From the NCBI RefSeq assembly GCF_023169885.1, contig NZ_AP025516.1, forward strand, positions 1,860,001 through 1,924,000: 64,000 bases of DNA. Direction: 5' to 3'. Below the pieces are notes generated by a model. The model was given only the letters and a program-made list of their open reading frames with translations, was not told the DNA's origin and ran no database searches. Position numbers and translations under genes: made by a program. This document shows positions 1 to 64,000 of the stretch, piece by piece; positions within the stretch are counted from its first letter, which is position 1; every line of letters begins with the position of its first letter. Source of the DNA: Desulfofustis limnaeus (GTDB lineage: Bacteria > Desulfobacterota > Desulfobulbia > Desulfobulbales > Desulfocapsaceae).

Positions 1-2
1 TC

Positions 3-776
3 TTCAGCGCCCTGGCCGGCCGCTCACTGGTGCTGCTCGGCAATCCGGTCGATCTGGCCAGTCTGATGGCCACCCTCACCGGCGGCAGCCAGCCGCCCTT
101 TTCCCGGTTGAGTGCCGAGTCCGCCGCCACGCTGACCTCGTTTCTCCCAGACGGGCTGCAGGGGATCATCAACAGCCGGGACGGGGGCGCTTTTCTGCAA
201 CGGCTGTTCAGCCGACTGGGACTCAACCTTGAGGCGCTGCTCGCCCAGGGCGGCCGGGATCAGGCACCGCAGACGCTGAAAGCGGCCTTGTTGGAGATCG
301 CCCACCTCTTCCAGCACTCGGAGCGGATCTCGGAACAGGCCGGCCGCCTGCTGGCCACGCTCGAGCTGTACCAGCTGGCCCAACTGCAACTGGGCCAGGA
401 GCGGCTGCTGATCTTTCCGCTGCCGCTGCCTTTTCTTGATCAGGGCTATCTGCTGGTGGAACAACGCCAAGAATCGTCCGAGGAGGCCGGTGAGCAGCCG
501 GAGGAGCACCGTTTTTCCCTGCACCTGAGCCTGGCCGGGCTCGGCCACCTGAAGATCGTCTTTCTGCTCAACCAGGAAGGGCTGTTCATCCGCTTCTATT
601 TCGACTCCAAGGATAAGGCGGTCTTCGCCGCCCAGTTCGAAACGGATCTGAAAGAGATGCTCAGCGGTGCGCCACTGGTCTCAGTGAGTTTTTCCGAGGG
701 TGCCGAGGACCCCGCCCGGGAGCTGGTGCGACGGCTGATCCCGCAGGAGCGCTCGATCCTCGACACCAAGGCGTGA
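3..776 (+). CDS. Hypothetical protein, FliK/YlqG-like (5' end outside window)
   Basis: The frame is open from the left edge, so the true start lies upstream; the first in-window ATG is at about 30 but the upstream codons continue the same protein style. At least 257 residues are visible, rich in Leu, Gln and Glu, with no signal peptide in the visible part. I do not recognise a catalytic motif. The next gene overlaps it by 4 nt and encodes a FlhB C-terminal-like protein. In other bacteria (ylqG-ylqH pairs) that arrangement places a flagellar hook-length-control (FliK)-like protein here. The FliK-like label therefore rests on context and a loose C-terminal resemblance, not on a clear motif. Confidence 0.55.
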   Translation, partial: FSALAGRSLVLLGNPVDLASLMATLTGGSQPPFSRLSAESAATLTSFLPDGLQGIINSRDGGAFLQRLFSRLGLNLEALLAQGGRDQAPQTLKAALLEIAHLFQHSERISEQAGRLLATLELYQLAQLQLGQERLLIFPLPLPFLDQGYLLVEQRQESSEEAGEQPEEHRFSLHLSLAGLGHLKIVFLLNQEGLFIRFYFDSKDKAVFAAQFETDLKEMLSGAPLVSVSFSEGAEDPARELVRRLIPQERSILDTKA

Positions 777-1069
777 ACATGGCGCTTGAGAAAAAACAGG
801 ATGCCGCAGTAGCGCTGCTCTACGATAAGAAACAGGCCGACGCACCGCGGGTGGTCGCCACCGGCAAGGGATTGGTGGCCCAGAAGATAATCGAGACAGC
901 TCGCGAGGCCGGGGTGCATATCCACGAGGATCCGGATCTGGTCGAGTTGCTGGCCAAGATTCCGCTCGGCCAGGAGATCCCCGTGGAGCTTTACCAGACC
1001 ATTGCCGAGGTGCTGGCCTTTGTCTATCGGATCAATGAGAACTTTAAACAGAAAGTCCAAACCGGTTAG
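773..1069 (+). CDS. FlhB C-terminal-like protein (EscU/YscU/HrpU family, YlqH type)
   Basis: About 98 residues. The sequence AVALLYDKKQADAPRVVATGKG, followed by KIIETAREAGVHIHEDPDLVELL and ending in YQTIAEVLAFVYRINE, matches the cytoplasmic C-terminal domain of FlhB/YscU export-switch proteins. The membrane part and the self-cleaving NPTH motif are absent, as in YlqH-type orphan copies. Translation may start at GTG 773, overlapping the preceding stop, or more conventionally at ATG 779. It probably acts in the cytoplasm. A link to flagellar export is inferred from the family; no other flagellar gene is in the window. Confidence 0.8.
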   Translation: MNMALEKKQDAAVALLYDKKQADAPRVVATGKGLVAQKIIETAREAGVHIHEDPDLVELLAKIPLGQEIPVELYQTIAEVLAFVYRINENFKQKVQTG

Positions 1070-1523
1070 GGGCTTGCTGCTGGCCGCCGTGCTGCTCGGC
1101 CTTCTCTCCTGCAGCGAACGGCCGGCACCGGAGGCAATCGCCCGCGGCTTCGTCGACGCCTGCGCGGAGGCGGTGCAACAACGGCGGCCGAATGCGCTGC
1201 GCGACCTGATCGCCACCGACTATCGCGACGCCGAGGGCCGTACCGGCCAGGAGGTGCTGGGCATCGCCGCCGGCTATCTGCTGCGCAACCGTTCGGTGCA
1301 CCTGATCACCCGGATCCAGTCGGCTGAACAGCGGGACGAGCGGATCGCCGCTACGGTGCTGGCAGCGCTGGCCGGCCGCCCGGTGGACGATGTGGCCCTG
1401 CTGCCGTCGATGGACGCCGATATTTACTGGTTCGATGTGGAACTGGTGGAAGAGGACGGCGACTGGCGAGTGATCAGCGCGGCGTGGCGGCCGGCGCTGG
1501 TTGATGATTTTCTCGCCCCCTGA
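1035..1523 (+). CDS. Putative lipoprotein of unknown function
   Basis: I place the start at ATG 1035, inside the 3' end of the previous gene (35-nt overlap in another frame). From there the product begins with a basic n-region, a hydrophobic stretch LLLAAVLLGLL and the lipobox Cys (LLSC), a typical lipoprotein signal. The mature part of about 140 residues has an NTF2/SnoaL-like flavour (a helix with FVDACAEAV, later IYWFDVELVEEDGDWRVISAAWRP), suggesting a small alpha+beta barrel. No catalytic residues can be named. The overlap implies co-transcription with the two upstream genes. Confidence 0.7.
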   Translation: MRTLNRKSKPVRGLLLAAVLLGLLSCSERPAPEAIARGFVDACAEAVQQRRPNALRDLIATDYRDAEGRTGQEVLGIAAGYLLRNRSVHLITRIQSAEQRDERIAATVLAALAGRPVDDVALLPSMDADIYWFDVELVEEDGDWRVISAAWRPALVDDFLAP

Positions 1524-1536
1524 GCAGGGTGCCGGG

Positions 1537-1785
1537 TTACCGGCTGTGGCGCTCCACCTCGTAGGCCCGTTCCTTGGACGAGACCCCAGAGAACATGGAC
1601 TTCTCCAGGTAGATCATGATGTAGAGCACGGCTACCGCAAGAACGATCAGACCCACCAGCTGAAACAACAATTTCGGCTTCTTCAGGTAGAGAAAGACGA
1701 TCACCGCCGCCAACAGGGCTGCAGCGACCCAGTTGGTGGTGAAAAGATCGAGAATCTGCACCAGATACTGTTCGATAGCCTGCAT
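1537..1785 (-). CDS. Small two-helix membrane protein
   Basis: 82 residues with two hydrophobic segments, roughly residues 18-34 (NWVAAALLAAVIVFLYL) and 39-62 (LLFQLVGLIVLAVAVLYIMIYL), separated by a short basic turn KKPK. The C-terminal tail is polar. An upstream GGAGCGGCCC stretch could serve as ribosome-binding site. It converges with the lipoprotein gene, and its promoter side faces the 30-bp palindrome at 1804-1867. Function unknown. Confidence 0.65.
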   Translation of the reverse strand: MQAIEQYLVQILDLFTTNWVAAALLAAVIVFLYLKKPKLLFQLVGLIVLAVAVLYIMIYLEKSMFSGVSSKERAYEVERHSR

Positions 1786-1803
1786 GGGCCGCTCCTAATA
1801 AGT

Positions 1804-1867
1804 GGGGTCAGGTCTTGTTTTTTGACATTTGCTGCTGAGCAAATGTCAAAAAACAAGACCTGACCCC
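1804..1867. repeat. Perfect 30-bp inverted repeat with 4-nt loop (REP/RAYT-like motif)
   Basis: Arm 1804-1833 is the exact reverse complement of arm 1838-1867, with a 4-nt loop GCTG between them. The outer ends read GGGGTCAGGTCTTG and its complement, a motif I associate with dispersed palindromes near REP-associated tyrosine transposases. It lies 18 nt upstream of the small membrane gene (minus strand) and just past the stop of the GGDEF gene, so an RNA copy could also terminate that transcript. I see no second copy of the outer motif in the window and no RAYT gene. Confidence 0.85.
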
Positions 1868-1874
1868 GTCTAAT

Positions 1875-2783
1875 TCATCCAAGGGTGACTCGGTTGCGGC
1901 CGCCCTGCTTGCTTGTATAGAGTAGTTTGTCGGCCCGTTTGATTATCGATTCCAGGGTGTCGCCGGGACACACCGAGGTGCCGCCGACGGACATGGTGAC
2001 CTGCAGTTTCTCGGAGCCATGCACCAGGAAGTTTTGTTGCACCAGCAGCCGCATCCGTTCGGCGAGCTGCTCCAGATCGGCCGCGGTGACCGTGCGTATG
2101 ACCCCAACAAACTCCTCGCCGCCCCACCGCCCATAGAGATCGAAGGGACGGGAGTTGGCCATGAGGGTCTGGGCGACCGCCTGCAGGACGGTATCTCCCA
2201 CGTCATGACCATAGGAGTCGTTGAACCGTTTGAAATGGTCCAGATCCATGAAGAGAATACCGAAGGGGAGCGCAAAGCGGTCGTACTCATGGAGTCGGGC
2301 GTTGATCTCCCGCTCCAGGTAGACCCGGTTGGCCAGTTGGGTCAAACCGTCGAGCAGGGCAAGCCGCTCCAATTCTTTGATACGCTGATTGTTCGCCTCG
2401 ATCGAGGTCAGATCGGTGAACATCTCGATGCCGCCGATCACCTTTCCCTGGGCGTCCCGGAGCGGGCAGACGCGGACCAGGACCGGAATTCTCTGGCCTC
2501 TTTTGTGGTGCAGGAATACTTCAGCCTCCCGTTCGACGCAATCTTCGATGGTATCGGCCAGCGGACACCGACCCAGGCAGAGTGTGCATCCTTCCCGATC
2601 CACGTGGCAGAGGATATTGTCGGCGCAGCTGCGGCCCACCACCTCTTCGGCGGCATAACCGGTAATCCTCTCCGCCGCCTTGTTCCAATAGGTTATGGTC
2701 CTGTCGACGGCAACGAAGTAGAGGCCGTCGTGGAGACTGTCGATAATGCGCGTATAGGTGGTCTCGTCAAATTTCAGCATGAA
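1875..2783 (-). CDS. PAS-GGDEF diguanylate cyclase
   Basis: A PAS domain (first ~125 residues) carries a Cys/His insertion with C..H.....C..C...C spacing (DNILCHVDREGCTLCLGRCPL), followed by a short linker and a GGDEF domain. The active-site loop reads WGGEEF, an active variant, and the metal-binding Asp is in FMDLDHFKRFND. No membrane segment is seen, so it should make cyclic di-GMP in the cytosol in response to a PAS ligand or redox state. I chose ATG 2783; the longer frame begins with TTG at 2822. No receiver domain or EAL domain is attached. The Cys-rich PAS insertion may bind metal or sense redox (inference). Confidence 0.88.
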   Translation of the reverse strand, partial: FMLKFDETTYTRIIDSLHDGLYFVAVDRTITYWNKAAERITGYAAEEVVGRSCADNILCHVDREGCTLCLGRCPLADTIEDCVEREAEVFLHHKRGQRIPVLVRVCPLRDAQGKVIGGIEMFTDLTSIEANNQRIKELERLALLDGLTQLANRVYLEREINARLHEYDRFALPFGILFMDLDHFKRFNDSYGHDVGDTVLQAVAQTLMANSRPFDLYGRWGGEEFVGVIRTVTAADLEQLAERMRLLVQQNFLVHGSEKLQVTMSVGGTSVCPGDTLESIIKRADKLLYTSKQGGRNRVTLG

Positions 2784-3078
2784 AAGGGGCTCGTCCGGGT
2801 ACAGGAGAAAGATACGATGCAACTTCTTTCACTATGCCACAATACCTGCCATATTTCCAGAACCTCCAACAATCATGAAAAATGCTGATTCATTGCGTGA
2901 CGCTTTTGTTCGGTAGATTTGTTCGAGCTGTTGCAGGGCAAAACGTGAGGCGGTCGTCCCTACAACCAAAACAGGGACTGTACCAACTCCCGTTTGGTTG
3001 TTATTTTGTAGGATGAAGGATGCATTGCACCGGTTCCTATCAATCCTCGGGTGGTTGCGGCAATCAGGAGGCACGCCC
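2784..3078. other. Intergenic region between divergent GGDEF and DUF3300 genes
   Basis: About 295 bases, more AT-rich than its flanks, holding the upstream regions of both divergent genes. A CAGGAGG ribosome-binding site at 3065-3071 precedes the DUF3300 start. I see no convincing ORF, no strong -35/-10 pair and no repeat. Confidence 0.4.
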
Positions 3079-4425
3079 ATGAAAAACAGTCCCTTGTTCC
3101 TGCTTGGCACGCTGATGATCTTTCTGACGCTGGCCATGGCTCGTCCGGTTTCGGCCCAGCTCGAGCCGGACGAAGAGCTGCCGCCTCCCTTCACGGAGGA
3201 AGAGCTGGCCCAACTGCTCGCCCCCATCGCCCTCTATCCCGATCCCCTGCTCTCGCAGATCCTGATGGCATCAACCTATCCCATCGAGATCGTCGAGGCC
3301 CAGCGGTGGATCGCCGACAATCCGGGGCTGAGCGGCGAAGAACTCGATGCTCACCTGGTGGAACTGGACTGGGCCCCGAGCGTCAAGGCCCTGTGCCACT
3401 TTCCGTTGATCCTGACCATGATGAGTGAGCGTCTCGAGCAGACGGCCGATCTGGGCAACGCCTTTCTCTTCCAGGAAGACGAGGTGATGGATGTGGTCCA
3501 GGAGTTGCGGGCCCAGGCCCACGAGGCGGGCAACCTAGCCGATTCCAGTGAGCAGCAGGTCATCGTCGAGGAAGAAACGATCATCATCGAACCGGCGAAC
3601 CCGCGGGTCATCTACGTGCCGCTCTACAATCCCTCCTTCGTTTACGGCCGCTGGCGCTACCCCGATTATCCGCCCTATTACTGGGTCCCCGGGGACATGA
3701 GGGTGGGCAGTGGCATCAGCTACTGGCCCGGCCACCAGTTTCATTTCGTCTTCGGTTCCTGGAGCCTGTTCGACTGGCCGCGCCGCACCCTGTACGTCGA
3801 CCCGTTCAGCCGGCCGGGTTTTGTCAGGCACGACCGCTGGTGGCGGGAACGCGATGGTTGGTATCACGATCCGCGCTATCGCCGCGGCTCCCCCTTCTAT
3901 CGCCGGCCACACCTGGACTCGGAGAGACGTCCGTACTACCGGCGTGATCGATTTCCGGACCCAAAACCCACGATCGTCCCGCCGCCGCGCCGGCCCGAAC
4001 CGGTACCCGCGTACCCGCCCATCCGACGCCATCAGTCGCCTCCTGACTACCAGGAAAACCAGCAGGAATGGCGGCGCTCCGTCATCATTCCCCAACCGCA
4101 GCCGCCGGTGGTTCAACCGCCCCGACCTCGGCCAGAAACGGTGCCCGTACGCCCGTCCGTCCGGCGCCACCAGGCGCCCCCTGACTACCAGGAAAACCAG
4201 CAGGAATGGCGGCGCACTGTCATCATCCCGCAACCTCAACCGACGGTGGTTCCGCCGCCGCAACCGCCGGTGGTGGTGCAACCGCCGATGGCACAACCAC
4301 CCCGACCGCTGCCGCGCGGGGCGGTACGTGAGCAGGTGGTGGAACCACCAAGCGAGCGGGAACGGTTGCGGATCGACTGGCAGCGGTTCAACAACAAGGA
4401 ACGCATCCCGCCCGCCAGGCGCTAG
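3079..4425 (+). CDS. DUF3300 domain protein, exported
   Basis: Start chosen at ATG 3079, eight bases after CAGGAGG; it gives a signal peptide (MKNSPLFLLGTLMIFLTLA...VSAQ). The DUF3300 core follows: LLAPIALYPDPLLSQILMAS, then AQRWIADNPGL and LDWAPSVKALCHFP. After about residue 180 come Tyr/Trp/Arg-rich segments and then a long Pro/Gln/Arg-rich tail. The tail has a 46-residue tandem duplication (units starting near bases 4024 and 4162, each with PPDYQENQQEWRR). Probably periplasmic or envelope-associated; the biochemical role of DUF3300 is not established. A hairpin at 4492-4513 may terminate the gene. Confidence 0.88.
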   Translation: MKNSPLFLLGTLMIFLTLAMARPVSAQLEPDEELPPPFTEEELAQLLAPIALYPDPLLSQILMASTYPIEIVEAQRWIADNPGLSGEELDAHLVELDWAPSVKALCHFPLILTMMSERLEQTADLGNAFLFQEDEVMDVVQELRAQAHEAGNLADSSEQQVIVEEETIIIEPANPRVIYVPLYNPSFVYGRWRYPDYPPYYWVPGDMRVGSGISYWPGHQFHFVFGSWSLFDWPRRTLYVDPFSRPGFVRHDRWWRERDGWYHDPRYRRGSPFYRRPHLDSERRPYYRRDRFPDPKPTIVPPPRRPEPVPAYPPIRRHQSPPDYQENQQEWRRSVIIPQPQPPVVQPPRPRPETVPVRPSVRRHQAPPDYQENQQEWRRTVIIPQPQPTVVPPPQPPVVVQPPMAQPPRPLPRGAVREQVVEPPSERERLRIDWQRFNNKERIPPARR

Positions 4426-4491
4426 TCCACCGACCGCCGCGGCAAACGGCAGGCCCCCGGCCGGCGGCCGGAGTGGTGCCCCCGTCCGGAT

Positions 4492-4513
4492 CGCGTGCGG
4501 TTTCCCGCACGCG
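4492..4513 (+). terminator. 9-bp hairpin, probable terminator of the DUF3300 gene
   Basis: CGCGTGCGG and CCGCACGCG form a perfect stem around a 4-nt loop, followed by GGGGGC and a T-rich run TTTCTTTC. It lies between convergent genes, about 65 bases after the DUF3300 stop. The T tract is interrupted, so efficiency is uncertain. Confidence 0.5.
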
Positions 4514-4526
4514 GGGGGCTTTCTTT

Positions 4527-6215
4527 CTACACCTTGAACCGGGCCACGATGTCGTTGAGTTCGGAGGAGCGTTCGAGAAGCGTCCCGGCGCTTTTCTTGA
4601 TGTCGTTGCTGCTTTTCGAGATGCTATTCGCCGCCGCCGAGACCGTGGCAATGTCCTCGGAGATGGTGACCGAGGCGGTGGAGCTGTTGTTGACGTTCTC
4701 GTTCACCTCTTGAATCCCCTCGCTGGCCTGGGCGATATTGGCGGCAATCTCGCTGGTGGTGGCCGTCTGTTCCTCCACCGCCGTGGCTATGGTACCGACG
4801 ATCTCGTTGACGTTGCCGATGATCTCCGAGATCCGGCCGATCTCCCCGCCGGTGGAGTGGGTCATCGTCTGCACGTCCTCGATCAGCTTCTTGATATCCA
4901 GCGTCGCGCTGGCCGTCTGTTTGGCCAATTCCTTGATCTCGTTGGCCACCACCGCGAACCCCTTGCCCGCCTCTCCGGCTCGCGCCGCCTCGATGGTGGC
5001 GTTGAGGGCCAGCAGGTTGGTCTGTTCGGAGATCTCGGTGATGGTCTCGGTGACCCGTCCGATCTTGTTGGCGGCCTCGCCCAGGGCCGTCATTTTTTCC
5101 GATGCCCCCTGGGCCTGCGTCACCGCCTCGGTGGAGATGCCGCGGGCGCGTTCGGCATTCTCGGCGATCTCGTTGATGGTCGAACTCATTTCCTCGGCGG
5201 CCGACGCCACCATGTTGGAATTGGTGGCCGATTGCTCCATGGCGGCTGCCACGTTGTTCAAGTTGGCGCTCATTTCCTCCGCTGCGGTCGCCACGTTGCC
5301 GGCCCGCTGCGATGTCTCCTCGGCGCTGGACAACAGGGTTTCCGAGATGTGTGACAGCTCCCGGGAACTGGTGCCGACGGTCTGCGAGTTGTCGGCAATC
5401 CGCCTGATCATCTCCTGCAACCGCTCGATGAAGGTATTGAACCAGCGGGCCAGTTCCCCCACTTCATCATTGGACACTATGGGCAATCGCTTGGTCAGGT
5501 CGCCCTCGCCCTCGGCAATGTCTCGAAGATTGACGATGGCCGCGTTGATGGGCGTAACGATGGAACGGGTGATCAGCCAAGTCAGGGCGATCCCGACGAT
5601 GAGGCCGACGATGATGGTGCCGAGCAGCAGGTTGCGGGCCGCACGATAGGTCGCCGTGGCCGCATCGTTGGCCTTTCGGGCATCGGCCAGGTTGATCTCG
5701 GTCAGCTGATCCATCTGGTTGCGCATCTGTTCGAATTTGTCGCTCGTCTCGCCGAGGGACAACTCCATCGCCCGCCGCCGTCCTTCCTCGGTGTTCTTGC
5801 CCAGTTCGGCAAGCACCTGTCCGGTGGAGCCCTCCCACTCTCGTCGGGCCCGGTCATGGGTGTCGATGATGCTTTTCTCCTGGTCGGTGGAGGCGAGCGC
5901 CTTGAAGGCGTCCCAGCGCTCCTGCGACTGCTTGAAATTGGTATGATATTCTTCGAGTAGCCGGGTGTAGGTGGCAGAGCCAAATTCGGCAAAGATCATC
6001 GATCGCTCCGCCACCAGAAGCTGCTGAAGATCCCGATCCGCTTCGATCAGGTAATCGATGCTGGGCAGACGGACGGTGAAGATTTCCAGCAGGGAGGCGT
6101 CGATCATCCGCATGCCGCGGGCCGAGCCCCAACCGATCAGGACCATGAGCAACAGGAGGATGAAACAAACGGAAAAAATCTTCGATCTGATGCGCAAATT
6201 CTTGATGAACCCCAT
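4527..6215 (-). CDS. Methyl-accepting chemotaxis protein
   Basis: ATG 6215 follows AAGGAG with a 6-nt spacer, giving 562 residues. Order: N-terminal membrane helix ([18 protein letters not shown]), a periplasmic four-helix-bundle sensor region, a second membrane helix ([21 protein letters not shown]), a HAMP domain (ending [14 protein letters not shown]) and a long cytoplasmic coiled coil. The conserved hairpin tip contains [11 protein letters not shown] and [15 protein letters not shown], which contacts CheA and CheW. It is a transmembrane chemoreceptor; no C-terminal CheR-docking pentapeptide is seen (ends ARFKV). No che genes lie nearby, so it is an orphan receptor here. Confidence 0.95.
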
Positions 6216-6371
6216 GCCCGGCTCCTTTGGCTGGTAAAAGTAGACACTCGATACGGCGCGGCACCACACCGCCTCAACGGTATATGCACCGGACCCCAGC
6301 TTTCATCCTAGCGAAGAAAGCGCGGCGGGGTCAAGGTCGCCTAAAAATATTTCCTGCTCTTTGCCGCAGGT

Positions 6372-6881
6372 TCAGAGGGCCAGGCGCACCATCGCCCCGA
6401 AAAAGAGGGTATCGGTATCGATGTCCGTATTCTCGTCATCCAGATCGGCCGAGTCGTTGAACCGGTACAGGGCGTAAAAATCCCCATACAGGCCGGGCAG
6501 CAACTCCAGGTTGAGCCCGCCCCGGAAGGCGAAGAACGGCTGATCGGCGAAGTCTCCGTCACGATACTCGATGCCCACCCCGGCGCCGCCGTAGATGCTT
6601 CGACCGAGCAGGACAAAGGCCTGGGGGGCCAGGGCGGTCTCCCCGAAACGGTCCGGCAGGATCTCCAGATCCACCTCGAACCCGAGCAACCCCGGCCAGT
6701 ACTGGTAGCTGGCGAGGTAGGAAAAACCATCGTCATCGACATCGTCGATGTCGACATCGTCAACCGCTATCCAGTAGTTGACCCCGCCGCCGATCCGATG
6801 CTCGGCGGCCGGCGCCAGAGCCGCGCCGCAGCAGCTCAGGAAAAACATGGCAACGACGATCCACGAAATACGTACGCTCAT
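6372..6881 (-). CDS. Small outer-membrane beta-barrel-like protein
   Basis: 169 residues preceded by GGGAGG at good spacing. It starts with a signal peptide (VVAMFFLSCCGAALAPAAE) and continues with alternating hydrophobic strands and Gly turns (YLASYQYWPGLLGFEVDLEIL, FVLLGRSIYGGAGVGIEY, LLPGLYGDFYALYRF), ending in a strand GAMVRLAL. This is the pattern of an 8-strand OmpW/OmpA-like porin family barrel. An Asp-rich loop near residues 40-52 (DDVDIDDVDDDG) may bind cations. The specific substrate or partner is unknown. Confidence 0.75.
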   Translation of the reverse strand: MSVRISWIVVAMFFLSCCGAALAPAAEHRIGGGVNYWIAVDDVDIDDVDDDGFSYLASYQYWPGLLGFEVDLEILPDRFGETALAPQAFVLLGRSIYGGAGVGIEYRDGDFADQPFFAFRGGLNLELLPGLYGDFYALYRFNDSADLDDENTDIDTDTLFFGAMVRLAL

Positions 6882-7004
6882 GACAACCTCCCATCTCTCA
6901 TACTGGTGGTGATAACGAACCGCTCACTTCAACGGTGGGCCTTCTGCAAAACCGGTGGCGCGTCTGGACGGTACATACCTGTCGCCCGTTATCGCACAGA
7001 AACG

Positions 7005-7358
7005 TCAGGCCTTGAGCCGTAAAAAATCTCCGTCGATGATCAACAGTTTCACCCCGGTCTTGGTCGTTGAACGATGCGAACTCAGATCATCAGAGACCAC
7101 GTACGACATGCCCGGCACCAAGATTGAGCGCGCACCGTCTTCCTGTTCATTGACGACTTCCCCTTCCAGACAATGCACGATGTGCCCTTTCTGGCACCAG
7201 TGATCGGCCAGATAACCGGGAGAATACTCAACGATGCGTATGCGCAACCCGTCAAACTGAAGGGTCTGCCAATACGCGACCCCGTGTGTGCCCTTATGCT
7301 CGGTTTTTGGAACCAGCGACCAATCGATCGTTTGAAACGGGATATTCTTATCGTTCAT
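7005..7358 (-). CDS. DHCW-motif cupin-fold protein
   Basis: 117 residues forming a single cupin barrel. The stretch YLADHWCQKGHIVHCLEGEV carries the ADHWC..GH signature of the small DHCW-motif cupin family and offers His and Cys ligands for a metal. The second cupin motif is near GMSYVVSDDLSSHRS. The substrate is unknown. The gene is monocistronic and starts about 90 bases before the left att copy of the tRNA-Asp element, so it belongs to the chromosomal flank rather than the element. Confidence 0.82.
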   Translation of the reverse strand: MNDKNIPFQTIDWSLVPKTEHKGTHGVAYWQTLQFDGLRIRIVEYSPGYLADHWCQKGHIVHCLEGEVVNEQEDGARSILVPGMSYVVSDDLSSHRSTTKTGVKLLIIDGDFLRLKA

Positions 7359-7414
7359 GGTTTTACCATCTCATGCGCGAGAAAGCTCACTCATTGAGCC
7401 CCCTAAAATGGAAT

Positions 7415-7441
7415 GGGGTTTCAGGAAAACCCTGAAACCCC
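7415..7441 (-). terminator. Terminator hairpin of the left tRNA-Asp copy
   Basis: GGGGTTTCAGG and CCTGAAACCCC form an 11-bp stem with a 5-nt loop. The same 27-bp hairpin occurs at 12903-12929 behind the intact tRNA-Asp. On the minus strand it is followed by ATTCCATTTTAGGGGG. Here it has no complete tRNA gene in front of it. Confidence 0.75.
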
Positions 7442-7449
7442 TCTGGTGC

Positions 7450-7495
7450 TGGCGGAGCGGACGGGACTCGAACCCGCGACCTCCGGCGTGACAGG
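7450..7495 (-). repeat. Left att-like copy: 3' half of tRNA-Asp
   Basis: These 46 bases are identical to 12939-12984, the 3' half of tRNA-Asp from the encoded CCA back into the anticodon loop, and diverge immediately afterwards. Similarity continues on the other side through the terminator hairpin and into a GAGCCCCCTAAAATGG segment (7396-7411). A partial tRNA plus an intact tRNA on the far side of foreign DNA is the expected result of tyrosine-recombinase integration at a tRNA 3' end. This stretch is not a working tRNA, since it lacks the 5' half. Confidence 0.85.
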
Positions 7496-7949
7496 GCGAG
7501 AAGAAAATATTTTGTCTAGAGATTTCAATATTATATACGTTATAAAAAATCATCTAAACACACATCTTCTCAGAAAATGGCCCCCTGAAAAGCCCTTTAC
7601 TCAGATTCTTACAACCATTTGTGAATCCATCACAAGGTACTACATGCCTAGAATTTTGGAATCCCCTCTTTCCGCTTTTCTTCTGTCCCTTGCATGATGG
7701 CATTTTCCCACATCAATGCTTCTGGCGCTTCCACGACCATCCGCAGAGATCCGGCAGGGACATAAGGGCACCTTGAATAATGCCATTTTCAATAAACGCG
7801 TTGTTGCGCCGTAAAAATCTGCACTCATGAACACCATTTTTCGTCAAACTATGATGGCCATGAGACGATTTTCTGCTCTTATGATCTCACGTATCGCTCT
7901 TTCAGGAGCCGGTGTGCGCCTTCTACGTTCTGAAGGCGCACGTCTGCTG
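7496..7949. other. AT-rich gene-free stretch at the left end of the element
   Basis: About 450 bases, clearly more AT-rich than the chromosome around it. I find no ORF with believable start, length and composition on either strand. A 9-bp hairpin (GTGCGCCTT ... AAGGCGCAC, about 7914-7942) lies just before the stop of the IS5 remnant and could be part of an old IS end. The stretch probably holds decayed element DNA. Confidence 0.4.
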
Positions 7950-8111
7950 TTAAGCGGTGGCCAGCAGTGCGAAACGGCTCACATTGTAAGCCAAATTGCG
8001 CAAGCCGATCTTGGCCCTGATTCTGATCATGCCAATACCCCGCATCAGTGTGCTGCCGGTACGCATGGCCATCACGCCGAAAACGTGTTCGACTCGGCTG
8101 CGGATCTTCGA
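7950..8111 (-). pseudogene. IS5-family transposase, C-terminal remnant
   Basis: In-frame translation gives 53 residues before a TAA stop: KIRSRVEHVFGVMAMRTGS, then IRAKIGLRNLAYNVSRFALL. This is the C-terminal end of an IS5-type DDE transposase, with the RVEHVFG block that holds the catalytic Glu. A TGA stop lies just upstream and the rest of the gene is missing, so it is a dead fragment. It abuts the brnA gene. Confidence 0.75.
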
Positions 8112-8144
8112 TCAGTCCGTTGCAGCTTTGCGCAGCAAAGAAAC

Positions 8145-8375
8145 TTATTGCTGGTGGGCCGTGTACTCATCAAGCAACCGACGGATCATCTTCTGGTACT
8201 GCGTATTGTGTTTCTTGGCTTCCCGCTTGAAGAAATCAATCGAGGCCTTGCTCAAGGCAATCGTCACCCGCACCGTCTCATCCTTGAGCGCCAACTCTTC
8301 CGGCGACGGCAGGAAATCAGAAACGACCCGCACCTTGCCGATCGGCTCATCCGTGTATGTTATTTTCTTTCTCAT
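8145..8375 (-). CDS. brnA: BrnA-type antitoxin
   Basis: 76 residues, typical of BrnA antitoxins. The C-terminal half, VRVTIALSKASIDFFKREAKKHNTQYQKMIRRLLDEY, is a ribbon-helix-helix DNA-binding fold. It overlaps the end of brnT by 29 nt, the usual brnT-brnA layout with the toxin gene first. The N-terminal part (about 30 residues) would wrap the toxin. The complex is expected to repress the promoter at 8678-8705. Intact, with good codon structure, unlike the decayed DNA around it. Confidence 0.85.
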   Translation of the reverse strand: MRKKITYTDEPIGKVRVVSDFLPSPEELALKDETVRVTIALSKASIDFFKREAKKHNTQYQKMIRRLLDEYTAHQQ

Positions 8376-8640
8376 AAATCTTTTTCCCTCTGCGCCAGTA
8401 CCCGGCCCCGATAATTCGAATAACCTTTTCCCGCCAGGTAAACCGTACGGTCAAGATCCCACCGGCAACACTGCCCAGACAATAGAACCGCTGTTCCTCG
8501 AGACTGTGCTCGAGATCTTCGAGGATGACACGGCGCGTATCGAGAAAGGCAAGCTGCGCCAGCGCAAACGACACCCCGTGCTTCCTTTGATTGGCCAGAT
8601 CCTTCTGGTGATCCCATTCGAAACGTGCCTGCTGCTTCAT
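8347..8640 (-). CDS. brnT: BrnT-family toxin
   Basis: 97 residues with BrnT hallmarks: FEWDHQKDLANQRKHGVSF at the start, then FLDTRRVILEDLEHS, and a strand block ILTVRFTWREKVIRIIGA followed by basic residues (RRGKKIYE). BrnT is a RelE-fold ribonuclease that halts translation and is neutralised by BrnA. The toxin gene comes first and overlaps the antitoxin. Key family residues (the KHGVSF Lys/His and the Arg in the strand block) are present, so it may be active. It probably stabilises the element. Confidence 0.88.
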   Translation of the reverse strand: MKQQARFEWDHQKDLANQRKHGVSFALAQLAFLDTRRVILEDLEHSLEEQRFYCLGSVAGGILTVRFTWREKVIRIIGAGYWRRGKKIYEKENNIHG

Positions 8641-8677
8641 GCGCCTCCTTCCGCTATGTCAGGTATCCATAAGCATA

Positions 8678-8705
8678 AATATACATCATTTTATATGCAT
8701 GTCAA
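8678..8705 (-). promoter_or_regulatory. Promoter of brnT-brnA
   Basis: On the minus strand TTGACA (8700-8705) is followed after 16 bp by TATATT (8678-8683), 38 bp before the brnT start. The segment also contains GCATA ... TATGC symmetry, a plausible operator for BrnA. Confidence 0.6.
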
Positions 8706-8735
8706 AACCACAACTCTCAACTTCCAGGTGAACGC

Positions 8736-10088
8736 GTGAGACCAACAGCTTCATCAACCACCGCCCGAAAAACCACCCCCGTATCAGCGCACCCCCAGGA
8801 CGGATTAACAAGGGGGGTTCAACTCTCCACCGGCTTCGATCGTCTGAAGTTCGGGCTCTACGTCCAATTCGATACGGAGCGCTTTTTCGATATCTTGACC
8901 GACGCCAAGACCGAAGCGCAGGAACTCAGATCCCAGATCCCGCTTCGACTCGGCCCCGATCAGAACTACGACTACAACGTTCACCTCAACGGCCGGAAAG
9001 GCGGTTACAACTTCCACATCGCCCGGGCGGACGTCGATATCTTCATCTCCACCCGTAAGGACTACCTCCTGACCCCGAACCTCTGGGTAGACATCGGCTC
9101 GTCCTCCTGCTGGAGCCCCGGCTACAGCGAAGCCATCCACTACATCACCAAACTGCTCAGAATGCGGGATGGCAAGATCATCAAGAACAGCATCTCGGAA
9201 GTCCACCTGTGCGCCGACTGCATCGGCCTCGATATCGAACAGCTCCCCTTGCAGTACTGGAACCACTGGGTCACCCGAGCCAACCGACTGCACGCCTTTT
9301 CCGATCGTAACCGCTTTTCCGGCATCACCATCACCCAGACCGAAGGCACCCTGAACCTCGACACCGACCATCACCTTCCGGAAGAAGTGGAAACCGGCAT
9401 CCGCATCGGTGAAGGCGATATCATGCTGCGCATCTATGACAAGGTCCTGGAGATCAAGCGCAACGGCTCGAAACAATCCCTGTTCGCCTCCGTCTGGGGC
9501 AAAGCCAGCTACAACGACAACCCGGTCACCCGTGTCGAATTCCAGCTCAGAAAAAACGTCCTGAAACAATTCCAGATCAAGACCCTTGAAGACCTCACCG
9601 CCAAACGCGACGGCCTCTGGAAGTATTGCACCCACGACTGGGCCAGACTCTCACAACACCCCATCGACCGGAAGAACCGCCACCAGGACCGGGCCAGGAT
9701 CCATGACTTCTGGCACTTCATCCAGTCCGTCACCTGGGGCCAACATCACCCGGTCCGCCGCAGAAAACTGCTCCCCCAGAAGGACAAATACCAACTAGCC
9801 GACATGATGATCGGCTGCGCCCTGAACATGGCCGCGATCGACGGCTGCAAACACGACAACATCGAGAAGATCACCATGTACCTGATGGGAGAGATCGACA
9901 CTTGGTGCCGGATCAAGGCCCACGAAATCAACCCGAAGACGGGCCGGTCCGAGCTGCAGGAGAAGATGAAACAGAAGATCAACGAAGACCGGCCGTACGG
10001 CTACGGAGAGATCCCCGGCCCGACCGATCGCGACAGCATGAACGGCTTTCTCACCCAGGGAAAAGAAATCACCGTACACTATGCATGA
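8736..10088 (+). CDS. Probable replication initiation factor (Rep_trans/RstA-like)
   Basis: 450 residues from a GTG start. Features resembling plasmid/phage Rep_trans proteins (NicK, RstA, inovirus and ICE Rep) are an early strand block FDRLKFGLYVQFD, EVHLCADCIGLDIE in the position of the family's RvDl.vD motif, IMLRIYDKVLEIK, and TRVEFQLRKNVLKQF, where Arg and Glu are conserved. Such proteins nick the double-strand origin and start rolling-circle replication. The frame is intact and GC-rich. Its neighbours (brnTA, integrase remnant) fit an integrated plasmid, satellite or phage. The exact family is my reading of motifs; a different element-specific protein is possible. Confidence 0.6.
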   Translation: MRPTASSTTARKTTPVSAHPQDGLTRGVQLSTGFDRLKFGLYVQFDTERFFDILTDAKTEAQELRSQIPLRLGPDQNYDYNVHLNGRKGGYNFHIARADVDIFISTRKDYLLTPNLWVDIGSSSCWSPGYSEAIHYITKLLRMRDGKIIKNSISEVHLCADCIGLDIEQLPLQYWNHWVTRANRLHAFSDRNRFSGITITQTEGTLNLDTDHHLPEEVETGIRIGEGDIMLRIYDKVLEIKRNGSKQSLFASVWGKASYNDNPVTRVEFQLRKNVLKQFQIKTLEDLTAKRDGLWKYCTHDWARLSQHPIDRKNRHQDRARIHDFWHFIQSVTWGQHHPVRRRKLLPQKDKYQLADMMIGCALNMAAIDGCKHDNIEKITMYLMGEIDTWCRIKAHEINPKTGRSELQEKMKQKINEDRPYGYGEIPGPTDRDSMNGFLTQGKEITVHYA

Positions 10089-10119
10089 TTATTCAACGGA
10101 AATATCGAGGCATTTCCTA

Positions 10120-10383
10120 TGAATCTTCCCCAATCCACTCAACGGCATCCCCTACGTCACCAGATTAAAATGGATGCGACGGATCTGCGCCGCAGCCGGA
10201 GTAAAACCATTCGGCCTGCACAGCATCCGTCATTTGACTGCAATTATCTTGGTCGCGAACAATATCTCTCTGATCGAAACTCAACAAATCCTGAGACACA
10301 AGAACCTTACGACCACTCAGCGCTAGGTTCACAACCTCCGGCAGCTGCGACATTCAATCAGCTGTTTACCTAATCCAGAATAA
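10120..10383 (+). pseudogene. Tyrosine recombinase C-terminal remnant, catalytic Tyr codon replaced by TAG
   Basis: Reading from 10123 gives IFPNPLNG, KWMRRICAAAGVKPF, GLHSIRHLTA and ILRHKNLTTTQR, then TAG at 10324-10326, then VHNLRQLRHS up to TAA at 10381. This is the C-terminal part of a XerC/D-like integrase, with box II H.IRH and the H of ILRH. In the family the residue after TTQR is the nucleophilic Tyr; here that codon is TAG. The N-terminal half is absent (TGA at 10120, Rep gene just upstream). The element therefore lacks a working integrase of its own. Confidence 0.8.
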
Positions 10384-10387
10384 GAAC

Positions 10388-10747
10388 TTATAACGATATC
10401 CTGCTTCTCAACTGAGAAGGGATCCATTTTCCTTTCTTAATCCTTCTTGTAATGAACTCCTTATATCTGTTTGGAGTTGGAGGATTTTTCCTTCGATGCC
10501 GGTTCTGGTTGCAATACAAGCACGCAGCAACGATGTTGTCTTTCGTATCTTTCCCGCTTTCAGATCGTGCAAGCAGATGCTCTGCAGTACATCGGAACCG
10601 ATCAGCTTCACGTGAAGAGAGCTTGTGTACCTTGGCAAAATCATCTTTGTGATCGAGCCACATTGGAAAATTACAGTAGAAACATCGACCAGCTTGCTTC
10701 AAGAAAGCGGAATTACGGGATTTTTGCAGTGTATTCAGTTTGGACAT
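10388..10747 (-). CDS. HNH-like endonuclease domain protein
   Basis: About 119 residues from ATG 10747 (the longer frame uses TTG 10771). It contains a zinc-ribbon pair CFYC ... CLYCN, and between them CTAEHLLARSESGKDTKDNIVAAC. The EHL His, the conserved Asn and the Cys pairs match HNH endonucleases. It is rather short but complete. It converges with the integrase remnant and lies inside the tRNA-Asp element. It may be a mobile-element nuclease or a small defence protein; nothing nearby decides between these. Confidence 0.65.
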   Translation of the reverse strand: MSKLNTLQKSRNSAFLKQAGRCFYCNFPMWLDHKDDFAKVHKLSSREADRFRCTAEHLLARSESGKDTKDNIVAACLYCNQNRHRRKNPPTPNRYKEFITRRIKKGKWIPSQLRSRISL

Positions 10748-11007
10748 GAGCAGACCTTTAAATGTAGACAAAGTTAAAGGCCCGTTCTCTTCATAAGATG
10801 ATACGGGGATCCAGTCGGGAGCCCGATCTGGCGCGGTGTTTCCTTAATGAGGCGAACACCCAATAGCTCATTACTTTAATATAGTTGAGCTACCTATCGT
10901 GTAAATCTTTCAGACGAATAAGTCAACCGGCTTTCGTTTGGTTCTTGAAATAGCCAGAATATCGAAGGGGTCAATCAGAGGAAAAAGCCCACTAACGGAG
11001 CCCCCTA
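10748..11007. other. Gene-free stretch before the group II intron 3' end
   Basis: About 260 bases without a believable gene. Its right end (about 10980-11007) resembles 7380-7405, the sequence beyond the terminator at the left att copy, with several substitutions. Together with 12894-13015 it forms the right-hand copy of that block, split by the intron. Confidence 0.5.
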
Positions 11008-11034
11008 ATCGGGTAGGAGGCAGGGTCACCCCTG

Positions 11035-12479
<1,445 letters not shown>

Positions 12480-12902
12480 CGCTCTCCGTGAACCGACCGC
12501 CTACTTGCGGTTTCAATGTTCGGCCCTTCGAGCAGTTTTCCACTCTACTATGGCCTCTGCTGACTTCTGGCAGCCCATCTCGACACCTCTCGATGCCGGT
12601 AGCACATGGCAGATTGCCAGATCTCCCCGGGTATTACGCACCTACCTTCACGCTTATGCCTGTCGGATTTACGTCACACTGTTCCGTGCAAGTTTCGGGC
12701 TTTGCAGATATTCGCCTGCTTACCCCAGTGCCACGCCTCATATCCGCTTCCTGTTCGTCAGGCCAGCGCTTTGCCTTCGGCTTCCTCCAGATTTCCAGTC
12801 GCCCGGAACACCCTTGCCGTTCGGCTAACTCTTCCCCTTGCCGGGCGAGTAGAGGACTTGCACCTCCAAGTAGGTGCGCCCTGCCGGGCGCACAAATGGA
12901 AA

Positions 12903-12929
12903 GGGGTTTCAGGAAAACCCTGAAACCCC
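12903..12929 (-). terminator. Terminator hairpin of tRNA-Asp
   Basis: An 11-bp perfect stem (GGGGTTTCAGG / CCTGAAACCCC, loop of 5), 10 bases past the tRNA-Asp CCA end on the minus strand, followed by TTTCCATTT. It doubles as the 5' exon recognised by the intron. Its twin lies at 7415-7441. Confidence 0.75.
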
Positions 12930-12938
12930 TTCTGTTGC

Positions 12939-13015
12939 TGGCGGAGCGGACGGGACTCGAACCCGCGACCTCCGGCGTGACAGGCCGGCATTCTAACCGA
13001 CTGAACTACCGCTCC
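12939..13015 (-). tRNA. tRNA-Asp (GTC)
   Basis: 77 nt including an encoded CCA. Acceptor stem GGAGCGG/CCGCTCC, D arm with GTTCAGTCGGTTAGAAT, anticodon loop CTGTCAC with anticodon GTC, and T arm GCGGGTTCGAGTCCCGT. Its 3' half is the integration target of the neighbouring element. It is probably co-transcribed with tRNA-Val 15 nt upstream. Confidence 0.97.
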
Positions 13016-13030
13016 GTAAAGATACTGTTC

Positions 13031-13106
13031 TGGTGGGCGGAACAGGGATCGAACCTGTGACCCTCGGCTTGTAAGGCCGATGCTCTCCCAGCTGAGCTAC
13101 CCGCCC
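13031..13106 (-). tRNA. tRNA-Val (TAC)
   Basis: 76 nt with encoded CCA. Acceptor stem GGGCGGG with a G-T closing pair, D arm AGCTCAGCTGGGAGAGC, anticodon loop CTTACAA with anticodon TAC, and T arm CAGGTTCGATCCCTG. The promoter at 13121-13149 lies directly upstream. Confidence 0.97.
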
Positions 13107-13120
13107 GGAAACGTGGTGTG

Positions 13121-13149
13121 TATTTACCAGCATAACCGGACCCCGTCAA
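13121..13149 (-). promoter_or_regulatory. Promoter of tRNA-Val/tRNA-Asp
   Basis: Minus strand TTGACG (13144-13149), 17-bp spacer, TAAATA (13121-13126), about 15 bp before the tRNA-Val 5' end. It sits between the lon stop codon and the tRNA pair. Confidence 0.65.
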
Positions 13150-13159
13150 GCAAAAAGAA

Positions 13160-15568
13160 TCACTGCGTGGTGTTATGCTGATTGACGGAAATCTCGTTAT
13201 AAACCGGATTGATCGGTGGGTTTTTGAACAACGCCTCCCCTTCTCTGACAATGATCGCCAACTCAAGGACTTCGTCCATGTGTTCGACCAGGGTGATGTT
13301 CAGTTTTTTCCTGATCTTGAGCGGCACATCGTTGAGGTTGCGCTCGTTGTCCCGGGGGACGAGAACCTCGGTGATGTTGCCCCGCTTGGCCGCCAACAGC
13401 TTCTCGGTGAGACCGCCGATCGGCAGCACCCGGCCGCGCAGCGTGATCTCCCCGGTCATGGCCAGGTGGTGCTTGACCGGTTTCTTGATCAGGGCCGAGA
13501 CGATCGAGGTGGCGATGGTGATCCCGGCGGACGGGCCGTCCTTGGGAATCGCGCCCTCCGGCACATGGACATGGATGTCGAGCTTCTGGTAGAAATCCGA
13601 CTCGAGGCCGAGCCGCTCCGCCCGTGAACGGACGTAGCTGAGCGCGGCCTGGGCGCTCTCCTGCATCACGTCACCGAGCTTGCCGGTGATGATCAATTTG
13701 CCGGAGCCGGTCATCAAGGTGGTTTCGATCTGCAGCAGATCGCCGCCCACCTCGGTCCAGGCCAGTCCGGTGGACAGGCCGATGCGCTCCTGTTCCTCGG
13801 CCAGGCCGAAGCGGTACTTGGGCGTGCCCAGATACTTGCCCACGGTCTGCGCCGAAAGTCGGTATTTCTTGCCTTTGGCCCCCTTTTTCAAGCGATCCCG
13901 GGCGATCTTGCGGCAGATCGCGGAGATGTTGCGCTCCAGATCACGGACGCCGGCCTCCTTGGTGTAACGCCTGATGATCTCGAGAATCGCCCCGGCGGTC
14001 AGCGAGATATCTCCCTTGCGGAAACCGTTTTCCTCGATCTGTTTGGGGATCAGGTACCCTTCGGCGATCTTCTGCTTTTCCTCCTCGGTATAGCCGCTCA
14101 GATGGATGATCTCCATGCGGTCCTGCAGCGGCACCGGGATGCCGTGCAGATTGTTGGCGGTGGTGATGAAGAAGACCTCGGAGAGATCGTAGTCGATATC
14201 CAGATAATGGTCGTTGAAGGCTGAATTCTGTTCAGGATCGAGGACCTCGAGCAGGGCCGAGGACGGATCGCCGCGAAAATCCATGGACATCTTATCCACT
14301 TCGTCGAGGCAGAAGACCGGGTTGGAGACCTCGGCCCGCTGCATGGACTGGATAATCTTGCCCGGCATGGCGCCGATATAGGTGCGACGATGCCCCCTGA
14401 TCTCAGCTTCATCCCGGACGCCGCCGAGCGAGAGCCGGACGAACTTGCGGTTCAGGGCCCGGGCCACCGAGCGGCAGATGGAGGTCTTGCCGACCCCGGG
14501 CGGGCCCACCAGACAGAGAATGGGGCCCTTGATCTTTTTTACCTGGGCCTGGACGGCCAGGTATTCGAGGATTCGTTCTTTGGGCTTTTTCAGGCCGTAA
14601 TGGTCTTCGTCGAGAATTTTCTCGGCCTTGTTGATGTCGATGACGCTTCTCAGCTTCTTTTTCCAGGGCAGGCTGAGGATGCAATCGATGTAGTTGCGCA
14701 CCACCGTGGTCTCAGCCGACATGGGCGGCATGTTGCGCAGTTTCTTCAGCTCCTTGGTCACCTTGCTCAGGGCGATCTGCGGCAGCTTCTTCTTGCGCAC
14801 CGCCTCTTCGAGTTCGGCGATGTCGTCCATGCCGTCTTCGCCTTGGCCCATCTCGTTCTGGATTTCCTTGACCTTCTCGCTCAGGTAGTAGTTGCGCTGG
14901 GTCTTGCCCATCCGGGTCTTGACCCGGGCGTTGATCTCCTTTTCCAGTTCGGACAGCTCGATTTCCCGGTTGAGGATGTCGAGGATGATCTCCATCCGCA
15001 TCTTCAGCGACTCGCTTTCCAGTACCCGCTGTTTTTCTTCGGTCTTCAAGGGCAGGTGGGCACAGATCACGTGGACCAGCTTGCGCGGGTCGTCGATATT
15101 CTGAACCGACTTGACCACTTCCTTGGCGATCTTCTTGTTGATCAGCGCAAACTCTTCGAAATAGCGGCGTAGTTCGCGTTCGTAGGCGGTGACTTCCGGA
15201 GTGACTTCGAGTTCGTCGGGCAACTCGCGCAGCTCCACCAGCATGAAGCGATCGTGCGGCAGGTGGGAGATGATCCGGGCCCGCCGCTTGCCCTCGATGA
15301 GCGCCTTGATGGTGCCGTCGGGTAGACGGAGCAGCTGCATGACGTTGGCCAGGGTGCCGACCTCGTAGATGCCATCGCTGCCAGGCTCGTCATCGCTGGC
15401 TTTTCGTTGGGTGACGAGGAAGATCTCAGTCCGCTTTTCCATGGCGTCCTCAAGGGCCAGGATCGACTGCTTTCGACCCACCACCAGGGGTGCCACCATG
15501 TGCGGGAAGATGACGATGTCCCGCAACGGCATCAACGGGAACACCTTGGTATCTGATTGATTAGTCAT
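13160..15568 (-). CDS. lon: ATP-dependent protease Lon (endopeptidase La)
   Basis: 802 residues, full family length. The N-terminal LON substrate domain (about 8-205) starts [14 protein letters not shown]. The AAA+ module has Walker A GPPGVGKT near 355-362 and Walker [11 protein letters not shown] near 418-427. The C-terminal protease domain has catalytic Ser680 in PKDGPSAG and Lys723 in GGLTEK. It degrades misfolded and regulatory proteins in the cytosol. It is last in the order tig-clpP-clpX-lon on this strand, with 22 nt after clpX, and starts at ATG 15568 behind AAGGA. All catalytic residues present. Confidence 0.98.
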
Positions 15569-15590
15569 TAGTTCCTTGCTATCGGTTGGG

Positions 15591-16868
15591 TCAGGCGCTC
15601 TTCAGCTCGTCTTCGCCGGTCGCCTTGTGATAGAGGATCACCGGATAGTCGCCGTTGGTGATCACCTGCTCGCTGATGACGCACTCCTGCACGTCTTTTC
15701 TCGAGGGCAGATCGTACATGACGTCCAGCATCGCCTCTTCCAGCACCGACCGCAGGCCACGAGCGCCGGATTTGCGGTCCAGGGCCTTGCGGGCGATCGC
15801 GGTCAAGGCGCCTTCGGTGAACCGGAGTTGAATATTCTCGAACTGGAAGAGCTTCTGGTATTGCTTGGTCAGTGCGTTCTTCGGTTCCTTGAGGATGCGC
15901 ACCAGGTCATCCTCCACCAACTCCTCCATGGTGGCAATCACCGGCAGACGCCCCACCAGTTCGGGTATCAGGCCGAACTTGAGCAGGTCTTCCGGCTGCA
16001 CGGAGGCGAGCACCTCCCCCATCTTCTTCTTGGTCTCGCTGACAATCTCGGCGGTCATGCCGATCGATTTCTTGCCGGTCCTCCGCTTGATCACCGAGTC
16101 GAGGCCGACGAAGGCGCCGCCGACGATGAACAAGATGTTGGTGGTGTCGATCTTGATCAACTCCTGCTGCGGATGCTTGCGGCCGCCCTTGGGCGGGATC
16201 GAGGCGATGGTCCCTTCGATGATCTTCAACAGGGCCTGCTGAACGCCCTCGCCGGAAACATCACGGGTCAGCGACGGGCTGTCCGATTTGCGGGCGATCT
16301 TGTCGATCTCATCGATATAGATGATGCCGCGTTCGGCCTTCTCGAGGTCGTAATCGGCGGCCTGCAGCAAAGAGACCAGGATGTTCTCCACATCCTCACC
16401 CACATAGCCGGCCTCGGTCAAGGTGGTGGCATCGGCAATGCAGAACGGGACCTGCAGGACCTTGGCCAGGGTCTGCGCCATCAGCGTCTTGCCGGAACCG
16501 GTGGGCCCGATGAGGATGATGTTGGACTTCTGCAGTTCCACCTCGTCGTCGCTCGGCGGGGCATCGATCCGTTTGTAATGGTTGTGCACGGCCACCGACA
16601 GGATTTTTTTGGCCCGTTCCTGGCCGATCACGTACTCATCGAGATAGTCGTTGATATCCTTGGGCTTCAGGGAAGCCGGCTGAAAATCGCGCTGGGCCCT
16701 GAGCTCATTGGTCTTCTCGTCTTCCTCGAGGACGATCTCGTTGCACAAATCGATGCATTCGTCACAGATATAGACATCGGGACCGGCTATCAACTTCTCG
16801 ACTTCGTCCTGGCTCTTGCCGCAGAACGAACATTTGCACTCGGGGTCCCGACGGTTGAAATCGCTCAT
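15591..16868 (-). CDS. clpX: ClpX, ATPase subunit of ClpXP
   Basis: 425 residues from ATG 16868; the open frame extends further upstream but that part overlaps clpP. The N-terminal zinc-binding domain has C13..C16 and C35..C38, then the AAA+ domain with Walker A GPTGSGKT at 121-128 and Walker [10 protein letters not shown]. The IGF-type loop contacting ClpP is present as [13 protein letters not shown] plus a nearby loop. ClpX unfolds tagged substrates and feeds them to ClpP. The start codon overlaps the clpP stop (ATGA), indicating translational coupling. Confidence 0.97.
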
Positions 16869-17473
16869 GTGGACTGTTCCTCTCCAGGTAGCGTTCGTTT
16901 GGTGAGTACCTTGTCTATTATACCATATTTTTTTGCCTCTTCCGCACTCAGAAAACGATCGCGCTCGGTGTCTTCGGCAATCTTCTTGATCGATTGGCCG
17001 GAATGTCTGGCCAGGATCGCGTTCAGATCCTCCCTGATACGCAGGATCTCCCGGGCATGGATATCGATATCGGTGGCCTGTCCCTGGAAACCGCCCATCG
17101 GCTGGTGGATCATGATCCGTGAGTTGGGCAGCGCGTAGCGCTTTCCGGCGGCACCTGCGGCCAGCAGCAGCGCGGCCATGGAGGCGGCCTGTCCCATGCA
17201 CAGCGTGGCGATGTCGCACTTGACGAACTGCATGGTGTCGTAGATGGCCATGCCGGCGGTGACCACGCCGCCGGGGCTGTTGATGTAGAAGGTGATGTCT
17301 TTTTCCGGGTCTTCGGCCTCGAGAAAAAGCAGTTGGGCGATGATCAGATTGGCCACGTCATCGTTGACGCTCGACCCGAGGAAAATGATCCGTTCCTTCA
17401 ACAACCGCGAATAGATGTCATAGGCTCGTTCGCCTCGCGGGCTCTGCTCGACCACCATCGGTACCAGATTCAT
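16865..17473 (-). CDS. clpP: ClpP, proteolytic subunit
   Basis: 202 residues from ATG 17473 with GGGAG upstream; longer in-frame extensions lack family similarity. Catalytic triad visible: Ser98 in GQAASMA, His123 in IMIHQP and Asp172 in TERDRF. The processing-site region is short ([25 protein letters not shown]). It forms a 14-mer serine protease barrel partnered with ClpX encoded directly downstream, with a 4-nt overlap. It follows tig by about 140 bases and is part of the same cluster. Confidence 0.97.
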
Positions 17474-17615
17474 ATATCGGCTCCCTTGAAAAAGGTCGAC
17501 TGCAGGGGCGCAGGGCCCGTTGCAGTCGATGTTTGCTGCCTGAGACACAGTAAAGCCGATAGTGAAATAATCAATGGCTGCTGTGTCGTGCTTTCCACCC
17601 GGCACGCCGGGAAGC

Positions 17616-18989
17616 TTATTTTTCCGCGCTGTCGGCGTCTCCGGCGGCAGCCGGTGCTTCTTCCACCGACGGCTGCTCGGCGTCGCCAGCCTCCTGGGCG
17701 GTGGCGGCCGGCTCAACCAGCTTGGTTTCCTGTTTGAGAAAAGCGAGGATCTTCTCGTTGAGCACTTCGTTCATCAGCGGCAGCAGGTCATCACGGTTCT
17801 GGAAGAACTCCTTGACCCTGGCCACCGGCATGTTGTACTGGTCGCCGATCTTCTTGAAGGTGCGGTCCAGGTCTTCGTCGTTGACCTTGATGTTTTCCAC
17901 CTCGGCGATCTTCTTCAATATGAAGTCACCGGTTACCCGCTGCACCGCCATCGGCCGGTTGTTTTTGGCCAGGTCTTCGCGATTGATGCCGGCAGCCTCA
18001 AGGCTCAGGCCGTTTTTTTCCAGCTGCTGCTGGGTATTCTTGATCATCTCCTCGACTTCGTAGCGGACCAGACGTTCCGGCACGTCGAACTGATGGTTGT
18101 CCAGCAGTTTTTTCATGATACGGTCGTTCAGATCCCCTTCCGCAGTGGCCTCTTTCTGCTTTTGCAGCCGCTCTCGAATGGAGCTCTTGAGGTCGTCGAG
18201 GGTGGCGAATTTTTCGTTGACGTCCTTGGCGAACTCATCGTCCAATTCGGCCAGGACCCGTTCCTTGACATCCTTGATGGCCACTTTGAAGGTCACTTTT
18301 TTGCCGGCCAGCATCGGGTTGGGGTGCGTGGCGGGGAAATCCACCTCGTGGGCCGCCTCTTCGCCCTTTTTCATGCCCACCAGCTTCTTTTCAAATTCGG
18401 TGTCGAACCGTCCGGAACCGATGTCCACGGTGAGGTCTTCACTCTTGACGTGCTTCATCGGACGATCCTTATGGTAGCCCTGATAGTCGACAACGACCAC
18501 GTCGTCCATGGCGATCTCTCGATCCTCGACACTCTTCAGTGCCGCCATCTGCCGGCGCATGGCCGCCAGTTCGAAATCGATCGCGGCATCACCGACACTG
18601 GTGTCCGGTCGTTCCACCTCCAGCCCCTTGTAGGTCCCCAGTTCGAAGTGCGGCCGCACGTCGACCTGGGCGACGTAGGTGAAGGTCCCATCGTCGTTGA
18701 AGTTCGCCTCGGTGATTTCGGGATGGACCACCGGATCGAAATCCTGTTTTTCGATGATGTCAAAATAGGTGTCCTGAACCAGCTTCTCACCCACTTCAGC
18801 CTGAACCTGAGCCTGGTAGCTCCGGACGATGACCGATCGTGGCACCTTGCCTTTGCGGAACCCCTTCATCTTCGAGTCCTTCTGCAGCTTGGCATAGGCT
18901 TGGTCGAGTTGTCCCCGAACCGCTTCGACGGGCAGGGTGATCGTTATTTTTCTGGTGAGACTGCCGATTTCCTCAATCTTGACATCCAT
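17616..18989 (-). CDS. tig: Trigger factor, ribosome-associated chaperone
   Basis: 457 residues. The ribosome-binding domain includes the signature [12 protein letters not shown] near residue 43, followed by the FKBP-like prolyl isomerase domain (about 155-240, [14 protein letters not shown] ... [21 protein letters not shown]) and a long helical C-terminal chaperone domain with an acidic, Ala-rich tail. It binds nascent chains at the ribosome exit tunnel. AGAGGATA precedes ATG 18989. It is first of the tig-clpP-clpX-lon series. tRNA-Leu lies 105 bases upstream on the same strand. Confidence 0.97.
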
Positions 18990-19094
18990 GTGACAATATC
19001 CTCTGGTTAGTGGCCTGTTTACCGTGATTTCTCTACGTTATCCATCGTCAAGCGAGCCGGTTGCGCCCGCAACGCTGCCTGGTTTGGTGCTTGT

Positions 19095-19180
<86 letters not shown>

Positions 19181-19454
19181 TGCACCGGGTCGTTGCCCTG
19201 GTGGACAACTGGTCCCTGTGCCGAAAAGCCCGCCTGCCCGCCCACTCGCCTGCACGGCAGTGTAAACGGTCGTTCAAGCGGCTACAAAAGCGGATTATAG
19301 TACCATCTATTATGCTGGGAATCCATCATTTTCATCAATTCCATCGCCTTTTTCTTGACTTGTCAAAGAAAACTTTAATGGCTATGGTGGCGGTGATTCA
19401 ATCCCCGGACGCATCACCTCCGGATCGTATCCATTTTCACCCATTGAGGTTGTC
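19181..19454. other. Intergenic region between tRNA-Leu and the DsbA-like gene
   Basis: About 270 bases between divergent genes. Minus-strand TATAAT at 19294-19299 could serve tRNA-Leu. A plus-strand TTGTCA near 19357 followed 17 bp later by TATGGT could serve the DsbA-like gene. No coding capacity is seen. Confidence 0.35.
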
Positions 19455-20321
19455 ATGCCCCGCTCTTTCGTGTTGCGGTCTGCCCTTGTCGGCAGCCTTT
19501 TTCTTCTGCACGCAGCGCCCTCTTTTGCCAATGAACCGACCGACAGCGGTCTGATTTTCGAACAGACCGCCCAGTGGCAACTGCCGCAAAAACCCCTCGA
19601 CATGGTGCAGTCGGTGGATGGCAAATACGTCTTCATCCTGACCGATCGGCAATCGGTGCTCATCTACGAAACCACCGGCCAATTCAAAGGCAGCGTGCCG
19701 GTGGACAAGGGCGTAACCGCCATCGATACCGACGCCCGCGGCGAGAATCTTCTGCTGATCAACAAGGACAACAACACCTTCTCTTCGGTGGCCATCGACT
19801 TTGTCGTCGATATCGAGATCGGTAACTCGCCGGTCAAGGGCAAGCCGGATGCGCCGGTCACCATCGCCCTGTTCACCGATTTCGAGTGCCCCTACTGCAA
19901 ACAACTCGCCCCGATGCTCGATCAGGTGTTCGAGCACAACCGCGATAAGGTGAAAATCGTCTTTAAGAACATGCCGCTGCGTTTTCACCAATTCGCCGAC
20001 CCGGCCGCCCGAGCCGCCCTTGCTGCCGGCGCGCAGGGCAAGTTCTGGGAGATGCACGACGCCCTGTTCGGCGCGCCGCAGCTCAGCGATGAAGCCATCC
20101 GTAACGCCGCCACCCAGCTCGGCCTGGATATGGCCCGCTTCAATCAGGACCTGAACAGCCCGGCGATCCGGGAACAGATCAACAACGATCTGATTGCCGC
20201 CCAAGACGCCGGGGTCACCGGTACGCCGACCGTGTTCATCAACGGCAAGCGTTTGAAGAACCGGTCCTTGGAAGGCTTCCAGCTCCTCATCGACCAAGAG
20301 TTGCAGGCGGGAGGAAACTGA
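19455..20321 (+). CDS. Periplasmic DsbA-family thioredoxin-fold protein with N-terminal extension
   Basis: 288 residues. The signal peptide (RSALVGSLFLLHAAPSFA) is followed by a region of about 95 residues with beta-propeller-like repeats (MVQSVDGKYVFILTD, IDTDARGENLLLIN). The thioredoxin-like domain starts near residue 130 (PVKGKPDAPVTIALFTDFE) with redox motif CPYC at 145-148, and the cis-Pro loop is GVTGTPTVFING. It probably oxidises or isomerises disulfides in the periplasm, possibly for c-type cytochromes. The N-terminal extension is unusual compared with plain DsbA and may give substrate specificity. phoH starts 8 nt downstream. Confidence 0.88.
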   Translation: MPRSFVLRSALVGSLFLLHAAPSFANEPTDSGLIFEQTAQWQLPQKPLDMVQSVDGKYVFILTDRQSVLIYETTGQFKGSVPVDKGVTAIDTDARGENLLLINKDNNTFSSVAIDFVVDIEIGNSPVKGKPDAPVTIALFTDFECPYCKQLAPMLDQVFEHNRDKVKIVFKNMPLRFHQFADPAARAALAAGAQGKFWEMHDALFGAPQLSDEAIRNAATQLGLDMARFNQDLNSPAIREQINNDLIAAQDAGVTGTPTVFINGKRLKNRSLEGFQLLIDQELQAGGN

Positions 20322-20329
20322 AACGAGCC

Positions 20330-21310
20330 ATGCAGGCCAAACAGGAGCGCAGGACGCTCGAACTGGCCAGCAATGAGCTGGCCAGTACCCTTTACGGCGA
20401 TCTCAACAAGAACATTCAGGTCCTGGAAAACGGGGCCGGGGTCAAAATTCACACTCGCGGGGCCACTCTGACCATTGCCGGAGCCCGGCATGACATCGAT
20501 CTGGCTGCCAATCTGCTCGAGCAGCTCTACGAGCTGATTCGCATCGGTTACCCGGTGTTTTCCTCGGATGTGGCCTTCGGCTTGAAGATCCTGCAGGCCA
20601 ATGCCAAGGCGCGGCTGGACAAGATCTTTCTCGACAAGGTCTACGTCACCACCCGCAACCGGGTGATCTCGCCGAAGACTCCGAACCAGAAGATCTACAT
20701 CGATGCCATCCGGGAGAACGACATCGTGTTCGGCATCGGCCCGGCCGGCACCGGCAAGACCTACCTGGCCGTCGCCATGGCGGTTTCGGCGCTGGCTGAA
20801 GAACGCGTCCGCTCCATCATCCTCACCCGGCCGGCGGTGGAGGCCGGAGAAAAGCTCGGTTTTCTGCCCGGCGATCTGGCCCAGAAAGTCGATCCCTATC
20901 TGCGCCCACTCAACGACGCCCTGATCGACATGCTCGGCCCGGACAAAGCCGCCGACCTGGTGGATCGCGGCGTCATCGAAATCGCCCCGCTGGCCTTCAT
21001 GCGCGGCCGCACCCTGAGCAACGCCTTCATCATCCTGGACGAGGCGCAGAACACCACCCGGGAGCAGATGAAGATGTTTCTCACCCGGATCGGTTTCGAT
21101 TCACGGGCCGTTATCACCGGCGACACCACCCAGGTGGATCTGCCGGTGCACCAGCGTTCCGGCCTCATCCAGGCGGAAACCTTGTTGCAGAACATCAACG
21201 GCATCGGCTTCTGCCGTTTCACCAAGGCGGATGTGGTCCGCCACCCGCTGGTCCAGAAGATCATTCATGCCTACGAAATGGATCTGGCGGAAAACGGCCG
21301 GACGATCTAA
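20330..21310 (+). CDS. phoH: PhoH-family ATPase
   Basis: 326 residues of the PhoH/YbeZ type. The N-terminal KH-like region ends near 75, and the P-loop GPAGTGKT is at 137-144. Downstream are the PhoH block [19 protein letters not shown] and Walker [12 protein letters not shown], then GDTTQVDLP. Family members bind RNA and ATP and are coupled to ribosome maturation with YbeY. Fittingly, ybeY starts 41 nt downstream. Confidence 0.95.
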
Positions 21311-21351
21311 CGGGACTTCGTCCGTTGCGACCTTACCCAAGAGGAATCACC

Positions 21352-22539
21352 ATGTCGATCACTCTGGTAGCTGAACACCCGCGCATCACGACACCCCTGG
21401 CGGCGATGGTGCGGCGCGACGTCGCCACACTGGTGCGCACGTGCGGCCTGAGCGGTGCCGGCATCTCGGTGGTGCTCACCACCAATGCCACGATCCGCGA
21501 GCTCAACCATCGCTACCGTCACCAAGACAAGCCGACCAACGTCCTCAGTTTTCCCTTCGCCGACGGCGCCGATCCGGCGGTGCAATCGCTCGGTCTTGCC
21601 GAACTCGGCGATATCGTCATCTCCGTCGACCGCGCCGCTGAAGAAGCGCAGCACTACGGTCTGACGCTCTACCAGCGTCTGCAGTGGCTGGTCACCCACG
21701 GCCTGCTGCACCTGCTCGGCTACGACCACGAAAAGAGCGCCGAAGATGCTCAAGAGATGCAACACGAGGAGACGGATCTGCTTGAAATTCTGAACGAAAC
21801 AAGGAGGCCCGGGATGATCAGCCTAGCCATAAATGTCGATCATGTAGCCACCATCCGTCAGGCTCGCGGCATCAACGAGCCCGATCCGGTCACTGCCGCC
21901 GCCCTGTGCGAGTTGGCCGGCGCCAAAGGCATTGTCGTGCACCTGCGGGAAGACCGGAGGCACATCCAGGATCGTGATGTCAGGGTGTTGCGGGAGACGG
22001 TGAAGACCAAACTCAATCTGGAGATGGGGGCGCATCCGGAAATCATCAAGATCGCCCTGGAGATCGTTCCCGACATGATCACCCTGGTGCCCGAAAAACG
22101 CCGGGAACTGACCACGGAAGGCGGACTGGACGTGGTCTCCCAACACAAGAAGTTGGCCGGCACCATAGCCAAGATGACCCGGGCCAATATCCCCGTATCG
22201 CTGTTCATCGATCCCGTTTCAGCCCAGATCAAGGCCGCCGCCGAGGTCGGCGCCACCTTTGTCGAACTCCACACCGGCACCTATGCGGACGCAGCGACCG
22301 AGGCCGAGCGTGACGAACAGCTGCAACTCCTCGCCGCCGCCGCCGAAGAGGCCCATCACCACGGCCTGCGCGTCAACGCCGGACACGGTCTCAACTACAC
22401 CAATACCGCCGCCGTGGCCGGGCTCGACCACATCGAGGAATTGTCCATCGGTCATGCCGTGATCAGCCGGGCCGTCTTCTGCGGCATCGAACAGGCGGTC
22501 AGGGACATGGTCGCCATCGTCGAGGGCGCCGGTTGGTAA
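21352..22539 (+). CDS. ybeY: YbeY rRNA maturation factor fused in frame to PdxJ
   Basis: A single frame of 395 residues starting at ATG 21352 behind AGAGGAATCACC. Residues 1-154 are YbeY: the zinc-binding signature [12 protein letters not shown] supplies three His ligands, and TNVLSFPF and GDIVIS are family blocks. YbeY is a metalloprotein needed for 16S rRNA 3' maturation and ribosome quality control. No stop codon separates it from the PdxJ part, which begins with Met155 and runs to 22539. An AAGGAGG site just before codon 155 allows separate initiation of PdxJ. So the cell could make a fusion, free PdxJ, or both. The preceding phoH gene is the usual partner of ybeY. Confidence 0.88.
21814..22539 (+). 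CDS. pdxJ: PdxJ module, pyridoxine 5'-phosphate synthase (internal start)
   Basis: From ATG 21814 the product is 241 residues, the standard PdxJ length. Family blocks are [63 protein letters not shown] and [12 protein letters not shown]. PdxJ condenses 3-amino-2-oxopropyl phosphate with deoxyxylulose 5-phosphate to form pyridoxine 5'-phosphate, acting as a cytosolic TIM-barrel oligomer. AAGGAGG at 21801-21807 with a 6-nt spacer is a near-ideal ribosome-binding site, which argues that this part is also made alone. It is in frame with ybeY. Confidence 0.9.
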
Positions 22540-22589
22540 ACCTCGTGGCCTGCTCCTCCAGCAGCCCCCGGCGATCGGCTCGAACCCGA

Positions 22590-22619
22590 TTGACAAGGCC
22601 GAATTGCCTGTGGTAAAGA
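22590..22619 (+). promoter_or_regulatory. Promoter of tRNA-Leu (TAA)
   Basis: TTGACA at 22590-22595 and TAAAGA at 22614-22619 with an 18-bp spacer, 10 bp before the tRNA 5' end. Confidence 0.5.
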
Positions 22620-22629
22620 CACACAACCT

Positions 22630-22717
22630 GCCTCGGTGGTGGAACCGGTAGACACCAGGGACTTAAAATCCCTTGACCTTGATGGTCGTGCGAGTTCGAC
22701 TCTCGCCCGAGGCACCA
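22630..22717 (+). tRNA. tRNA-Leu (TAA)
   Basis: 88 nt with encoded CCA and a long variable arm. Acceptor stem GCCTCGG/CCGAGGC, anticodon stem AGGGA/TCCCT with loop CTTAAAA and anticodon TAA, and T arm CGAGTTCGACTCTCG. A terminator follows at 22743-22772. Confidence 0.97.
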
Positions 22718-22742
22718 CACGCTTCGCCGCCCCAGTGTTTCC

Positions 22743-22772
22743 GGCCGATAGCTCCCCCTGATCGGCCTTTTT
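22743..22772 (+). terminator. Rho-independent terminator after tRNA-Leu
   Basis: GGCCGAT and ATCGGCC form a 7-bp stem around an 11-nt loop, followed by TTTTT. It lies 25 nt after the tRNA. Confidence 0.75.
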
Positions 22773-22816
22773 AGTAGGCCCGCCAGCCCCCGCCCGTCGC
22801 TCTTCTTTCCTGCCGT

Positions 22817-22845
22817 TTGCGTCTTACGGCCTTGACGGCTATAAT
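22817..22845 (+). promoter_or_regulatory. Candidate promoter of sucrose synthase gene
   Basis: TTGCGT (22817-22822), 17-bp spacer and a perfect TATAAT (22840-22845), giving a leader of about 150 nt before ATG 23001. The -35 box is imperfect. Confidence 0.45.
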
Positions 22846-23000
22846 GACGGCAGTATCTTTTCACCTTGAGCGATCACAATCGACGAGTGACGATCGCCGC
22901 CCCATCTTCAGCGTCCCTGATGCCGTTCCTTGCTGCCGGCTTGCCGGCAGACTGATCCCGGCGCCGAACCGGCAACGGCACTGCACAACAGGAGTTCCTC

Positions 23001-25382
23001 ATGCAAAAACCATTCGAATCGTTCGTCAGCCATAATCCGGAAACCACCTATGAACTGTTCCAGAGTTACCGGGCCACCGGCAAGAATCTACTGCTCGGCA
23101 GCGAGCTGTGGGACGGGTTTCAGGCTTTTGCGGCCGAACGGCCGGCCCTGCAGCGGGACACGTCCGTCGCCGATGTCATCCTGAAGAGCCAGGAAGCCGC
23201 TTTGTCCGATGGTGATTTCTACCTGATGGTCCGTCCGGGAGTGGCGCGGTGGTTTTACTACCGTTTCAATTTCGAAGCAAAAACCATGTCTGAGGTCTCC
23301 GTGGCCGAATTTCTCTGTTTCAAGGAACAGCTGGTTTCCACCTCCCCCGTCAGCCGCCTCCTGGAGATCGATTTCTCGCCTTTTGTCCGCGATTTTCCGA
23401 AAATGAACCAGACCCGCTCCATCGGCAACGGGGTTGAATTTCTCAATCGCCATTTCTCCAGCCGTCTGGCCCACGATCTCACCCGGGGCGAGGAGCTGCT
23501 CCTATCCTTTTTGAGCGTGCATGGCTACGATTCGCAGCCGTTTATGATCAACGCCTCGATCACCTCCGTCAAGGAGCTGCGTCGGGCGCTGGTGCAAGGA
23601 ATGCGTTACCTGGAAAGCCAGCCGGCCGATCACCAGTGGTCGGACTGTGAAAACAGCCTCAGGGCAATGGGCTTCGAACCGGGCTGGGGCCGCACCCGGG
23701 ACGGCATCATCAAGACCATGAGCCTGCTCGCCGATCTGCTGGAAGCACCCGACCACCACATCCTGGAAACCTTTCTCGCCAGGGTGCCGATGATCTTCAA
23801 TATCGCCATCCTGTCACCGCACGGCTACTTCGGTCAGACAGACGTTCTCGGCCTGCCCGATACCGGCGGCCAGGTCGTCTACATCCTCGACCAAGTCAAG
23901 GCCCTGGAAAAAGAGATGAAGCTGCGGTTGTACAACCAGGGACTCGACATCCAACCGCGGATCCTGATCATTACTCGGCTCATTCCCGACTGCGGCGGGA
24001 CCACCTGTAATCAAGAAGAAGAGCCGGTGGTTGGCACCGAAGGGGTGAGCATCGTTCGTGTCCCCTTCCGGCGTGAGGACGGATCGATCATCGATCAGTG
24101 GTTGTCGAGGTTCGAGGTATGGCCCTACCTGGAACGATTCTCCATCGAGGCGGAACAGGCCATCCTCGATCGTCTGGAGCGGCGGCCCGACCTGGTTATC
24201 GGCAACTATTCCGACGGCAATCTGGCCGCCTACCTGATAGCGCAGAGCCTTGGGGTCACCCAATGCACCATCGCCCATGCCCTGGAAAAGACCAAGTACC
24301 TCTACTCGGCGCTCTACTGGAAAGATCTCGAGGACCAGTACCATTTTTCCTGCCAGTTCACCGCCGATCTGATCGCCATGAACTCCTCCGATTTCATCAT
24401 CACCTCCACCTACCAGGAGATTGCCGGCTCAGAGGATGTGGTTGGTCAGTATGAAAGCTACGCCTCCTTCACCATGCCCGATCTGCAGCGGGTGCTGCAC
24501 GGCGTCGATGTGTTCGATCCGAAGTTCAACATTGTCTCCCCCGGGGCCGACGCCGACATCTATTTCCCTTACACGGACCAGGCCCGGCGCTTCACCGACG
24601 AGCAGGACGCCATAGCCGAACTGATCGACGGCGGACCGGGCGACTTCTGTCGCGGCAGCTTCAGCGACAACGACAAGCCGCTGATCTTCTCCATGGCGCG
24701 CCTCGACCAGATCAAAAACCTCACCGGCCTGGTCAGGTGGTTCGGTGCCCACGAATCCCTGCGCCGACAGGCGAACCTGCTGATTATCGGCGGCACCGTG
24801 GCCGAAGAACACTCGGGAGACAACGAGGAGCGGCACCAGATCCGGCTGATGCACGAATTGTTCGACCAGTTCCAGTTGGAGGGCCAGGTCCGCTGGCTGG
24901 GGACCCGGCTGGCCAAGAAGACGTCCGGAGAGATGTATCGTTGTATCGCCGACCGGCGCGGCGTGTTCGTCCAACCGGCTTTCTTCGAGGCCTTCGGACT
25001 GACGGTGATCGAGGCCATGGCCAGCGGCCTGCCGACCTTCGCCACCCGCTACGGCGGCCCCTTGGAGATCATCAAACACGGCGTCTCGGGATTTCACATC
25101 GACCCCAATCACGGCAGCCAGGCGGCAGACGACATCAGCTCGTTTTTTGCCCGTTGCACCGAGGACCCCGATCATTGGCAGCAGCTATCGAAGGGAGCCA
25201 TCCAGCGGGTGGAAGAGCGCTATACCTGGCGCCGCTATGCCAAGCGCCTCCTGTCCTTGACCTGCATCTACGGCTTCTGGAAATACACCACCAACCTGGA
25301 ACGCCAGGAAACCAGACGCTACATGGAGATGCTTTATCACCTGCAGTTCAAGCACCGCGCCGCCACGCTGCCCCGCCACTGA
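23001..25382 (+). CDS. Sucrose synthase
   Basis: 793 residues, the length of bacterial and plant sucrose synthases. A long N-terminal regulatory region (about 1-265) precedes the GT-B domains. The first GT block reads [24 protein letters not shown], and the C-terminal nucleotide-sugar site has [17 protein letters not shown] followed by [10 protein letters not shown]. The enzyme interconverts sucrose plus NDP with NDP-glucose plus fructose in the cytosol. It is convergent with, and only 11 bp from, the sucrose-phosphate synthase gene, so synthesis and cleavage genes are paired. The Ser phosphorylation site of plant enzymes is not evident. Confidence 0.95.
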
Positions 25383-25393
25383 GGGCCGGGCGT

Positions 25394-27574
25394 TTAGACG
25401 AACCCATAGTGGCGCAGGCCATCGACGATCCCGGCGGCATACGGCTCAGGGCTGAAGTAGATATTCGGCGTACCCCGCAGGTGCTCCAGTTCCTCGCTGT
25501 GGTTGCCGACCACCAACCCCCGGGTGCGTCCCTGGATCATATCGGCGTCGTTGCCCGAGTCACCGGCAACCATGATATGCCGCGGTGAAAAATCATATTT
25601 CTGGATCAGGTACTCGATGGCCTTTCCCTTTGAGGCACGCAGCGGCAGGATATCGAGAAACTGACCGTGGGAATAGATCACCTGGCAGCGGAGCCGCACC
25701 GCTTCCAGGGCATCGTAGACCCGCTGCAGCCGGCCGTCCTTTTCTTCCAGATAGTAGCTGATCTTGTGGCTGCGCTGTCCCTCCGCCTCCTGGGAAACGA
25801 GAAAGTCCAGGGCGGCCAGCGCCTTTTTGATCGCCTCGGCCTGCCACTGCCACGAGATGTGCTGCTGCCATCCCTTGTCCATGCGAAAATCGGGCCCGTA
25901 ATAGATCTCCGTCCCGACCGAGCAGATCATGATATCGGGGGTTGGGAAATTGTATTCCGTCATCACCTCGATGGTCAGCTCCAGGCTCCGGCCGGTGGCC
26001 ACCCCCCAGGCCAGCGCGTCGCGCTTCTCCTCCAGCAGGGCGAAGAGGCGGTTCATGGCAGGGTCGTCACCAACCAGGGTGTTGTCGATGTCGGTGATCA
26101 ACAGGTGGCGGACGTTGGTCAGGCGACGTCCGAACGAAGGCCGGCCGTTGCCGTATTCCCCGGCGAGACCCGGCGCATCCGGCTCCTGATCCGGGAGCAG
26201 CCGTTTTACCGCCTCCAGGTATCTTTCACAATGGGCGCGCCAGGAATAATGGGAACGGACGCCGTTGATGCCGTTGTTGGAAAACATCGTCCATTGTTGC
26301 TTATCGAGCAGGATGGTTTTTATGGCCGTCGCGATCTGGATCGAGTCGGTCGCGTCAACCAGGATGCCGTTGCTGCAATTGGCGACGATATCCCGCGGGC
26401 CGCCGTCATCGGTGGCCACGATCGGCACCCCGCAGGCGGACGCCTCGATCAGCGTCAAACCAAAGGGTTCGACGAGTGCCGGATTGACGAATACCCCGCC
26501 GCTTTGGGCACATAAACGATAAAGCTCAGGAACCTCCGTAGCAAAATCGTGCCGTTTCGGGATGGCTAGTTTGCCATACAGGTCATAGCGATCCATATGC
26601 AACAGCATGTCGGTCAGCACCGCTTTTTCGTTTTCTTCCATCTCCACGATGTTGCTACGGATACCGGCGAAGATGGCGAGGTTGGCCACCGCCCGCAGTT
26701 CCTTGTCGTTCCCGTAGGCGTTGATCAGTCCGGCTATGTTTTTTCGATGATCGGGGCGACACAGGGCGAGAATGAAGGGCTTTTCGGGAACCATCCAGAA
26801 ACGGTGCAATTCCTTCAACAGGGTGGTTCGTATCTGTTTCACCTCGTCGCTGAACAGCTCCGGATCGAACTGAATGTCGTAATAGGGGTAAAAGGCCTCC
26901 AGGTCGAGGCCGGGAGCTATGACCTCCGGAGGCGCCTGCGGGGTGTTGCGATACAAACCGTACTGCTCCTCGATTTCCTGTTGCGTCGAGACAACTATCA
27001 TATCGGCGGCCTCGATGATTCGCTCTTCCCGATCGATGCGCAAACCGATCTTGTACTGGCTTTCCATCTTCGCCTTTTTCAGACCGTCGGCGATCAATTT
27101 GTTTCGCTTGTTTCTGCCCAGGCTATGCCCGGTAAAGACGAACGGCACATCGAAAGCGGCGGCAATTTCCATGGCCACGTAACCGGCATCGGCATAGTGA
27201 CCGTGGACCAGATCGGGCGTCCGCCCCTGTTTGGTGATGAAGGTGATGGTGTTGTCGACGAACTCTTCGAGATGGGGCCACAGCAGTTCCTTGCGCACAT
27301 ATTTTTTTCCCCCGCACGGCAACCGAACCAACTGCGCCTTGTCGCTGATGATTTCGAACGGCACGGCATAATCCGACGATAAACGACGATCATCGATCAA
27401 CCGCGTCAACAGGTCGACACGACCGACCTGCTCCACGTCACCAAGGGACTTGGCCAGTTCGAGGACGTATTTCACCTGTCCGCCGGTATCGGCATCTCGC
27501 CCCAGCTCCGGACTGCTGCTGCGGACAAGGCCGTGGATGCTGATATGCATGATATACAAACCATCTTTGTGCAT
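25394..27574 (-). CDS. Bifunctional sucrose-phosphate synthase/phosphatase
   Basis: I use ATG 27574 (GGAG upstream), giving 726 residues; an earlier Met at 27607 is possible. The N-terminal GT-B part starts MHISIHGLVR with GRDADTGGQVKYVLELAK, then VHGHYADAGYVA, FTGHSLGRNK, and the donor site EPFGLTLIEASACGVP. The C-terminal HAD domain (about the last 240 residues) has DIDNT with both catalytic Asp residues and GDSGND. The first part makes sucrose 6-phosphate from UDP-glucose and fructose 6-phosphate; the second probably removes the phosphate. Product likely sucrose as osmolyte or reserve. Active-site residues are present in both halves. Confidence 0.93.
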   Translation of the reverse strand: MHKDGLYIMHISIHGLVRSSSPELGRDADTGGQVKYVLELAKSLGDVEQVGRVDLLTRLIDDRRLSSDYAVPFEIISDKAQLVRLPCGGKKYVRKELLWPHLEEFVDNTITFITKQGRTPDLVHGHYADAGYVAMEIAAAFDVPFVFTGHSLGRNKRNKLIADGLKKAKMESQYKIGLRIDREERIIEAADMIVVSTQQEIEEQYGLYRNTPQAPPEVIAPGLDLEAFYPYYDIQFDPELFSDEVKQIRTTLLKELHRFWMVPEKPFILALCRPDHRKNIAGLINAYGNDKELRAVANLAIFAGIRSNIVEMEENEKAVLTDMLLHMDRYDLYGKLAIPKRHDFATEVPELYRLCAQSGGVFVNPALVEPFGLTLIEASACGVPIVATDDGGPRDIVANCSNGILVDATDSIQIATAIKTILLDKQQWTMFSNNGINGVRSHYSWRAHCERYLEAVKRLLPDQEPDAPGLAGEYGNGRPSFGRRLTNVRHLLITDIDNTLVGDDPAMNRLFALLEEKRDALAWGVATGRSLELTIEVMTEYNFPTPDIMICSVGTEIYYGPDFRMDKGWQQHISWQWQAEAIKKALAALDFLVSQEAEGQRSHKISYYLEEKDGRLQRVYDALEAVRLRCQVIYSHGQFLDILPLRASKGKAIEYLIQKYDFSPRHIMVAGDSGNDADMIQGRTRGLVVGNHSEELEHLRGTPNIYFSPEPYAAGIVDGLRHYGFV

Positions 27575-27940
27575 GGTGCGGTCTCCGATCGAAATGGTGG
27601 CAGGCATGCCCTGGTAAACGGCTACCTGCCGCTCACCGGTCTTCTCGATGGCAGATCGAGCCGGGCCTGCCCGAAGATTGCCTGTTTCGTCGGCAGAACT
27701 GCGGGAACTGCGGGGATCATGGGAAACTCAATGCCGGTGTGCTCTGTCATGCAGCTCCTCGCACGGCACTACCGCTGAATAATTCTAGTGCATAAGGACG
27801 GTTAATGCCAGTCTCATATGCCCCTCCAGCCGGTCAACGGATCGACGCCCCGACTCTCCACACGGAAAAACCACGGCCTCACCGGGCGCCACCCCTCTGC
27901 GGATGCGGTAGAATCGCCGCACTGGCTTTCGCAGCGACGT
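27575..27940. other. Upstream region of the sucrose-phosphate synthase gene
   Basis: About 365 bases. It holds the leader of the minus-strand gene, with no believable ORF on either strand and no strong hairpin. An AT-richer patch near 27775-27790 is the most promoter-like segment for the minus-strand gene, but I cannot assign boxes. Confidence 0.35.
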
Positions 27941-27969
27941 TTGCCTCAGGAGGTTCAGATTGCTATACT
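27941..27969 (+). promoter_or_regulatory. Promoter of the small gene at 27990
   Basis: TTGCCT (27941-27946), 17-bp spacer and TATACT (27964-27969), about 20 bp before ATG 27990. The match in spacing supports the downstream small ORF as a real gene. Confidence 0.5.
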
Positions 27970-27989
27970 CTACACCAAGAGGGACCACC

Positions 27990-28325
27990 ATGCGCCGCAG
28001 CCATCCTTTTTTCATACAATATCATGTCAGGCAGGCCGCCTCGGCTGTCGGACCGGAGCCCAGGCGTGAGGGGTTCGCCACGGTTATCGTCTTTGCCGAG
28101 AGCGCCGAGCAGGCGCGCGCCCGAGCCGGACGGGCGGCGGCGGACAACCGGCTGGAGATCGTCCGTCTGCTGCGCATCCATCTGGTTTCCCCGCAGGCCC
28201 TGAACGGCCTTGGTTCCGTCCTTCGCACCCTCCATGAAAAAGCGGAACGCCTCGGCTTCGGACTGCATTTCGATCCCTGCCCGATCACTGGTCAGTGTCA
28301 AGACGACCAACGCTCCGATCGGTGA
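27990..28325 (+). CDS. Small hypothetical protein
   Basis: 111 residues from ATG 27990 with GAGGGACC in front and a promoter-like element 20 bp upstream. Composition is biased to Arg/Ala/Glu with a helical segment ESAEQARARAGRAAADNRLEIVRLLRIHLVSP. No signal peptide, membrane helix or motif that I recognise. The reading is supported by start context rather than homology. Confidence 0.45.
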   Translation: MRRSHPFFIQYHVRQAASAVGPEPRREGFATVIVFAESAEQARARAGRAAADNRLEIVRLLRIHLVSPQALNGLGSVLRTLHEKAERLGFGLHFDPCPITGQCQDDQRSDR

Positions 28326-28893
28326 GCCGTCAAGCACTCCTTTTTTCGGCATCAGCATCCCGATCATTTCTCATCCCGCGCTCGCCGCTGTCGGAACCGA
28401 TCTCGACGCTAAGCGAGCCCTTGTTCCACGAGAGAAGGTTCATCCGGAATGAGCCTGCTTTTTTAATTTACCGGCAAAGAGCCCGGCGACGGGCATCGCT
28501 TCCAAACGCTGCTCTTCGGCCTGATCACCGTCACGCCACGGCTGACAGACAGGCCATCCATGGCCTGCTGTCAGTTGCGGACGTCCTGTCCGCAACCCTG
28601 CGGGCCTGCTATGGCGAGCCGGCGGGCCTCCGCGAGGCGTTTTCCAGCAATACCCGTCGCCTCCTGGGCAGCCGATGAGTACGTTCAATCCGGATGGACC
28701 AAAAAAAAACACCGCTCGCAGAAAAAAAAATAATGGTTGTGAAACAAATCTAACCAGACGGTATTAATAATATTTCTTAAAAAGATCATCAATTTATCAG
28801 GCTAAACTACGTATAAATACCTATTTACAGCGCCTCTGCCGATAAGTAATAGTGAAGACATAGAAGAACCTGTGATGACGTCGGGAGGGGTCC
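28326..28893. other. Gene-poor stretch with two adjacent hairpins and an AT-rich patch
   Basis: About 570 bases with no convincing gene. At 28543-28573 an inverted repeat pairs TGACAG-A-CAGGCCAT with ATGGCCTG-CTGTCA. At 28574-28596 GTTGCGGAC pairs with GTCCGCAAC around a 5-nt loop. From about 28690 to 28830 the composition turns strongly AT-rich with runs of A, then a TATAAA near 28812 that may be the -10 box for the gene at 28894. A small RNA gene is conceivable but not shown. Confidence 0.4.
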
Positions 28894-29142
28894 ATGGACA
28901 GTCATTCGCGCAGCAACCGGAAATTCCCCAAAGGCGGGTTTCCCCTTGAGGAAGAGCCGCAAAACAAAAAACCGAAACACCTCATTCACCCCAGCCATCT
29001 TTCGATCAGGAGGAAGCTGCCGCTGCATGCATTACCGATCGAGCCGGACGGCTCACATCTGATCGTTCGTGCCGGCAGAGACACCTACCACTTCGACTTG
29101 GTTGAACAAATCCTTCTGCAACGGGACTTTATCATCGACTGA
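28894..29142 (+). CDS. Small hypothetical protein
   Basis: 82 residues, ATG 28894 preceded by GGGAGGGG. N-terminal half is basic and Pro/Lys-rich (SNRKFPKGGFPLEEEPQNKKPKH). The C-terminal half looks like a short beta domain (LPIEPDGSHLIVRAGRDTYHFDLVEQIL). No family recognised. A good ribosome-binding site and an AT-rich promoter region favour a real gene. Confidence 0.5.
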   Translation: MDSHSRSNRKFPKGGFPLEEEPQNKKPKHLIHPSHLSIRRKLPLHALPIEPDGSHLIVRAGRDTYHFDLVEQILLQRDFIID

Positions 29143-29302
29143 GAAGAAGCTTGCGATCATCTGTCGCCAGTGGCCACGGGCGCCGGCACAGATGGTATCT
29201 CACCCTGTTTGTCACCGCCCATTCCCAGGAAGAGCCACACCCTCTTATTCCAGTACGACGTTGTCGTCATTTCCCGCCCGTCACGATTGTGGCTGACGCC
29301 AT

Positions 29303-31078
29303 TCAGAACGGCCAGACATGGGGAATGAGCAAAGTGCCAAGTACCACCACCAGAAGGTTGAGCGGGATGCCCAAACGGAGATAATCGACGAAACGATAGC
29401 CGCCGGGTCCGTAGACCATCAGGTTCGTCTGGTAGCCGATCGGCGATGCGAAGCAGGCGCTGGCACCGATACAGACCCCGATGATGAATGGTTTGGGATC
29501 GACGCTGAGACCGACGGCCGTGGAGACGGCGATGGGCAAGAGAAGGACGGCGGCGGCGTTGTTGCTCAATATCTGCGTGGCAACGCTGGTCAGGACGATG
29601 ATGCCGGCCAGGACCACCGAGGGAGACATGCCGCTGAACAGGCTCAGGAAGGCTTCCGCGTAAAGACGACTGGCCCCGGTCGATTCCATGGCCATGCCAA
29701 GAGCGATGGTGGCGGCAATCAGCAACAGGACGTCGGCCTGCAGAGCGCGATAGGCGTCGCGCACCTGCAGGCAGCCGGTAACAATCATCAGAAAGGCTGC
29801 CGTCAAGGCACAAGTCATGATATCGGCGATACCGAGTGCGGCGGTGCCGATCATGCAGACAAAATTGATGATCGCCCACCATGCCTTTCTTTTGTGTACC
29901 AGTTCCTGATAGACATCCTCGATGATCAAATAGTCCGTATCGCCTCGTAATTCCTCGAGCTTTGAGCCAGAACACCAGATCAATAGGATATCGCCGGTCT
30001 GCAGGCGGACATCGTGGAGCTGTCGTTCGGAGAGTCGCAGCGCCTGCCGCCTAACGGCAATGAGATGGATGCCGGAGTCTCTGGCCAGATCGGTCTCCGC
30101 CAGGCGCTGGCGGCGGGCGGACGAACCGGGGGGGATCAACAACTCCACGACAATGGGGGCATCCTTCTGGGCGCCAAGGGCCAGGTCCTTTTCCGATGTG
30201 GGGAGTTCCACGCCTTCCTCGTGAAGCAGCGCCACCAAGTCGTTGGGTGAGCCCTTGACCAGCAGGATATCGTCCGCCCCGATGTTTTTTCCGTCCCGCC
30301 CGGGACGAAAGATCCGATCACCACTGGCCACCTCGATCACCTCGAGACCGGGAAAACGCTCCGCGAACACCGACTGTGCCGGTTTGCCGATCACCTTGCT
30401 GGTGGCGCGGATCTGCAACTCAGCCAGGTATTGCCGATGATCGCTGTCCTGCAATCGGCAGACGGGGTTGGCCAGCGCCGGCAACAGCCGCGGCGCAGCG
30501 ACCAACAGGAAGATAATGCCGAGCAGGGCGATGGGCACCCCGATGGTCGACAACTCGAACATGGAGAGCGCGCCGTGACCGTACTGGTCGCTCAAATCAC
30601 TGATGATGATATTCGTGGAGGTACCGATCAGGGTGCAGGTCCCGGCCAGGATGGAAGCGTATGACACGGGGATCAAAAATCTCGACGGACTGAGCCCAAG
30701 TTCGCAGCACATGGCCATGACCACCGGGATGAACAGCACCACAATCGGCGTGTTATTAATGAAGGCCGAAGCAAATGCGACGGAGAAGAGAATGAGGGCC
30801 TGCGCCGCCACCACGTTTTTCTGGGCGACCTTGATCACTTGCCGGCCGAGAAATTCGACGCCGCCGGTACGCATCAACCCCTTGCTGACCACAAACATCG
30901 CCGCCACCGTGACCACCGCCGGATTGGCAATACCGGAGACCGCCTGCTGAGGGGTCAACAGGCCGGAAACCACCAACGCCACCATGATCCCGATGGCGGT
31001 GAGATCAACGGAGATCTTCTCGGTAATGAGCAGATAGAAAACCACCACCAGGAGCAGGGAAATCATCCATACATCCAT
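29303..31078 (-). CDS. SLC13-family permease with two RCK_C (TrkA-C) domains
   Basis: 591 residues from ATG 31078 (GGAGAAG upstream; a GTG lies one codon earlier). About ten hydrophobic segments flank a soluble centre. The first membrane block includes SAFINNTPIVVLFIPVVM and GTSTNI, matching the SNT-type ion/substrate motifs of SLC13; the second has SNNAAAVLLLPIA and SPIGYQTN. The central part (about 215-390) contains two RCK_C domains. The family imports sulfate, dicarboxylates or related anions with Na+ across the inner membrane; sulfate would suit a sulfate reducer but the substrate cannot be read from sequence. Confidence 0.92.
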   Translation of the reverse strand: MDVWMISLLLVVVFYLLITEKISVDLTAIGIMVALVVSGLLTPQQAVSGIANPAVVTVAAMFVVSKGLMRTGGVEFLGRQVIKVAQKNVVAAQALILFSVAFASAFINNTPIVVLFIPVVMAMCCELGLSPSRFLIPVSYASILAGTCTLIGTSTNIIISDLSDQYGHGALSMFELSTIGVPIALLGIIFLLVAAPRLLPALANPVCRLQDSDHRQYLAELQIRATSKVIGKPAQSVFAERFPGLEVIEVASGDRIFRPGRDGKNIGADDILLVKGSPNDLVALLHEEGVELPTSEKDLALGAQKDAPIVVELLIPPGSSARRQRLAETDLARDSGIHLIAVRRQALRLSERQLHDVRLQTGDILLIWCSGSKLEELRGDTDYLIIEDVYQELVHKRKAWWAIINFVCMIGTAALGIADIMTCALTAAFLMIVTGCLQVRDAYRALQADVLLLIAATIALGMAMESTGASRLYAEAFLSLFSGMSPSVVLAGIIVLTSVATQILSNNAAAVLLLPIAVSTAVGLSVDPKPFIIGVCIGASACFASPIGYQTNLMVYGPGGYRFVDYLRLGIPLNLLVVVLGTLLIPHVWPF

Positions 31079-31363
31079 CACTCGCTTCTCCTCGGGAAGA
31101 TAATCACGGCCCTCCGCCCTGGTCCCTGTTCAGGCCGGTGTCCGCCGACTCTGGGGCCGATCGCTACATGGTAAGGCACGACCGGGCAAATGCCAACCAT
31201 GCCAGGGCCGTCACCGGAAGCAGCGCCAGAGAGATAAAAAGGGGTTCGCCCGCAGCCGCAAGCGTGCTACAATCAGCCCCGAGTACCGTGGACTTACCAC
31301 TTTCCGACGAGTCACGTTGTGCGTGATCGCACAGCCATCTTGAACCTGGAGCATATTTCCCTG

Positions 31364-31996
31364 ATGAACGACAATACCCTGCAGAACGGGATCAGCGCCG
31401 CTCTCTTTAGCGCCTTGCCGGAACCATTCTTTGTTTTCGACCGGGAGGGCCGCTATCAGCAGATCTTTGGTGGTGCCGACACGCAGAAATACCACGATGG
31501 CCGGCACCTGGTCGGCAAACGAATCCACGACGTGATCGACACCGGTCTGGCCGACGTGTTTGTCGCCGAAATCGGCAAGGCCATCGACAGCAACCGCGTC
31601 CACACCTTTGTCTATCAACTGGCAGCCACCGACATCAAGGGCTCGGAAGCCCTGCCGGGCCCCTCCGGGAAACAGTGGTTCGAGGCGCACATATCGCCCA
31701 TCGCCACAACGCCTGGCGAGCAGCCCCTGGTGGTCTGGATCGCCTTCAACATCACACGGCTGCAGGCCGCCCTTGCCGAAAAAGAGGCCTTGATCGACAA
31801 GCTGCAAAACGCGATTAAAGAAATCAAGACGTTACGGGGTATTTTACCGATCTGTGCCCACTGCAAGAAGATCCGAGACGACCACGGATACTGGCAACGG
31901 TTGGAGACCTATCTCAAGGACCATTCGGAGGCCGACCTGAGCCATGGGATCTGCCCGGATTGCCTGAAGAAGCACTACCCGGACATTGAGCTCTAA
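31364..31996 (+). CDS. PAS-domain protein with C-terminal Cys4 motif
   Basis: 210 residues from ATG 31364 (an in-frame GTG at 31319 is an alternative). A PAS domain (about 10-130, LFSALPEPFFVFDREGRYQQIFGG) is followed by a short coiled coil (about 132-157). The tail has C164..C167 and C197..C200 in LPICAHCKKIRDD and GICPDC. This tail is known from PAS sensor kinases and response regulators, where it follows the same coiled coil; here there is no kinase, GGDEF or output domain. It may bind zinc or sense redox and signal by protein contact. Cytosolic. Confidence 0.8.
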   Translation: MNDNTLQNGISAALFSALPEPFFVFDREGRYQQIFGGADTQKYHDGRHLVGKRIHDVIDTGLADVFVAEIGKAIDSNRVHTFVYQLAATDIKGSEALPGPSGKQWFEAHISPIATTPGEQPLVVWIAFNITRLQAALAEKEALIDKLQNAIKEIKTLRGILPICAHCKKIRDDHGYWQRLETYLKDHSEADLSHGICPDCLKKHYPDIEL

Positions 31997-31999
31997 GAA

Positions 32000-32020
32000 C
32001 GGCCGGATATTCCCCGGCCG
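32000..32020. terminator. Hairpin between convergent genes
   Basis: CGGCCGG and CCGGCCG pair over 7 bp with a 7-nt loop, between the stops of the PAS gene (plus) and the gene at 32029 (minus). No T tract, so termination is only suggested by position. Confidence 0.35.
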
Positions 32021-32028
32021 CGCCTATC

Positions 32029-32487
32029 TCAACGACCGTTTGCCTTGGAGATGACCAGCCGTTCCAGGCCGTGTTTGGAGAACTCCTCCCGGTAGCCATC
32101 GGCAAGCCGGTCCAGCTCCGTGATCCGTTGTGGCGGTTCCATCTCCGCCACCGCCTCCATCCCCCGATTCTTCACCAGATCGCGCTCCGCCAAACGCTGT
32201 TCGAGCTCATCCCAGAAGAACTCTTCCTCGAATTCCTCGATAAACCCCATATCGCGTCCCTGTTCCTCATACCGCCTGGTGGGGAAGTACCGTTTCAGGC
32301 CCTTGTCGTAGGTTACCAGGTCCTCGCAGTCGAAATCCTTGGCAAGCGACAAAAGTTTCTGCTCGAGCTTCACATAGGGCTCGACCTCGGGGCGCTCGTC
32401 ATCGTTGAAGGCATTCATGACCCAATCGGCCATGGACAGCACATCGAGCAGCAGGCGGTACTCTTTTTTCGTTATGGATACTTTCAT
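32029..32487 (-). CDS. Hypothetical cytosolic protein
   Basis: 152 residues, highly charged and predicted helical, with an acidic Phe-rich patch (EEFEEEFFWDELEQRL) near the middle. No signal peptide or membrane segment. It is the last gene of a minus-strand series after telA (about 80 bases downstream of it). Family not recognised; a role with TelA/XpaC is only suggested by position. Confidence 0.65.
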   Translation of the reverse strand: MKVSITKKEYRLLLDVLSMADWVMNAFNDDERPEVEPYVKLEQKLLSLAKDFDCEDLVTYDKGLKRYFPTRRYEEQGRDMGFIEEFEEEFFWDELEQRLAERDLVKNRGMEAVAEMEPPQRITELDRLADGYREEFSKHGLERLVISKANGR

Positions 32488-32568
32488 GGCGTGGCTCGGC
32501 AGAGCGCCTCCTCAAATCGAAAATCTTTATTATCGGTTATTGGCAACAGGTTCAGAAAAGGCCTTTTC

Positions 32569-33714
32569 TCACGTGTTCTGCTGATCACCGCTGCTGATTT
32601 TTTCCTGCGCTCGGCCACTGACACTGATCAGGGTTCGGCGCAGTTCGGCTTCAAGAGTCTCCAACTGGAGGGCGGCATCGGCTCGTTTTTTCCGTCCTTC
32701 TTCGGCGATACTGAGGCTTTCCTCGATGGTCTGGATCAGTGATGCGTTGGCCTGCTTCACCGCTTCGATATCGAAAACGCCGCGTTCCATCTCGCGCCGC
32801 GCTTCGATGTTGCCCTGTCTGAGGTTCTCGGCGTTGGCCTTGAGTAATTCGTTGGTCAGATCAGTTGCAGAGCGGATCACGTCTGCCGCCTCGCGGGAGC
32901 GGTGGATAGTCACCGCCTGGGCCAGCTGCTGCCGCCACAGTGGCAAGGTGTTGGCCGTGGTGGAGACGATTTTGTTGATCAATCCCTTGTCGTTCTCCTG
33001 GACCAGGCGGATGCTCGGCAGACTCTGCATGGCTACCTGACGGGTCAATTTGAGATCATGCACCCGCCGCTCCAAGGCGTCACGGTTAGCGCGCAGATCA
33101 CGCAACTGCTGGGCCGCCGTCATCGATTTCCCCTCCTCCGCGGTGCGCACCATGGCCGGGATCTCCTGCCCGTCGAGCTGCCGGAGCTTTTTTTCTCCGG
33201 CGACAATATAGCGCTCCAGGTGATGGAAATACTCGAGATTGGCGGCATAGAGGCGATCGAGCTGGGCGATATCTTTCAAGAGTTGCGTTTTGTGCCGTTC
33301 CAGATCGTCGGCGATGGCATCGATCTGGTCGCGCACCTCCTCATAGCGCTGAAGAAATTCGGCCACCGGCTTGGTTTTTCCGAGTAGACGGGCAAACAGT
33401 CCCGGCTTGCTCTGCGGATCCAGAGAACCCACGTCGAAGTCACGCACCGTCGCGACCATCCGGTTGAGTGCCTCACCGGCGGGGCCGGTATCCTTATTGC
33501 GCACTCCCTCGAGCATATCGTCGGAGATGCCGGCTAACTGCTGCTGGATCGGGGCGCCGAAATAGAGCAGGGCGTGGGTGTCGTTGACATCGATCTGCTT
33601 GATCAGCGCATCAATTTCCGCTCGCTCCGGAGCAGCAGCCTCCTGGTAAGGCACCGGGGGATTGCCCTGCAACAGCTGTGCTTCAATAGTTTTCAGTTCC
33701 GTTTCGTTGATCAT
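32569..33714 (-). CDS. telA: TelA/KlaA-family protein (toxic anion resistance)
   Basis: 381 residues, almost entirely helical with long coiled coils. Family-type stretches are YFGAPIQQQLAGISD near the start, then LDRLYAANLEYFHHLERYIVAG, and later LPLWRQQLAQAVTIHRSREAADV. TelA proteins are linked to tellurite and anion tolerance and envelope stress; the biochemical role is unsettled. It sits 61 bases downstream of xpaC, the usual partner, in an operon that may begin with a 29-codon ORF at 34842. Confidence 0.92.
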   Translation of the reverse strand: MINETELKTIEAQLLQGNPPVPYQEAAAPERAEIDALIKQIDVNDTHALLYFGAPIQQQLAGISDDMLEGVRNKDTGPAGEALNRMVATVRDFDVGSLDPQSKPGLFARLLGKTKPVAEFLQRYEEVRDQIDAIADDLERHKTQLLKDIAQLDRLYAANLEYFHHLERYIVAGEKKLRQLDGQEIPAMVRTAEEGKSMTAAQQLRDLRANRDALERRVHDLKLTRQVAMQSLPSIRLVQENDKGLINKIVSTTANTLPLWRQQLAQAVTIHRSREAADVIRSATDLTNELLKANAENLRQGNIEARREMERGVFDIEAVKQANASLIQTIEESLSIAEEGRKKRADAALQLETLEAELRRTLISVSGRAQEKISSGDQQNT

Positions 33715-33775
33715 GCTTCCCGTTTCCTTATAGAGAGATGGGCGCCGAAACCCTCATCCGGCGCGGCAAATACTC

Positions 33776-34750
33776 CTACAATCCTTCGCTCTTCAACTGA
33801 TTTTCCAGCACTTCCATATCCACGTCGAGATCGCGCACGTCGTTGTCCAACAACCGTTGGTACTGCTTTCCGAACACCTCCTCAATGGTTACCAGCACCC
33901 GCCGAAAATTGTCTTCAAGGATCGGGGTACGCAGCTGGGTATGGGTCTCGGCATAGCCTTTGACGACTCGTTCCGCGCCATCGAGATAGGTGGTGAGAAA
34001 TTTGCGCGCCCGGCGGAAATCTCTCGGGTCGCGCGCGATCTCGAAAAGAATGTCCCGGGCAAGAGCGATAATTCGGGTGAGGCGCTCGTTCAACTCGTGC
34101 TGATTGATGCGATTGCCGGCCTGCTCAATGCTGAAGATTTGCCGCTCAGCCAGCTGCAGCGCTTCTCTGATCGCCGGTTGCAGGCTGGCGGCATCCCCTT
34201 TCACCAGCCGAGGGATCTGGTGCCCATCGATACCATAGAGCAGGATGTAGGCGGCCAAGGCACCGATGCCAAAACCAATGGCGATGGGCAGATCGTGGCC
34301 GGCACCGAACCCGGCGGTCACGGCGGTGGCCAGGGCGATTGTCAGCCCGCCCATGGTCTTCAATGGCCAGCGGATGCCCTTTTGGAAGCGCAACTGCCGG
34401 TGCATGATCGCCTGGCGAAAACCATGCCGGGTCAGGATGGCGCCTGCCAGAAACAGGCCATAGGCGCAACCGTTGCCGACAAAGGCAGCGAATTGTCCGC
34501 TGGCCAGGGCTATGAGCATGGCAGGAATCAACGGCAGCGGCAACAACCAGAGCAGCCTTGATTTTCGCGGCGTCAGGGCAGCCGCCTGCCGCCTGCGCTG
34601 GCGATAGTTCTTAAGGGCCTGCACCTTCTGTCGAGCCAGCTTCTCCGCATCGGCTGCCCCTCTGGGGAGCCACTGCGCCACGCGCTTTGTCCCCTCCGTG
34701 GCCATCGCTGCAAGGGTCCGGGTCCATGGTCGAGGTGGTCTTTCGGCCAT
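33776..34750 (-). CDS. xpaC: XpaC-like protein (5-bromo-4-chloroindolyl phosphate hydrolysis family)
   Basis: 324 residues. Basic N-terminus, then hydrophobic segments around residues 66-83 and 87-104 and a further pair near 130-172, followed by a helical cytoplasmic domain of about 150 residues (LTRIIALARDILFEIARDPRDFRRARKFLTTYLDGAERVVKGY). This matches the XpaC family found next to telA. The family name comes from an old phenotype and does not define an enzyme. It starts 2 nt after the stop of the 29-codon ORF. Confidence 0.85.
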   Translation of the reverse strand: MAERPPRPWTRTLAAMATEGTKRVAQWLPRGAADAEKLARQKVQALKNYRQRRRQAAALTPRKSRLLWLLPLPLIPAMLIALASGQFAAFVGNGCAYGLFLAGAILTRHGFRQAIMHRQLRFQKGIRWPLKTMGGLTIALATAVTAGFGAGHDLPIAIGFGIGALAAYILLYGIDGHQIPRLVKGDAASLQPAIREALQLAERQIFSIEQAGNRINQHELNERLTRIIALARDILFEIARDPRDFRRARKFLTTYLDGAERVVKGYAETHTQLRTPILEDNFRRVLVTIEEVFGKQYQRLLDNDVRDLDVDMEVLENQLKSEGL

Positions 34751-34752
34751 GG

Positions 34753-34842
34753 TTAAACAGCCAAAAGCGCCTGCACGGTGGCCACGCCGACGGTGGCAAA
34801 CAACAGGATCAGCCCAAGTACTTTACGGAAAAAAGTCGGCAC
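34753..34842 (-). CDS. 29-residue membrane peptide ahead of xpaC-telA
   Basis: GTG at 34842 is preceded by GGAGG with an 8-nt spacer. The peptide is MPTFFRKVLG, then LILLFATVGVATVQALLAV, i.e. a short basic head and one membrane-spanning helix. The stop is 2 nt before the xpaC ATG, so the two would be translationally coupled. No homologue known to me. Strong initiation signal and position make it a credible gene; it could be a small regulator or subunit of the XpaC/TelA system. Confidence 0.55.
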   Translation of the reverse strand: MPTFFRKVLGLILLFATVGVATVQALLAV

Positions 34843-35021
34843 GGTGATTTTCCTCCTCGCCTATTGCTTCTTCACAAGTAGTCTCTTCGCATCCAGAAGA
34901 GCGGCAGACCGGCACGTATCGATACTTCCTTTCTGATTATCTCTTGTGCTGCATACAGTAAGTATGAAAACGGCAAGCGTGAATGGCGCTCTACCGAAGT
35001 TTCCCTTTTTGGTTTTTCCCA

Positions 35022-35056
35022 ATAAAAAAGGGCCCAGAGAATGTCTCTAAGCCCTT
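35022..35056 (-). terminator. Rho-independent terminator of tRNA-Thr
   Basis: On the minus strand AAGGGCTTAGAGA pairs with TCTCTGGGCCCTT (13 bp, two G-U pairs, 3-nt loop) followed by TTTTTTATT, 9 nt past the tRNA CCA. Confidence 0.8.
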
Positions 35057-35064
35057 GATTTTCC

Positions 35065-35140
35065 TGGAGCCACCGAGCGGACTTGAACCGCTGACCTGAT
35101 GATTACGAATCAACTGCTCTACCAACTGAGCTACGGTGGC
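35065..35140 (-). tRNA. tRNA-Thr (CGT)
   Basis: 76 nt with encoded CCA. Acceptor stem GCCACCG/CGGTGGC, D arm AGCTCAGTTGGTAGAGC, anticodon loop TTCGTAA with anticodon CGT, and T arm AGCGGTTCAAGTCCGCT. The anticodon stem has one T-T mismatch (28-42). Promoter and terminator flank it closely, so it is a stand-alone unit. Confidence 0.95.
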
Positions 35141-35154
35141 TGAAGCGTGACGTG

Positions 35155-35183
35155 TTTATAGCAGGATCACCATGAAAATTCAA
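35155..35183 (-). promoter_or_regulatory. Promoter of tRNA-Thr
   Basis: Minus strand TTGAAT (35178-35183), 17-bp spacer and TATAAA (35155-35160), 15 bp before the tRNA 5' end. Confidence 0.6.
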
Positions 35184-35390
35184 CACCATTCCCGGCAAGC
35201 AAGCACCAATGATGCCATCGGTCGATGAATAATTATCGTGAATCGGCTAGAGTATAAACTCGACTTGGGTCATTGGCAACGGAGCCGGTCGCCAACGACT
35301 CCAGTTTACCGGACCTGATCAACTTCGAAGCGGCACCTTTCAGCGTTTTCGTAGCTGCCGCAATGATCGACCTCGTTTTTCACATGCACC

Positions 35391-36002
35391 ATGGACGACC
35401 TGAACCGTGACATCATCAAGACGCGATTGCGATTTCTCGATCTGATCAAGTCCTTCTTTCTTGAACCGCCGGATGCAGAGCGGTTGAGCCGCTGGCGCGG
35501 GATGTTCCACGCCTTATCCGGCACTCTCGGCGCCACACGGCTGGACGCGGCCATTCAGAACCTCGCTCATCGACTGGAAACCGATCGATTAAAAGAGCTG
35601 CAAGCCGATTATAAGCAAATCTTTTCACCTGGGTCCGGGACGCAACCGCTCACCCTTGCCGCCAACCTGGACGTCAATGAAGAGGTTTTTCCGAAGCCGG
35701 ACGAGGCGCTGAGAATCTTTTTTTCCGAAGCTGGCCTCGAGCCGGCTGACACCTCGGCGATCACCCTGTTGGATGCCCAGATATCTCTTATCAAAAGTGA
35801 AAAGGCCGGGTATCCGACATCACCGTGGCAGGCTCGGCTGGTTTCCGCCTTTCTGGTGCCTTTTTTTGAACGATTAGTGCTATCGTTGCAATCCTGCTGC
35901 CGGGCATCCTTCTATTACGACTGCTGTGTCTTCTCTCTTGCCTACCTGGAGGTGGAGCAAGCACTGTTCAGCCACCAGGAATTGAATGCAGGCGTGTCAT
36001 GA
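35391..36002 (+). CDS. TorD/DmsD-like redox-enzyme chaperone (tentative)
   Basis: 203 residues, all-helical in appearance, no signal peptide. Features that recall the TorD family are an N-terminal helix with FLDLIKSFFLEPPDAERL, a central LQADYKQIFSPGSGTQPL in the place of the family's YtrLF..p, and a C-terminal PWQARLVSAFLVPFFERL. Its stop overlaps the start of the nonaheme cytochrome gene (ATGA), so they are coupled. TorD proteins guide molybdoenzymes and related redox proteins. The assignment is weak by sequence and helped by context. Confidence 0.5.
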   Translation: MDDLNRDIIKTRLRFLDLIKSFFLEPPDAERLSRWRGMFHALSGTLGATRLDAAIQNLAHRLETDRLKELQADYKQIFSPGSGTQPLTLAANLDVNEEVFPKPDEALRIFFSEAGLEPADTSAITLLDAQISLIKSEKAGYPTSPWQARLVSAFLVPFFERLVLSLQSCCRASFYYDCCVFSLAYLEVEQALFSHQELNAGVS

Positions 36003-37582
36003 TCGATCTCAAGCAACCATTTCCAGTTCCATCTGCAATCAATCCGTGCCGCCGACAGGTTGTTGCGTCTGGTTTCCCAAAGGTTGTTACCCAGGTTCGA
36101 ACCACGAGGGTTGGGCGCCTTATCCGGTTGTCGGTTCTTGCCGTGGTTGTCCTCGCAGTCATCGGCTGCTCCGAGGAAGAAAAAAATGGAACAGCAGCCG
36201 ACACCTCCGCGGGTTCCTCCGCCTGCCTTTCCTGCCATGCGCTGCAGCTTGACGAACCGCACCAAATGGCCTGTACCGTCTGCCATGCCGGCAACGACCA
36301 GACCCAAGAGGGCGACGAGGCGCACCGCAATCTGATCGCCAACCCCGCCGCTGCGGAGCATGCCGGCCAGGTATGCGGCGGGTGCCACGGAACTGCCGTG
36401 GCCATGGTCGCCACCAATGATCACTACACGTTGAGCGGCCATCTCAACACCGTTCGCGCCGCTTTCGGGCTGCCCGAGCAACCACCGGACCCGCAGGCGC
36501 TGCAAGCGGCAGCCGACCCGGCCACCGCGGCAGAGTTACTCGACGACGTGTTGCGCCGCCGCTGCCTGCGCTGTCATGTCTATTACCAGGGCGACGCATA
36601 TCCGGCGGTCCGGCGGGGGCTCGGCTGTGCCGCCTGCCATACGCAACCGCAGGAATTCTCTGCCGGAAATCACTCGATCACCAAACCGCAGAAAGACACG
36701 GTCTGCCTCTCCTGCCATTACTCCAACCATGTGGGGTTCGATTATCACGGCCGGTACGAACACGATTTCAATCAGGAATATCGCACCCCGTATCTCGCCC
36801 CGACCGATATTCAGCCGCCCTATGGGGTCGAATATCATCAATTGGAGGGTGACGTCCATTTCCAGGCCGGTCTGGTCTGCGTCGATTGTCACGATCAGTC
36901 CGGAGTCATGGGCGCCGCCCCTCCTCCCTCCTGCACCGGTTGCCATGAGTATGAATCCATTGCTGGCCGCGGCTCGGCGGCCGCCAGTCCGGCGGCGGCA
37001 CAACGCATCTTCACCTCATCGGCGACCGGGCTACAGCTGCCCATTCCAGCCTTGCGCCATCCGGCGCACAACGTCTACCGGGATAAGGCCACCTGCCTCG
37101 CCTGCCACGCCCGTTGGACGTTCAACGACGGTACCACGCACCTACTGCGCATCGATCACGACGACCTCTACGACTATTTCCGGCTCAGTGTCGACGGCAG
37201 TTCCGAGGTGCAGCGAATCATCGGTAGCCACATAGATTTTGACGGGGAGTGGCTCGACCCGGTGATGACCGACAAGTTCACCGGCGACGAAATGGTCGGG
37301 ATCTGGCTGCAAGGATACCTCGAACGGCGCTGGGAGCGGTTTCAGCTCACCCGCGACAAATCCGGTCGGATAACTCCCGGCCGGCCCATCGTCGACCTGC
37401 GTCTGTCGTGGATCGATGGTGATGAGAACGTGCGCTTCGACAACCTGCAGCCGGTACCGGAGCAACCGACCCTGCTCCCGTATGCGCCGCATACGGTCGG
37501 CCCGGCCGGCTTGTTCTATGAAGAACGACTGCGCCGCTTCGAGATCGACGAATTGTCGCTGCGCCCCGAACAGATCCGCTAA
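35999..37582 (+). CDS. Nonaheme c-type cytochrome, membrane-anchored or lipoprotein
   Basis: 527 residues. After a basic N-terminus comes one hydrophobic segment (LIRLSVLAVVVLAVIGC) ending in Cys, which can act as lipobox or uncleaved anchor. Nine CXXCH heme-binding motifs follow: CLSCH, CTVCH, CGGCH, CLRCH, CAACH, CLSCH, CVDCH, CTGCH and CLACH. The C-terminal ~170 residues lack hemes and contain Trp/Asp-rich strands. It is expected in the periplasm as an electron carrier or octaheme-like oxidoreductase; the substrate is unknown. It overlaps the TorD-like gene by 4 nt. Confidence 0.9.
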   Translation: MIDLKQPFPVPSAINPCRRQVVASGFPKVVTQVRTTRVGRLIRLSVLAVVVLAVIGCSEEEKNGTAADTSAGSSACLSCHALQLDEPHQMACTVCHAGNDQTQEGDEAHRNLIANPAAAEHAGQVCGGCHGTAVAMVATNDHYTLSGHLNTVRAAFGLPEQPPDPQALQAAADPATAAELLDDVLRRRCLRCHVYYQGDAYPAVRRGLGCAACHTQPQEFSAGNHSITKPQKDTVCLSCHYSNHVGFDYHGRYEHDFNQEYRTPYLAPTDIQPPYGVEYHQLEGDVHFQAGLVCVDCHDQSGVMGAAPPPSCTGCHEYESIAGRGSAAASPAAAQRIFTSSATGLQLPIPALRHPAHNVYRDKATCLACHARWTFNDGTTHLLRIDHDDLYDYFRLSVDGSSEVQRIIGSHIDFDGEWLDPVMTDKFTGDEMVGIWLQGYLERRWERFQLTRDKSGRITPGRPIVDLRLSWIDGDENVRFDNLQPVPEQPTLLPYAPHTVGPAGLFYEERLRRFEIDELSLRPEQIR

Positions 37583-37674
37583 AAAGATTGAATCGTCTGC
37601 CGATATGTTTTAAAGAATCGAACTGATAGGGTGTTTCTGCAGGTGACCAAAAACAGGGAGTGATCGGCACGACG

Positions 37675-38436
37675 ATGCTTGAGTTTTTCGCCCGCACCGG
37701 TTTCATTGTACGCAACCTACTCGTTTTCTTCTGCTTCTTCCTGCTGCTCGCCATGGGAGCAACGATGGCCGTCGCCTCCACCGGCAGCGGCTACCTGCAT
37801 CCAACCCAGCGCCCCTATCGCATCAACAATCAGGTCTATTACCCGATCCCGACAGCTTACGGGTTTGCGCAGACCGGTATTGCCTCCTGGTATGGTGACG
37901 ACTTTCACGGACGCCCCACCTCGAACGGTGAACCATACGACATGCATGGCATGACCGCGGCGCACAAGACCCTGCCCATGGGCACGATGCTTTTGGTCAA
38001 GAATCTGGAAAACGGTCAGGAGATCGTCGTCCGGATCAACGACCGGGGGCCGTTTGTCCAAGGCCGGATCATCGATCTCAGCTATTCGGCGGCCAAACAG
38101 CTCAACATCGTCGGCAACGGTACGGCCAATGTTCGCATCACGGCGCTCAGTAGCGACAAGAACAACGAGTCGCAACTGATGGAGATGGCGCAGCGCTTCT
38201 ATTCCGGTGATTTTTACGTGCAGATCGGAGCCTTCGCCGAAACCGATAACGCCCTGCGGCTGCAGAATCGCTTCCTGCAGGCGGGTCACAAGACCCTGAT
38301 CCAGAAGTATGAGGAAGACAACGGCACCTACTACCGGGTGCATGTGTACGTGGGCAAGACCCTGCAAGGGGCCGAACAGGCCCGCACCATTCTCGAGAAA
38401 CGCGGCTATCGCAACGCCTTCGTCATCGCCCGTTAA
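37675..38436 (+). CDS. rlpA: RlpA-family septal ring lytic transglycosylase with SPOR domain
   Basis: 253 residues from ATG 37675 (GTG 37660 is an alternative). A signal peptide or membrane anchor (NLLVFFCFFLLLAMGATMAVAS) precedes the double-psi beta-barrel: GIASWYGDDFHGRPTSNGE, TAAHKTLPMGT, VRINDRGPF and IIDLSYSAAKQL. The catalytic Asp of DRGPF is present. The C-terminal SPOR domain (about 180-253, FYVQIGAFAETDNALRLQ) binds denuded glycan at the division septum. It is convergent with trpF. Confidence 0.93.
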   Translation: MLEFFARTGFIVRNLLVFFCFFLLLAMGATMAVASTGSGYLHPTQRPYRINNQVYYPIPTAYGFAQTGIASWYGDDFHGRPTSNGEPYDMHGMTAAHKTLPMGTMLLVKNLENGQEIVVRINDRGPFVQGRIIDLSYSAAKQLNIVGNGTANVRITALSSDKNNESQLMEMAQRFYSGDFYVQIGAFAETDNALRLQNRFLQAGHKTLIQKYEEDNGTYYRVHVYVGKTLQGAEQARTILEKRGYRNAFVIAR

Positions 38437-38475
38437 GAAGATTCCGGCCGGCCCTGGCGTTTTGCGTTGCAAGGT

Positions 38476-39129
38476 TCATCGAGCAGCCAATTCGTAACGG
38501 CGAACCGTCGCAACCAGGTGCTCCAGGAGCCGAGGGTCCTTTTTTCCCGGACTCGTCTCCACGCCGGAATTGACATCGATGGCGTAGGGATGAACAGCCT
38601 GCAGTGCGTCAATCACGTTGTCCGGTGCCAGGCCTCCGGCCAAAATCAGCGGGAGACGCAGATCGAGGGAACCGACCAGGGTCCAGTCGAACACCCGACC
38701 GGTTCCCCCCGCCGTCCCCTGCACATAGGTATCGAGCAGGATACTGTGCACCACCCCCTGATAGCCGTTCACCTCAGGCACTCCCCGGTCGCCGCCGATG
38801 CGCAGCGCTTTACAGACGGAGAGACTGCGGCGCCACTCCAGCAGAGCTCGACAATAGGTCGGTGCTTCGCTGCCGTGCAGTTGCACCTGCGTCAGTCCGC
38901 ACCGATCAACGATATCCCGCACCGGCGCTTCCTCCAGGTCGCGAAACACCCCGACCCGACCGACAAAGGGCGGCAAGCAGGCAATTATCGCCGCTGCCCG
39001 TTCGGGCGACAGATAGCGCGGGCTTTCCGGGACAAAGATAAAACCAAGAGCGTCGACACCGGCGGCCACCGCCGCTTCGGCATCCTCGGCCCGGGTGATG
39101 CCGCACACCTTGATACGAACCCGTCGCAT
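38476..39129 (-). CDS. trpF: Phosphoribosylanthranilate isomerase
   Basis: 217 residues from ATG 39129, overlapping the trpC stop by one base. TIM-barrel with the catalytic Cys in VRIKVCGITRAED and Asp in AIDVNSGVE; family blocks GFIFVPESPRYLSP and VQLHGSEAP. It converts phosphoribosylanthranilate to CdRP, step three of tryptophan synthesis. Last gene of the trpEGDCF run; rlpA converges right after it, so trpB and trpA are not here. Confidence 0.96.
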   Translation of the reverse strand: MRRVRIKVCGITRAEDAEAAVAAGVDALGFIFVPESPRYLSPERAAAIIACLPPFVGRVGVFRDLEEAPVRDIVDRCGLTQVQLHGSEAPTYCRALLEWRRSLSVCKALRIGGDRGVPEVNGYQGVVHSILLDTYVQGTAGGTGRVFDWTLVGSLDLRLPLILAGGLAPDNVIDALQAVHPYAIDVNSGVETSPGKKDPRLLEHLVATVRRYELAAR

Positions 39130-39923
39130 CACGCTGGCGCTGCCGGGGACACGCCCCGTAATCGATGCAGGAGGTCGCTGCCGGCTCCGGCGCGCATCAA
39201 CGACTCGCCGATCAAGGCGGCACACACTCCCTGGCGTTTCAGGAGTTCCATATCGGCCGGGGACTGCAGGCCCGATTCGGAGACCACCGGTATGGCATCC
39301 GGAATGATCTTTTTCAGGCGCAGCGTGGTGCCGATATCGACACTGAAATCCCTGAGGTTGCGATTGTTGACCCCGATCAACTCGGCCCCTGCCGCCACCG
39401 CCGCCTCCACCTCAGGCTCGTCATGCACTTCCACCAGGCTGTCCATCCCCAACTCCGCGGCATAGAGCCGGTAGTCCCGGAGTTGCTCCACATCCAGGAT
39501 GGCGGCGATCAGCAGCACGGCATCGGCGCCATGGGCCCGGGCCTCTTCGATCTGCATCCGGTCAATGATAAAATCCTTGCGCAAGACAGGCAGATGCACC
39601 GCCTCTCGAACCTGCAGCAGGTAGAGCAGACTGCCCTGGAAAAAGTCGACATCGGTGAGCACCGACAATGCGCTCGCCCCCTGATCCCGATAGTTGACGG
39701 CGATCCTGACCGGATCGAAATCGGCGCAGATGACGCCCTTGGACGGAGAGGCCTTTTTGATTTCGGCAATCACCGCCACCCCCGGATCGGCCAGGAGCGC
39801 CTGCCGAAATCCCCGGGGCGGCGCAGGCTCCCGCTCTTTGTAGGGATGGGGGAGGACGATACCGGTGGTGCGCAAGGCCGCCACCTCTTCTTTTTTCCGT
39901 GCGACAATTCGATCGAGAATCAT
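39129..39923 (-). CDS. trpC: Indole-3-glycerol phosphate synthase
   Basis: 264 residues. Family blocks: EIKKASPSKGVI with the catalytic Lys, ASALSVLTDVDFFQG, PVLRKDFIID with the second Lys, VEVHDEPE, GVNNRNLRDF and SESGLQSPADM. It converts CdRP to indole-3-glycerol phosphate. Stand-alone, not fused to trpF, though the two genes overlap by one base. Preceded by trpD with a 30-nt gap. Confidence 0.97.
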   Translation of the reverse strand: MILDRIVARKKEEVAALRTTGIVLPHPYKEREPAPPRGFRQALLADPGVAVIAEIKKASPSKGVICADFDPVRIAVNYRDQGASALSVLTDVDFFQGSLLYLLQVREAVHLPVLRKDFIIDRMQIEEARAHGADAVLLIAAILDVEQLRDYRLYAAELGMDSLVEVHDEPEVEAAVAAGAELIGVNNRNLRDFSVDIGTTLRLKKIIPDAIPVVSESGLQSPADMELLKRQGVCAALIGESLMRAGAGSDLLHRLRGVSPAAPA

Positions 39924-39953
39924 GGTGTTCTCAGCGGCTAAGGGGTGAGTCGG

Positions 39954-40991
39954 TCAGGCGAAACGGGTGCTGGCGACAATCAGGTCCTCAAGCTTGGCCA
40001 GGGCCCGGCCGCTGTCAATACATTCGGCAGCCAGGGCGATACCCGCCTGCAGATCGTCAGCCGCTCCGGCGGCCAGGAGTGCCGCGCCGCTGTTCAGCAA
40101 CACCATGTCGCGCCGGGGACCCGGGGTGCCGGCCAGGATGTCTTTCATCATGGCTGCCGACTCGACGCTGTCCCGCCCGCCCTTGAGCGAATCGAGGCTG
40201 GTCCTGGGCAAACCAACCTCTTCCGGCGTGATGCGGTAGCTGCTGACCTGGCCATCCCGCAACTCCGCCACCAGGGTACTGCCGGTGATGGTCAACTCGT
40301 CGAGATTGCCTTCCCCATGCACCACCAGGGCACGTCTCGAGCCGAGCCGGCCGAGTACCTCGGCCAGTTGCTCGGTCAACTCGGCGGCAAAGACGCCGAG
40401 CACCTGGACATTGGCCCCGGCGGGGTTGGTCAACGGACCGAGGATGTTGAAGATGGTTCTGATGCCGATTTCCCGGCGCGGCCCGATGGCATATTTCATG
40501 GCACCGTGCAGGGCCGGGGCAAAGAGAAAGCCGATACCGGTGCGCCTGATGCACTCCCCAACCTGTTCGGGCGTCAGGTCCAGCCTGACCCCGGCCGCCT
40601 CCAGGACATCGGCGGAGCCGCAGGAACTGGAGACCGAGCGGTTGCCGTGTTTGGCCACGGTAAAACCACATCCGGCCACGACAAACGCCGAGGTGGTGGA
40701 GACGTTGAAGGTCCCGGAACAATCGCCACCGGTCCCGCAGGTATCGATCACCGTGCCGCCTGCGGCCATGTCGACTCCGGTATCGACCGTCTTCGCTTTC
40801 TCCCGCATGACTCGGACGGCCCCGGCGATCTCGTCGACCGTTTCCCCTTTCATGCGCAGTCCGGTCAAAAAGGAGCCGATCTGGGCCGGGGTGGCGGCTC
40901 CGCTCATGATCTCAGTCATCACCTGGTACATCTCCAATTCGGAGAGATGGACCCGATTGACTACCTGGGTGATCGCTTCTCTGATCGTCAT
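39954..40991 (-). CDS. trpD: Anthranilate phosphoribosyltransferase
   Basis: 345 residues. The PRPP-binding Gly-rich loop is [15 protein letters not shown], and [21 protein letters not shown] and [14 protein letters not shown] are family hallmarks. It attaches phosphoribose to anthranilate. Separate from trpG. Gap of about 35 nt to trpG upstream. Confidence 0.97.
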
Positions 40992-41026
40992 CTGGTTTGC
41001 CTCGTTGATGTTCCGCGGGTAACCGC

Positions 41027-41638
41027 TTAACCGGCGCGCCCGAGCAGTTGCAGGTAATCGGGAGCGAGGAAATTACGCAGCAGGTAACGGCCGGCGGAGG
41101 TCATGATCGATTCCGGATGAAATTGTACCCCTTCCACCGGCAGCGTGCGATGCCGCACCCCCATCAATTCCTGCTGGTCGGTGCGCGCGGTCGCCTCCAG
41201 GCACTCGGGCAGAGTGTGATCCCGCACCACCAGGGAGTGGTAGCGCATACCGTCAAAAGGATTGGGCAACCCGGTAAAGACCCCGCGGCCGTCGTGAAAG
41301 ATGGGGCTGGTTTTCCCGTGCATGATCCGGTCGGCACGCACCACTTCCCCGCCGAAGGCTTCTCCTATCGCCTGATGTCCGAGGCAGATACCGAGAAGCG
41401 GCACCGTTGGCCCGAATGTCGTGATGACCGCAATGGAGATACCGGCCTCTTTCGGTGTACACGGGCCGGGCGAGATGATCAGGCGACGCGGCGCCAAATC
41501 CCGAAGTTCCTCAAGCGTAATCTGGTCGTTGCGGAAGACGCGGACGGTCTCCCGAACTCCGCTTTCCTCGTTCAGATCGGCGATGGTCTGAACGATGTTG
41601 TAGGTGAACGAATCGTAATTGTCGATAATGATTATCAT
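41027..41638 (-). CDS. trpG: Anthranilate synthase component II (glutamine amidotransferase)
   Basis: 203 residues, class I amidotransferase. Oxyanion loop [11 protein letters not shown], nucleophile Cys in [17 protein letters not shown], and His-Glu in QFHPESIM. It supplies ammonia to TrpE and may also serve PabB for folate. It starts 3 nt after the trpE stop. Confidence 0.95.
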
Positions 41639-41641
41639 CGC

Positions 41642-43144
41642 TTAAAACTTCCGTTCGGCCAGCTCGACGGCCCGGCGCAGACCCATCGATTTGTTGACCG
41701 TCTCCTCGAATTCCGCCTGTGGATCAGAGTCGGCCACGATCCCGGCGCCGGCCTGGATAAAGACCTCTGTGCCGTGCAGCACAAAGGTACGGATGGTGAT
41801 ACAAAAATCCATGTTGCCGGAGAAGCCGAAATAGCCCACCGAACCGGCGTAGGGTCCACGCCGCTGTGGCTCCAACTCTTCGATGATCTCCATGGCCCTG
41901 ATCTTGGGAGCGCCACTGACGGTACCCGCCGGGAAACAAGCCGATACCACGTCAAACTGGTCACAACCAGGGGCGATGGTCCCGTGCACGCCCGACACCA
42001 GATGCATGACGTGGCTGTAGCGCTCCACGGTCATCAAGTCCTTGACCCGCACACTGCCGCCCCGGGCCACCCGCCCCACATCGTTGCGGCCCAGATCGAC
42101 CAGCATCAGATGCTCGGCGCGCTCCTTCGGATCAGCCAGCAGTTCCTGCTCCAAGGCCGCGTCTTCACTGGCATCTCTGCCTCGCGGCCTGGTTCCGGCA
42201 ATCGGTCGCAACTCGATCGACTCGCCTTCTTTCCTAACCAGAATCTCCGGTGATGAGCCGATCTGCACCAACTCCCCGAACTTGAGAAAAAAGAGGTACG
42301 GACTCGGGTTGATATGCCGCAGAGCACGATACATCGACAGGGGCGAGGCCTCGGTGGTGGTCTGGAAGCGTTGTGACAACACCACCTGGAAGATATCGCC
42401 GGCCCGAATATATTCCTTGGCCCGCTCGACCATCTCATGAAACTGGCGGGCCTCCATGTTGGCGGTAAAGCTGTGGGGTCTCGGTTCACCTCGGTGGCGC
42501 TCGAAAAAGCCTGCCGGAACCGGCGCCGCAAGGGCGGATACCACTTTTTGCAGGCGGGTGACCCCGTCGTGGTAGTGCATCCCCGGGTCGTCGCCGCTGC
42601 CGGTATCTACCCAACAGATGACGGTAACGGTCTGCCGCAGGTTGTCGTGCACCAGGACGGTACCGGGGATCATGAAAGAGGCGTCGGGAACAGTCAGATG
42701 TTCATGAAGATCCGGCAGCTTTTCCATGAAACGGACCATGTCATAGCCCAGATAGCCGACGGCGCCGCCGCAGAAACGGGGCAGGTCGGCATCGTCCCAG
42801 GCATCCATATCCTGCAGTATCCGGCGCAGGATCAGCAACGGGTTGTCCTCGGTCATCCGGCTCCACTGGTCGCCGCTGTGCGGTGACGAAACATGCACCT
42901 GGTGATCGACCGAGCGAAAGAGGAGGAGCGGATCAAAACCGATGAACGAATAGCGCCCCCATTTTTCACCACCTTCCATGCTCTCGAACAGAAAGACCTG
43001 CTCCTGCTCGTTGTAGATTTTGCAGAACAGAGTCAACGGCGTATCCAGATCGGCAATGATCGTCGCTGCGATCGACACCAACCGCTTGCTCTCTGCCCGG
43101 CGGCAGAACTCCGTTGGATCGGGGGTGATATCAACTGCGGTCAT
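41642..43144 (-). CDS. trpE: Anthranilate synthase component I
   Basis: 500 residues. The N-terminal feedback region contains FLFESMEGGEKWGRYSFIG, the LLES-type Trp-binding element. The catalytic half has IRAGDIFQVVLSQRF, PIAGTRPRG, LVDLGRNDVGRVA and FPAGTVSGAPKIRAMEII. It makes anthranilate from chorismate and ammonia. First gene of trpEGDCF, behind the rpsT terminator. I find no leader peptide with tandem Trp codons in the about 90 bases before it. Confidence 0.97.
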   Translation of the reverse strand: MTAVDITPDPTEFCRRAESKRLVSIAATIIADLDTPLTLFCKIYNEQEQVFLFESMEGGEKWGRYSFIGFDPLLLFRSVDHQVHVSSPHSGDQWSRMTEDNPLLILRRILQDMDAWDDADLPRFCGGAVGYLGYDMVRFMEKLPDLHEHLTVPDASFMIPGTVLVHDNLRQTVTVICWVDTGSGDDPGMHYHDGVTRLQKVVSALAAPVPAGFFERHRGEPRPHSFTANMEARQFHEMVERAKEYIRAGDIFQVVLSQRFQTTTEASPLSMYRALRHINPSPYLFFLKFGELVQIGSSPEILVRKEGESIELRPIAGTRPRGRDASEDAALEQELLADPKERAEHLMLVDLGRNDVGRVARGGSVRVKDLMTVERYSHVMHLVSGVHGTIAPGCDQFDVVSACFPAGTVSGAPKIRAMEIIEELEPQRRGPYAGSVGYFGFSGNMDFCITIRTFVLHGTEVFIQAGAGIVADSDPQAEFEETVNKSMGLRRAVELAERKF

Positions 43145-43234
43145 GGTCGACGGCGCCTATGAAGAAACTGAAAAGACAAACAATACGAAAAGATAACACA
43201 TCGATGCCCAGGCCGCATCAGTGATCGTACGAAC

Positions 43235-43272
43235 AAAAAAACCGCCTGGGCAGGGATGCCCGGCGGTTTTTT
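43235..43272 (-). terminator. Bidirectional terminator between rpsT and trpE
   Basis: A run of A, then ACCGCCTGGGCA and TGCCCGGCGGT pairing with one bulged base around GGGA, then TTTTTT. It ends the rpsT transcript and separates it from the trp operon. Confidence 0.85.
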
Positions 43273-43312
43273 CCACCTGCACGACGAATCGTTCGGTTCG
43301 CTTCGCTGCTAC

Positions 43313-43585
43313 TCAGGCACTGGTCTCCATGCCGTTGACCCGCTTGGTCAGGCGTGAGATCTTGCGCGAAGCGTTCTTCTTGTGGATGGTCCCTTTCGAG
43401 GCCGTCTTGGCGATAACCGGGACAGTAACGGCCAAGGCCGCCTTCGCCTCTTCTGCCGAACCGGTCTCAATGACCTGGTTCAGACTTCTGATGGCGGTTT
43501 TCATTTTTGAACGATTGACACGGTTGCGCATCCGGCGAACCTGGGATTGACGATTCCGTTTTTCCGCTGATTTATGATTAGCCAC
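43313..43585 (-). CDS. rpsT: Ribosomal protein S20
   Basis: 90 residues, Lys/Arg-rich, starting MANHKSAEKRNRQSQ, with the family helix NRSKMKTAIRSLNQVIE and TIHKKNASRKISRLTKRV near the end. It binds 16S rRNA early in 30S assembly. AGGAGGAAG precedes the start. Own promoter (43695-43723) and own terminator. Confidence 0.98.
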   Translation of the reverse strand: MANHKSAEKRNRQSQVRRMRNRVNRSKMKTAIRSLNQVIETGSAEEAKAALAVTVPVIAKTASKGTIHKKNASRKISRLTKRVNGMETSA

Positions 43586-43694
43586 GAATTACTTCCTCCT
43601 GTTTGGACCTGTTCTATCTCTGGCTGATTGTCCGGCTCGGTACGTAAAGATACCCTGACGGCGCAGGGTGTCCAGCTTGCGTGAAAGACTGATA

Positions 43695-43723
43695 TATTTA
43701 ATGCGATATGGGAGTCAAGTCAA
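43695..43723 (-). promoter_or_regulatory. Promoter of rpsT
   Basis: Minus strand TTGACT (43718-43723), 17-bp spacer and TAAATA (43695-43700), about 110 nt before the start codon. A second TTGACT overlaps by five bases. The leader contains CACCCTGCGCCGTCAGGGT, a short hairpin. Confidence 0.6.
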
Positions 43724-43895
43724 TAACAATTATATCTTAGCCCACCATTTCAATCATGGGGCAGGCCCCTGCTTTCTGTTTGACAGAACCAGTTCGGGTG
43801 CGCTACGCTCAAACGGATGGCACCGCCATGGATGGCATTGGCGGCCGCCGATCGACAGCACCTTGACCGGTTGTACCCAACCCAGAGCCGAGACC

Positions 43896-44993
43896 GTGAG
43901 CTTTCCCAGGATCGTTTTTCGCATCATCGAGAACCGGCGTTGCCCGCTCTACCACTATGGCGACGAGTTCAGCGTAACCGGGATCGCCATCTCCATGAAC
44001 AACGGGGAAGAGCAGTCTTTTTTCACCACTTCGGTCGTCTATTCCCCGGCGAAAAAGGAGGTCTGCAAGATACTCACCGGTGACTTGACCCGCCTCGTCA
44101 TCCAATACGAGCGGGGGGACAAGATCCCGGTATGCCTGGTCTCCTGCAGTGGCTGTACCGGATCGATCAAGCTCGAGCACAGCAGTGACAACCGCTTGAT
44201 CGCACCTGAAAGCCCTCCCTCCTCCAATGAAATCGGCTCGATGATGCACCTCTTCAGCGATTTCGCCTTTTTCAGGAACATCGAAAATCACCATCTGGAA
44301 AAAGTTGTCCAGTTTTTTCGCCTGAGTACCTACCGAAAAGGCGACATCATTTTGCGCAAGGGAGAATCCGGAGGAAATTTCTTTATCATCGTCACCGGTG
44401 GCGTCAACGTCATCAACGAGGTCGGCATCACCATCTCAAAACTGGGTAAAGGCGATGTCTTCGGCGAGATGAGCCTGATCTGCAACGAGAAGGTCAGCGC
44501 CACCATCCAGGCCCGGGAAGAGACCTCGATCATCTATATCGACAAGGCCAATTTCAAGAGAATCATCGATCAGTACCCGACCATTCAACTGTATTTCTCC
44601 CGGCTCATGGCCAGCCGACTCAACAAAGCGAACATGATCAGGACCGAGGACCTCTCCTCAGCAATGATCGGCAACCTCACCGAAATACCGGCCGAGGCGC
44701 TGTTTCAGACCCTGAACATGAACAGCAAGACGGGAATCCTGACCATCAGCGAGTTACCCCGGGGAACGGCCCGTTTTTCGTTCCGGCAGGGCAGCCTGAT
44801 CAAGGCCAAATACGATATCTTTTCGGGTGAGGCGGCCTTCTACGAGATATTGAAGGAGCATCAGGGGCGCTTCCGTTTCACCCCCGGCATCCCGCCGGAA
44901 GACTTCGAGATACCGGAGATCGGCTATTTCATGAAACTGCTGATCGAAGGCATGCGGCGCATCGACGAGACCAGGAACAAGCTGACCAATTGA
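43896..44993 (+). CDS. Cyclic-nucleotide-domain protein with C-terminal DUF4388
   Basis: I use GTG 43896 (365 residues), because the open frame upstream runs through the rpsT promoter region and looks non-coding. Order: an N-terminal domain of about 95 residues with RCPLYHYGDEF and a SCSGC motif; a cNMP-binding domain (about 120-240) with YRKGDIILRKGESGGNFFII and KGDVFGEMSL; and a DUF4388/PatA-like domain (about 255-365, ALFQTLNMNSKTGILTI). The phosphate-binding Arg normal in cAMP sites is not present after FGEMSLICNEKVSAT, so cAMP binding is doubtful. Probably a cytosolic signalling protein. Confidence 0.82.
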   Translation: MSFPRIVFRIIENRRCPLYHYGDEFSVTGIAISMNNGEEQSFFTTSVVYSPAKKEVCKILTGDLTRLVIQYERGDKIPVCLVSCSGCTGSIKLEHSSDNRLIAPESPPSSNEIGSMMHLFSDFAFFRNIENHHLEKVVQFFRLSTYRKGDIILRKGESGGNFFIIVTGGVNVINEVGITISKLGKGDVFGEMSLICNEKVSATIQAREETSIIYIDKANFKRIIDQYPTIQLYFSRLMASRLNKANMIRTEDLSSAMIGNLTEIPAEALFQTLNMNSKTGILTISELPRGTARFSFRQGSLIKAKYDIFSGEAAFYEILKEHQGRFRFTPGIPPEDFEIPEIGYFMKLLIEGMRRIDETRNKLTN

Positions 44994-45005
44994 CCCACAC
45001 CAGCT

Positions 45006-47192
45006 TCACTCAAGCGTTCCCCGGTAGTTGAAGGTCGGCAGCGGTGCCCCCTTCTCCGTCCCCAGCAGGCGACGGCCCACGTGTTCCAGCTCCTTGCGGC
45101 CGGTCTTCAGACCGGACAGATCGATGACCAGGTAAGCGAGTCCCACCTGCTGCAGCTCATCCTGGTAGGGCAGCAGCGAAAAGGGCCGCTGCGGTCGGGT
45201 GACCGTGCCGCCCTCCTGCTTTTCGATGACGAACGATTCCCGTTTCGGGCTCAGCAAGGGCCGTCCGTAGACGAAATGATCGGCAGTCAGCCGCGAGGTA
45301 AACAGCGGTGGCGCACCGTAGACCGTCAGGCCGAGCAAGGGTTTTCTGCCGCCCCGCTGCTGCCGGCTGCCCACCTGTTGTCGCCAGGCTGCCATCGTTT
45401 GGTGCAGACAGGTGCGATCCATTTCGATACAGAGTTGCGCCCCGAGCAGTCCCTCCGAGAAGACCAGGTCCAACGCCTGCGTGTTGAGCAGGTTGAGGGT
45501 GTAATCGCCAAAAAGTGAGACCTTATGCCCGGCGAAAAAGGCCATCTGGCTCAAATGGCCAATCTGAAAACTGCGAAACCCGGAGCGAATGAGGATATCG
45601 ATATCCCGCTGCAGATGGTCGATCCCGGCCGGCACGACCACCGGCGGAAGCGCCCAGATGATCTCCGGGCCGCCCCCTTTACGCAGACCTTTGAGCTGGC
45701 CGGCAAAGGACACCGTCTTTTTCTGCAGATTCACCAGGACTCGCCGCGGGCGAAACGGCAACCGCTGGAACAGCAGCTGCGGCGTATCCGTGCGCACCCA
45801 CAGCTCCGGTTTCGCTGCAGGGAAAAGCCGGTCGGGCTTTGCAGCGTTGCTTCGGGATCGATCCCCGGTACCTTCCGGTATGATCGCCCGGCGCAGCCTC
45901 TGGCTCTTCGCCTTGACCTGCTTCTGCCGCTCAGTCGCCGGCTCCCAACGAGGCAGCTCGCGGGCATCGGGCGGTAGCAGGTCTGCTGCGCTTTCGCCGC
46001 TGTCCACACGGTAGACGTCGAAGTGAGTGGGGCCCCGGGCGGGGCCGAGCGTCGCCGGCAGCAGCAAGGCCACCCGCTGCCCCGGCTGCGCCGCCGCCAC
46101 CCTCGACGGGCCGGCCGTGATTGCCTGGAGGGTAAAGGCGACCCGCTCGCCTGAGCGCTCGTCATGGATGCGGATACGGTCGCCAACCCGGCAGGGCTGC
46201 TTCACCGCCACCCTACCGTAACATCCGTCCGGGCGGTCCTGAAGCGACTGAATACGGCCAAGATAGCTGCCCATGTTACCGGAATGGTGCGGCGTGATCG
46301 CCCCTTTGGGCTGCTGGCTGCGCAGGAAGCCGGACGAGGTCTTGCGCCCGAGGGCCTCGGGAATCAGCTGCCGGGCCTCGCGGATGGCCTGCTCGGCGTC
46401 TCTTTCGGGGGCATCGATGACCATCCGGTAGGCCCTGACCACCCGGTCGACGTAGGTGGGTGAACGCAACCTGCCTTCAATTTTCAGCGAGTCGATGCCG
46501 AGCCGCTTCAATTCGGGAACCAGAGCCAACCCTTCCAGGTCGTTCATGGAAAAAAAATAGCCGGACCTGGCCTTGCCACCACCCTGGCTGCCGGCCACCG
46601 AAAACTTGCGGCGGCACGGCTGCACGCAGGTGCCGCGCAAGCCGCTCTTGCCGCCGAAAAAAGAGGAAAACAAGCACAACCCGGAATAGGAAAAACACAT
46701 GGCGCCATGGATGAAGATTTCCAGCTCGATCTGCTTGTCCCGCGCCAGTGCGGCTATTTCCTTGAGGGTCAGCTCCCGGGCCAGGACCGCCCGGGCGCAC
46801 CCGTAACGTTGCAGCAAGGCGAGCCCCTGGCGGTTGCAGGAAGACAGCAGGGTGGAGCCGTGCAGTCGCAGATCGGGAAAAAAGCTGCGCGCCAGTCGGA
46901 TAAGCCCCAGATCCTGGACGATCAACGCATCCGGCCCGACTTCCTCGAGCCAGCAAAGAGTCTCGAGCAGCAGCGGCAGATCGGTCTCCCGCACCAGGCT
47001 GTTGAGGGCGATATGGACCTTCTTGCCGCGCCGATGGGCATAGTGCACCATGGCCCCGATCTCCGGCAGACTGAGATCGCGGGCCAGATTCCTGGCGTTG
47101 AGTCGGGGAGCCCCCAGATAGACGGCGTCCGCCCCGGCCTCGATGGCCACCAGGAACGTGTCTTGCGTACCGGCCGGGGCGAGTAGTTCCAC
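45006..47192 (-). CDS. U32 family peptidase (RlhA/PrtC type)
   Basis: Start taken at GTG 47192 (GAGAGGA upstream), 728 residues; the frame is open further but overlaps pyrR. Begins VELLAPAGTQDTFLVAIEAGADAVYLG. The U32 signature region has EIFIHGAMCFSYSGLCLFSS, GLRGTCVQPCRRKF and SLKIEGRLRSPTYV, with conserved Cys residues able to hold an Fe-S cluster, as in RlhA 23S rRNA hydroxylase. A second large domain (about 330-728) follows the long U32 type. Members act in tRNA/rRNA hydroxylation or proteolysis; the Cys pattern favours RNA modification. Confidence 0.9.
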   Translation of the reverse strand: MELLAPAGTQDTFLVAIEAGADAVYLGAPRLNARNLARDLSLPEIGAMVHYAHRRGKKVHIALNSLVRETDLPLLLETLCWLEEVGPDALIVQDLGLIRLARSFFPDLRLHGSTLLSSCNRQGLALLQRYGCARAVLARELTLKEIAALARDKQIELEIFIHGAMCFSYSGLCLFSSFFGGKSGLRGTCVQPCRRKFSVAGSQGGGKARSGYFFSMNDLEGLALVPELKRLGIDSLKIEGRLRSPTYVDRVVRAYRMVIDAPERDAEQAIREARQLIPEALGRKTSSGFLRSQQPKGAITPHHSGNMGSYLGRIQSLQDRPDGCYGRVAVKQPCRVGDRIRIHDERSGERVAFTLQAITAGPSRVAAAQPGQRVALLLPATLGPARGPTHFDVYRVDSGESAADLLPPDARELPRWEPATERQKQVKAKSQRLRRAIIPEGTGDRSRSNAAKPDRLFPAAKPELWVRTDTPQLLFQRLPFRPRRVLVNLQKKTVSFAGQLKGLRKGGGPEIIWALPPVVVPAGIDHLQRDIDILIRSGFRSFQIGHLSQMAFFAGHKVSLFGDYTLNLLNTQALDLVFSEGLLGAQLCIEMDRTCLHQTMAAWRQQVGSRQQRGGRKPLLGLTVYGAPPLFTSRLTADHFVYGRPLLSPKRESFVIEKQEGGTVTRPQRPFSLLPYQDELQQVGLAYLVIDLSGLKTGRKELEHVGRRLLGTEKGAPLPTFNYRGTLE

Positions 47193-47202
47193 AGGGATCC
47201 TC

Positions 47203-47739
47203 TCAGCGCTCGATGACCACTTGATCCTGGCCGCCCATTTCGGACAGCTGGACCTCGATCCGCTCATCCGGGCGGACGGCGGTGATCAGACCCACATAAT
47301 CCGGCTGGATGGGCAATTGTCGTTCGCCGCGATCGACCAGGCAAGCCAGCTGAATGGTATGCGGCCGCCCGTAATCCATCAAGGCGTCCATGGCGGCGCG
47401 AATGGTCCGGCCGGTATAGATGACATCGTCGACCAGTACCAGTTCCACCCCTTCGATATCGAAATCGATCGAGGTTGTCTTCACCACCGGGTTCTGGCTG
47501 ATCAGGCTCCAGTCATCCCGGTACAAGGTGATGTCGAGGGCACCGCTGGCGGTCGGCACCGAGGTCTGGACATCGATGATTTTTTTGATCCGCTCGGCCA
47601 GGAACACACCGCGGGTATGTATGCCGACAATGGCCAGACGACCGGCGGCCTGGTTGCGCTCGAGGATCTGCAGCGAGATCCGTTGCAGCGCCAGACGCAG
47701 TTCCTCCCCATTCATGATGATCTGTAGCGAGTTGCTCAT
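47203..47739 (-). CDS. pyrR: PyrR bifunctional regulator/uracil phosphoribosyltransferase
   Basis: 178 residues from ATG 47739. The PRPP motif is VELVLVDDVIYTGRTIRAA, and the N-terminal GEELRLALQRISLQILER and LAIVGIHTRGVFLAERI match PyrR. In its family PyrR binds pyr mRNA with UMP to attenuate transcription and has weak UPRTase activity. No pyr biosynthetic gene is within the window; its 4-nt overlap with purN puts it among nucleotide genes. Whether it regulates RNA in this organism is unknown. Confidence 0.93.
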   Translation of the reverse strand: MSNSLQIIMNGEELRLALQRISLQILERNQAAGRLAIVGIHTRGVFLAERIKKIIDVQTSVPTASGALDITLYRDDWSLISQNPVVKTTSIDFDIEGVELVLVDDVIYTGRTIRAAMDALMDYGRPHTIQLACLVDRGERQLPIQPDYVGLITAVRPDERIEVQLSEMGGQDQVVIER

Positions 47740-48317
47740 CGATGCACCCTCTCCCAGAAATAATCGATTCCCTTCTCGTCGACGAGGTTGAGCGCTTCCG
47801 GGAAAGCCTCGCACTCGGCGGCAAAAACCTTGGCAGCAATCTCCTTGACCGTATCCTCCAGCCCGAGACCGACGCATTTTTGTACGATGATCGGCCCCTG
47901 GTCGTAGGCCTCATCGGCGAAATGGACGGTGCAACCACTCACCAGACAGCCGCGCTGTCTCACCGCCCGATGCACGCGATCACCGTAGAATCCGGCACCG
48001 CAGAACAGCGGGATCAGCGAGGGGTGGATGTTGACCACGCGCCGCTGCAGGTGCGGCGGCGGGACATAGAGCTTCAGGTAACCGGCCAGGCAGACGATGT
48101 CGATCTGGTACGCCGCCAGGATGGCATTGGTCTGCTCGCTGTCGGCCGCCACGAAGGCCGGATAACCGTAACGGCGCGCTTTGTCCAGGCCGAGCGCCGA
48201 GGCCACGTTGGAGACCACCACCTGGATCGATCCGGCCAGCGTACCGGCCTGGATCCGCTCGTGAAAATTGTCCAGGGTCCGGCCGCTGCCGGAGAGCAAG
48301 ACCGCCATGTTCAGCAT
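47736..48317 (-). CDS. purN: Phosphoribosylglycinamide formyltransferase
   Basis: 193 residues from ATG 48317 (Met codons also at 48329 and 48308). N-terminal MAVLLSGSGRTLDNF binds the phosphoribosyl group; the formyl-transfer site shows Asn and His in VVNIHPSLIPLF and Asp in DQGPIIVQ. Catalyses formylation of GAR with 10-formyl-THF in purine synthesis. In the family the loop after HPSLIP is usually FxGxxF; here FCGAGFYG. Overlaps pyrR by 4 nt; upstream is the IMP cyclohydrolase gene. Confidence 0.92.
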   Translation of the reverse strand: MLNMAVLLSGSGRTLDNFHERIQAGTLAGSIQVVVSNVASALGLDKARRYGYPAFVAADSEQTNAILAAYQIDIVCLAGYLKLYVPPPHLQRRVVNIHPSLIPLFCGAGFYGDRVHRAVRQRGCLVSGCTVHFADEAYDQGPIIVQKCVGLGLEDTVKEIAAKVFAAECEAFPEALNLVDEKGIDYFWERVHR

Positions 48318-48371
48318 GATGGATACCACCGTGTCGCAATTGGCTGCAGAAAAAACTGATGGCGCATCGGC

Positions 48372-48968
48372 TCAACTGACGGTAGCCGGGTCGATCCGAT
48401 TCAACCAGGCGGAGATGGCCGTGTCGTAGCGTGAGGTCAGGTCAAACACCTTTTGCGCCAGCCGGAACCGGGTGGCCAGCGTGGTCGTGCCCTGGCTGCC
48501 GATTTCCGCCAGCACCAGGTCGTAATCGGCCGGATCGACCACCACGGTGACATCGCGATAGTTCTTGGCTGCTGCTCGCAACAGGGTCGGTCCGCCGATA
48601 TCGATATTTTCGATGGCCTCGTCCAGTGAACAGCGGGGATCGGCCACCGTCTTTTCAAACGCGTAGAGATTGACGGCCACCAGATCTATCGGTTGCAACC
48701 CGTGCTCACGGCATTGTCGCAGGTGGTCCTGGTTGGCCCGCTGATGTAAAATACCGCCGTGGACGGCCGGGTGCAGTGTCTTCACCCGGCCGTCGAGCAT
48801 CTCGGGAAATCCGGTAAAATCAGACACATCGACAACGTCGATGCCGTGCTCGCGAAGCTTTTTGGCAGTACCACCGGTGGAGAGAATTTCGATATGTGCC
48901 GCAACGAGTCCGGCGGCAAAGGTTTCAATCCCGGTCTTGTCGGTAAGGCTGATTAAGGCCCGTCTCAT
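48372..48968 (-). CDS. Stand-alone IMP cyclohydrolase (PurH N-terminal domain only)
   Basis: 198 residues from ATG 48968; GTG 48977, better spaced from GGAGG, is an alternative. It contains the MGS-like domain of Pur[77 protein letters not shown]. The protein ends soon after, with no AICAR transformylase domain, so it only closes FAICAR to IMP. The transformylase must be encoded elsewhere. Ends cleanly with TGA; no frameshift is seen. Confidence 0.92.
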
Positions 48969-48991
48969 GGTGTGCACCCGCTCCTCCCTCT

Positions 48992-49387
48992 TCACTCTTT
49001 TTTGATAAACGCCCTGATCTTGCGTCGATCGCGTTTGGACGGTCGTTTTGCCGGCGCGCTGTGCGAGGCCCCGAGCAGTTTTCTCGTCTCCTGTTCACGG
49101 CGGCGAATTTCCCGGCTCTCCTCGGTTTCCTCGTACAATTGCTGCGCCTCGACCGCCGGACGCCGATAGGCTGAAATACCGCGAACAACGATCGTATAGC
49201 TAATCTCGTTTTTGCTGATGGTCAAGACATCGTTGACCGCTACCGGCCGAGCCGGCCGGATCCGCGCCCCGTTGACGTGCACTTTGCCGCCGGAGACCGC
49301 CTGGGCGGCCTGGTTGCGTGTTTTGAAAAAGCGGGCGGCCCAGAGCCACTTGTCAATCCGTACCTTGGGCGACTCTGCCTCATTCAC
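48992..49387 (-). CDS. hslR: Hsp15-like S4-domain RNA-binding protein
   Basis: 131 residues. The S4 domain at residues 9-60 ([38 protein letters not shown]) has the RIDKWLW opening of Hsp15. A basic Arg/Lys-rich tail follows ([14 protein letters not shown]). Hsp15 binds stalled 50S subunits carrying nascent chains and helps recycle them after heat stress. First of the minus-strand hslR-purH(N)-purN-pyrR-U32 series. Confidence 0.9.
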
Positions 49388-49785
49388 GGCACAAACCTCA
49401 GATCAGGTTCAGGAGCTGCAGCTTACCCCGGGCATATCGGATCACGCCGGGAAATCAGGTTGATGGAAAAGCAGTTAACATACACCGAACCGCCGCCGGT
49501 CGCCCAGCAAAATCATCCTCCGCCCCCCGTGCTGTCTTCCGGCCTCCTGCCGGCGCAAGAAACCAATCGTATGCCGGGCAGCGGCCGGCAAATGCGGGCA
49601 ACCCGCTGTTTATGGTGGTGGCGGCAGCTGAAAAAAGGTAATACCTGTTGAGACAAACGCAGAGATGCCGAGCCCTGCCTGGTGGAACCCCCATCTCAGC
49701 TCCGGCATCGTTTCTCCGCCGTTCCCGGCCCGACTGTCCGGGGCTTTCAGGAGACCAGATTCATGAATAACGCCGCCAGCCGACC
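49388..49785. other. Intergenic region with an inverted repeat ahead of folE2
   Basis: About 400 bases between divergent hslR and folE2, with no convincing ORF. At 49664-49673 GATGCCGAGC pairs with GCTCCGGCATC at 49699-49709 (one bulged base), followed by GTTTCT, so the folE2 leader could fold into a stem-loop. I compared it by eye with known THF and preQ1 riboswitch patterns and saw no match. A short AGGTAATACCT palindrome lies at 49637-49647. Confidence 0.4.
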
Positions 49786-50547
49786 ATGACCATCAAAACA
49801 GCCGGGGTCAAAGACATCAAGTTGCCGATAACGGTACTGCAGAAAGACGGCAACAGCCAGCACACCATCGCCACCATCAGCCTTCGCGTCCGCATGTCGG
49901 CCACTCTGCCGGCGGATTGCATTGCCACGTTGACGGCGGTGATGAATCGTCATATCGATCGCATCAGCGTTGCCTCTTTCCCCTCTCTGCTGGACGATGT
50001 CCAGGAATCGTTCCAGGCTCAAAGCGCCCGGATCGACATGAGTTTCCCCTATTTTCTCGAGAAGATGGCCCCGGTCTCGCGGACCAGGAGCCTGATGGAA
50101 TATCATTGCGGCTTCAGTGGCGGGATCGGCGACGACGACGGCTTTCTGCTCACCGTCACGGTGCCGGTGACGACGCTGTGCCCCTGCTCCCGCGAGATCA
50201 GTGAGGCGGGGGCGCACAACCAGCGGGCCGAAGTCACCCTAAGCGCCCGCTTCCGTAAAATGGTCTGGGCGGAAGATCTGATCAGCATGGTGGAACAATG
50301 TGCATCCTGCGAGTTGTTCGCGCTACTCAAGCGTCCGGATGAGAAGTATGTGACCGAACAGGCCTTCAACAACCCGATGTTCGTCGAGGACGTGGTCCGC
50401 AAGGTCGCCGTGGAGGCCTTGCAGCACCCCCTAATAACCTGGTTCTCCGCCGGCGTGGAAAGCTACGAGTCAATTCACAAGCACAGTGCCTACGCCTATG
50501 TCGACAGTGGCGATATCAGGGCCAAGAACGGCCTGCGGCTGCCCTGA
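49786..50547 (+). CDS. folE2: GTP cyclohydrolase FolE2 (type IB)
   Basis: 253 residues, full length. Family blocks: GVKDIKLPITV at the start, ARIDMSFPYFLEKMAPVSRTRSLM, TTLCPCSREISEAGAHNQRAEV with the metal-binding Cys and the catalytic Glu/His region, and HKHSAYAYVDSG at the end. It converts GTP to dihydroneopterin triphosphate for folate, and in some bacteria queuosine. It lies alone on the plus strand behind a leader with a stem-loop. Often Zn-regulated elsewhere; no Zur box is evident here. Confidence 0.95.
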   Translation: MTIKTAGVKDIKLPITVLQKDGNSQHTIATISLRVRMSATLPADCIATLTAVMNRHIDRISVASFPSLLDDVQESFQAQSARIDMSFPYFLEKMAPVSRTRSLMEYHCGFSGGIGDDDGFLLTVTVPVTTLCPCSREISEAGAHNQRAEVTLSARFRKMVWAEDLISMVEQCASCELFALLKRPDEKYVTEQAFNNPMFVEDVVRKVAVEALQHPLITWFSAGVESYESIHKHSAYAYVDSGDIRAKNGLRLP

Positions 50548-50567
50548 ACAGCGCAACCCGCCACCCT

Positions 50568-50780
50568 TCAGGGATCGGCAGGCGGTACCGTTACTTCCGG
50601 GAGGTCCCGGCTCGACTCAATCATCTGGACGATCGAGAACCCTTCAATGATCATGTAGGAGAGAAACAGGAACAAACTGATGGAAACAAAGCCGATCAAG
50701 GTCGGCCAGACAACCCGCAACAAAAATTCACGTCTTTCTTCGACCATCCGTGTCAGCGTGCATAGGGCAGATTTGTTCAT
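50568..50780 (-). CDS. Small single-span membrane protein
   Basis: 70 residues, preceded by GGGAGG with a 6-nt spacer. Basic N-terminus (RMVEERREFLLR), one membrane helix (VVWPTLIGFVSISLFLFLSYMIIEG), and an acidic Pro-rich tail ending PPADP. Converges with folE2. Family not recognised. Confidence 0.65.
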   Translation of the reverse strand: MNKSALCTLTRMVEERREFLLRVVWPTLIGFVSISLFLFLSYMIIEGFSIVQMIESSRDLPEVTVPPADP

Positions 50781-51272
50781 GGCTGCCTCCCGTCAGTTGA
50801 ATTTCGGTCTGGCTTTATCCATGCAGATTCGATGCCAGCGCTGAACTTTTTACGGTTCTCCTGACGTAAGGGGAGCTTGAAAATTTACAAGTTCGTTCAG
50901 GATCGAGGCGCGCAAGACCATTTTACCGCAGGCAAATCCATGATATTGCCAGGATAACAAGTGCTTGCGCAACGAAGGGATTGGGTGAAACAGCAATTTT
51001 CCAAGGTCCCCGCAGCGCCTACGTAGCTGCAACCGAGACGCAGGGCAGTGCTCAACGTCCCGTCGGACTGGTACTCTACGAGGGCATCGGGGACTAGCCA
51101 ATGCAGAACGCGGCCCGAGGAGACGATTGCCGACAATCGACATCGAGGCCGTGGTCGCCGATCAACGACAACCACGGCGCTGCTACCGACCAAACGATAG
51201 CAGAGAACTCGCGGCCAACCGAGGGAAGGGGGTCGCAGAAGACCGACAAGCCCCGGAGATCGGCCGGCCCAG
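50781..51272. other. Long intergenic region upstream of the small membrane gene
   Basis: About 490 bases without a believable gene: possible frames lack good starts and have atypical composition. It lies downstream of glrR and upstream of the 70-residue gene, so it should hold the latter's promoter. I see no strong hairpin; CTCC ... GGGAG at about 50860-50877 is weak. Confidence 0.35.
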
Positions 51273-52613
51273 CTACTCGTTTTTGAATAAATGTGGCGAG
51301 ATATGATGGCGATTGAGAATCTTGTAAAAATCGGTCCGATTCCGGTCGGCGATACGGGCCGCCCGCGCCACGTTGCCCCCGGTCATCTGCAGCAACTGAA
51401 CCAGATAGCGCTGCCCGAAGGCAAAGCGGGCCTCATCGAAACTGGGTATCTTGACATTTTCTTCGCGCAGGGCCGAAGAAATAAGTGTCACCGGTATCAG
51501 ATCGGTGGTCGACAGGGCCGCCGCCTGTTCGACCACATTCTGCAATTGCCGAATATTGCCCGGCCAGGGGGCTTCCAGCAGCGCTTCCATGGCCTCCGGG
51601 GAAAAGCCGACAATCGTGCGCTCGTTCTGCCGGTTGAACAAGCCGAGAAAATGTTCGACCAGCAGCGGGATGTCCTCGCGGCGATCGCCTAAACTCGGCA
51701 CCTCCAGGGTCACCACGTTGAGTCGGTAATAGAGATCCTCACGGAATTGTTTATCCTTGACCCGCTGTTCAAGGTCCTGGTGAGTGGCGGACACGATCCG
51801 GACATCGACGTTGATCGCCGCGGTGTCCCCGACCGGCCGCACCTGCCGCTCCTGCAGCACGCGCAACAGCTTCACCTGCAAGGGCAAGGGCATATCCCCG
51901 ATCTCGTCGAGGAACAGCGTGCCGTGATCGGCAGCCCGGAACAATCCCTCGTAGGCACGTTCGGCACCGGAAAATGAGCCGCGGGCATGGCCGAACAGTT
52001 CCGACTCCAACAGCGCCTCCGGGATGGCACTGCAGTTAACCGGGACAAACGGTCTGCTGGCCCGCTCGCTGACCCGGTGCAGCGCCTTGGCCAGCAATTC
52101 CTTGCCGGTTCCGCTCTGACCGCGGATCAGTACGCTGGCATTGCTGCGGGCGACCAGCCGCACCTTGTCGAGCAGCTGCTCCATCACCGCGCTTCGGGAG
52201 ATGATACCCTGGCGCCATTTGGCCGTTGCCAGCGGGCCGCTGCCCGAGGAGGTCTTCAGGGCGCGTTCGATCTCGGCGAGCAACTTTCGACCATCGATCG
52301 GCTTGGTGAGAAAGGCGAAAACACCTTTCTGGGTCGCATCCACGGCCTCCGGGATCGATCCGTGCGCGGTGATGATCAATACCGGCACCGTCGTGTTGAT
52401 CTCACGAATAGCCTGGTACAGCGCCATGCCATCCATCTTTTCCATGCGCAGGTCGGTAATCACCAGCTGCGGTGAAGAGGCGTTGAACACCGCCATGGCC
52501 TCCTCGCCGCTGCGCGCCGTCAGGACGGCATAGCCGGCGTTCTCCAGGCGCAAGGTCCAAAGACTGAGTAGATCTTCCTCATCGTCAACCAGCAGAATCG
52601 TCTGTTTGTCCAT
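51273..52613 (-). CDS. glrR: GlrR/NtrC-type sigma-54-dependent response regulator
   Basis: 446 residues. Receiver domain (1-120) with Asp54 in VITDLRM as phosphorylation site and Lys104 in FLTKPID. AAA+ domain (about 140-375) with Walker A GQSGTGKE at 165-172, Walker [11 protein letters not shown] at 231-240 and the arginine finger region. The sigma-54 contact loop reads GSFSGA at 212-217 instead of the usual GAFTGA. C-terminal Fis-type helix-turn-helix (about 400-440, [19 protein letters not shown]). It activates sigma-54 promoters when phosphorylated by the kinase encoded two genes upstream. Last gene of glrK-qseG-glrR. Confidence 0.95.
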
Positions 52614-52616
52614 ATC

Positions 52617-53249
52617 TCACCGTAGGTCGGGCGTTTGCGGTTGCAGCTTCAGCTCGACTTCTTTCAATTCCCGTACCTGATTTTCCAGTCTCTTCACCTG
52701 CTCGCGCTGGTCGCGAGCCCGGCGCCGCTCCGCTTCCAGGAGCTTGTCTGCCTCGTCTTTCTCCTGGAGGCGCCGGCGCCGTTCGGCGCCCAGTTGGTTG
52801 GTCACATCCTGTAAGGCAGCCGCGCTGTCTTCGAGCATCGCCTTGCGCTGGGCAAGGATCCATACCAGCCCCTGCAAGGGGAGATACGCCGGTTGCTGCC
52901 GTGCCGCAATAACCGATAGGACGTCAATGGTCTGGCCGATCTGTCGCGGTGTCGCCGTGTCACCCAGGGCGATGCAGACCAGTTCGCTCCAGTCGGGCGG
53001 GGTGACGCTCTCCCGAGCCAGGTCCGCCTCCACCCTCCGCCGTACCGCCGCGAAAGAATGTTTTGTCTGGCCACCGGATTCGGCGAGACAATGCAGCGCC
53101 CGCTCCACGTTGGCAATGGGACTCGCCGGATCTCTGGTCAAGCCGAGATCGGCCAGCAGCCCGCCGTTACCCATCTGTTGACAGCCGGCCGACAGCAGCA
53201 AAACCGCCACCAGCAAGGGATGTAAACCTTTTGTCGCCATGGACTTCAT
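52617..53249 (-). CDS. qseG: QseG-like lipoprotein
   Basis: 210 residues. Lipoprotein signal with LLVAVLLLSAGC, a helical middle region, and a coiled coil at the C-terminus (about 135-205, RRRRLQEKDEADKLLEAERRRARDQ). Its position between the kinase and the regulator, with a 4-nt overlap to the kinase and 3 nt to the regulator, matches qseE-qseG-qseF. QseG is an outer-membrane lipoprotein that controls the kinase in enterobacteria. Sequence similarity is modest, context is strong. Confidence 0.75.
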   Translation of the reverse strand: MKSMATKGLHPLLVAVLLLSAGCQQMGNGGLLADLGLTRDPASPIANVERALHCLAESGGQTKHSFAAVRRRVEADLARESVTPPDWSELVCIALGDTATPRQIGQTIDVLSVIAARQQPAYLPLQGLVWILAQRKAMLEDSAAALQDVTNQLGAERRRRLQEKDEADKLLEAERRRARDQREQVKRLENQVRELKEVELKLQPQTPDLR

Positions 53250-54724
53250 GCCGTACCCTCCTCAGGCACGATACCCTGTTTGGACAACGGCAGGATCAGG
53301 CCGAATCGCGCCCCGGGCTGGCCGGGATTGAGCACCCGAATTCTTCCACCCTGCCGTTTCACATATTCAGCAACGATCGCCAAGCCGAGCCCACTCCCCT
53401 TGATGAATGAATGGCTGCTCGTCTCCACCTGGTAAAACGGCTGAAAGATCTTCTCCTCCTCGCCGACCGGGATGCCCGGCCCGCTGTCGTAGATGACGCA
53501 GGCCGCCGCCGCGCCTCTGGTCTGTAATCGGCAGCCGACCGTGGAGCCGGGAGGTGAAAACTTGATGGCATTGGACAGGAGATTGACAAAGATAGTCTCT
53601 ATTTCCCGGCCATCGCCATGCACCATCGCATCTGCAACCGTGATGTCGACCCGGAGGCGCCGAGACATGATTTCAGCGGAATGATCGCCGACAATTTTTT
53701 CGATCAGCCGCCGCAGATCGATCCGATCCGGCTGCTGTGCCTTTTCGTTGAACCGGGCCAGGTTGAAATCGATCATGTTTTCGATCATTCCCTGCAGGAT
53801 GATGCTGTTGTTTGCCAGAATCCGGGCAACGGTCCGTTGCTTCTCATTCAAGGCGCCGACCACACCCTCGTTGAGCAGCGAAGCCCCTTCCCGCAGCGAT
53901 GCCAGCGGCGTCTTCAGCTCGTGGGAGATATGAGCGAGAAACTTCGCTTTCTCCTGCTCCAGTTCGGCAAGCCTTTTTCGCAACCAATCGAGCCGGGCAC
54001 CGGCAGCCTCCAGATCGAGCGGACCATTGACGATGACCGGGGTTTTGAAATCCCCTTTGCCAAGGCGTTCGACACTCTTGTTGAGCTGACGGATCGGCCA
54101 TGAAAGCAGAAACGCCATGACTCCGATAAGGACAATCGTGGCCAGGATAAAGGCGCCGGTCTGCAGCACCAGGGCCTTTTGCGCCTCTTTAGTGGTGGTC
54201 TGCAAGGTGGCGATCTCCCGCTCCATCATGGCTTGGAATCCGACTCGTGCTTTTTGCGCCTGCTGCTGCTGGACGGCAAAGGACTCGATGGCCCGGGCGA
54301 TGTCCTCGGCAAGGGGTTCACCTTTTGTTTTGTCGCGCAGGGAGATGATCAATGCCCTCTGGACATTGCGCTCCCGGCGCATGGCCTCGAGTTCCTCCCG
54401 GTCGGCGACATCCAGCGGCAAGCTGAGGAGATCGTACAAGAGCGTATCGATCTGGCCGTGGTAGTCCTCGGCAGAGGCAAGATGCTCGCCTTCTTCGGTG
54501 ATTTCATAGAGTCGTAAGAATCGTTCCTCGTTGCGCAGGTATTCGGAGAGCATGGCACTGGTACGGGTGCCGTTCAGCGCATGTTCGACAATGGCCAGGC
54601 CGGTGCCGCTGACCCGGTCGATGAAGGTAAGGGTTGTCCACAACCCCACGCCAAGCGGAAGGGAGACCATGACAAACCCGATCAAAACCAGGTTGACAAA
54701 GGAACGGGGACGAAATGGCTTCAT
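53246..54724 (-). CDS. glrK: GlrK/QseE-type sensor histidine kinase
   Basis: 492 residues. First membrane helix near residues 10-32, a periplasmic helical sensor of about 145 residues, second membrane helix (LVLQTGAFILATIVLIGVMAFLLSW), HAMP-like linker, then HisKA with the phosphorylated His in FLAHISHELKTPLASL. The ATP-binding domain has N-box LLSNAIKF, G1 DSGPGIPVGEEEKIF and G2 GSGLGLAIV. It phosphorylates the GlrR-like regulator. First gene of the operon, overlapping qseG by 4 nt. Confidence 0.93.
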   Translation of the reverse strand: MKPFRPRSFVNLVLIGFVMVSLPLGVGLWTTLTFIDRVSGTGLAIVEHALNGTRTSAMLSEYLRNEERFLRLYEITEEGEHLASAEDYHGQIDTLLYDLLSLPLDVADREELEAMRRERNVQRALIISLRDKTKGEPLAEDIARAIESFAVQQQQAQKARVGFQAMMEREIATLQTTTKEAQKALVLQTGAFILATIVLIGVMAFLLSWPIRQLNKSVERLGKGDFKTPVIVNGPLDLEAAGARLDWLRKRLAELEQEKAKFLAHISHELKTPLASLREGASLLNEGVVGALNEKQRTVARILANNSIILQGMIENMIDFNLARFNEKAQQPDRIDLRRLIEKIVGDHSAEIMSRRLRVDITVADAMVHGDGREIETIFVNLLSNAIKFSPPGSTVGCRLQTRGAAAACVIYDSGPGIPVGEEEKIFQPFYQVETSSHSFIKGSGLGLAIVAEYVKRQGGRIRVLNPGQPGARFGLILPLSKQGIVPEEGTA

Positions 54725-54784
54725 GACGATGCCGCCGCTCGACTTTCAGGCCAAGCGGTACTGCGTAACGAGGTGCCGCTTCGC

Positions 54785-55969
54785 TCAGCCCTCGATCATT
54801 TCCTTGAGGGCCTCGGCGAGTCGCCCGATACCCTCTTCGATAACCGGCTCATCCACACAGGAAAAATTGAGCCGGAAGGTGGCCGAAGATACCGGCCTGG
54901 TATAAAACGGCTCACCCGGCACGAAGACTACCCGGCGGGTAACCGCTCGTTCAAACAGATCCATGGCCCGTAAACCCTCCGGCAGCGTACCCCAGAGGAA
55001 CATCCCGCCATCCGGACGGGTACAGGTGACCCCGGCCGGAAACATCCGGTCGATGGCCGCCACCATGGCTCGGCACTGCCGGCCGTAGGCACCGACGATG
55101 GCGGCAATGTGATGATCCAGATCGTTGTCTGTAAGAAACTGCAACAGTACGTACTGAGTGAAGTTGCAGGTGTGCAGGTCCGCCGCCTGTTTGGCAATCA
55201 GCAGCTTTTCGTGAAGTTCGACGGGGGCGACGATCCAGCCAAGACGAAATCCGGGCACAACGGTCTTGGAAAAGGACCCGAGCAGGACGGTCTGTTCGGG
55301 TAGCAGATGATAGAACGACGGTACCGCGCTGCCGCTGAACCGCAGGTCGCCATACGGATCGTCCTCCACGAGCACCACCTCCCGCTGGGAGATGATCTCC
55401 GCCACCGCACGGCGATTGTCAGCGTCGTAGGTGATGCCGGACGGATTTTGAAAGTTGGGAACGGTGTACATCAATCGCGGCTTGTTCCGTTCGACCACCT
55501 CGGCCAGCTGAGCGCAATCCATGCCCTCCCGGTGCACGGCAACCGGCGCAAAACGGGGCCGGTACAACGAGAGCGCCTGGATGGCCCCCAGATATCCCGG
55601 TTCTTCCATGACCACCGATTCACCGTCGTTGAGCAATACCTTGGCCAGCAGATCAAGGGCCTGCTGGCTGCCGTTGGTGATCAGGATCTGCTCCGGCGCA
55701 ACCGTGATGCCCTGGCTCTGCTTATAGCGCCGGGCGATGTAGCCGCGCAGCTCTACCAACCCTTCGGAGTTGCTGTACTGCAGGCAGTCACCGCCCTTTT
55801 CCCGAAAGACCTTGTCGGCGGCGATGCGCAGCGGTTCAATGGGGAAAAAGGCGCGGTTGGGCAGCCCGCCGGCAAAGGAGATGATATCTGGTTCCAGCGT
55901 GACCTTGAGGATCTCCCGGATGAATGAACGAGGAACATCATGCATTCTATCGGCAAAGTGATCGTTCAT
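54785..55969 (-). CDS. PLP-dependent aminotransferase, class I/II (2-aminoadipate/LysN type)
   Basis: 394 residues. It begins DRMHDVPRSFIREILKVT followed by ISFAGGLPN, the pattern of MocR-like/LysN aminotransferases without a DNA-binding domain. PLP-binding landmarks: ITNGSQQALDLLAK, YTVPNFQNPSG, VEDDPYGDLRF with the Asp and Tyr, and Schiff-base Lys in LGSFSKTVVPGFRLGW. The amino donor is not determined. Separate from the glr operon by about 60 bases, same strand. Confidence 0.93.
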   Translation of the reverse strand: MNDHFADRMHDVPRSFIREILKVTLEPDIISFAGGLPNRAFFPIEPLRIAADKVFREKGGDCLQYSNSEGLVELRGYIARRYKQSQGITVAPEQILITNGSQQALDLLAKVLLNDGESVVMEEPGYLGAIQALSLYRPRFAPVAVHREGMDCAQLAEVVERNKPRLMYTVPNFQNPSGITYDADNRRAVAEIISQREVVLVEDDPYGDLRFSGSAVPSFYHLLPEQTVLLGSFSKTVVPGFRLGWIVAPVELHEKLLIAKQAADLHTCNFTQYVLLQFLTDNDLDHHIAAIVGAYGRQCRAMVAAIDRMFPAGVTCTRPDGGMFLWGTLPEGLRAMDLFERAVTRRVVFVPGEPFYTRPVSSATFRLNFSCVDEPVIEEGIGRLAEALKEMIEG

Positions 55970-56009
55970 GAAAATGGCTCGTAAAAGTAAGGAGGCCGGG
56001 CTGCCGATT

Positions 56010-56429
56010 CTACCGGGAAATCGGTCGGTCGATCAGGCCGGGCACGTGGTGTTGATAGTGAGACAACTCGATCAGGTTCCCGTCGGGATCGCGGATATAA
56101 ACCGAGAGCAAGGGCCCGGCAGCACCGGTCCGCTGAACCGGGCCGTCCACCACCGGCACGTCCTTGCCGGCCAGTTCCCGACAGACCGCTGCCACCGACG
56201 ACCCGACCAGCAAACAGAGGTCGGCCGACCCTGGCGTGGGATCAGCCGCACACGGTTGGAACTCATGGGCGGCCAGGTGCAGGTTGATCTTCTGCCGGCC
56301 GAAGTGCAGGGACACCCGACCGGTGGGGCCAACCTCCCGGCGCATCCCGAGAACATCGGTATAAAAAGCGACCGTCCGATCGAGATCGCGCACCGTCAAG
56401 ACCAGATGATCCAATCCTTCAATCTGCAT
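56010..56429 (-). CDS. VOC (glyoxalase/dioxygenase superfamily) protein
   Basis: 139 residues with the two beta-alpha-beta-beta-beta modules of the VOC fold. Metal-ligand positions are His in GLDHLVLTVRD and Glu in IRDPDGNLIELSHY, with a middle ligand in LHFGRQKINLH. It could be a glyoxalase, dioxygenase or resistance-type protein; the sequence does not decide. Runs with the aminotransferase gene on the minus strand (40-nt gap). Confidence 0.88.
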   Translation of the reverse strand: MQIEGLDHLVLTVRDLDRTVAFYTDVLGMRREVGPTGRVSLHFGRQKINLHLAAHEFQPCAADPTPGSADLCLLVGSSVAAVCRELAGKDVPVVDGPVQRTGAAGPLLSVYIRDPDGNLIELSHYQHHVPGLIDRPISR

Positions 56430-56447
56430 GGCATCACCGCGCTCGCC

Positions 56448-57029
56448 TCAAGGGGTGTTCACACGCTGCAGAACCCCTTGTTCGGCAAGGGTTTCCCGTT
56501 GTCTCTGCTTCTCTGCGGCAGCCCTGACGATCCGGAACAATTCACGATAATACATCTTTTTTCTGCTTCGCGCATAGTGATGTGCATTCTGGCGCAGATC
56601 GTGCTCGTCCAGGTCGGGGAAACTAACCATTACCTCATCGATGGCGGCGCTGGACCAGTTCGTCGGCCACGGTTCCTCTCTGCGGCGATGGGCTTCCAGG
56701 GAACTGATAGCGTCGTTGACGATCCGGTCGCGCCACTGCTCGGCGTCATGGAAGAGTCGATCTGCATCGAGCTTCGACCCCTTTTTCTCCCGGAGGAAGC
56801 GTTGAATCGCCGGCAGGTCCTCACTGCGCAACAGCTTGGCCACATACTTGATCTGCCGTTTCAGGGCCCCACCGCCATCGATGCTGCGGCACACGGCCAA
56901 CGCCTCCCGGAGCTGATCGTCGAGGCCGAGTCTACCCACCTCCGTCTCGCTGAGTTCCAGACACTCCCGGGCGGTGGCCTCCACCTGTTTGAGCAGGCGC
57001 TTTTGTTCAGATCGGCTTATCTCGGCCAC
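56448..57029 (-). CDS. darP: DarP/YjgA-like ribosome biogenesis factor (DUF615)
   Basis: GTG 57029 preceded by AAGGAG with a 7-nt spacer gives 193 residues. Helical, basic protein: SRSEQKRLLKQVEATARECLELSETEV, then REALAVCRSIDGGGALKRQIKYVAKLLR, the YjgA hallmark block. YjgA/DarP associates with late 50S precursors. The start lies 23 bases after the gpmI stop, so the two are probably co-transcribed. Confidence 0.85.
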   Translation of the reverse strand: MAEISRSEQKRLLKQVEATARECLELSETEVGRLGLDDQLREALAVCRSIDGGGALKRQIKYVAKLLRSEDLPAIQRFLREKKGSKLDADRLFHDAEQWRDRIVNDAISSLEAHRRREEPWPTNWSSAAIDEVMVSFPDLDEHDLRQNAHHYARSRKKMYYRELFRIVRAAAEKQRQRETLAEQGVLQRVNTP

Positions 57030-57052
57030 GGACGACTCCTTGACGTTATTTT

Positions 57053-58681
57053 TCAGTTCCGCAACCGCAGCAGCGGCGGATCGTACTGCGCCGGCGGCTG
57101 GTAACCAAGCAGCAGGCACAGGGTCGCGGCCACGTTGGTCAGCCCGCGACGTTCCAACGGATTGAGGGCAAATTCGTTGCCGCTCCCGAAATCCTTGACG
57201 ATGAAGGGAACCGGATTACGGGTGTGGGCCACCATCGGGGTCCGCCTGCCGTTTTTTTCCGTCCACATGCAGTCGGCGTTGCCATGATCGGCCGTGATCA
57301 CGGCAATGCCTCTGGCCTTCTCCACCGCCGCCAACAGCCTGCCCAAACAGAGGTCGACCGTCTCCACCGCGATGCGGATGGCCGCCTCGACTCCGGTATG
57401 ACCAACCATATCGCCATTCGGGTAGTTCAGGCGGATAAAACGGTATTTCCCGGAAATGACTGCGGCGACGGCCTGATCGGTGATCTCGGCGGCTTTCATC
57501 CACGGACGGAGGTCGAAGGCAATCCGATCCGACTCGATCTCCACATAGTTCTCCAGGGAATTATCGATATAGCCCGTGCGATTGCCGTTCCAGAAATAGG
57601 TGACATGACCGAATTTCTGGGTCTCTGAAACCGCCAGCGAACTCACCCCGGAAGCGCAGAGATAGGAACCGAGCGTTCCCTGGATGGCCGGCGGTTCGAC
57701 CAGGAAGTTGGCCGGGATCTTCGCATCACCGTCATATTCCATCATGCCGGCGAAGAACACGTCGGGCACACGCTCCCGGTCAAAGGCCTGGAAATCGCTC
57801 TCTTCAAAGGCTCGAGACAATTCGATGGCCCGGTCGCCGCGGAAATTGAAGAGGATGACCGCATCCCCATCTTCGATGGTGCCGACGGGCCGGCCGTTGT
57901 CGGCCACCACGAAAGCATCCATATACTGATCAGTCAATGAGGGGTCTTCCCGGTAGGAGGTCTCGATCGCTTCCACCGCCGACCCGAACTGCCGGCCCCG
58001 GCCGAGCACGTGCGCCTGCCAGCCCCGGCGGACGACGCTCCAGTCCGCCTCGTACCGATCCATGGTGGTCACCATCCGGCCGCCGCCCGAAGCGATGCAG
58101 CAATCGTAACCGGTACGGGACAGTTCCCGACATCGTTGCTCCAGCGGCTGGAAATAATCGAGCGCGCTCTTCTGGCCGACATCGCGGCCGTCCAGCAGCC
58201 CGTGTATTCGAACCCGGCCGAAACCGTCCTCTCGGCTCTGCTCGAGCAGTCGATATAAATGAGTGATATGGGAGTGGACATTACCGTCTGAAACCAACCC
58301 GATGAGATGCAGCGTCCCGCCTCGACGGCAACGCTCGTCAATCTGCCTCCAGGCAGCCCCCTTAAACAGCGAGCCCGAAGCGAAGGCCTCGTTAACCAGT
58401 TTTGCACCCTGGGAGAATACACGCCCCGCCCCGAGCGCGTTATGCCCGACTTCGGAATTTCCCATATCATCGTCGCTGGGCAGACCGACGGCGACACCGT
58501 GCGCCTTGAGCGTGGTCATCAGCGGCTCGGTCAGCAGACGGTCAAGGACCGGAGTATACGCTACCCTGACACCGTCGCTGCTGTCTCCGCCCCCCAATCC
58601 GATCCCATCCATAATGACGGTGACCACCGGGCCTGGTGACGGTTTGTATCCCGGTAGTTGCCGTAAGTTATAGTCAGCCAT
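57053..58681 (-). CDS. gpmI: 2,3-bisphosphoglycerate-independent phosphoglycerate mutase
   Basis: ATG 58681 behind AGGAAG gives 542 residues. Alkaline-phosphatase-type fold: Asp in VVTVIMDGIG, catalytic Ser in DDDMGNSEVGHNALG, then LVSDGNVHSHITHLYRLL, NFRGDRAIELSRAF, YPNGDMVGHTG and TADHGNADCMW, which provide the two Mn ligand sets. It interconverts 3- and 2-phosphoglycerate. Slightly longer at the N-terminus than the usual ~510 residues. Confidence 0.96.
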   Translation of the reverse strand: MADYNLRQLPGYKPSPGPVVTVIMDGIGLGGGDSSDGVRVAYTPVLDRLLTEPLMTTLKAHGVAVGLPSDDDMGNSEVGHNALGAGRVFSQGAKLVNEAFASGSLFKGAAWRQIDERCRRGGTLHLIGLVSDGNVHSHITHLYRLLEQSREDGFGRVRIHGLLDGRDVGQKSALDYFQPLEQRCRELSRTGYDCCIASGGGRMVTTMDRYEADWSVVRRGWQAHVLGRGRQFGSAVEAIETSYREDPSLTDQYMDAFVVADNGRPVGTIEDGDAVILFNFRGDRAIELSRAFEESDFQAFDRERVPDVFFAGMMEYDGDAKIPANFLVEPPAIQGTLGSYLCASGVSSLAVSETQKFGHVTYFWNGNRTGYIDNSLENYVEIESDRIAFDLRPWMKAAEITDQAVAAVISGKYRFIRLNYPNGDMVGHTGVEAAIRIAVETVDLCLGRLLAAVEKARGIAVITADHGNADCMWTEKNGRRTPMVAHTRNPVPFIVKDFGSGNEFALNPLERRGLTNVAATLCLLLGYQPPAQYDPPLLRLRN

Positions 58682-58804
58682 TGTCACTTCCTGTCTTACG
58701 CTTTTTGCCGCGCACGCGGACAATCCCTTTGCCATTCCCAGCCGATTCTTTTAGTATGAAAGCTTGTCCATGAACCCCAGCTATTCGAACTCTATATCAT
58801 TGTC

Positions 58805-59410
58805 ATGCAAGGCGCAACGCAAGAAGTTTCGGACCCCTCACCCCTGCTTCGTCTCAAGCTGCAGCCGGAAGACCTGCCGCGTCTGGCCACACTGCTTCAA
58901 GCCGGCTTTTATATCACCGCCGTCGAGGGCGACTCGGTCAGTTCCGTCCTGCAACGGTTGCCCGGTTTCACCCCCGAATACATCGAGCGTGACGTTCAGA
59001 CGATCTTCCTGAACGGCACCGCCATCGATGATCTCTCGGTGCCGCTGACCGGATCGTCAGCCGTTATCGCGCTGTCCGCCGCCATGCCCGGCCTTGCCGG
59101 CGCCATCTTGCGGAAGAACAGCCCGCACGCCTCCCTGCGCCAACCGTTCATCGGCGGACGCAGAACAACCACGGGCAGTCCCCTGGCGGTACAGATCAAA
59201 CTGTTCAATCAACTGGCCGTTGAACGCGGTCCGGAACTGTGCCGTGCCGGCGTGTCCGTCAAGGCCTCCGAGCTGACCTCTTTTTTCAGGCTACGGCCCG
59301 CTCTGGTGCAGGAGCTGCAGCACATCAGCCTGGACGGTGCCCCAGTGACTGTCGCTGAGCTGCTCGACCGGCTCTCGTCCAAGGACCTTGTCACCATGCG
59401 TGCCGCCTGA
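58805..59410 (+). CDS. Hypothetical protein of the aor/moeA operon
   Basis: 201 residues, no signal peptide or membrane helix. Central block ERDVQTIFLNGTAIDDLSVPL followed by IALSAAMPGLAGAILRK looks like a small alpha/beta domain with a Gly-rich loop. The C-terminal part may be a second small domain. Its stop is 2 nt before moeA, so it belongs to the operon. No family I can name with confidence; a role in cofactor delivery to AOR is conjecture from position. Confidence 0.7.
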   Translation: MQGATQEVSDPSPLLRLKLQPEDLPRLATLLQAGFYITAVEGDSVSSVLQRLPGFTPEYIERDVQTIFLNGTAIDDLSVPLTGSSAVIALSAAMPGLAGAILRKNSPHASLRQPFIGGRRTTTGSPLAVQIKLFNQLAVERGPELCRAGVSVKASELTSFFRLRPALVQELQHISLDGAPVTVAELLDRLSSKDLVTMRAA

Positions 59411-59412
59411 TT

Positions 59413-60687
59413 ATGCCCACCACCGAACCCATCCGCGACATGCTCGGCAGACCGGCCCTGACCCCGGTCACTGAAGCTCGCGCCCTACTCCTGGCCCACC
59501 TGCGCGGCCCCGATTCGACCGGCCACCAGCTGCCGTTGCTGGAAGCGCTCGATCGAGTAACCGCCGCCCCGATCATCGCCCCGGAGGACCTGCCACCCGC
59601 CGATCGCTCCACCATGGACGGTTTCGCGGTGATCGCCGCCGACACCTTCGGCGCCTCCCAATCATCCCCCGCCTATCTCGACATCGTCGGCGAGGTGCTG
59701 ATGGGACACCCCCCCTCCGACCGGATCAGACGGGGTACCTGCCAGCGGATTCCCACCGGGGGGCTGCTCCCCGAGGGCGCCGACGGCGTGGTCATGCTTG
59801 AACACACCGTCACCGTGGACGAGACGATGATCGAGGTGGTCCGGGGTATCGGCACCGGCACCAACGTCATCCGCCGGGGTGACGATATCCGTGCCGGCGA
59901 GCCGGCGCTGCCCGCCGGCCACCGACTGCGCCCGCAGGACCTGGGCCTGCTGGCCGGACTCGGAATCGCCGAGGTGACGGTCTACCGCCGCCCCCGCGTC
60001 GCCATCATCGCCACCGGCGATGAAATAGTCGATTATCGCCAGACGGCGGCTGCCGGCCAGATCCGAAACATCAATTCGGTTACCCTGGCCTCGCAGGTCC
60101 AGCGCTGCGGAGCAGTAGCCGTTGATTTCGGCATCGTCTCCGATCGCGAGGAGGTGTTCGTCGCCACCTTGTCCAGGGCCGTCGCCGAAACCGATCTGGT
60201 ACTCTTTTCCGGAGGCAGCTCCGTGGGGGTACGCGACCTCGGCGAACGCGCCTTTGCCCATCTCGGTAAACCCGGCATCATCGTCCACGGAGTCGCCCTC
60301 AAGCCGGGGAAACCGATCCTTATCGGCCTCTGCGAACAGACCCCGATCTTCGGTCTCCCCGGTCATCCGGTCTCAGCCATGGTCTGCTTCGATCTCTTCG
60401 TCAAGCCGGCCCTGTCGACCCTGGCCGGTTTGCCGACCGAGGCCGGCGAGCCACGAGCGACGATCTCGGCGCGTCTTACCCGCAGCATCAACTCGGCAGC
60501 CGGACGCTTGGATGTCATACGCGGCCGTTTATTTCTCGATGAAAACGGCCGGTGGGCCGTACAACCCATTCTCGGCAGGTCCGGCGCCATCTCGACCATG
60601 TCGCGAGCCAACAGCTACTTTCTGATCGAAGAACCAAGCCAAGGCCTGTCTGCCGGTGAAGCGGTGGAGGTATATCTTTATCAATGA
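59413..60687 (+). CDS. moeA: MoeA, molybdopterin molybdotransferase
   Basis: 424 residues, standard length. Domains I/II start LLEALDRVTAAPIIAPEDLPPADRSTMDGFAV; domain III (MoCF_biosynth) contains RPRVAIIATGDEIV, QIRNINSVTLAS, LVLFSGGSSVGVRD and KPGKPILIG, GLPGHPVSAMV. Domain IV follows. It inserts Mo or W into adenylylated molybdopterin. The next gene is a second, divergent MoeA-type gene overlapping by 4 nt, and aor follows, so this pair probably serves the AOR tungsten or molybdenum cofactor. Confidence 0.95.
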   Translation: MPTTEPIRDMLGRPALTPVTEARALLLAHLRGPDSTGHQLPLLEALDRVTAAPIIAPEDLPPADRSTMDGFAVIAADTFGASQSSPAYLDIVGEVLMGHPPSDRIRRGTCQRIPTGGLLPEGADGVVMLEHTVTVDETMIEVVRGIGTGTNVIRRGDDIRAGEPALPAGHRLRPQDLGLLAGLGIAEVTVYRRPRVAIIATGDEIVDYRQTAAAGQIRNINSVTLASQVQRCGAVAVDFGIVSDREEVFVATLSRAVAETDLVLFSGGSSVGVRDLGERAFAHLGKPGIIVHGVALKPGKPILIGLCEQTPIFGLPGHPVSAMVCFDLFVKPALSTLAGLPTEAGEPRATISARLTRSINSAAGRLDVIRGRLFLDENGRWAVQPILGRSGAISTMSRANSYFLIEEPSQGLSAGEAVEVYLYQ

Positions 60688-62609
60688 ATCGACACACCAT
60701 TTACGTGACCAATCAGCCGCTTGCGGCAGCCCGCCGCGCCTGGCAAGAGGCCCTGGAGGAGATCGGTTTTTTCCGGCGCCGGCCCCAGGAAACCGTCAGG
60801 GTTGAACAGGCGCTGGGACGCCTCACCGCCGCACCGGTCTTCGCCCTCCACTCCTCACCGTCCTACCCGGCCGCGGCCATGGACGGCATCGCCCTCTTCT
60901 TTGGCGATTTGTCAACGGCCAGCGAACGTAACCCGGTTATTCTGGGTCCGGACCGTTTCCTTCGGGTCAATACCGGCAACGCCATTGCCGACCGCTTCAA
61001 CGCGGTGGTGATGAGCGAGGACATCCACTGGCTGGACGACGGCCGGGTCGAACTCACCAGCCCGGCCACCCCCTGGCAACATGTCCGGACGGTTGGCGAG
61101 GACATCGTCGCCACCGAACTGATCATTCCCGAAGGGCAAGCAATCCGCCCCATCGACATCGGCGCCATGCTCGCTGCCGGCGTCGTCGAGGTGGCGGTCC
61201 GCCGGCCACCTCGGGTGATCGTCATCCCCACCGGCTCCGAATTGATCGATCCCGGCCAACCGGTGCAACCGGGCCAGATCATCGAGTTCAATTCGCGGGT
61301 TCTCAGCGGTTATCTCAGTGAATGGGGCGCCCATACAGCGGTCCATCCGCCGGTGCCCGACGACCCCGAATTACTGCTCAGAGCCCTCCGGGCGGCGGTC
61401 GAACAGGCCGACGTGGTGATCACCAACGCCGGGGCCTCAGCCGGCAGCAAGGACTTTTCCAACCACGTGATCGGCTCTATGGGCTCCGTCATCGTGCACG
61501 GCGTCGCCATCAAACCGGGCAAGCCGGTCATCCTGGCGACCGCCGGCGAGACGCCGGTCATCGGCCTGCCCGGGTATCCCATCTCGGCGCTGCTGACGCT
61601 GCGGCTCTTCGTCCGTGATATGATCTATGGTTTTCTCGGCAGGGAAACGCCGGCGCCTCGAAATACCGAGGCCATCATGTCGCGGCCGATGCCTTCACCG
61701 ATGGGGGTGGACGAATTTGTCCGCGTCACCCTTGGGCGGGTCGGCGACAACCTCATTGCCACTCCGTCCGGCAAGGGTGCCGGTTCCGTCATGTCCATGG
61801 TCAGAGCCGACGGGATGATCACCATCGGTGCCGGCAGCGAAGGTATCGGTGCCGGCGAACGCGTCCAAGTGGAGTTGCTGCGCCGCCGGAGTGAAGTGGA
61901 CGCCACCCTGGTCATGATCGGCAGCCACGACAACATCCTCGATCTGCTGGCCAACCATCTGCACCGCCTCCACCCGCCGATCCGCCTTTCTTCGGCCCAT
62001 GTTGGTTCGATGGGCGGGATCATGGCGATCAAGCGGGGCGAGGCCCATCTGGCCGGTTCACACTTGCTAGATGAACAGACCGGAGAATACAATATCAGTT
62101 TTATCAAACGATTTCTGCCCAACCTGCCGCTGCGGTTGATCAACCTCTGTTATCGCCAGCAAGGCCTGCTGGTGGCCAAAGGCAATCCGAAGCAGATCAG
62201 CAGCCTGGCCGATATCGCCGAGCGGGGCCTACGCTTCATCAACCGGCAGAAAGGCGCCGGGACCCGACTGTTGACCGATTCCATGCTGCGCGCCACCGGC
62301 CTTGACGCCGACCGGTTAAACGGCTATAATCATGAAGAATATACCCACATGAACATAGCCGCGGCGGTGGCCAGCGGCAGCGCCGATGCCGGTATGGGGA
62401 TCAGGGCTGCAGCGGTGGCGCTCGACGTGGACTTTGTGCCGTTGGTGGAAGAGCGCTACGACCTCATCGTACCTGAGTCGTTTATGCACGACCCGCGCGT
62501 TGGCGCAGCACTCGATCTGATCACCGCAGATGCGGAATGTCGCAACAAGATTATCGGCCTTGGAGGCTATAGCCTCCGGGATGCCGGAACTATCATGTAC
62601 CAGCAATAA
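60684..62609 (+). CDS. MoeA-like protein fused to a PBP-like domain
   Basis: 641 residues. Residues 1-about 405 are a MoeA module: EQALGRLTAAPVF, SSPSYPAAAMDGIA, RPPRVIVIPTGSELID, VVITNAGASAGSKDF, KPGKPVILA, GLPGYPISALLT. From about 415 comes a periplasmic-binding-like (PBP_like) domain: LVMIGSHDNILDLLANHL, HVGSMGGIMAIKRGEAHLAG, FINRQKGAGTRLLTDSML and GMGIRAAAVAL, probably binding an oxyanion or cofactor in the cytosol. Such MoeA-PBP fusions occur in anaerobes; use for tungsten insertion is inferred from the following aor gene. Confidence 0.92.
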   Translation: MNRHTIYVTNQPLAAARRAWQEALEEIGFFRRRPQETVRVEQALGRLTAAPVFALHSSPSYPAAAMDGIALFFGDLSTASERNPVILGPDRFLRVNTGNAIADRFNAVVMSEDIHWLDDGRVELTSPATPWQHVRTVGEDIVATELIIPEGQAIRPIDIGAMLAAGVVEVAVRRPPRVIVIPTGSELIDPGQPVQPGQIIEFNSRVLSGYLSEWGAHTAVHPPVPDDPELLLRALRAAVEQADVVITNAGASAGSKDFSNHVIGSMGSVIVHGVAIKPGKPVILATAGETPVIGLPGYPISALLTLRLFVRDMIYGFLGRETPAPRNTEAIMSRPMPSPMGVDEFVRVTLGRVGDNLIATPSGKGAGSVMSMVRADGMITIGAGSEGIGAGERVQVELLRRRSEVDATLVMIGSHDNILDLLANHLHRLHPPIRLSSAHVGSMGGIMAIKRGEAHLAGSHLLDEQTGEYNISFIKRFLPNLPLRLINLCYRQQGLLVAKGNPKQISSLADIAERGLRFINRQKGAGTRLLTDSMLRATGLDADRLNGYNHEEYTHMNIAAAVASGSADAGMGIRAAAVALDVDFVPLVEERYDLIVPESFMHDPRVGAALDLITADAECRNKIIGLGGYSLRDAGTIMYQQ

Positions 62610-62685
62610 ACCACCGGCCCCAGCACGACCCCTTCACCGGCCCTGCCGGTGAGTGCGACGGCCAGAACAACAAGGAGATGCGACC

Positions 62686-64000
62686 ATGACTGACAGAATC
62701 TACCGGGTCAACATGACCACCCTGACCACCAGTGTCGAACCGGTCCCCCAACAGTGGGCCGGGCTCGGCGGACGCGGGTTGACCTCGACCATCGTTGCCG
62801 CCGAGGTGGCTCCCACCTGCCACCCGCTGGGACCGAACAACAAACTGGTTTTCGCACCCGGCCTGTTGTCCGGCACCGTTGCCGCCAACTCCGGGCGTCT
62901 CTCCGCCGGCGCCAAGAGCCCGCTGACCGGAACCATCAAGGAGGCCAACGCCGGCGGCACCGCCGCCCAACTGTTCGCCCGCTGCGGGTGCAAGGCCCTG
63001 ATCATCGAGGGGCTCCCCACAGACGACAGCTGGTACAGTCTTGCCGTCACCCCGGAAGGAGTGACCATCACTGAGGAAAAGGAACTGGTGGGCCAGGGCA
63101 ACTATACTGTTGCCGAGACCCTGAGCAAACGCTTCGACGGCAAGCGCGGGGTCATCACCATCGGCCCGGCCGGAGAAATGAAACTGCGCGCAGCCAACAT
63201 CTCGGTCATGGATCCCGACGGTAATCTGCGATCCAACGGCCGCGGCGGGCTGGGTGCGGTGATGGGCGCCAAGCGGGTGAAATTCATCTCCATCGACCCG
63301 CAGGGCGGCAAGGTGGAGATCGCCGAACCGGAGGCATTCAAGCAGGCCAATCGGACCTTTGCCAAGGCGCTGGTGAACAACCCCATCAGCCAGACCCTCG
63401 CCACCTATGGCACCAACGTGCTGGTCAATGTCATCAACGAGGCCGGGGCCCTGCCCACCCGGAACTTCACCTCCGGTCAATTTGCCGGACACAACGCCAT
63501 TTCCGGCGAGACCATGCACGACCTCATCGAACAGCGCGGCGGTGTGGTCAAGCATAATTGCCACGCCGGTTGTGTCATTCAATGCTCACAGATTTACAAC
63601 GATATCAACAAAAACTATAAGACCTCCGGGTTTGAGTACGAATCGATCTGGGCCATGGGCGCCGACTGCTGCGTCGAAAATCTCGATGATATCGCCGAGG
63701 CCGACCGCCTGATGGACGACATCGGCATCGACACCATCGAGACCTCGGTGGCCATGGGCGTGGCCATGGAGGCCGGTGTTCTCTCGTTCGGCGACGGCCC
63801 CGGGGTCTGCCGCATGCTGCGGGAAGAGGTGGCCAAGGGAACGCCGCTGGGGCGGATCATCGGCAACGGTGCCGGTTCGGTGGGCACCGCCTTTGGCGTC
63901 ACCCGGGTGCCGGTAGTCAAGAACCAGGCCATACCGGCCTATGATCCCCGTACCGTCAAGGGCATGGCCATCACCTATGCGACCACGCCCATGGGAGCCG
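62686..64000 (+). CDS. aor: Aldehyde:ferredoxin oxidoreductase (3' end outside window)
   Basis: ATG 62686 behind AAGGAG; 438 residues are visible and the frame is open to the window end. The N-terminal domain shows the tungstopterin-binding GGRGLTSTIVA block and FAPGLLSGTVA; further on are SNGRGGLGAVMGAKRVK and the [4Fe-4S] Cys group HNCHAGCVIQC. AOR oxidises aldehydes to acids with ferredoxin and needs a W- or Mo-bispterin cofactor. The two MoeA-type genes in front, with a 76-nt gap to this gene, presumably load the metal. Cytosolic. Confidence 0.93.
   Translation, partial: MTDRIYRVNMTTLTTSVEPVPQQWAGLGGRGLTSTIVAAEVAPTCHPLGPNNKLVFAPGLLSGTVAANSGRLSAGAKSPLTGTIKEANAGGTAAQLFARCGCKALIIEGLPTDDSWYSLAVTPEGVTITEEKELVGQGNYTVAETLSKRFDGKRGVITIGPAGEMKLRAANISVMDPDGNLRSNGRGGLGAVMGAKRVKFISIDPQGGKVEIAEPEAFKQANRTFAKALVNNPISQTLATYGTNVLVNVINEAGALPTRNFTSGQFAGHNAISGETMHDLIEQRGGVVKHNCHAGCVIQCSQIYNDINKNYKTSGFEYESIWAMGADCCVENLDDIAEADRLMDDIGIDTIETSVAMGVAMEAGVLSFGDGPGVCRMLREEVAKGTPLGRIIGNGAGSVGTAFGVTRVPVVKNQAIPAYDPRTVKGMAITYATTPMGA

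Follow-up and report, generated by a model that had tools for sequence, protein, structure and literature searches.

A protein outside known families, predicted to carry tandem β-grasp domains, accompanies one subfamily of aldehyde:ferredoxin oxidoreductases in Desulfobacterota

RESULTS

Operon layout and boundaries

The window, a stretch of 64,000 nucleotides from Desulfofustis limnaeus, ends within an operon. Its gene order is that of an unclassified protein, here called U, a plain MoeA, a MoeA-PBP fusion, an aldehyde:ferredoxin oxidoreductase (AOR) and, past base 64000, a 74-aa MoaD/ThiS gene (Table 1). Base 64000 is the edge of the window only, and the AOR extends past it in the whole genome (4.23 Mb, 1 contig). 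The gene set, order and tight packing given in the original prediction are all confirmed: U and MoeA are separated by a 2-nt gap, MoeA and MoeA-PBP overlap by 4 nt, and a 76-nt gap precedes the AOR, which starts at ATG 62686 with AAGGAG upstream. The suggestion to look for aor partners past 64000 proved fruitful, yielding the MoaD/ThiS gene, whose ATG has one base in common with the AOR stop, followed by a strong terminator-like hairpin.

Table 1. Features of the AOR operon, in window positions
Feature	Positions	Strand	Basis or remark
Intergenic region upstream of U	58736–58804	+	between divergent reading frame and U
U, 201-aa unclassified protein, predicted tandem β-grasp	58805–59410	+	ORF, model, profile comparison
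MoeA, 424 aa, plain molybdopterin/tungstopterin metal insertase	59413–60687	+	MoeA_N, MoCF_biosynth, MoeA_C domains
MoeA-PBP fusion, 641 aa	60684–62609	+	NF011068/PRK14498 with PF12727
AOR, 575 aa, aldehyde:ferredoxin oxidoreductase large subunit	62686–64000 (window part)	+	ends 64413; genome 1922686–1924413
MoaD/ThiS-family gene, 74 aa, ends GGG	64413–64637, beyond window		PF02597 36.6 bits
Terminator-like hairpin, 13 pairs + T run	64652–64681, beyond window		hairpin search

U is probably the first gene of the operon. The divergent reading frame, which we take by eye to be phosphoglycerate-mutase-like, starts 69 nt ahead of its ATG. A single sigma-70-like match (58729–58757, 9 of 12) overlaps the start of the intergenic region and is weak, with 0.3 expected in shuffles. 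Inspection by eye finds no clear Shine-Dalgarno sequence for U, and its exact start is therefore uncertain. We also reject an RNA element of known type preceding the operon, since 57000–64000 has no Rfam match at E ≤ 1.

The AOR and its MoaD/ThiS neighbor

The window part of the AOR scores 205.2 bits with AFOR_N and 163.7 bits with AFOR_C. In an alignment to 1aor with positions counted by hand, the enzyme keeps Thr243, Glu313, Tyr427, and His448 (P. furiosus numbering), the cofactor residues named in excerpts of PMC13328260. Across the 92-member clade that holds nearly all U-linked AORs (see below), the Glu, Tyr, and His are invariant and the Thr is present in 89 members, with Ser in 3. The Fe-S cysteines number four, as in other AORs, and are arranged as CxxxCxxxC in 92/92 clade members versus CxxCxxxC in 34 of 39 other AORs; the fourth Cys is kept in 131/131. 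None of the operon's five genes, from U at 58805 up to the hairpin, encodes an Fe-S small subunit, and the same excerpts (PMC13328260) portray class I WORs as consisting of one large subunit. From its sequence, we place the operon's AOR among the single-subunit (class I type) enzymes; it is probably tungsten-dependent.

The MoaD/ThiS gene exceeds the PF02597 cut-off and is the sole match to this family in the genome at E ≤ 0.001. It encodes a ThiS-family protein beside a WOR large-subunit gene, as WorX does. As far as excerpts of Iyer et al. 2006 (PMC1779556) and PMC13328260 describe the WorX/AOR-linked MoaD proteins, it fits them by its PF02597 match, AOR adjacency and GGG end; the excerpts of PMC13328260 call the exact function of WorX unknown.

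Two MoeA proteins

The MoeA-PBP fusion matches NF011068 over the whole protein (715.7 bits vs a cut-off of 534) and PF12727 with 260.5 bits. Its architecture is identical to that of known MoeA-PBP proteins (NF011068; the archaeal MoeA1 type of PMC11733289; DVU0951 of PMC10102598, the latter two from excerpts), and nothing about it is notably different from them except its placement in an AOR operon. The idea that the PBP domain binds the oxyanion is already in print, in excerpts of PMC11733289.

The proposal that one MoeA serves tungsten and the other molybdenum is not supported. MoeA_N genes number four in this genome rather than two. In Desulfovibrio vulgaris, a plain MoeA and a PF12727-bearing MoeA are both needed for AOR, and the authors reject a W/Mo split in excerpts of PMC10102598. 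PMC13197769 links Arg or Ala to the tungsten preference of MoeA. In the tungsten-type pocket, as in M. extorquens MoeA1, Arg stands where KPGK has its Lys, and Ala replaces the oxyanion Ser. Both operon MoeAs instead carry Lys and Ser, the second position having been located by counting 21 residues further along. Of the 57 phylum loci, 5 have MoeA and 4 have MoeA-PBP within 10 kb of U, so neither is a core partner of U. The pair lies near U mainly in Desulfobulbales.

Sequence and predicted fold of U

Among 78 U relatives searched at E ≤ 0.1, no Pfam or NCBIfam family has hits in more than two, and PF02597 has none. The description of U as unclassified thus stands: U is new to annotation libraries, which miss this protein specific to one AOR subfamily. 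Its profile (A1) finds nothing better than E 0.11 among the sequences of solved structures.

The U model is confident (pLDDT 91). Residues 28–97 superimpose on MoaD 6jc0_A with Z = 5.6 (weak, as below 6), an rmsd of 3.2 and 66 aligned residues, with SAMP1 and further MoaD chains in the rows that follow. Most of the top rows for the N half are β-grasp proteins. The best Foldseek E value (0.16) and the hhalign probability (16%) are weak. The N half scores 21.4 against 30 MoaD/ThiS sequences (best shuffle 19.6 in 140) and 27.1 against the C half of U (best shuffle 17.2 in 100); separate comparisons of U with the 8 AOR-linked MoaD/ThiS sequences and with the 22 others show no gain over shuffles. 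Against the 8 AOR-linked MoaDs the C half reaches 19.7, where 60 shuffles peak at 17.4, but the match spans just 9 columns; against the other two sets it scores 15.4 and 16.3 (shuffles 19.1 and 16.2). Folded and searched alone, it matches nothing convincing; MoaD, SAMP, and TGS families not appearing in its rows are not thereby excluded. Together, the confident model and the profile comparison suggest that U is a duplicated MoaD-like β-grasp protein that lacks a usable Gly-Gly tail, with an N half (~14–102) that is modestly MoaD-like and a C half (~126–200) for which no fold is identified.

The last residue of MoaD aligns near residue 97 of the 201 in U. The position of MoaD's C-terminal Gly-Gly thus falls inside the chain, and for this reason U could no longer serve as an ordinary sulfur carrier. 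A C-terminal GG is absent in 76/78 U sequences, and the two exceptions (L059 and L108) have dissimilar tails. Some β-grasp precursors are processed by peptidases, and U might be such a precursor, cut after the conserved Pro-Gly or Gly (~95–99) to expose a MoaD-like tail for MoeB. Pro95, Gly96, and Gly99 are indeed near-invariant (56, 55, and 55 of 56 sequences) and, in the structural superposition, coincide with the Gly-Gly of MoaD. We nevertheless consider this highly improbable: a genuine MoaD ending in GGG is already present in the same operon, no peptidase is found among the operon's five genes, the C half has conserved residues as well, and the candidate cut segment is modeled as a helix (pLDDT about 75–77). 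We note that the motif AMPGL[AV]GAI is invariant in the A2 alignment by construction, since it was the search pattern for those loci (L058, L075, and L101, of 80 motif-found loci, were omitted from A2 as too short). The conservation is therefore drawn from the whole-profile loci, a set of 55 phylum loci and the window protein found with a profile itself built from A2.

No column of the U alignment has Cys in more than 21/78 sequences, which makes an Fe-S subunit unlikely, and this candidate is rejected.

Distribution of U and its tie to AOR

Of 395 Desulfobacterota genomes, 58 carry U, and every one of these has an AOR (AFOR_C, read by eye from the search tables); among 58 relatives the genomes with U have one in 25/25 cases. 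For motif-found loci that lack an AOR on the stretch, 19 of 30 were searched, and the genome encodes an AOR elsewhere in 19/19, two of these hits being short fragments (G072 and G074). A wide occurrence of U without aor, which would have spoken against the original prediction, is thus not seen. An AOR of the A4 subfamily (E ≤ 1e-190) is found in 57/58 genomes with U versus 95/337 without (Fisher p 4e-26, kinship ignored); at most the best 8, 4, or 3 candidates per genome were scored in these searches.

In the AOR tree, 86 of 88 U-linked AORs fall into one clade (support 1.0) together with 6 of 43 others. The two outlying U-linked AORs both belong to L140 and are other AOR kinds near U; one sequence (G011:C180) is counted twice, as L223 and L240, among the 42 "unlinked" AORs. 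When 18 AORs from U-less genomes are added, U-linked and U-less enzymes are interleaved. With 95 of the 152 genomes that have the subfamily lacking U, and with this interleaving, the AOR does not generally depend on U, and universality of U in the A4 subfamily is rejected; U is instead a lineage-specific partner.

Of 57 phylum loci, 43 have an AOR-family ORF no more than 10 kb from U, a count that takes in other kinds and fragments (L139, 312 bits; L143, 139 bits; L157, a 68-aa contig-end piece). It is on the same strand at 38 and directly before U, with ORF edges within −200 to 500 bases, at 33. MoaD is found within 10 kb at 29/57. No AOR is present on the stretch at 14/57 phylum loci and 30/80 motif-found loci, some of them cut by contig ends. 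At L170, an AOR C-domain fragment (PF01314 31.6 bits, cut-off 27) that includes the Fe-S cysteine motif forms a fusion with U; at L153, U and AOR are separated by a stand-alone AOR fragment (43.2 bits). Orphan U loci also exist, for example of a Desulfobulbus-like type. Sequenced plasmids give no U match at E ≤ 0.01 in 72,556 records.

These data bear on two alternatives. The first gives U no particular connection with AOR maturation; it would stay near AOR for regulation or for another metallopterin enzyme. The orphan loci fit this, as does G347, which has U and no AOR of the A4 subfamily, but co-occurrence with one AOR subfamily is far above chance, AOR-U adjacency recurs across many families, and the L170 fusion joins the two proteins; we judge it unlikely. 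In the second, U would remain permanently in the mature AOR as a small subunit, structural or regulatory. The close same-strand adjacency (33/57 direct) and the fusion to a fragment with the Fe-S cysteine motif would fit a stable complex. Against this, many members of the AOR subfamily have no accompanying U, U is sometimes far from AOR, and, as noted above from excerpts of PMC13328260, class I WORs are portrayed as one large subunit. We judge a subunit role rather unlikely, though less so than the first alternative.

DISCUSSION

A possible role for U in AOR maturation

We regard a dedicated AOR maturation or assembly factor as having about an even chance of being the true role of U. The original prediction had proposed such a factor. 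Its tie to AOR is borne out; the association with moeA is mostly not seen outside Desulfobulbales, and most genomes with the AOR subfamily manage without U. On this reading, the operon would make and mature one AOR. From what is known of their families, MoaD would provide the sulfur of the pterin dithiolene, and oxyanion insertion would fall to MoeA together with MoeA-PBP; the AOR would then take the resulting bis-pterin cofactor. U, which probably arose by duplication of a MoaD-like β-grasp domain, would be an accessory protein reserved for this AOR subfamily, and may bind apo-AOR, or AOR with the cofactor-making partners, to aid cofactor loading or assembly.

We found no published experiment on U. 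A chlorate screen in D. vulgaris names 15 genes in excerpts of PMC10102598; compared by gene names alone, none is U-like, which would count against the proposed role if that strain encodes U. The chlorate phenotype of Desulfovibrio aor mutants in the same excerpts nonetheless provides a ready growth assay for AOR maturation, for which U is a concrete knock-out target, and U bears on how AOR-type enzymes receive their tungsten cofactor.

Comparison with other AOR-linked proteins

U has in common with WorX the neighborhood and, in its N half, probably the β-grasp fold. Unlike WorX, as portrayed in excerpts of PMC1779556 and PMC13328260, it is 201 aa long, probably has two domains, lacks a PF02597 match and a C-terminal Gly-Gly, and is additional to a MoaD. 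AorD and AorE of Aromatoleum aromaticum are likewise two MoaD-like genes in one AOR operon, a likeness to U by description only. According to excerpts of PMC6365974, both are absent from purified AOR and are proposed to be cofactor maturation factors; the A. aromaticum AOR is a three-subunit enzyme, unlike that of the operon. E. coli YdhW (215 aa, beside the AOR homologue YdhV) resembles U in size and in its position by an AOR-family gene, but HMM and profile comparisons give no similarity, and homology is rejected.

The AOR-N domain (PF02730) has two tandem β-grasp domains that bind metallopterin, possibly from a MoaD-like precursor (excerpts of Burroughs et al. 2007, PMC1949818). Like U it spans about 200 residues, and its two tandem β-grasp copies would have a counterpart in those predicted for U. 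A sequence relationship is rejected, the hhalign score of 13.5 lying below shuffled controls that reach 21.1 in 60, and AOR chains are not among the best fold rows listed for U by Foldseek and structure comparison. It is very unlikely, in our estimate, that U is a free-standing metallopterin-holding module, whose two tandem MoaD-derived β-grasp domains would hand the tungsten cofactor to AOR and stand between MoaD and AOR-N in function and perhaps in descent. If it were, the fusion of U to the AOR C-domain fragment at L170 would copy the AOR-N/AOR-C layout.

Operon organization

The four genes for the 201-residue protein U, MoeA, MoeA-PBP (a MoeA with a PF12727 domain) and aldehyde:ferredoxin oxidoreductase (AOR) lie in the order originally predicted, and their spacings of 2, −4 and 76 nt are correct on recheck. 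A search for aor partners past position 64000 had also been proposed. The host genome is one contig of 4.23 Mb, of which the window covers 1860001-1924000. A MoaD/ThiS gene directly follows AOR, its first base doubling as the final base of AOR's stop codon. Because AOR continues to 64413 and overlaps MoaD, which a hairpin follows, the operon is read as five genes, from U to MoaD. No Rfam family matched across 57000-64000.

Features of the operon, in window coordinates
Feature	Position	Details
U	58805-59410	
MoeA	59413-60687	
MoeA-PBP	60684-62609	
AOR	62686-64413	ATG start, AAGGAG ahead of it; runs past window end
MoaD/ThiS	64413-64637	74 aa, ending GGG; genome 1924413-1924637; beyond window end
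Hairpin	64652-64681	13 pairs and six T; 3' of MoaD

As the sole PF02597 match in the genome (E ≤ 0.001), the operon MoaD may in addition supply the whole of molybdopterin synthesis in this organism. Many relatives have at least two PF02597 genes.

The MoeA pair

The genome encodes four MoeA_N proteins, two of them in the operon. The suggestion that one operon MoeA handles tungsten and the other molybdenum is not supported. Both carry Lys in the KPGK motif and Ser 21 residues on, positions at which Methylorubrum MoeA1, of the tungsten type, carries Arg and Ala (PMC13197769). D. vulgaris becomes resistant to chlorate on losing any one of aor, the plain moeA and the PF12727-bearing moeA; cofitness between the two moeA genes is 0.85, and the authors hold them to be neither metal-specialised nor redundant (PMC10102598). 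The PBP domain has been proposed to aid oxyanion capture and channelling, with MoeA-PBP linked to tungsten (PMC11733289). Given these residues, genetics and proposal, joint action of the two MoeA types in AOR cofactor synthesis, which is already known, is the better reading.

AOR and its subfamily

The operon AOR contains both AFOR_N and AFOR_C domains, and residues 15-568 of 586 (alignment range) align to solved AORs, best to 9mqx and 1aor. Thr243, Glu313, Tyr427 and His448 of 1aor, whose roles are given in PMC13328260, are all kept. The five-gene operon has no gene for an Fe-S small subunit, and the enzyme therefore fits the class I type as outlined there.

A tree was built from 131 AORs, 88 of them labelled U-linked. 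Of these 88, all but two (86) fall into one clade (support 1.0), together with 6 of the 43 others. These six are further copies (L233-L238) from G004, G020, G026, G034, G002 and G027, genomes that each also carry U. The spacing CxxxCxxxC is found in all 92 clade members, and CxxCxxxC in 34 of the 39 remaining AORs. Within the clade, the Glu, Tyr, His and fourth Cys are invariant, and the Thr is kept in 89 sequences and replaced by Ser in 3. The genome that holds the operon has a second AOR, from a different clade, that also shows CxxxCxxxC (G000:C1:10489-12294, equal to L004:10489-12294).

The U family and its predicted fold

The U profile A2 detects U in 58 of 395 Desulfobacterota genomes; among the relatives it occurs in 25 of 58. 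The motif AMPGL[AV]GAI yields 95 stretches in a collection of 84,980 species, 88 of which code for U relatives. The 80 listed loci bear Desulfobacterota, other (delta)proteobacterial or unplaced names, which set no limit on the range of U, the motif being narrow. No Pfam or NCBIfam family matches more than two of the 78 members at E ≤ 0.1; U is a real, unclassified family.

The AlphaFold2 model of U, built from 78 sequences (mean pLDDT 91.0, pTM 0.86), divides into two halves, residues 14-102 and 126-200, composed of strands and helices. In VIA-align, residues 28-97 superimpose on MoaD 6jc0_A (Z 5.6, rmsd 3.2, 66 residues), 1vjk (Z 4.6) and 1fm0_D (Z 4.4); most other top matches are likewise to beta-grasp folds, namely those of SAMP1, TGS domains and an RNF chain. 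Foldseek matches are weak, the first being a molybdopterin-converting-factor chain (E 0.16). In profile comparison the N half scores 21.4 against 30 MoaD/ThiS sequences (best of 140 column shuffles, 19.6). Against the 8 AOR-linked MoaDs alone it reaches 14.3, under the best of 60 shuffles (17.6), and against the 22 others alone 15.6, also under the best shuffle (17.8). When the C half was modelled by itself (pLDDT 87.5), a structure search with it gave nothing convincing. A MoaD-like domain is therefore likely for the N half, as judged from model and profiles, and can only be presumed for the C half. The two halves score 27.1 against each other (best of 100 shuffles, 17.2), and an internal duplication is likely.

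The terminal glycine of MoaD aligns near U residue 97, with about 104 residues beyond it. Pro95 and Arg112 are conserved in all 56 sequences compared (55 phylum loci and the window's U), and Gly96 and Gly99 in 55 each. A GG ending is absent from 76 of the 78 proteins, and U has no usable carrier tail; that a MoaD-like U serves as a carrier after cleavage is highly improbable. The U at L172:8141-8779 (+) is degenerate, with the greater part of its conserved Pro-Gly..Gly segment gone.

Association of U with AOR

Genome-wide co-occurrence of U with aor, the check first suggested, is complete: AFOR_C is present in 25/25 U-bearing relatives and 58/58 U-bearing phylum genomes, against backgrounds of 32/58 and 310/395 (hypergeometric 2e-10 and 2e-7, kinship disregarded). 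U was thus not seen to occur widely without aor, as the original prediction required; moeA, named alongside, lies within 10 kb of U in just 5 of the 57 other phylum U genomes. MoeA-PBP does so in 4, MoaD in 29 and an AOR-family frame in 43 (38 on the same strand), with AOR directly before U in 33 and directly after it in 3. Around the 80 motif-scan loci, the same distance takes in AOR at 50 (47 on the same strand), MoaD at 47, MoeA at 48 and MoeA-PBP at 49. From these counts the recurrent set is AOR, U and MoaD, and the MoeA pair is mainly a Desulfobulbales form.

Among the loci without AOR (30 motif-scan, 14 phylum), some contigs end beside U and others are full-length (e.g., L087, L095). Twenty genomes of the 30 motif-scan loci were queried, and all 19 that could be searched contain AFOR_C. 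That U has a role unrelated to AOR, as its separate position at full-length loci might suggest, is rather improbable. In seven Desulfobulbus-like loci (L086, L087, L089, L092, L097, L107, L109), U stands apart from AOR with neighbours of its own: another conserved gene adjoins it in 7/7, and 6/7 also have a gene there that resembles a permease (by eye, of the AEC type).

U is restricted to one AOR subfamily (profile A4, E ≤ 1e-190), which is present in 152 of 395 genomes, including 57 of the 58 with U; G347 is the sole exception (U at G347:C7:12271-12852, in L155). U is absent from 95 of these 152. The closest AOR group (46 genomes, at least 1043 bits) has U in 40, and one of the six genomes lacking it is only 76% complete. 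When 18 AORs from U-less genomes are added to the tree, U-linked and U-less enzymes interleave, and several of those added adjoin MoaD. It therefore seems that AOR together with MoaD is the older unit, to which U would have been added, with more than one gain or loss of it.

Possible role of U

The description of MoaD genes linked to AOR dates from 2006 (PMC1779556), an Aromatoleum operon has two MoaD-like genes (PMC6365974), and in 2026 a ThiS-like WorX adjoining class I WORs was reported, its exact function being unknown according to that paper (PMC13328260). No earlier report of a U-like protein was found in the open-access literature. We therefore call U an AOR-associated MoaD-like accessory protein of two domains, without carrier tail, a new variation on a known theme. 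We see about an even chance that U would act on AOR during cofactor loading or assembly.

The best hint that U and AOR touch physically comes from a single lineage. In G444 (L170:2420-3754, −) U is fused, within one frame of 445 aa, to part of an AOR C-domain (PF01314, 31.6 bits; cut-off 27). This fragment retains the motif of three cysteines as well as the late cysteine, and lacks the Tyr427/His448 region. In G333 (L153:9052-9804, −) a separate fragment of the same type (43.2 bits) lies between U and the full AOR. Such short fragments were seen in one Desulfobacterota family (f94), to which both genomes belong. That U is an AOR subunit, as a fusion of this kind could be taken to indicate, seems less likely given the many AORs of the same subfamily that occur without U; action on AOR during loading or assembly remains our preferred reading. 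Another open frame, L125:6962-10345 (+), runs from U into a CysQ-like domain (by eye) and may reflect either a fusion or the absence of a stop codon; in the same family, the U frames of L146, L156 and L175 are just 218-239 aa long.
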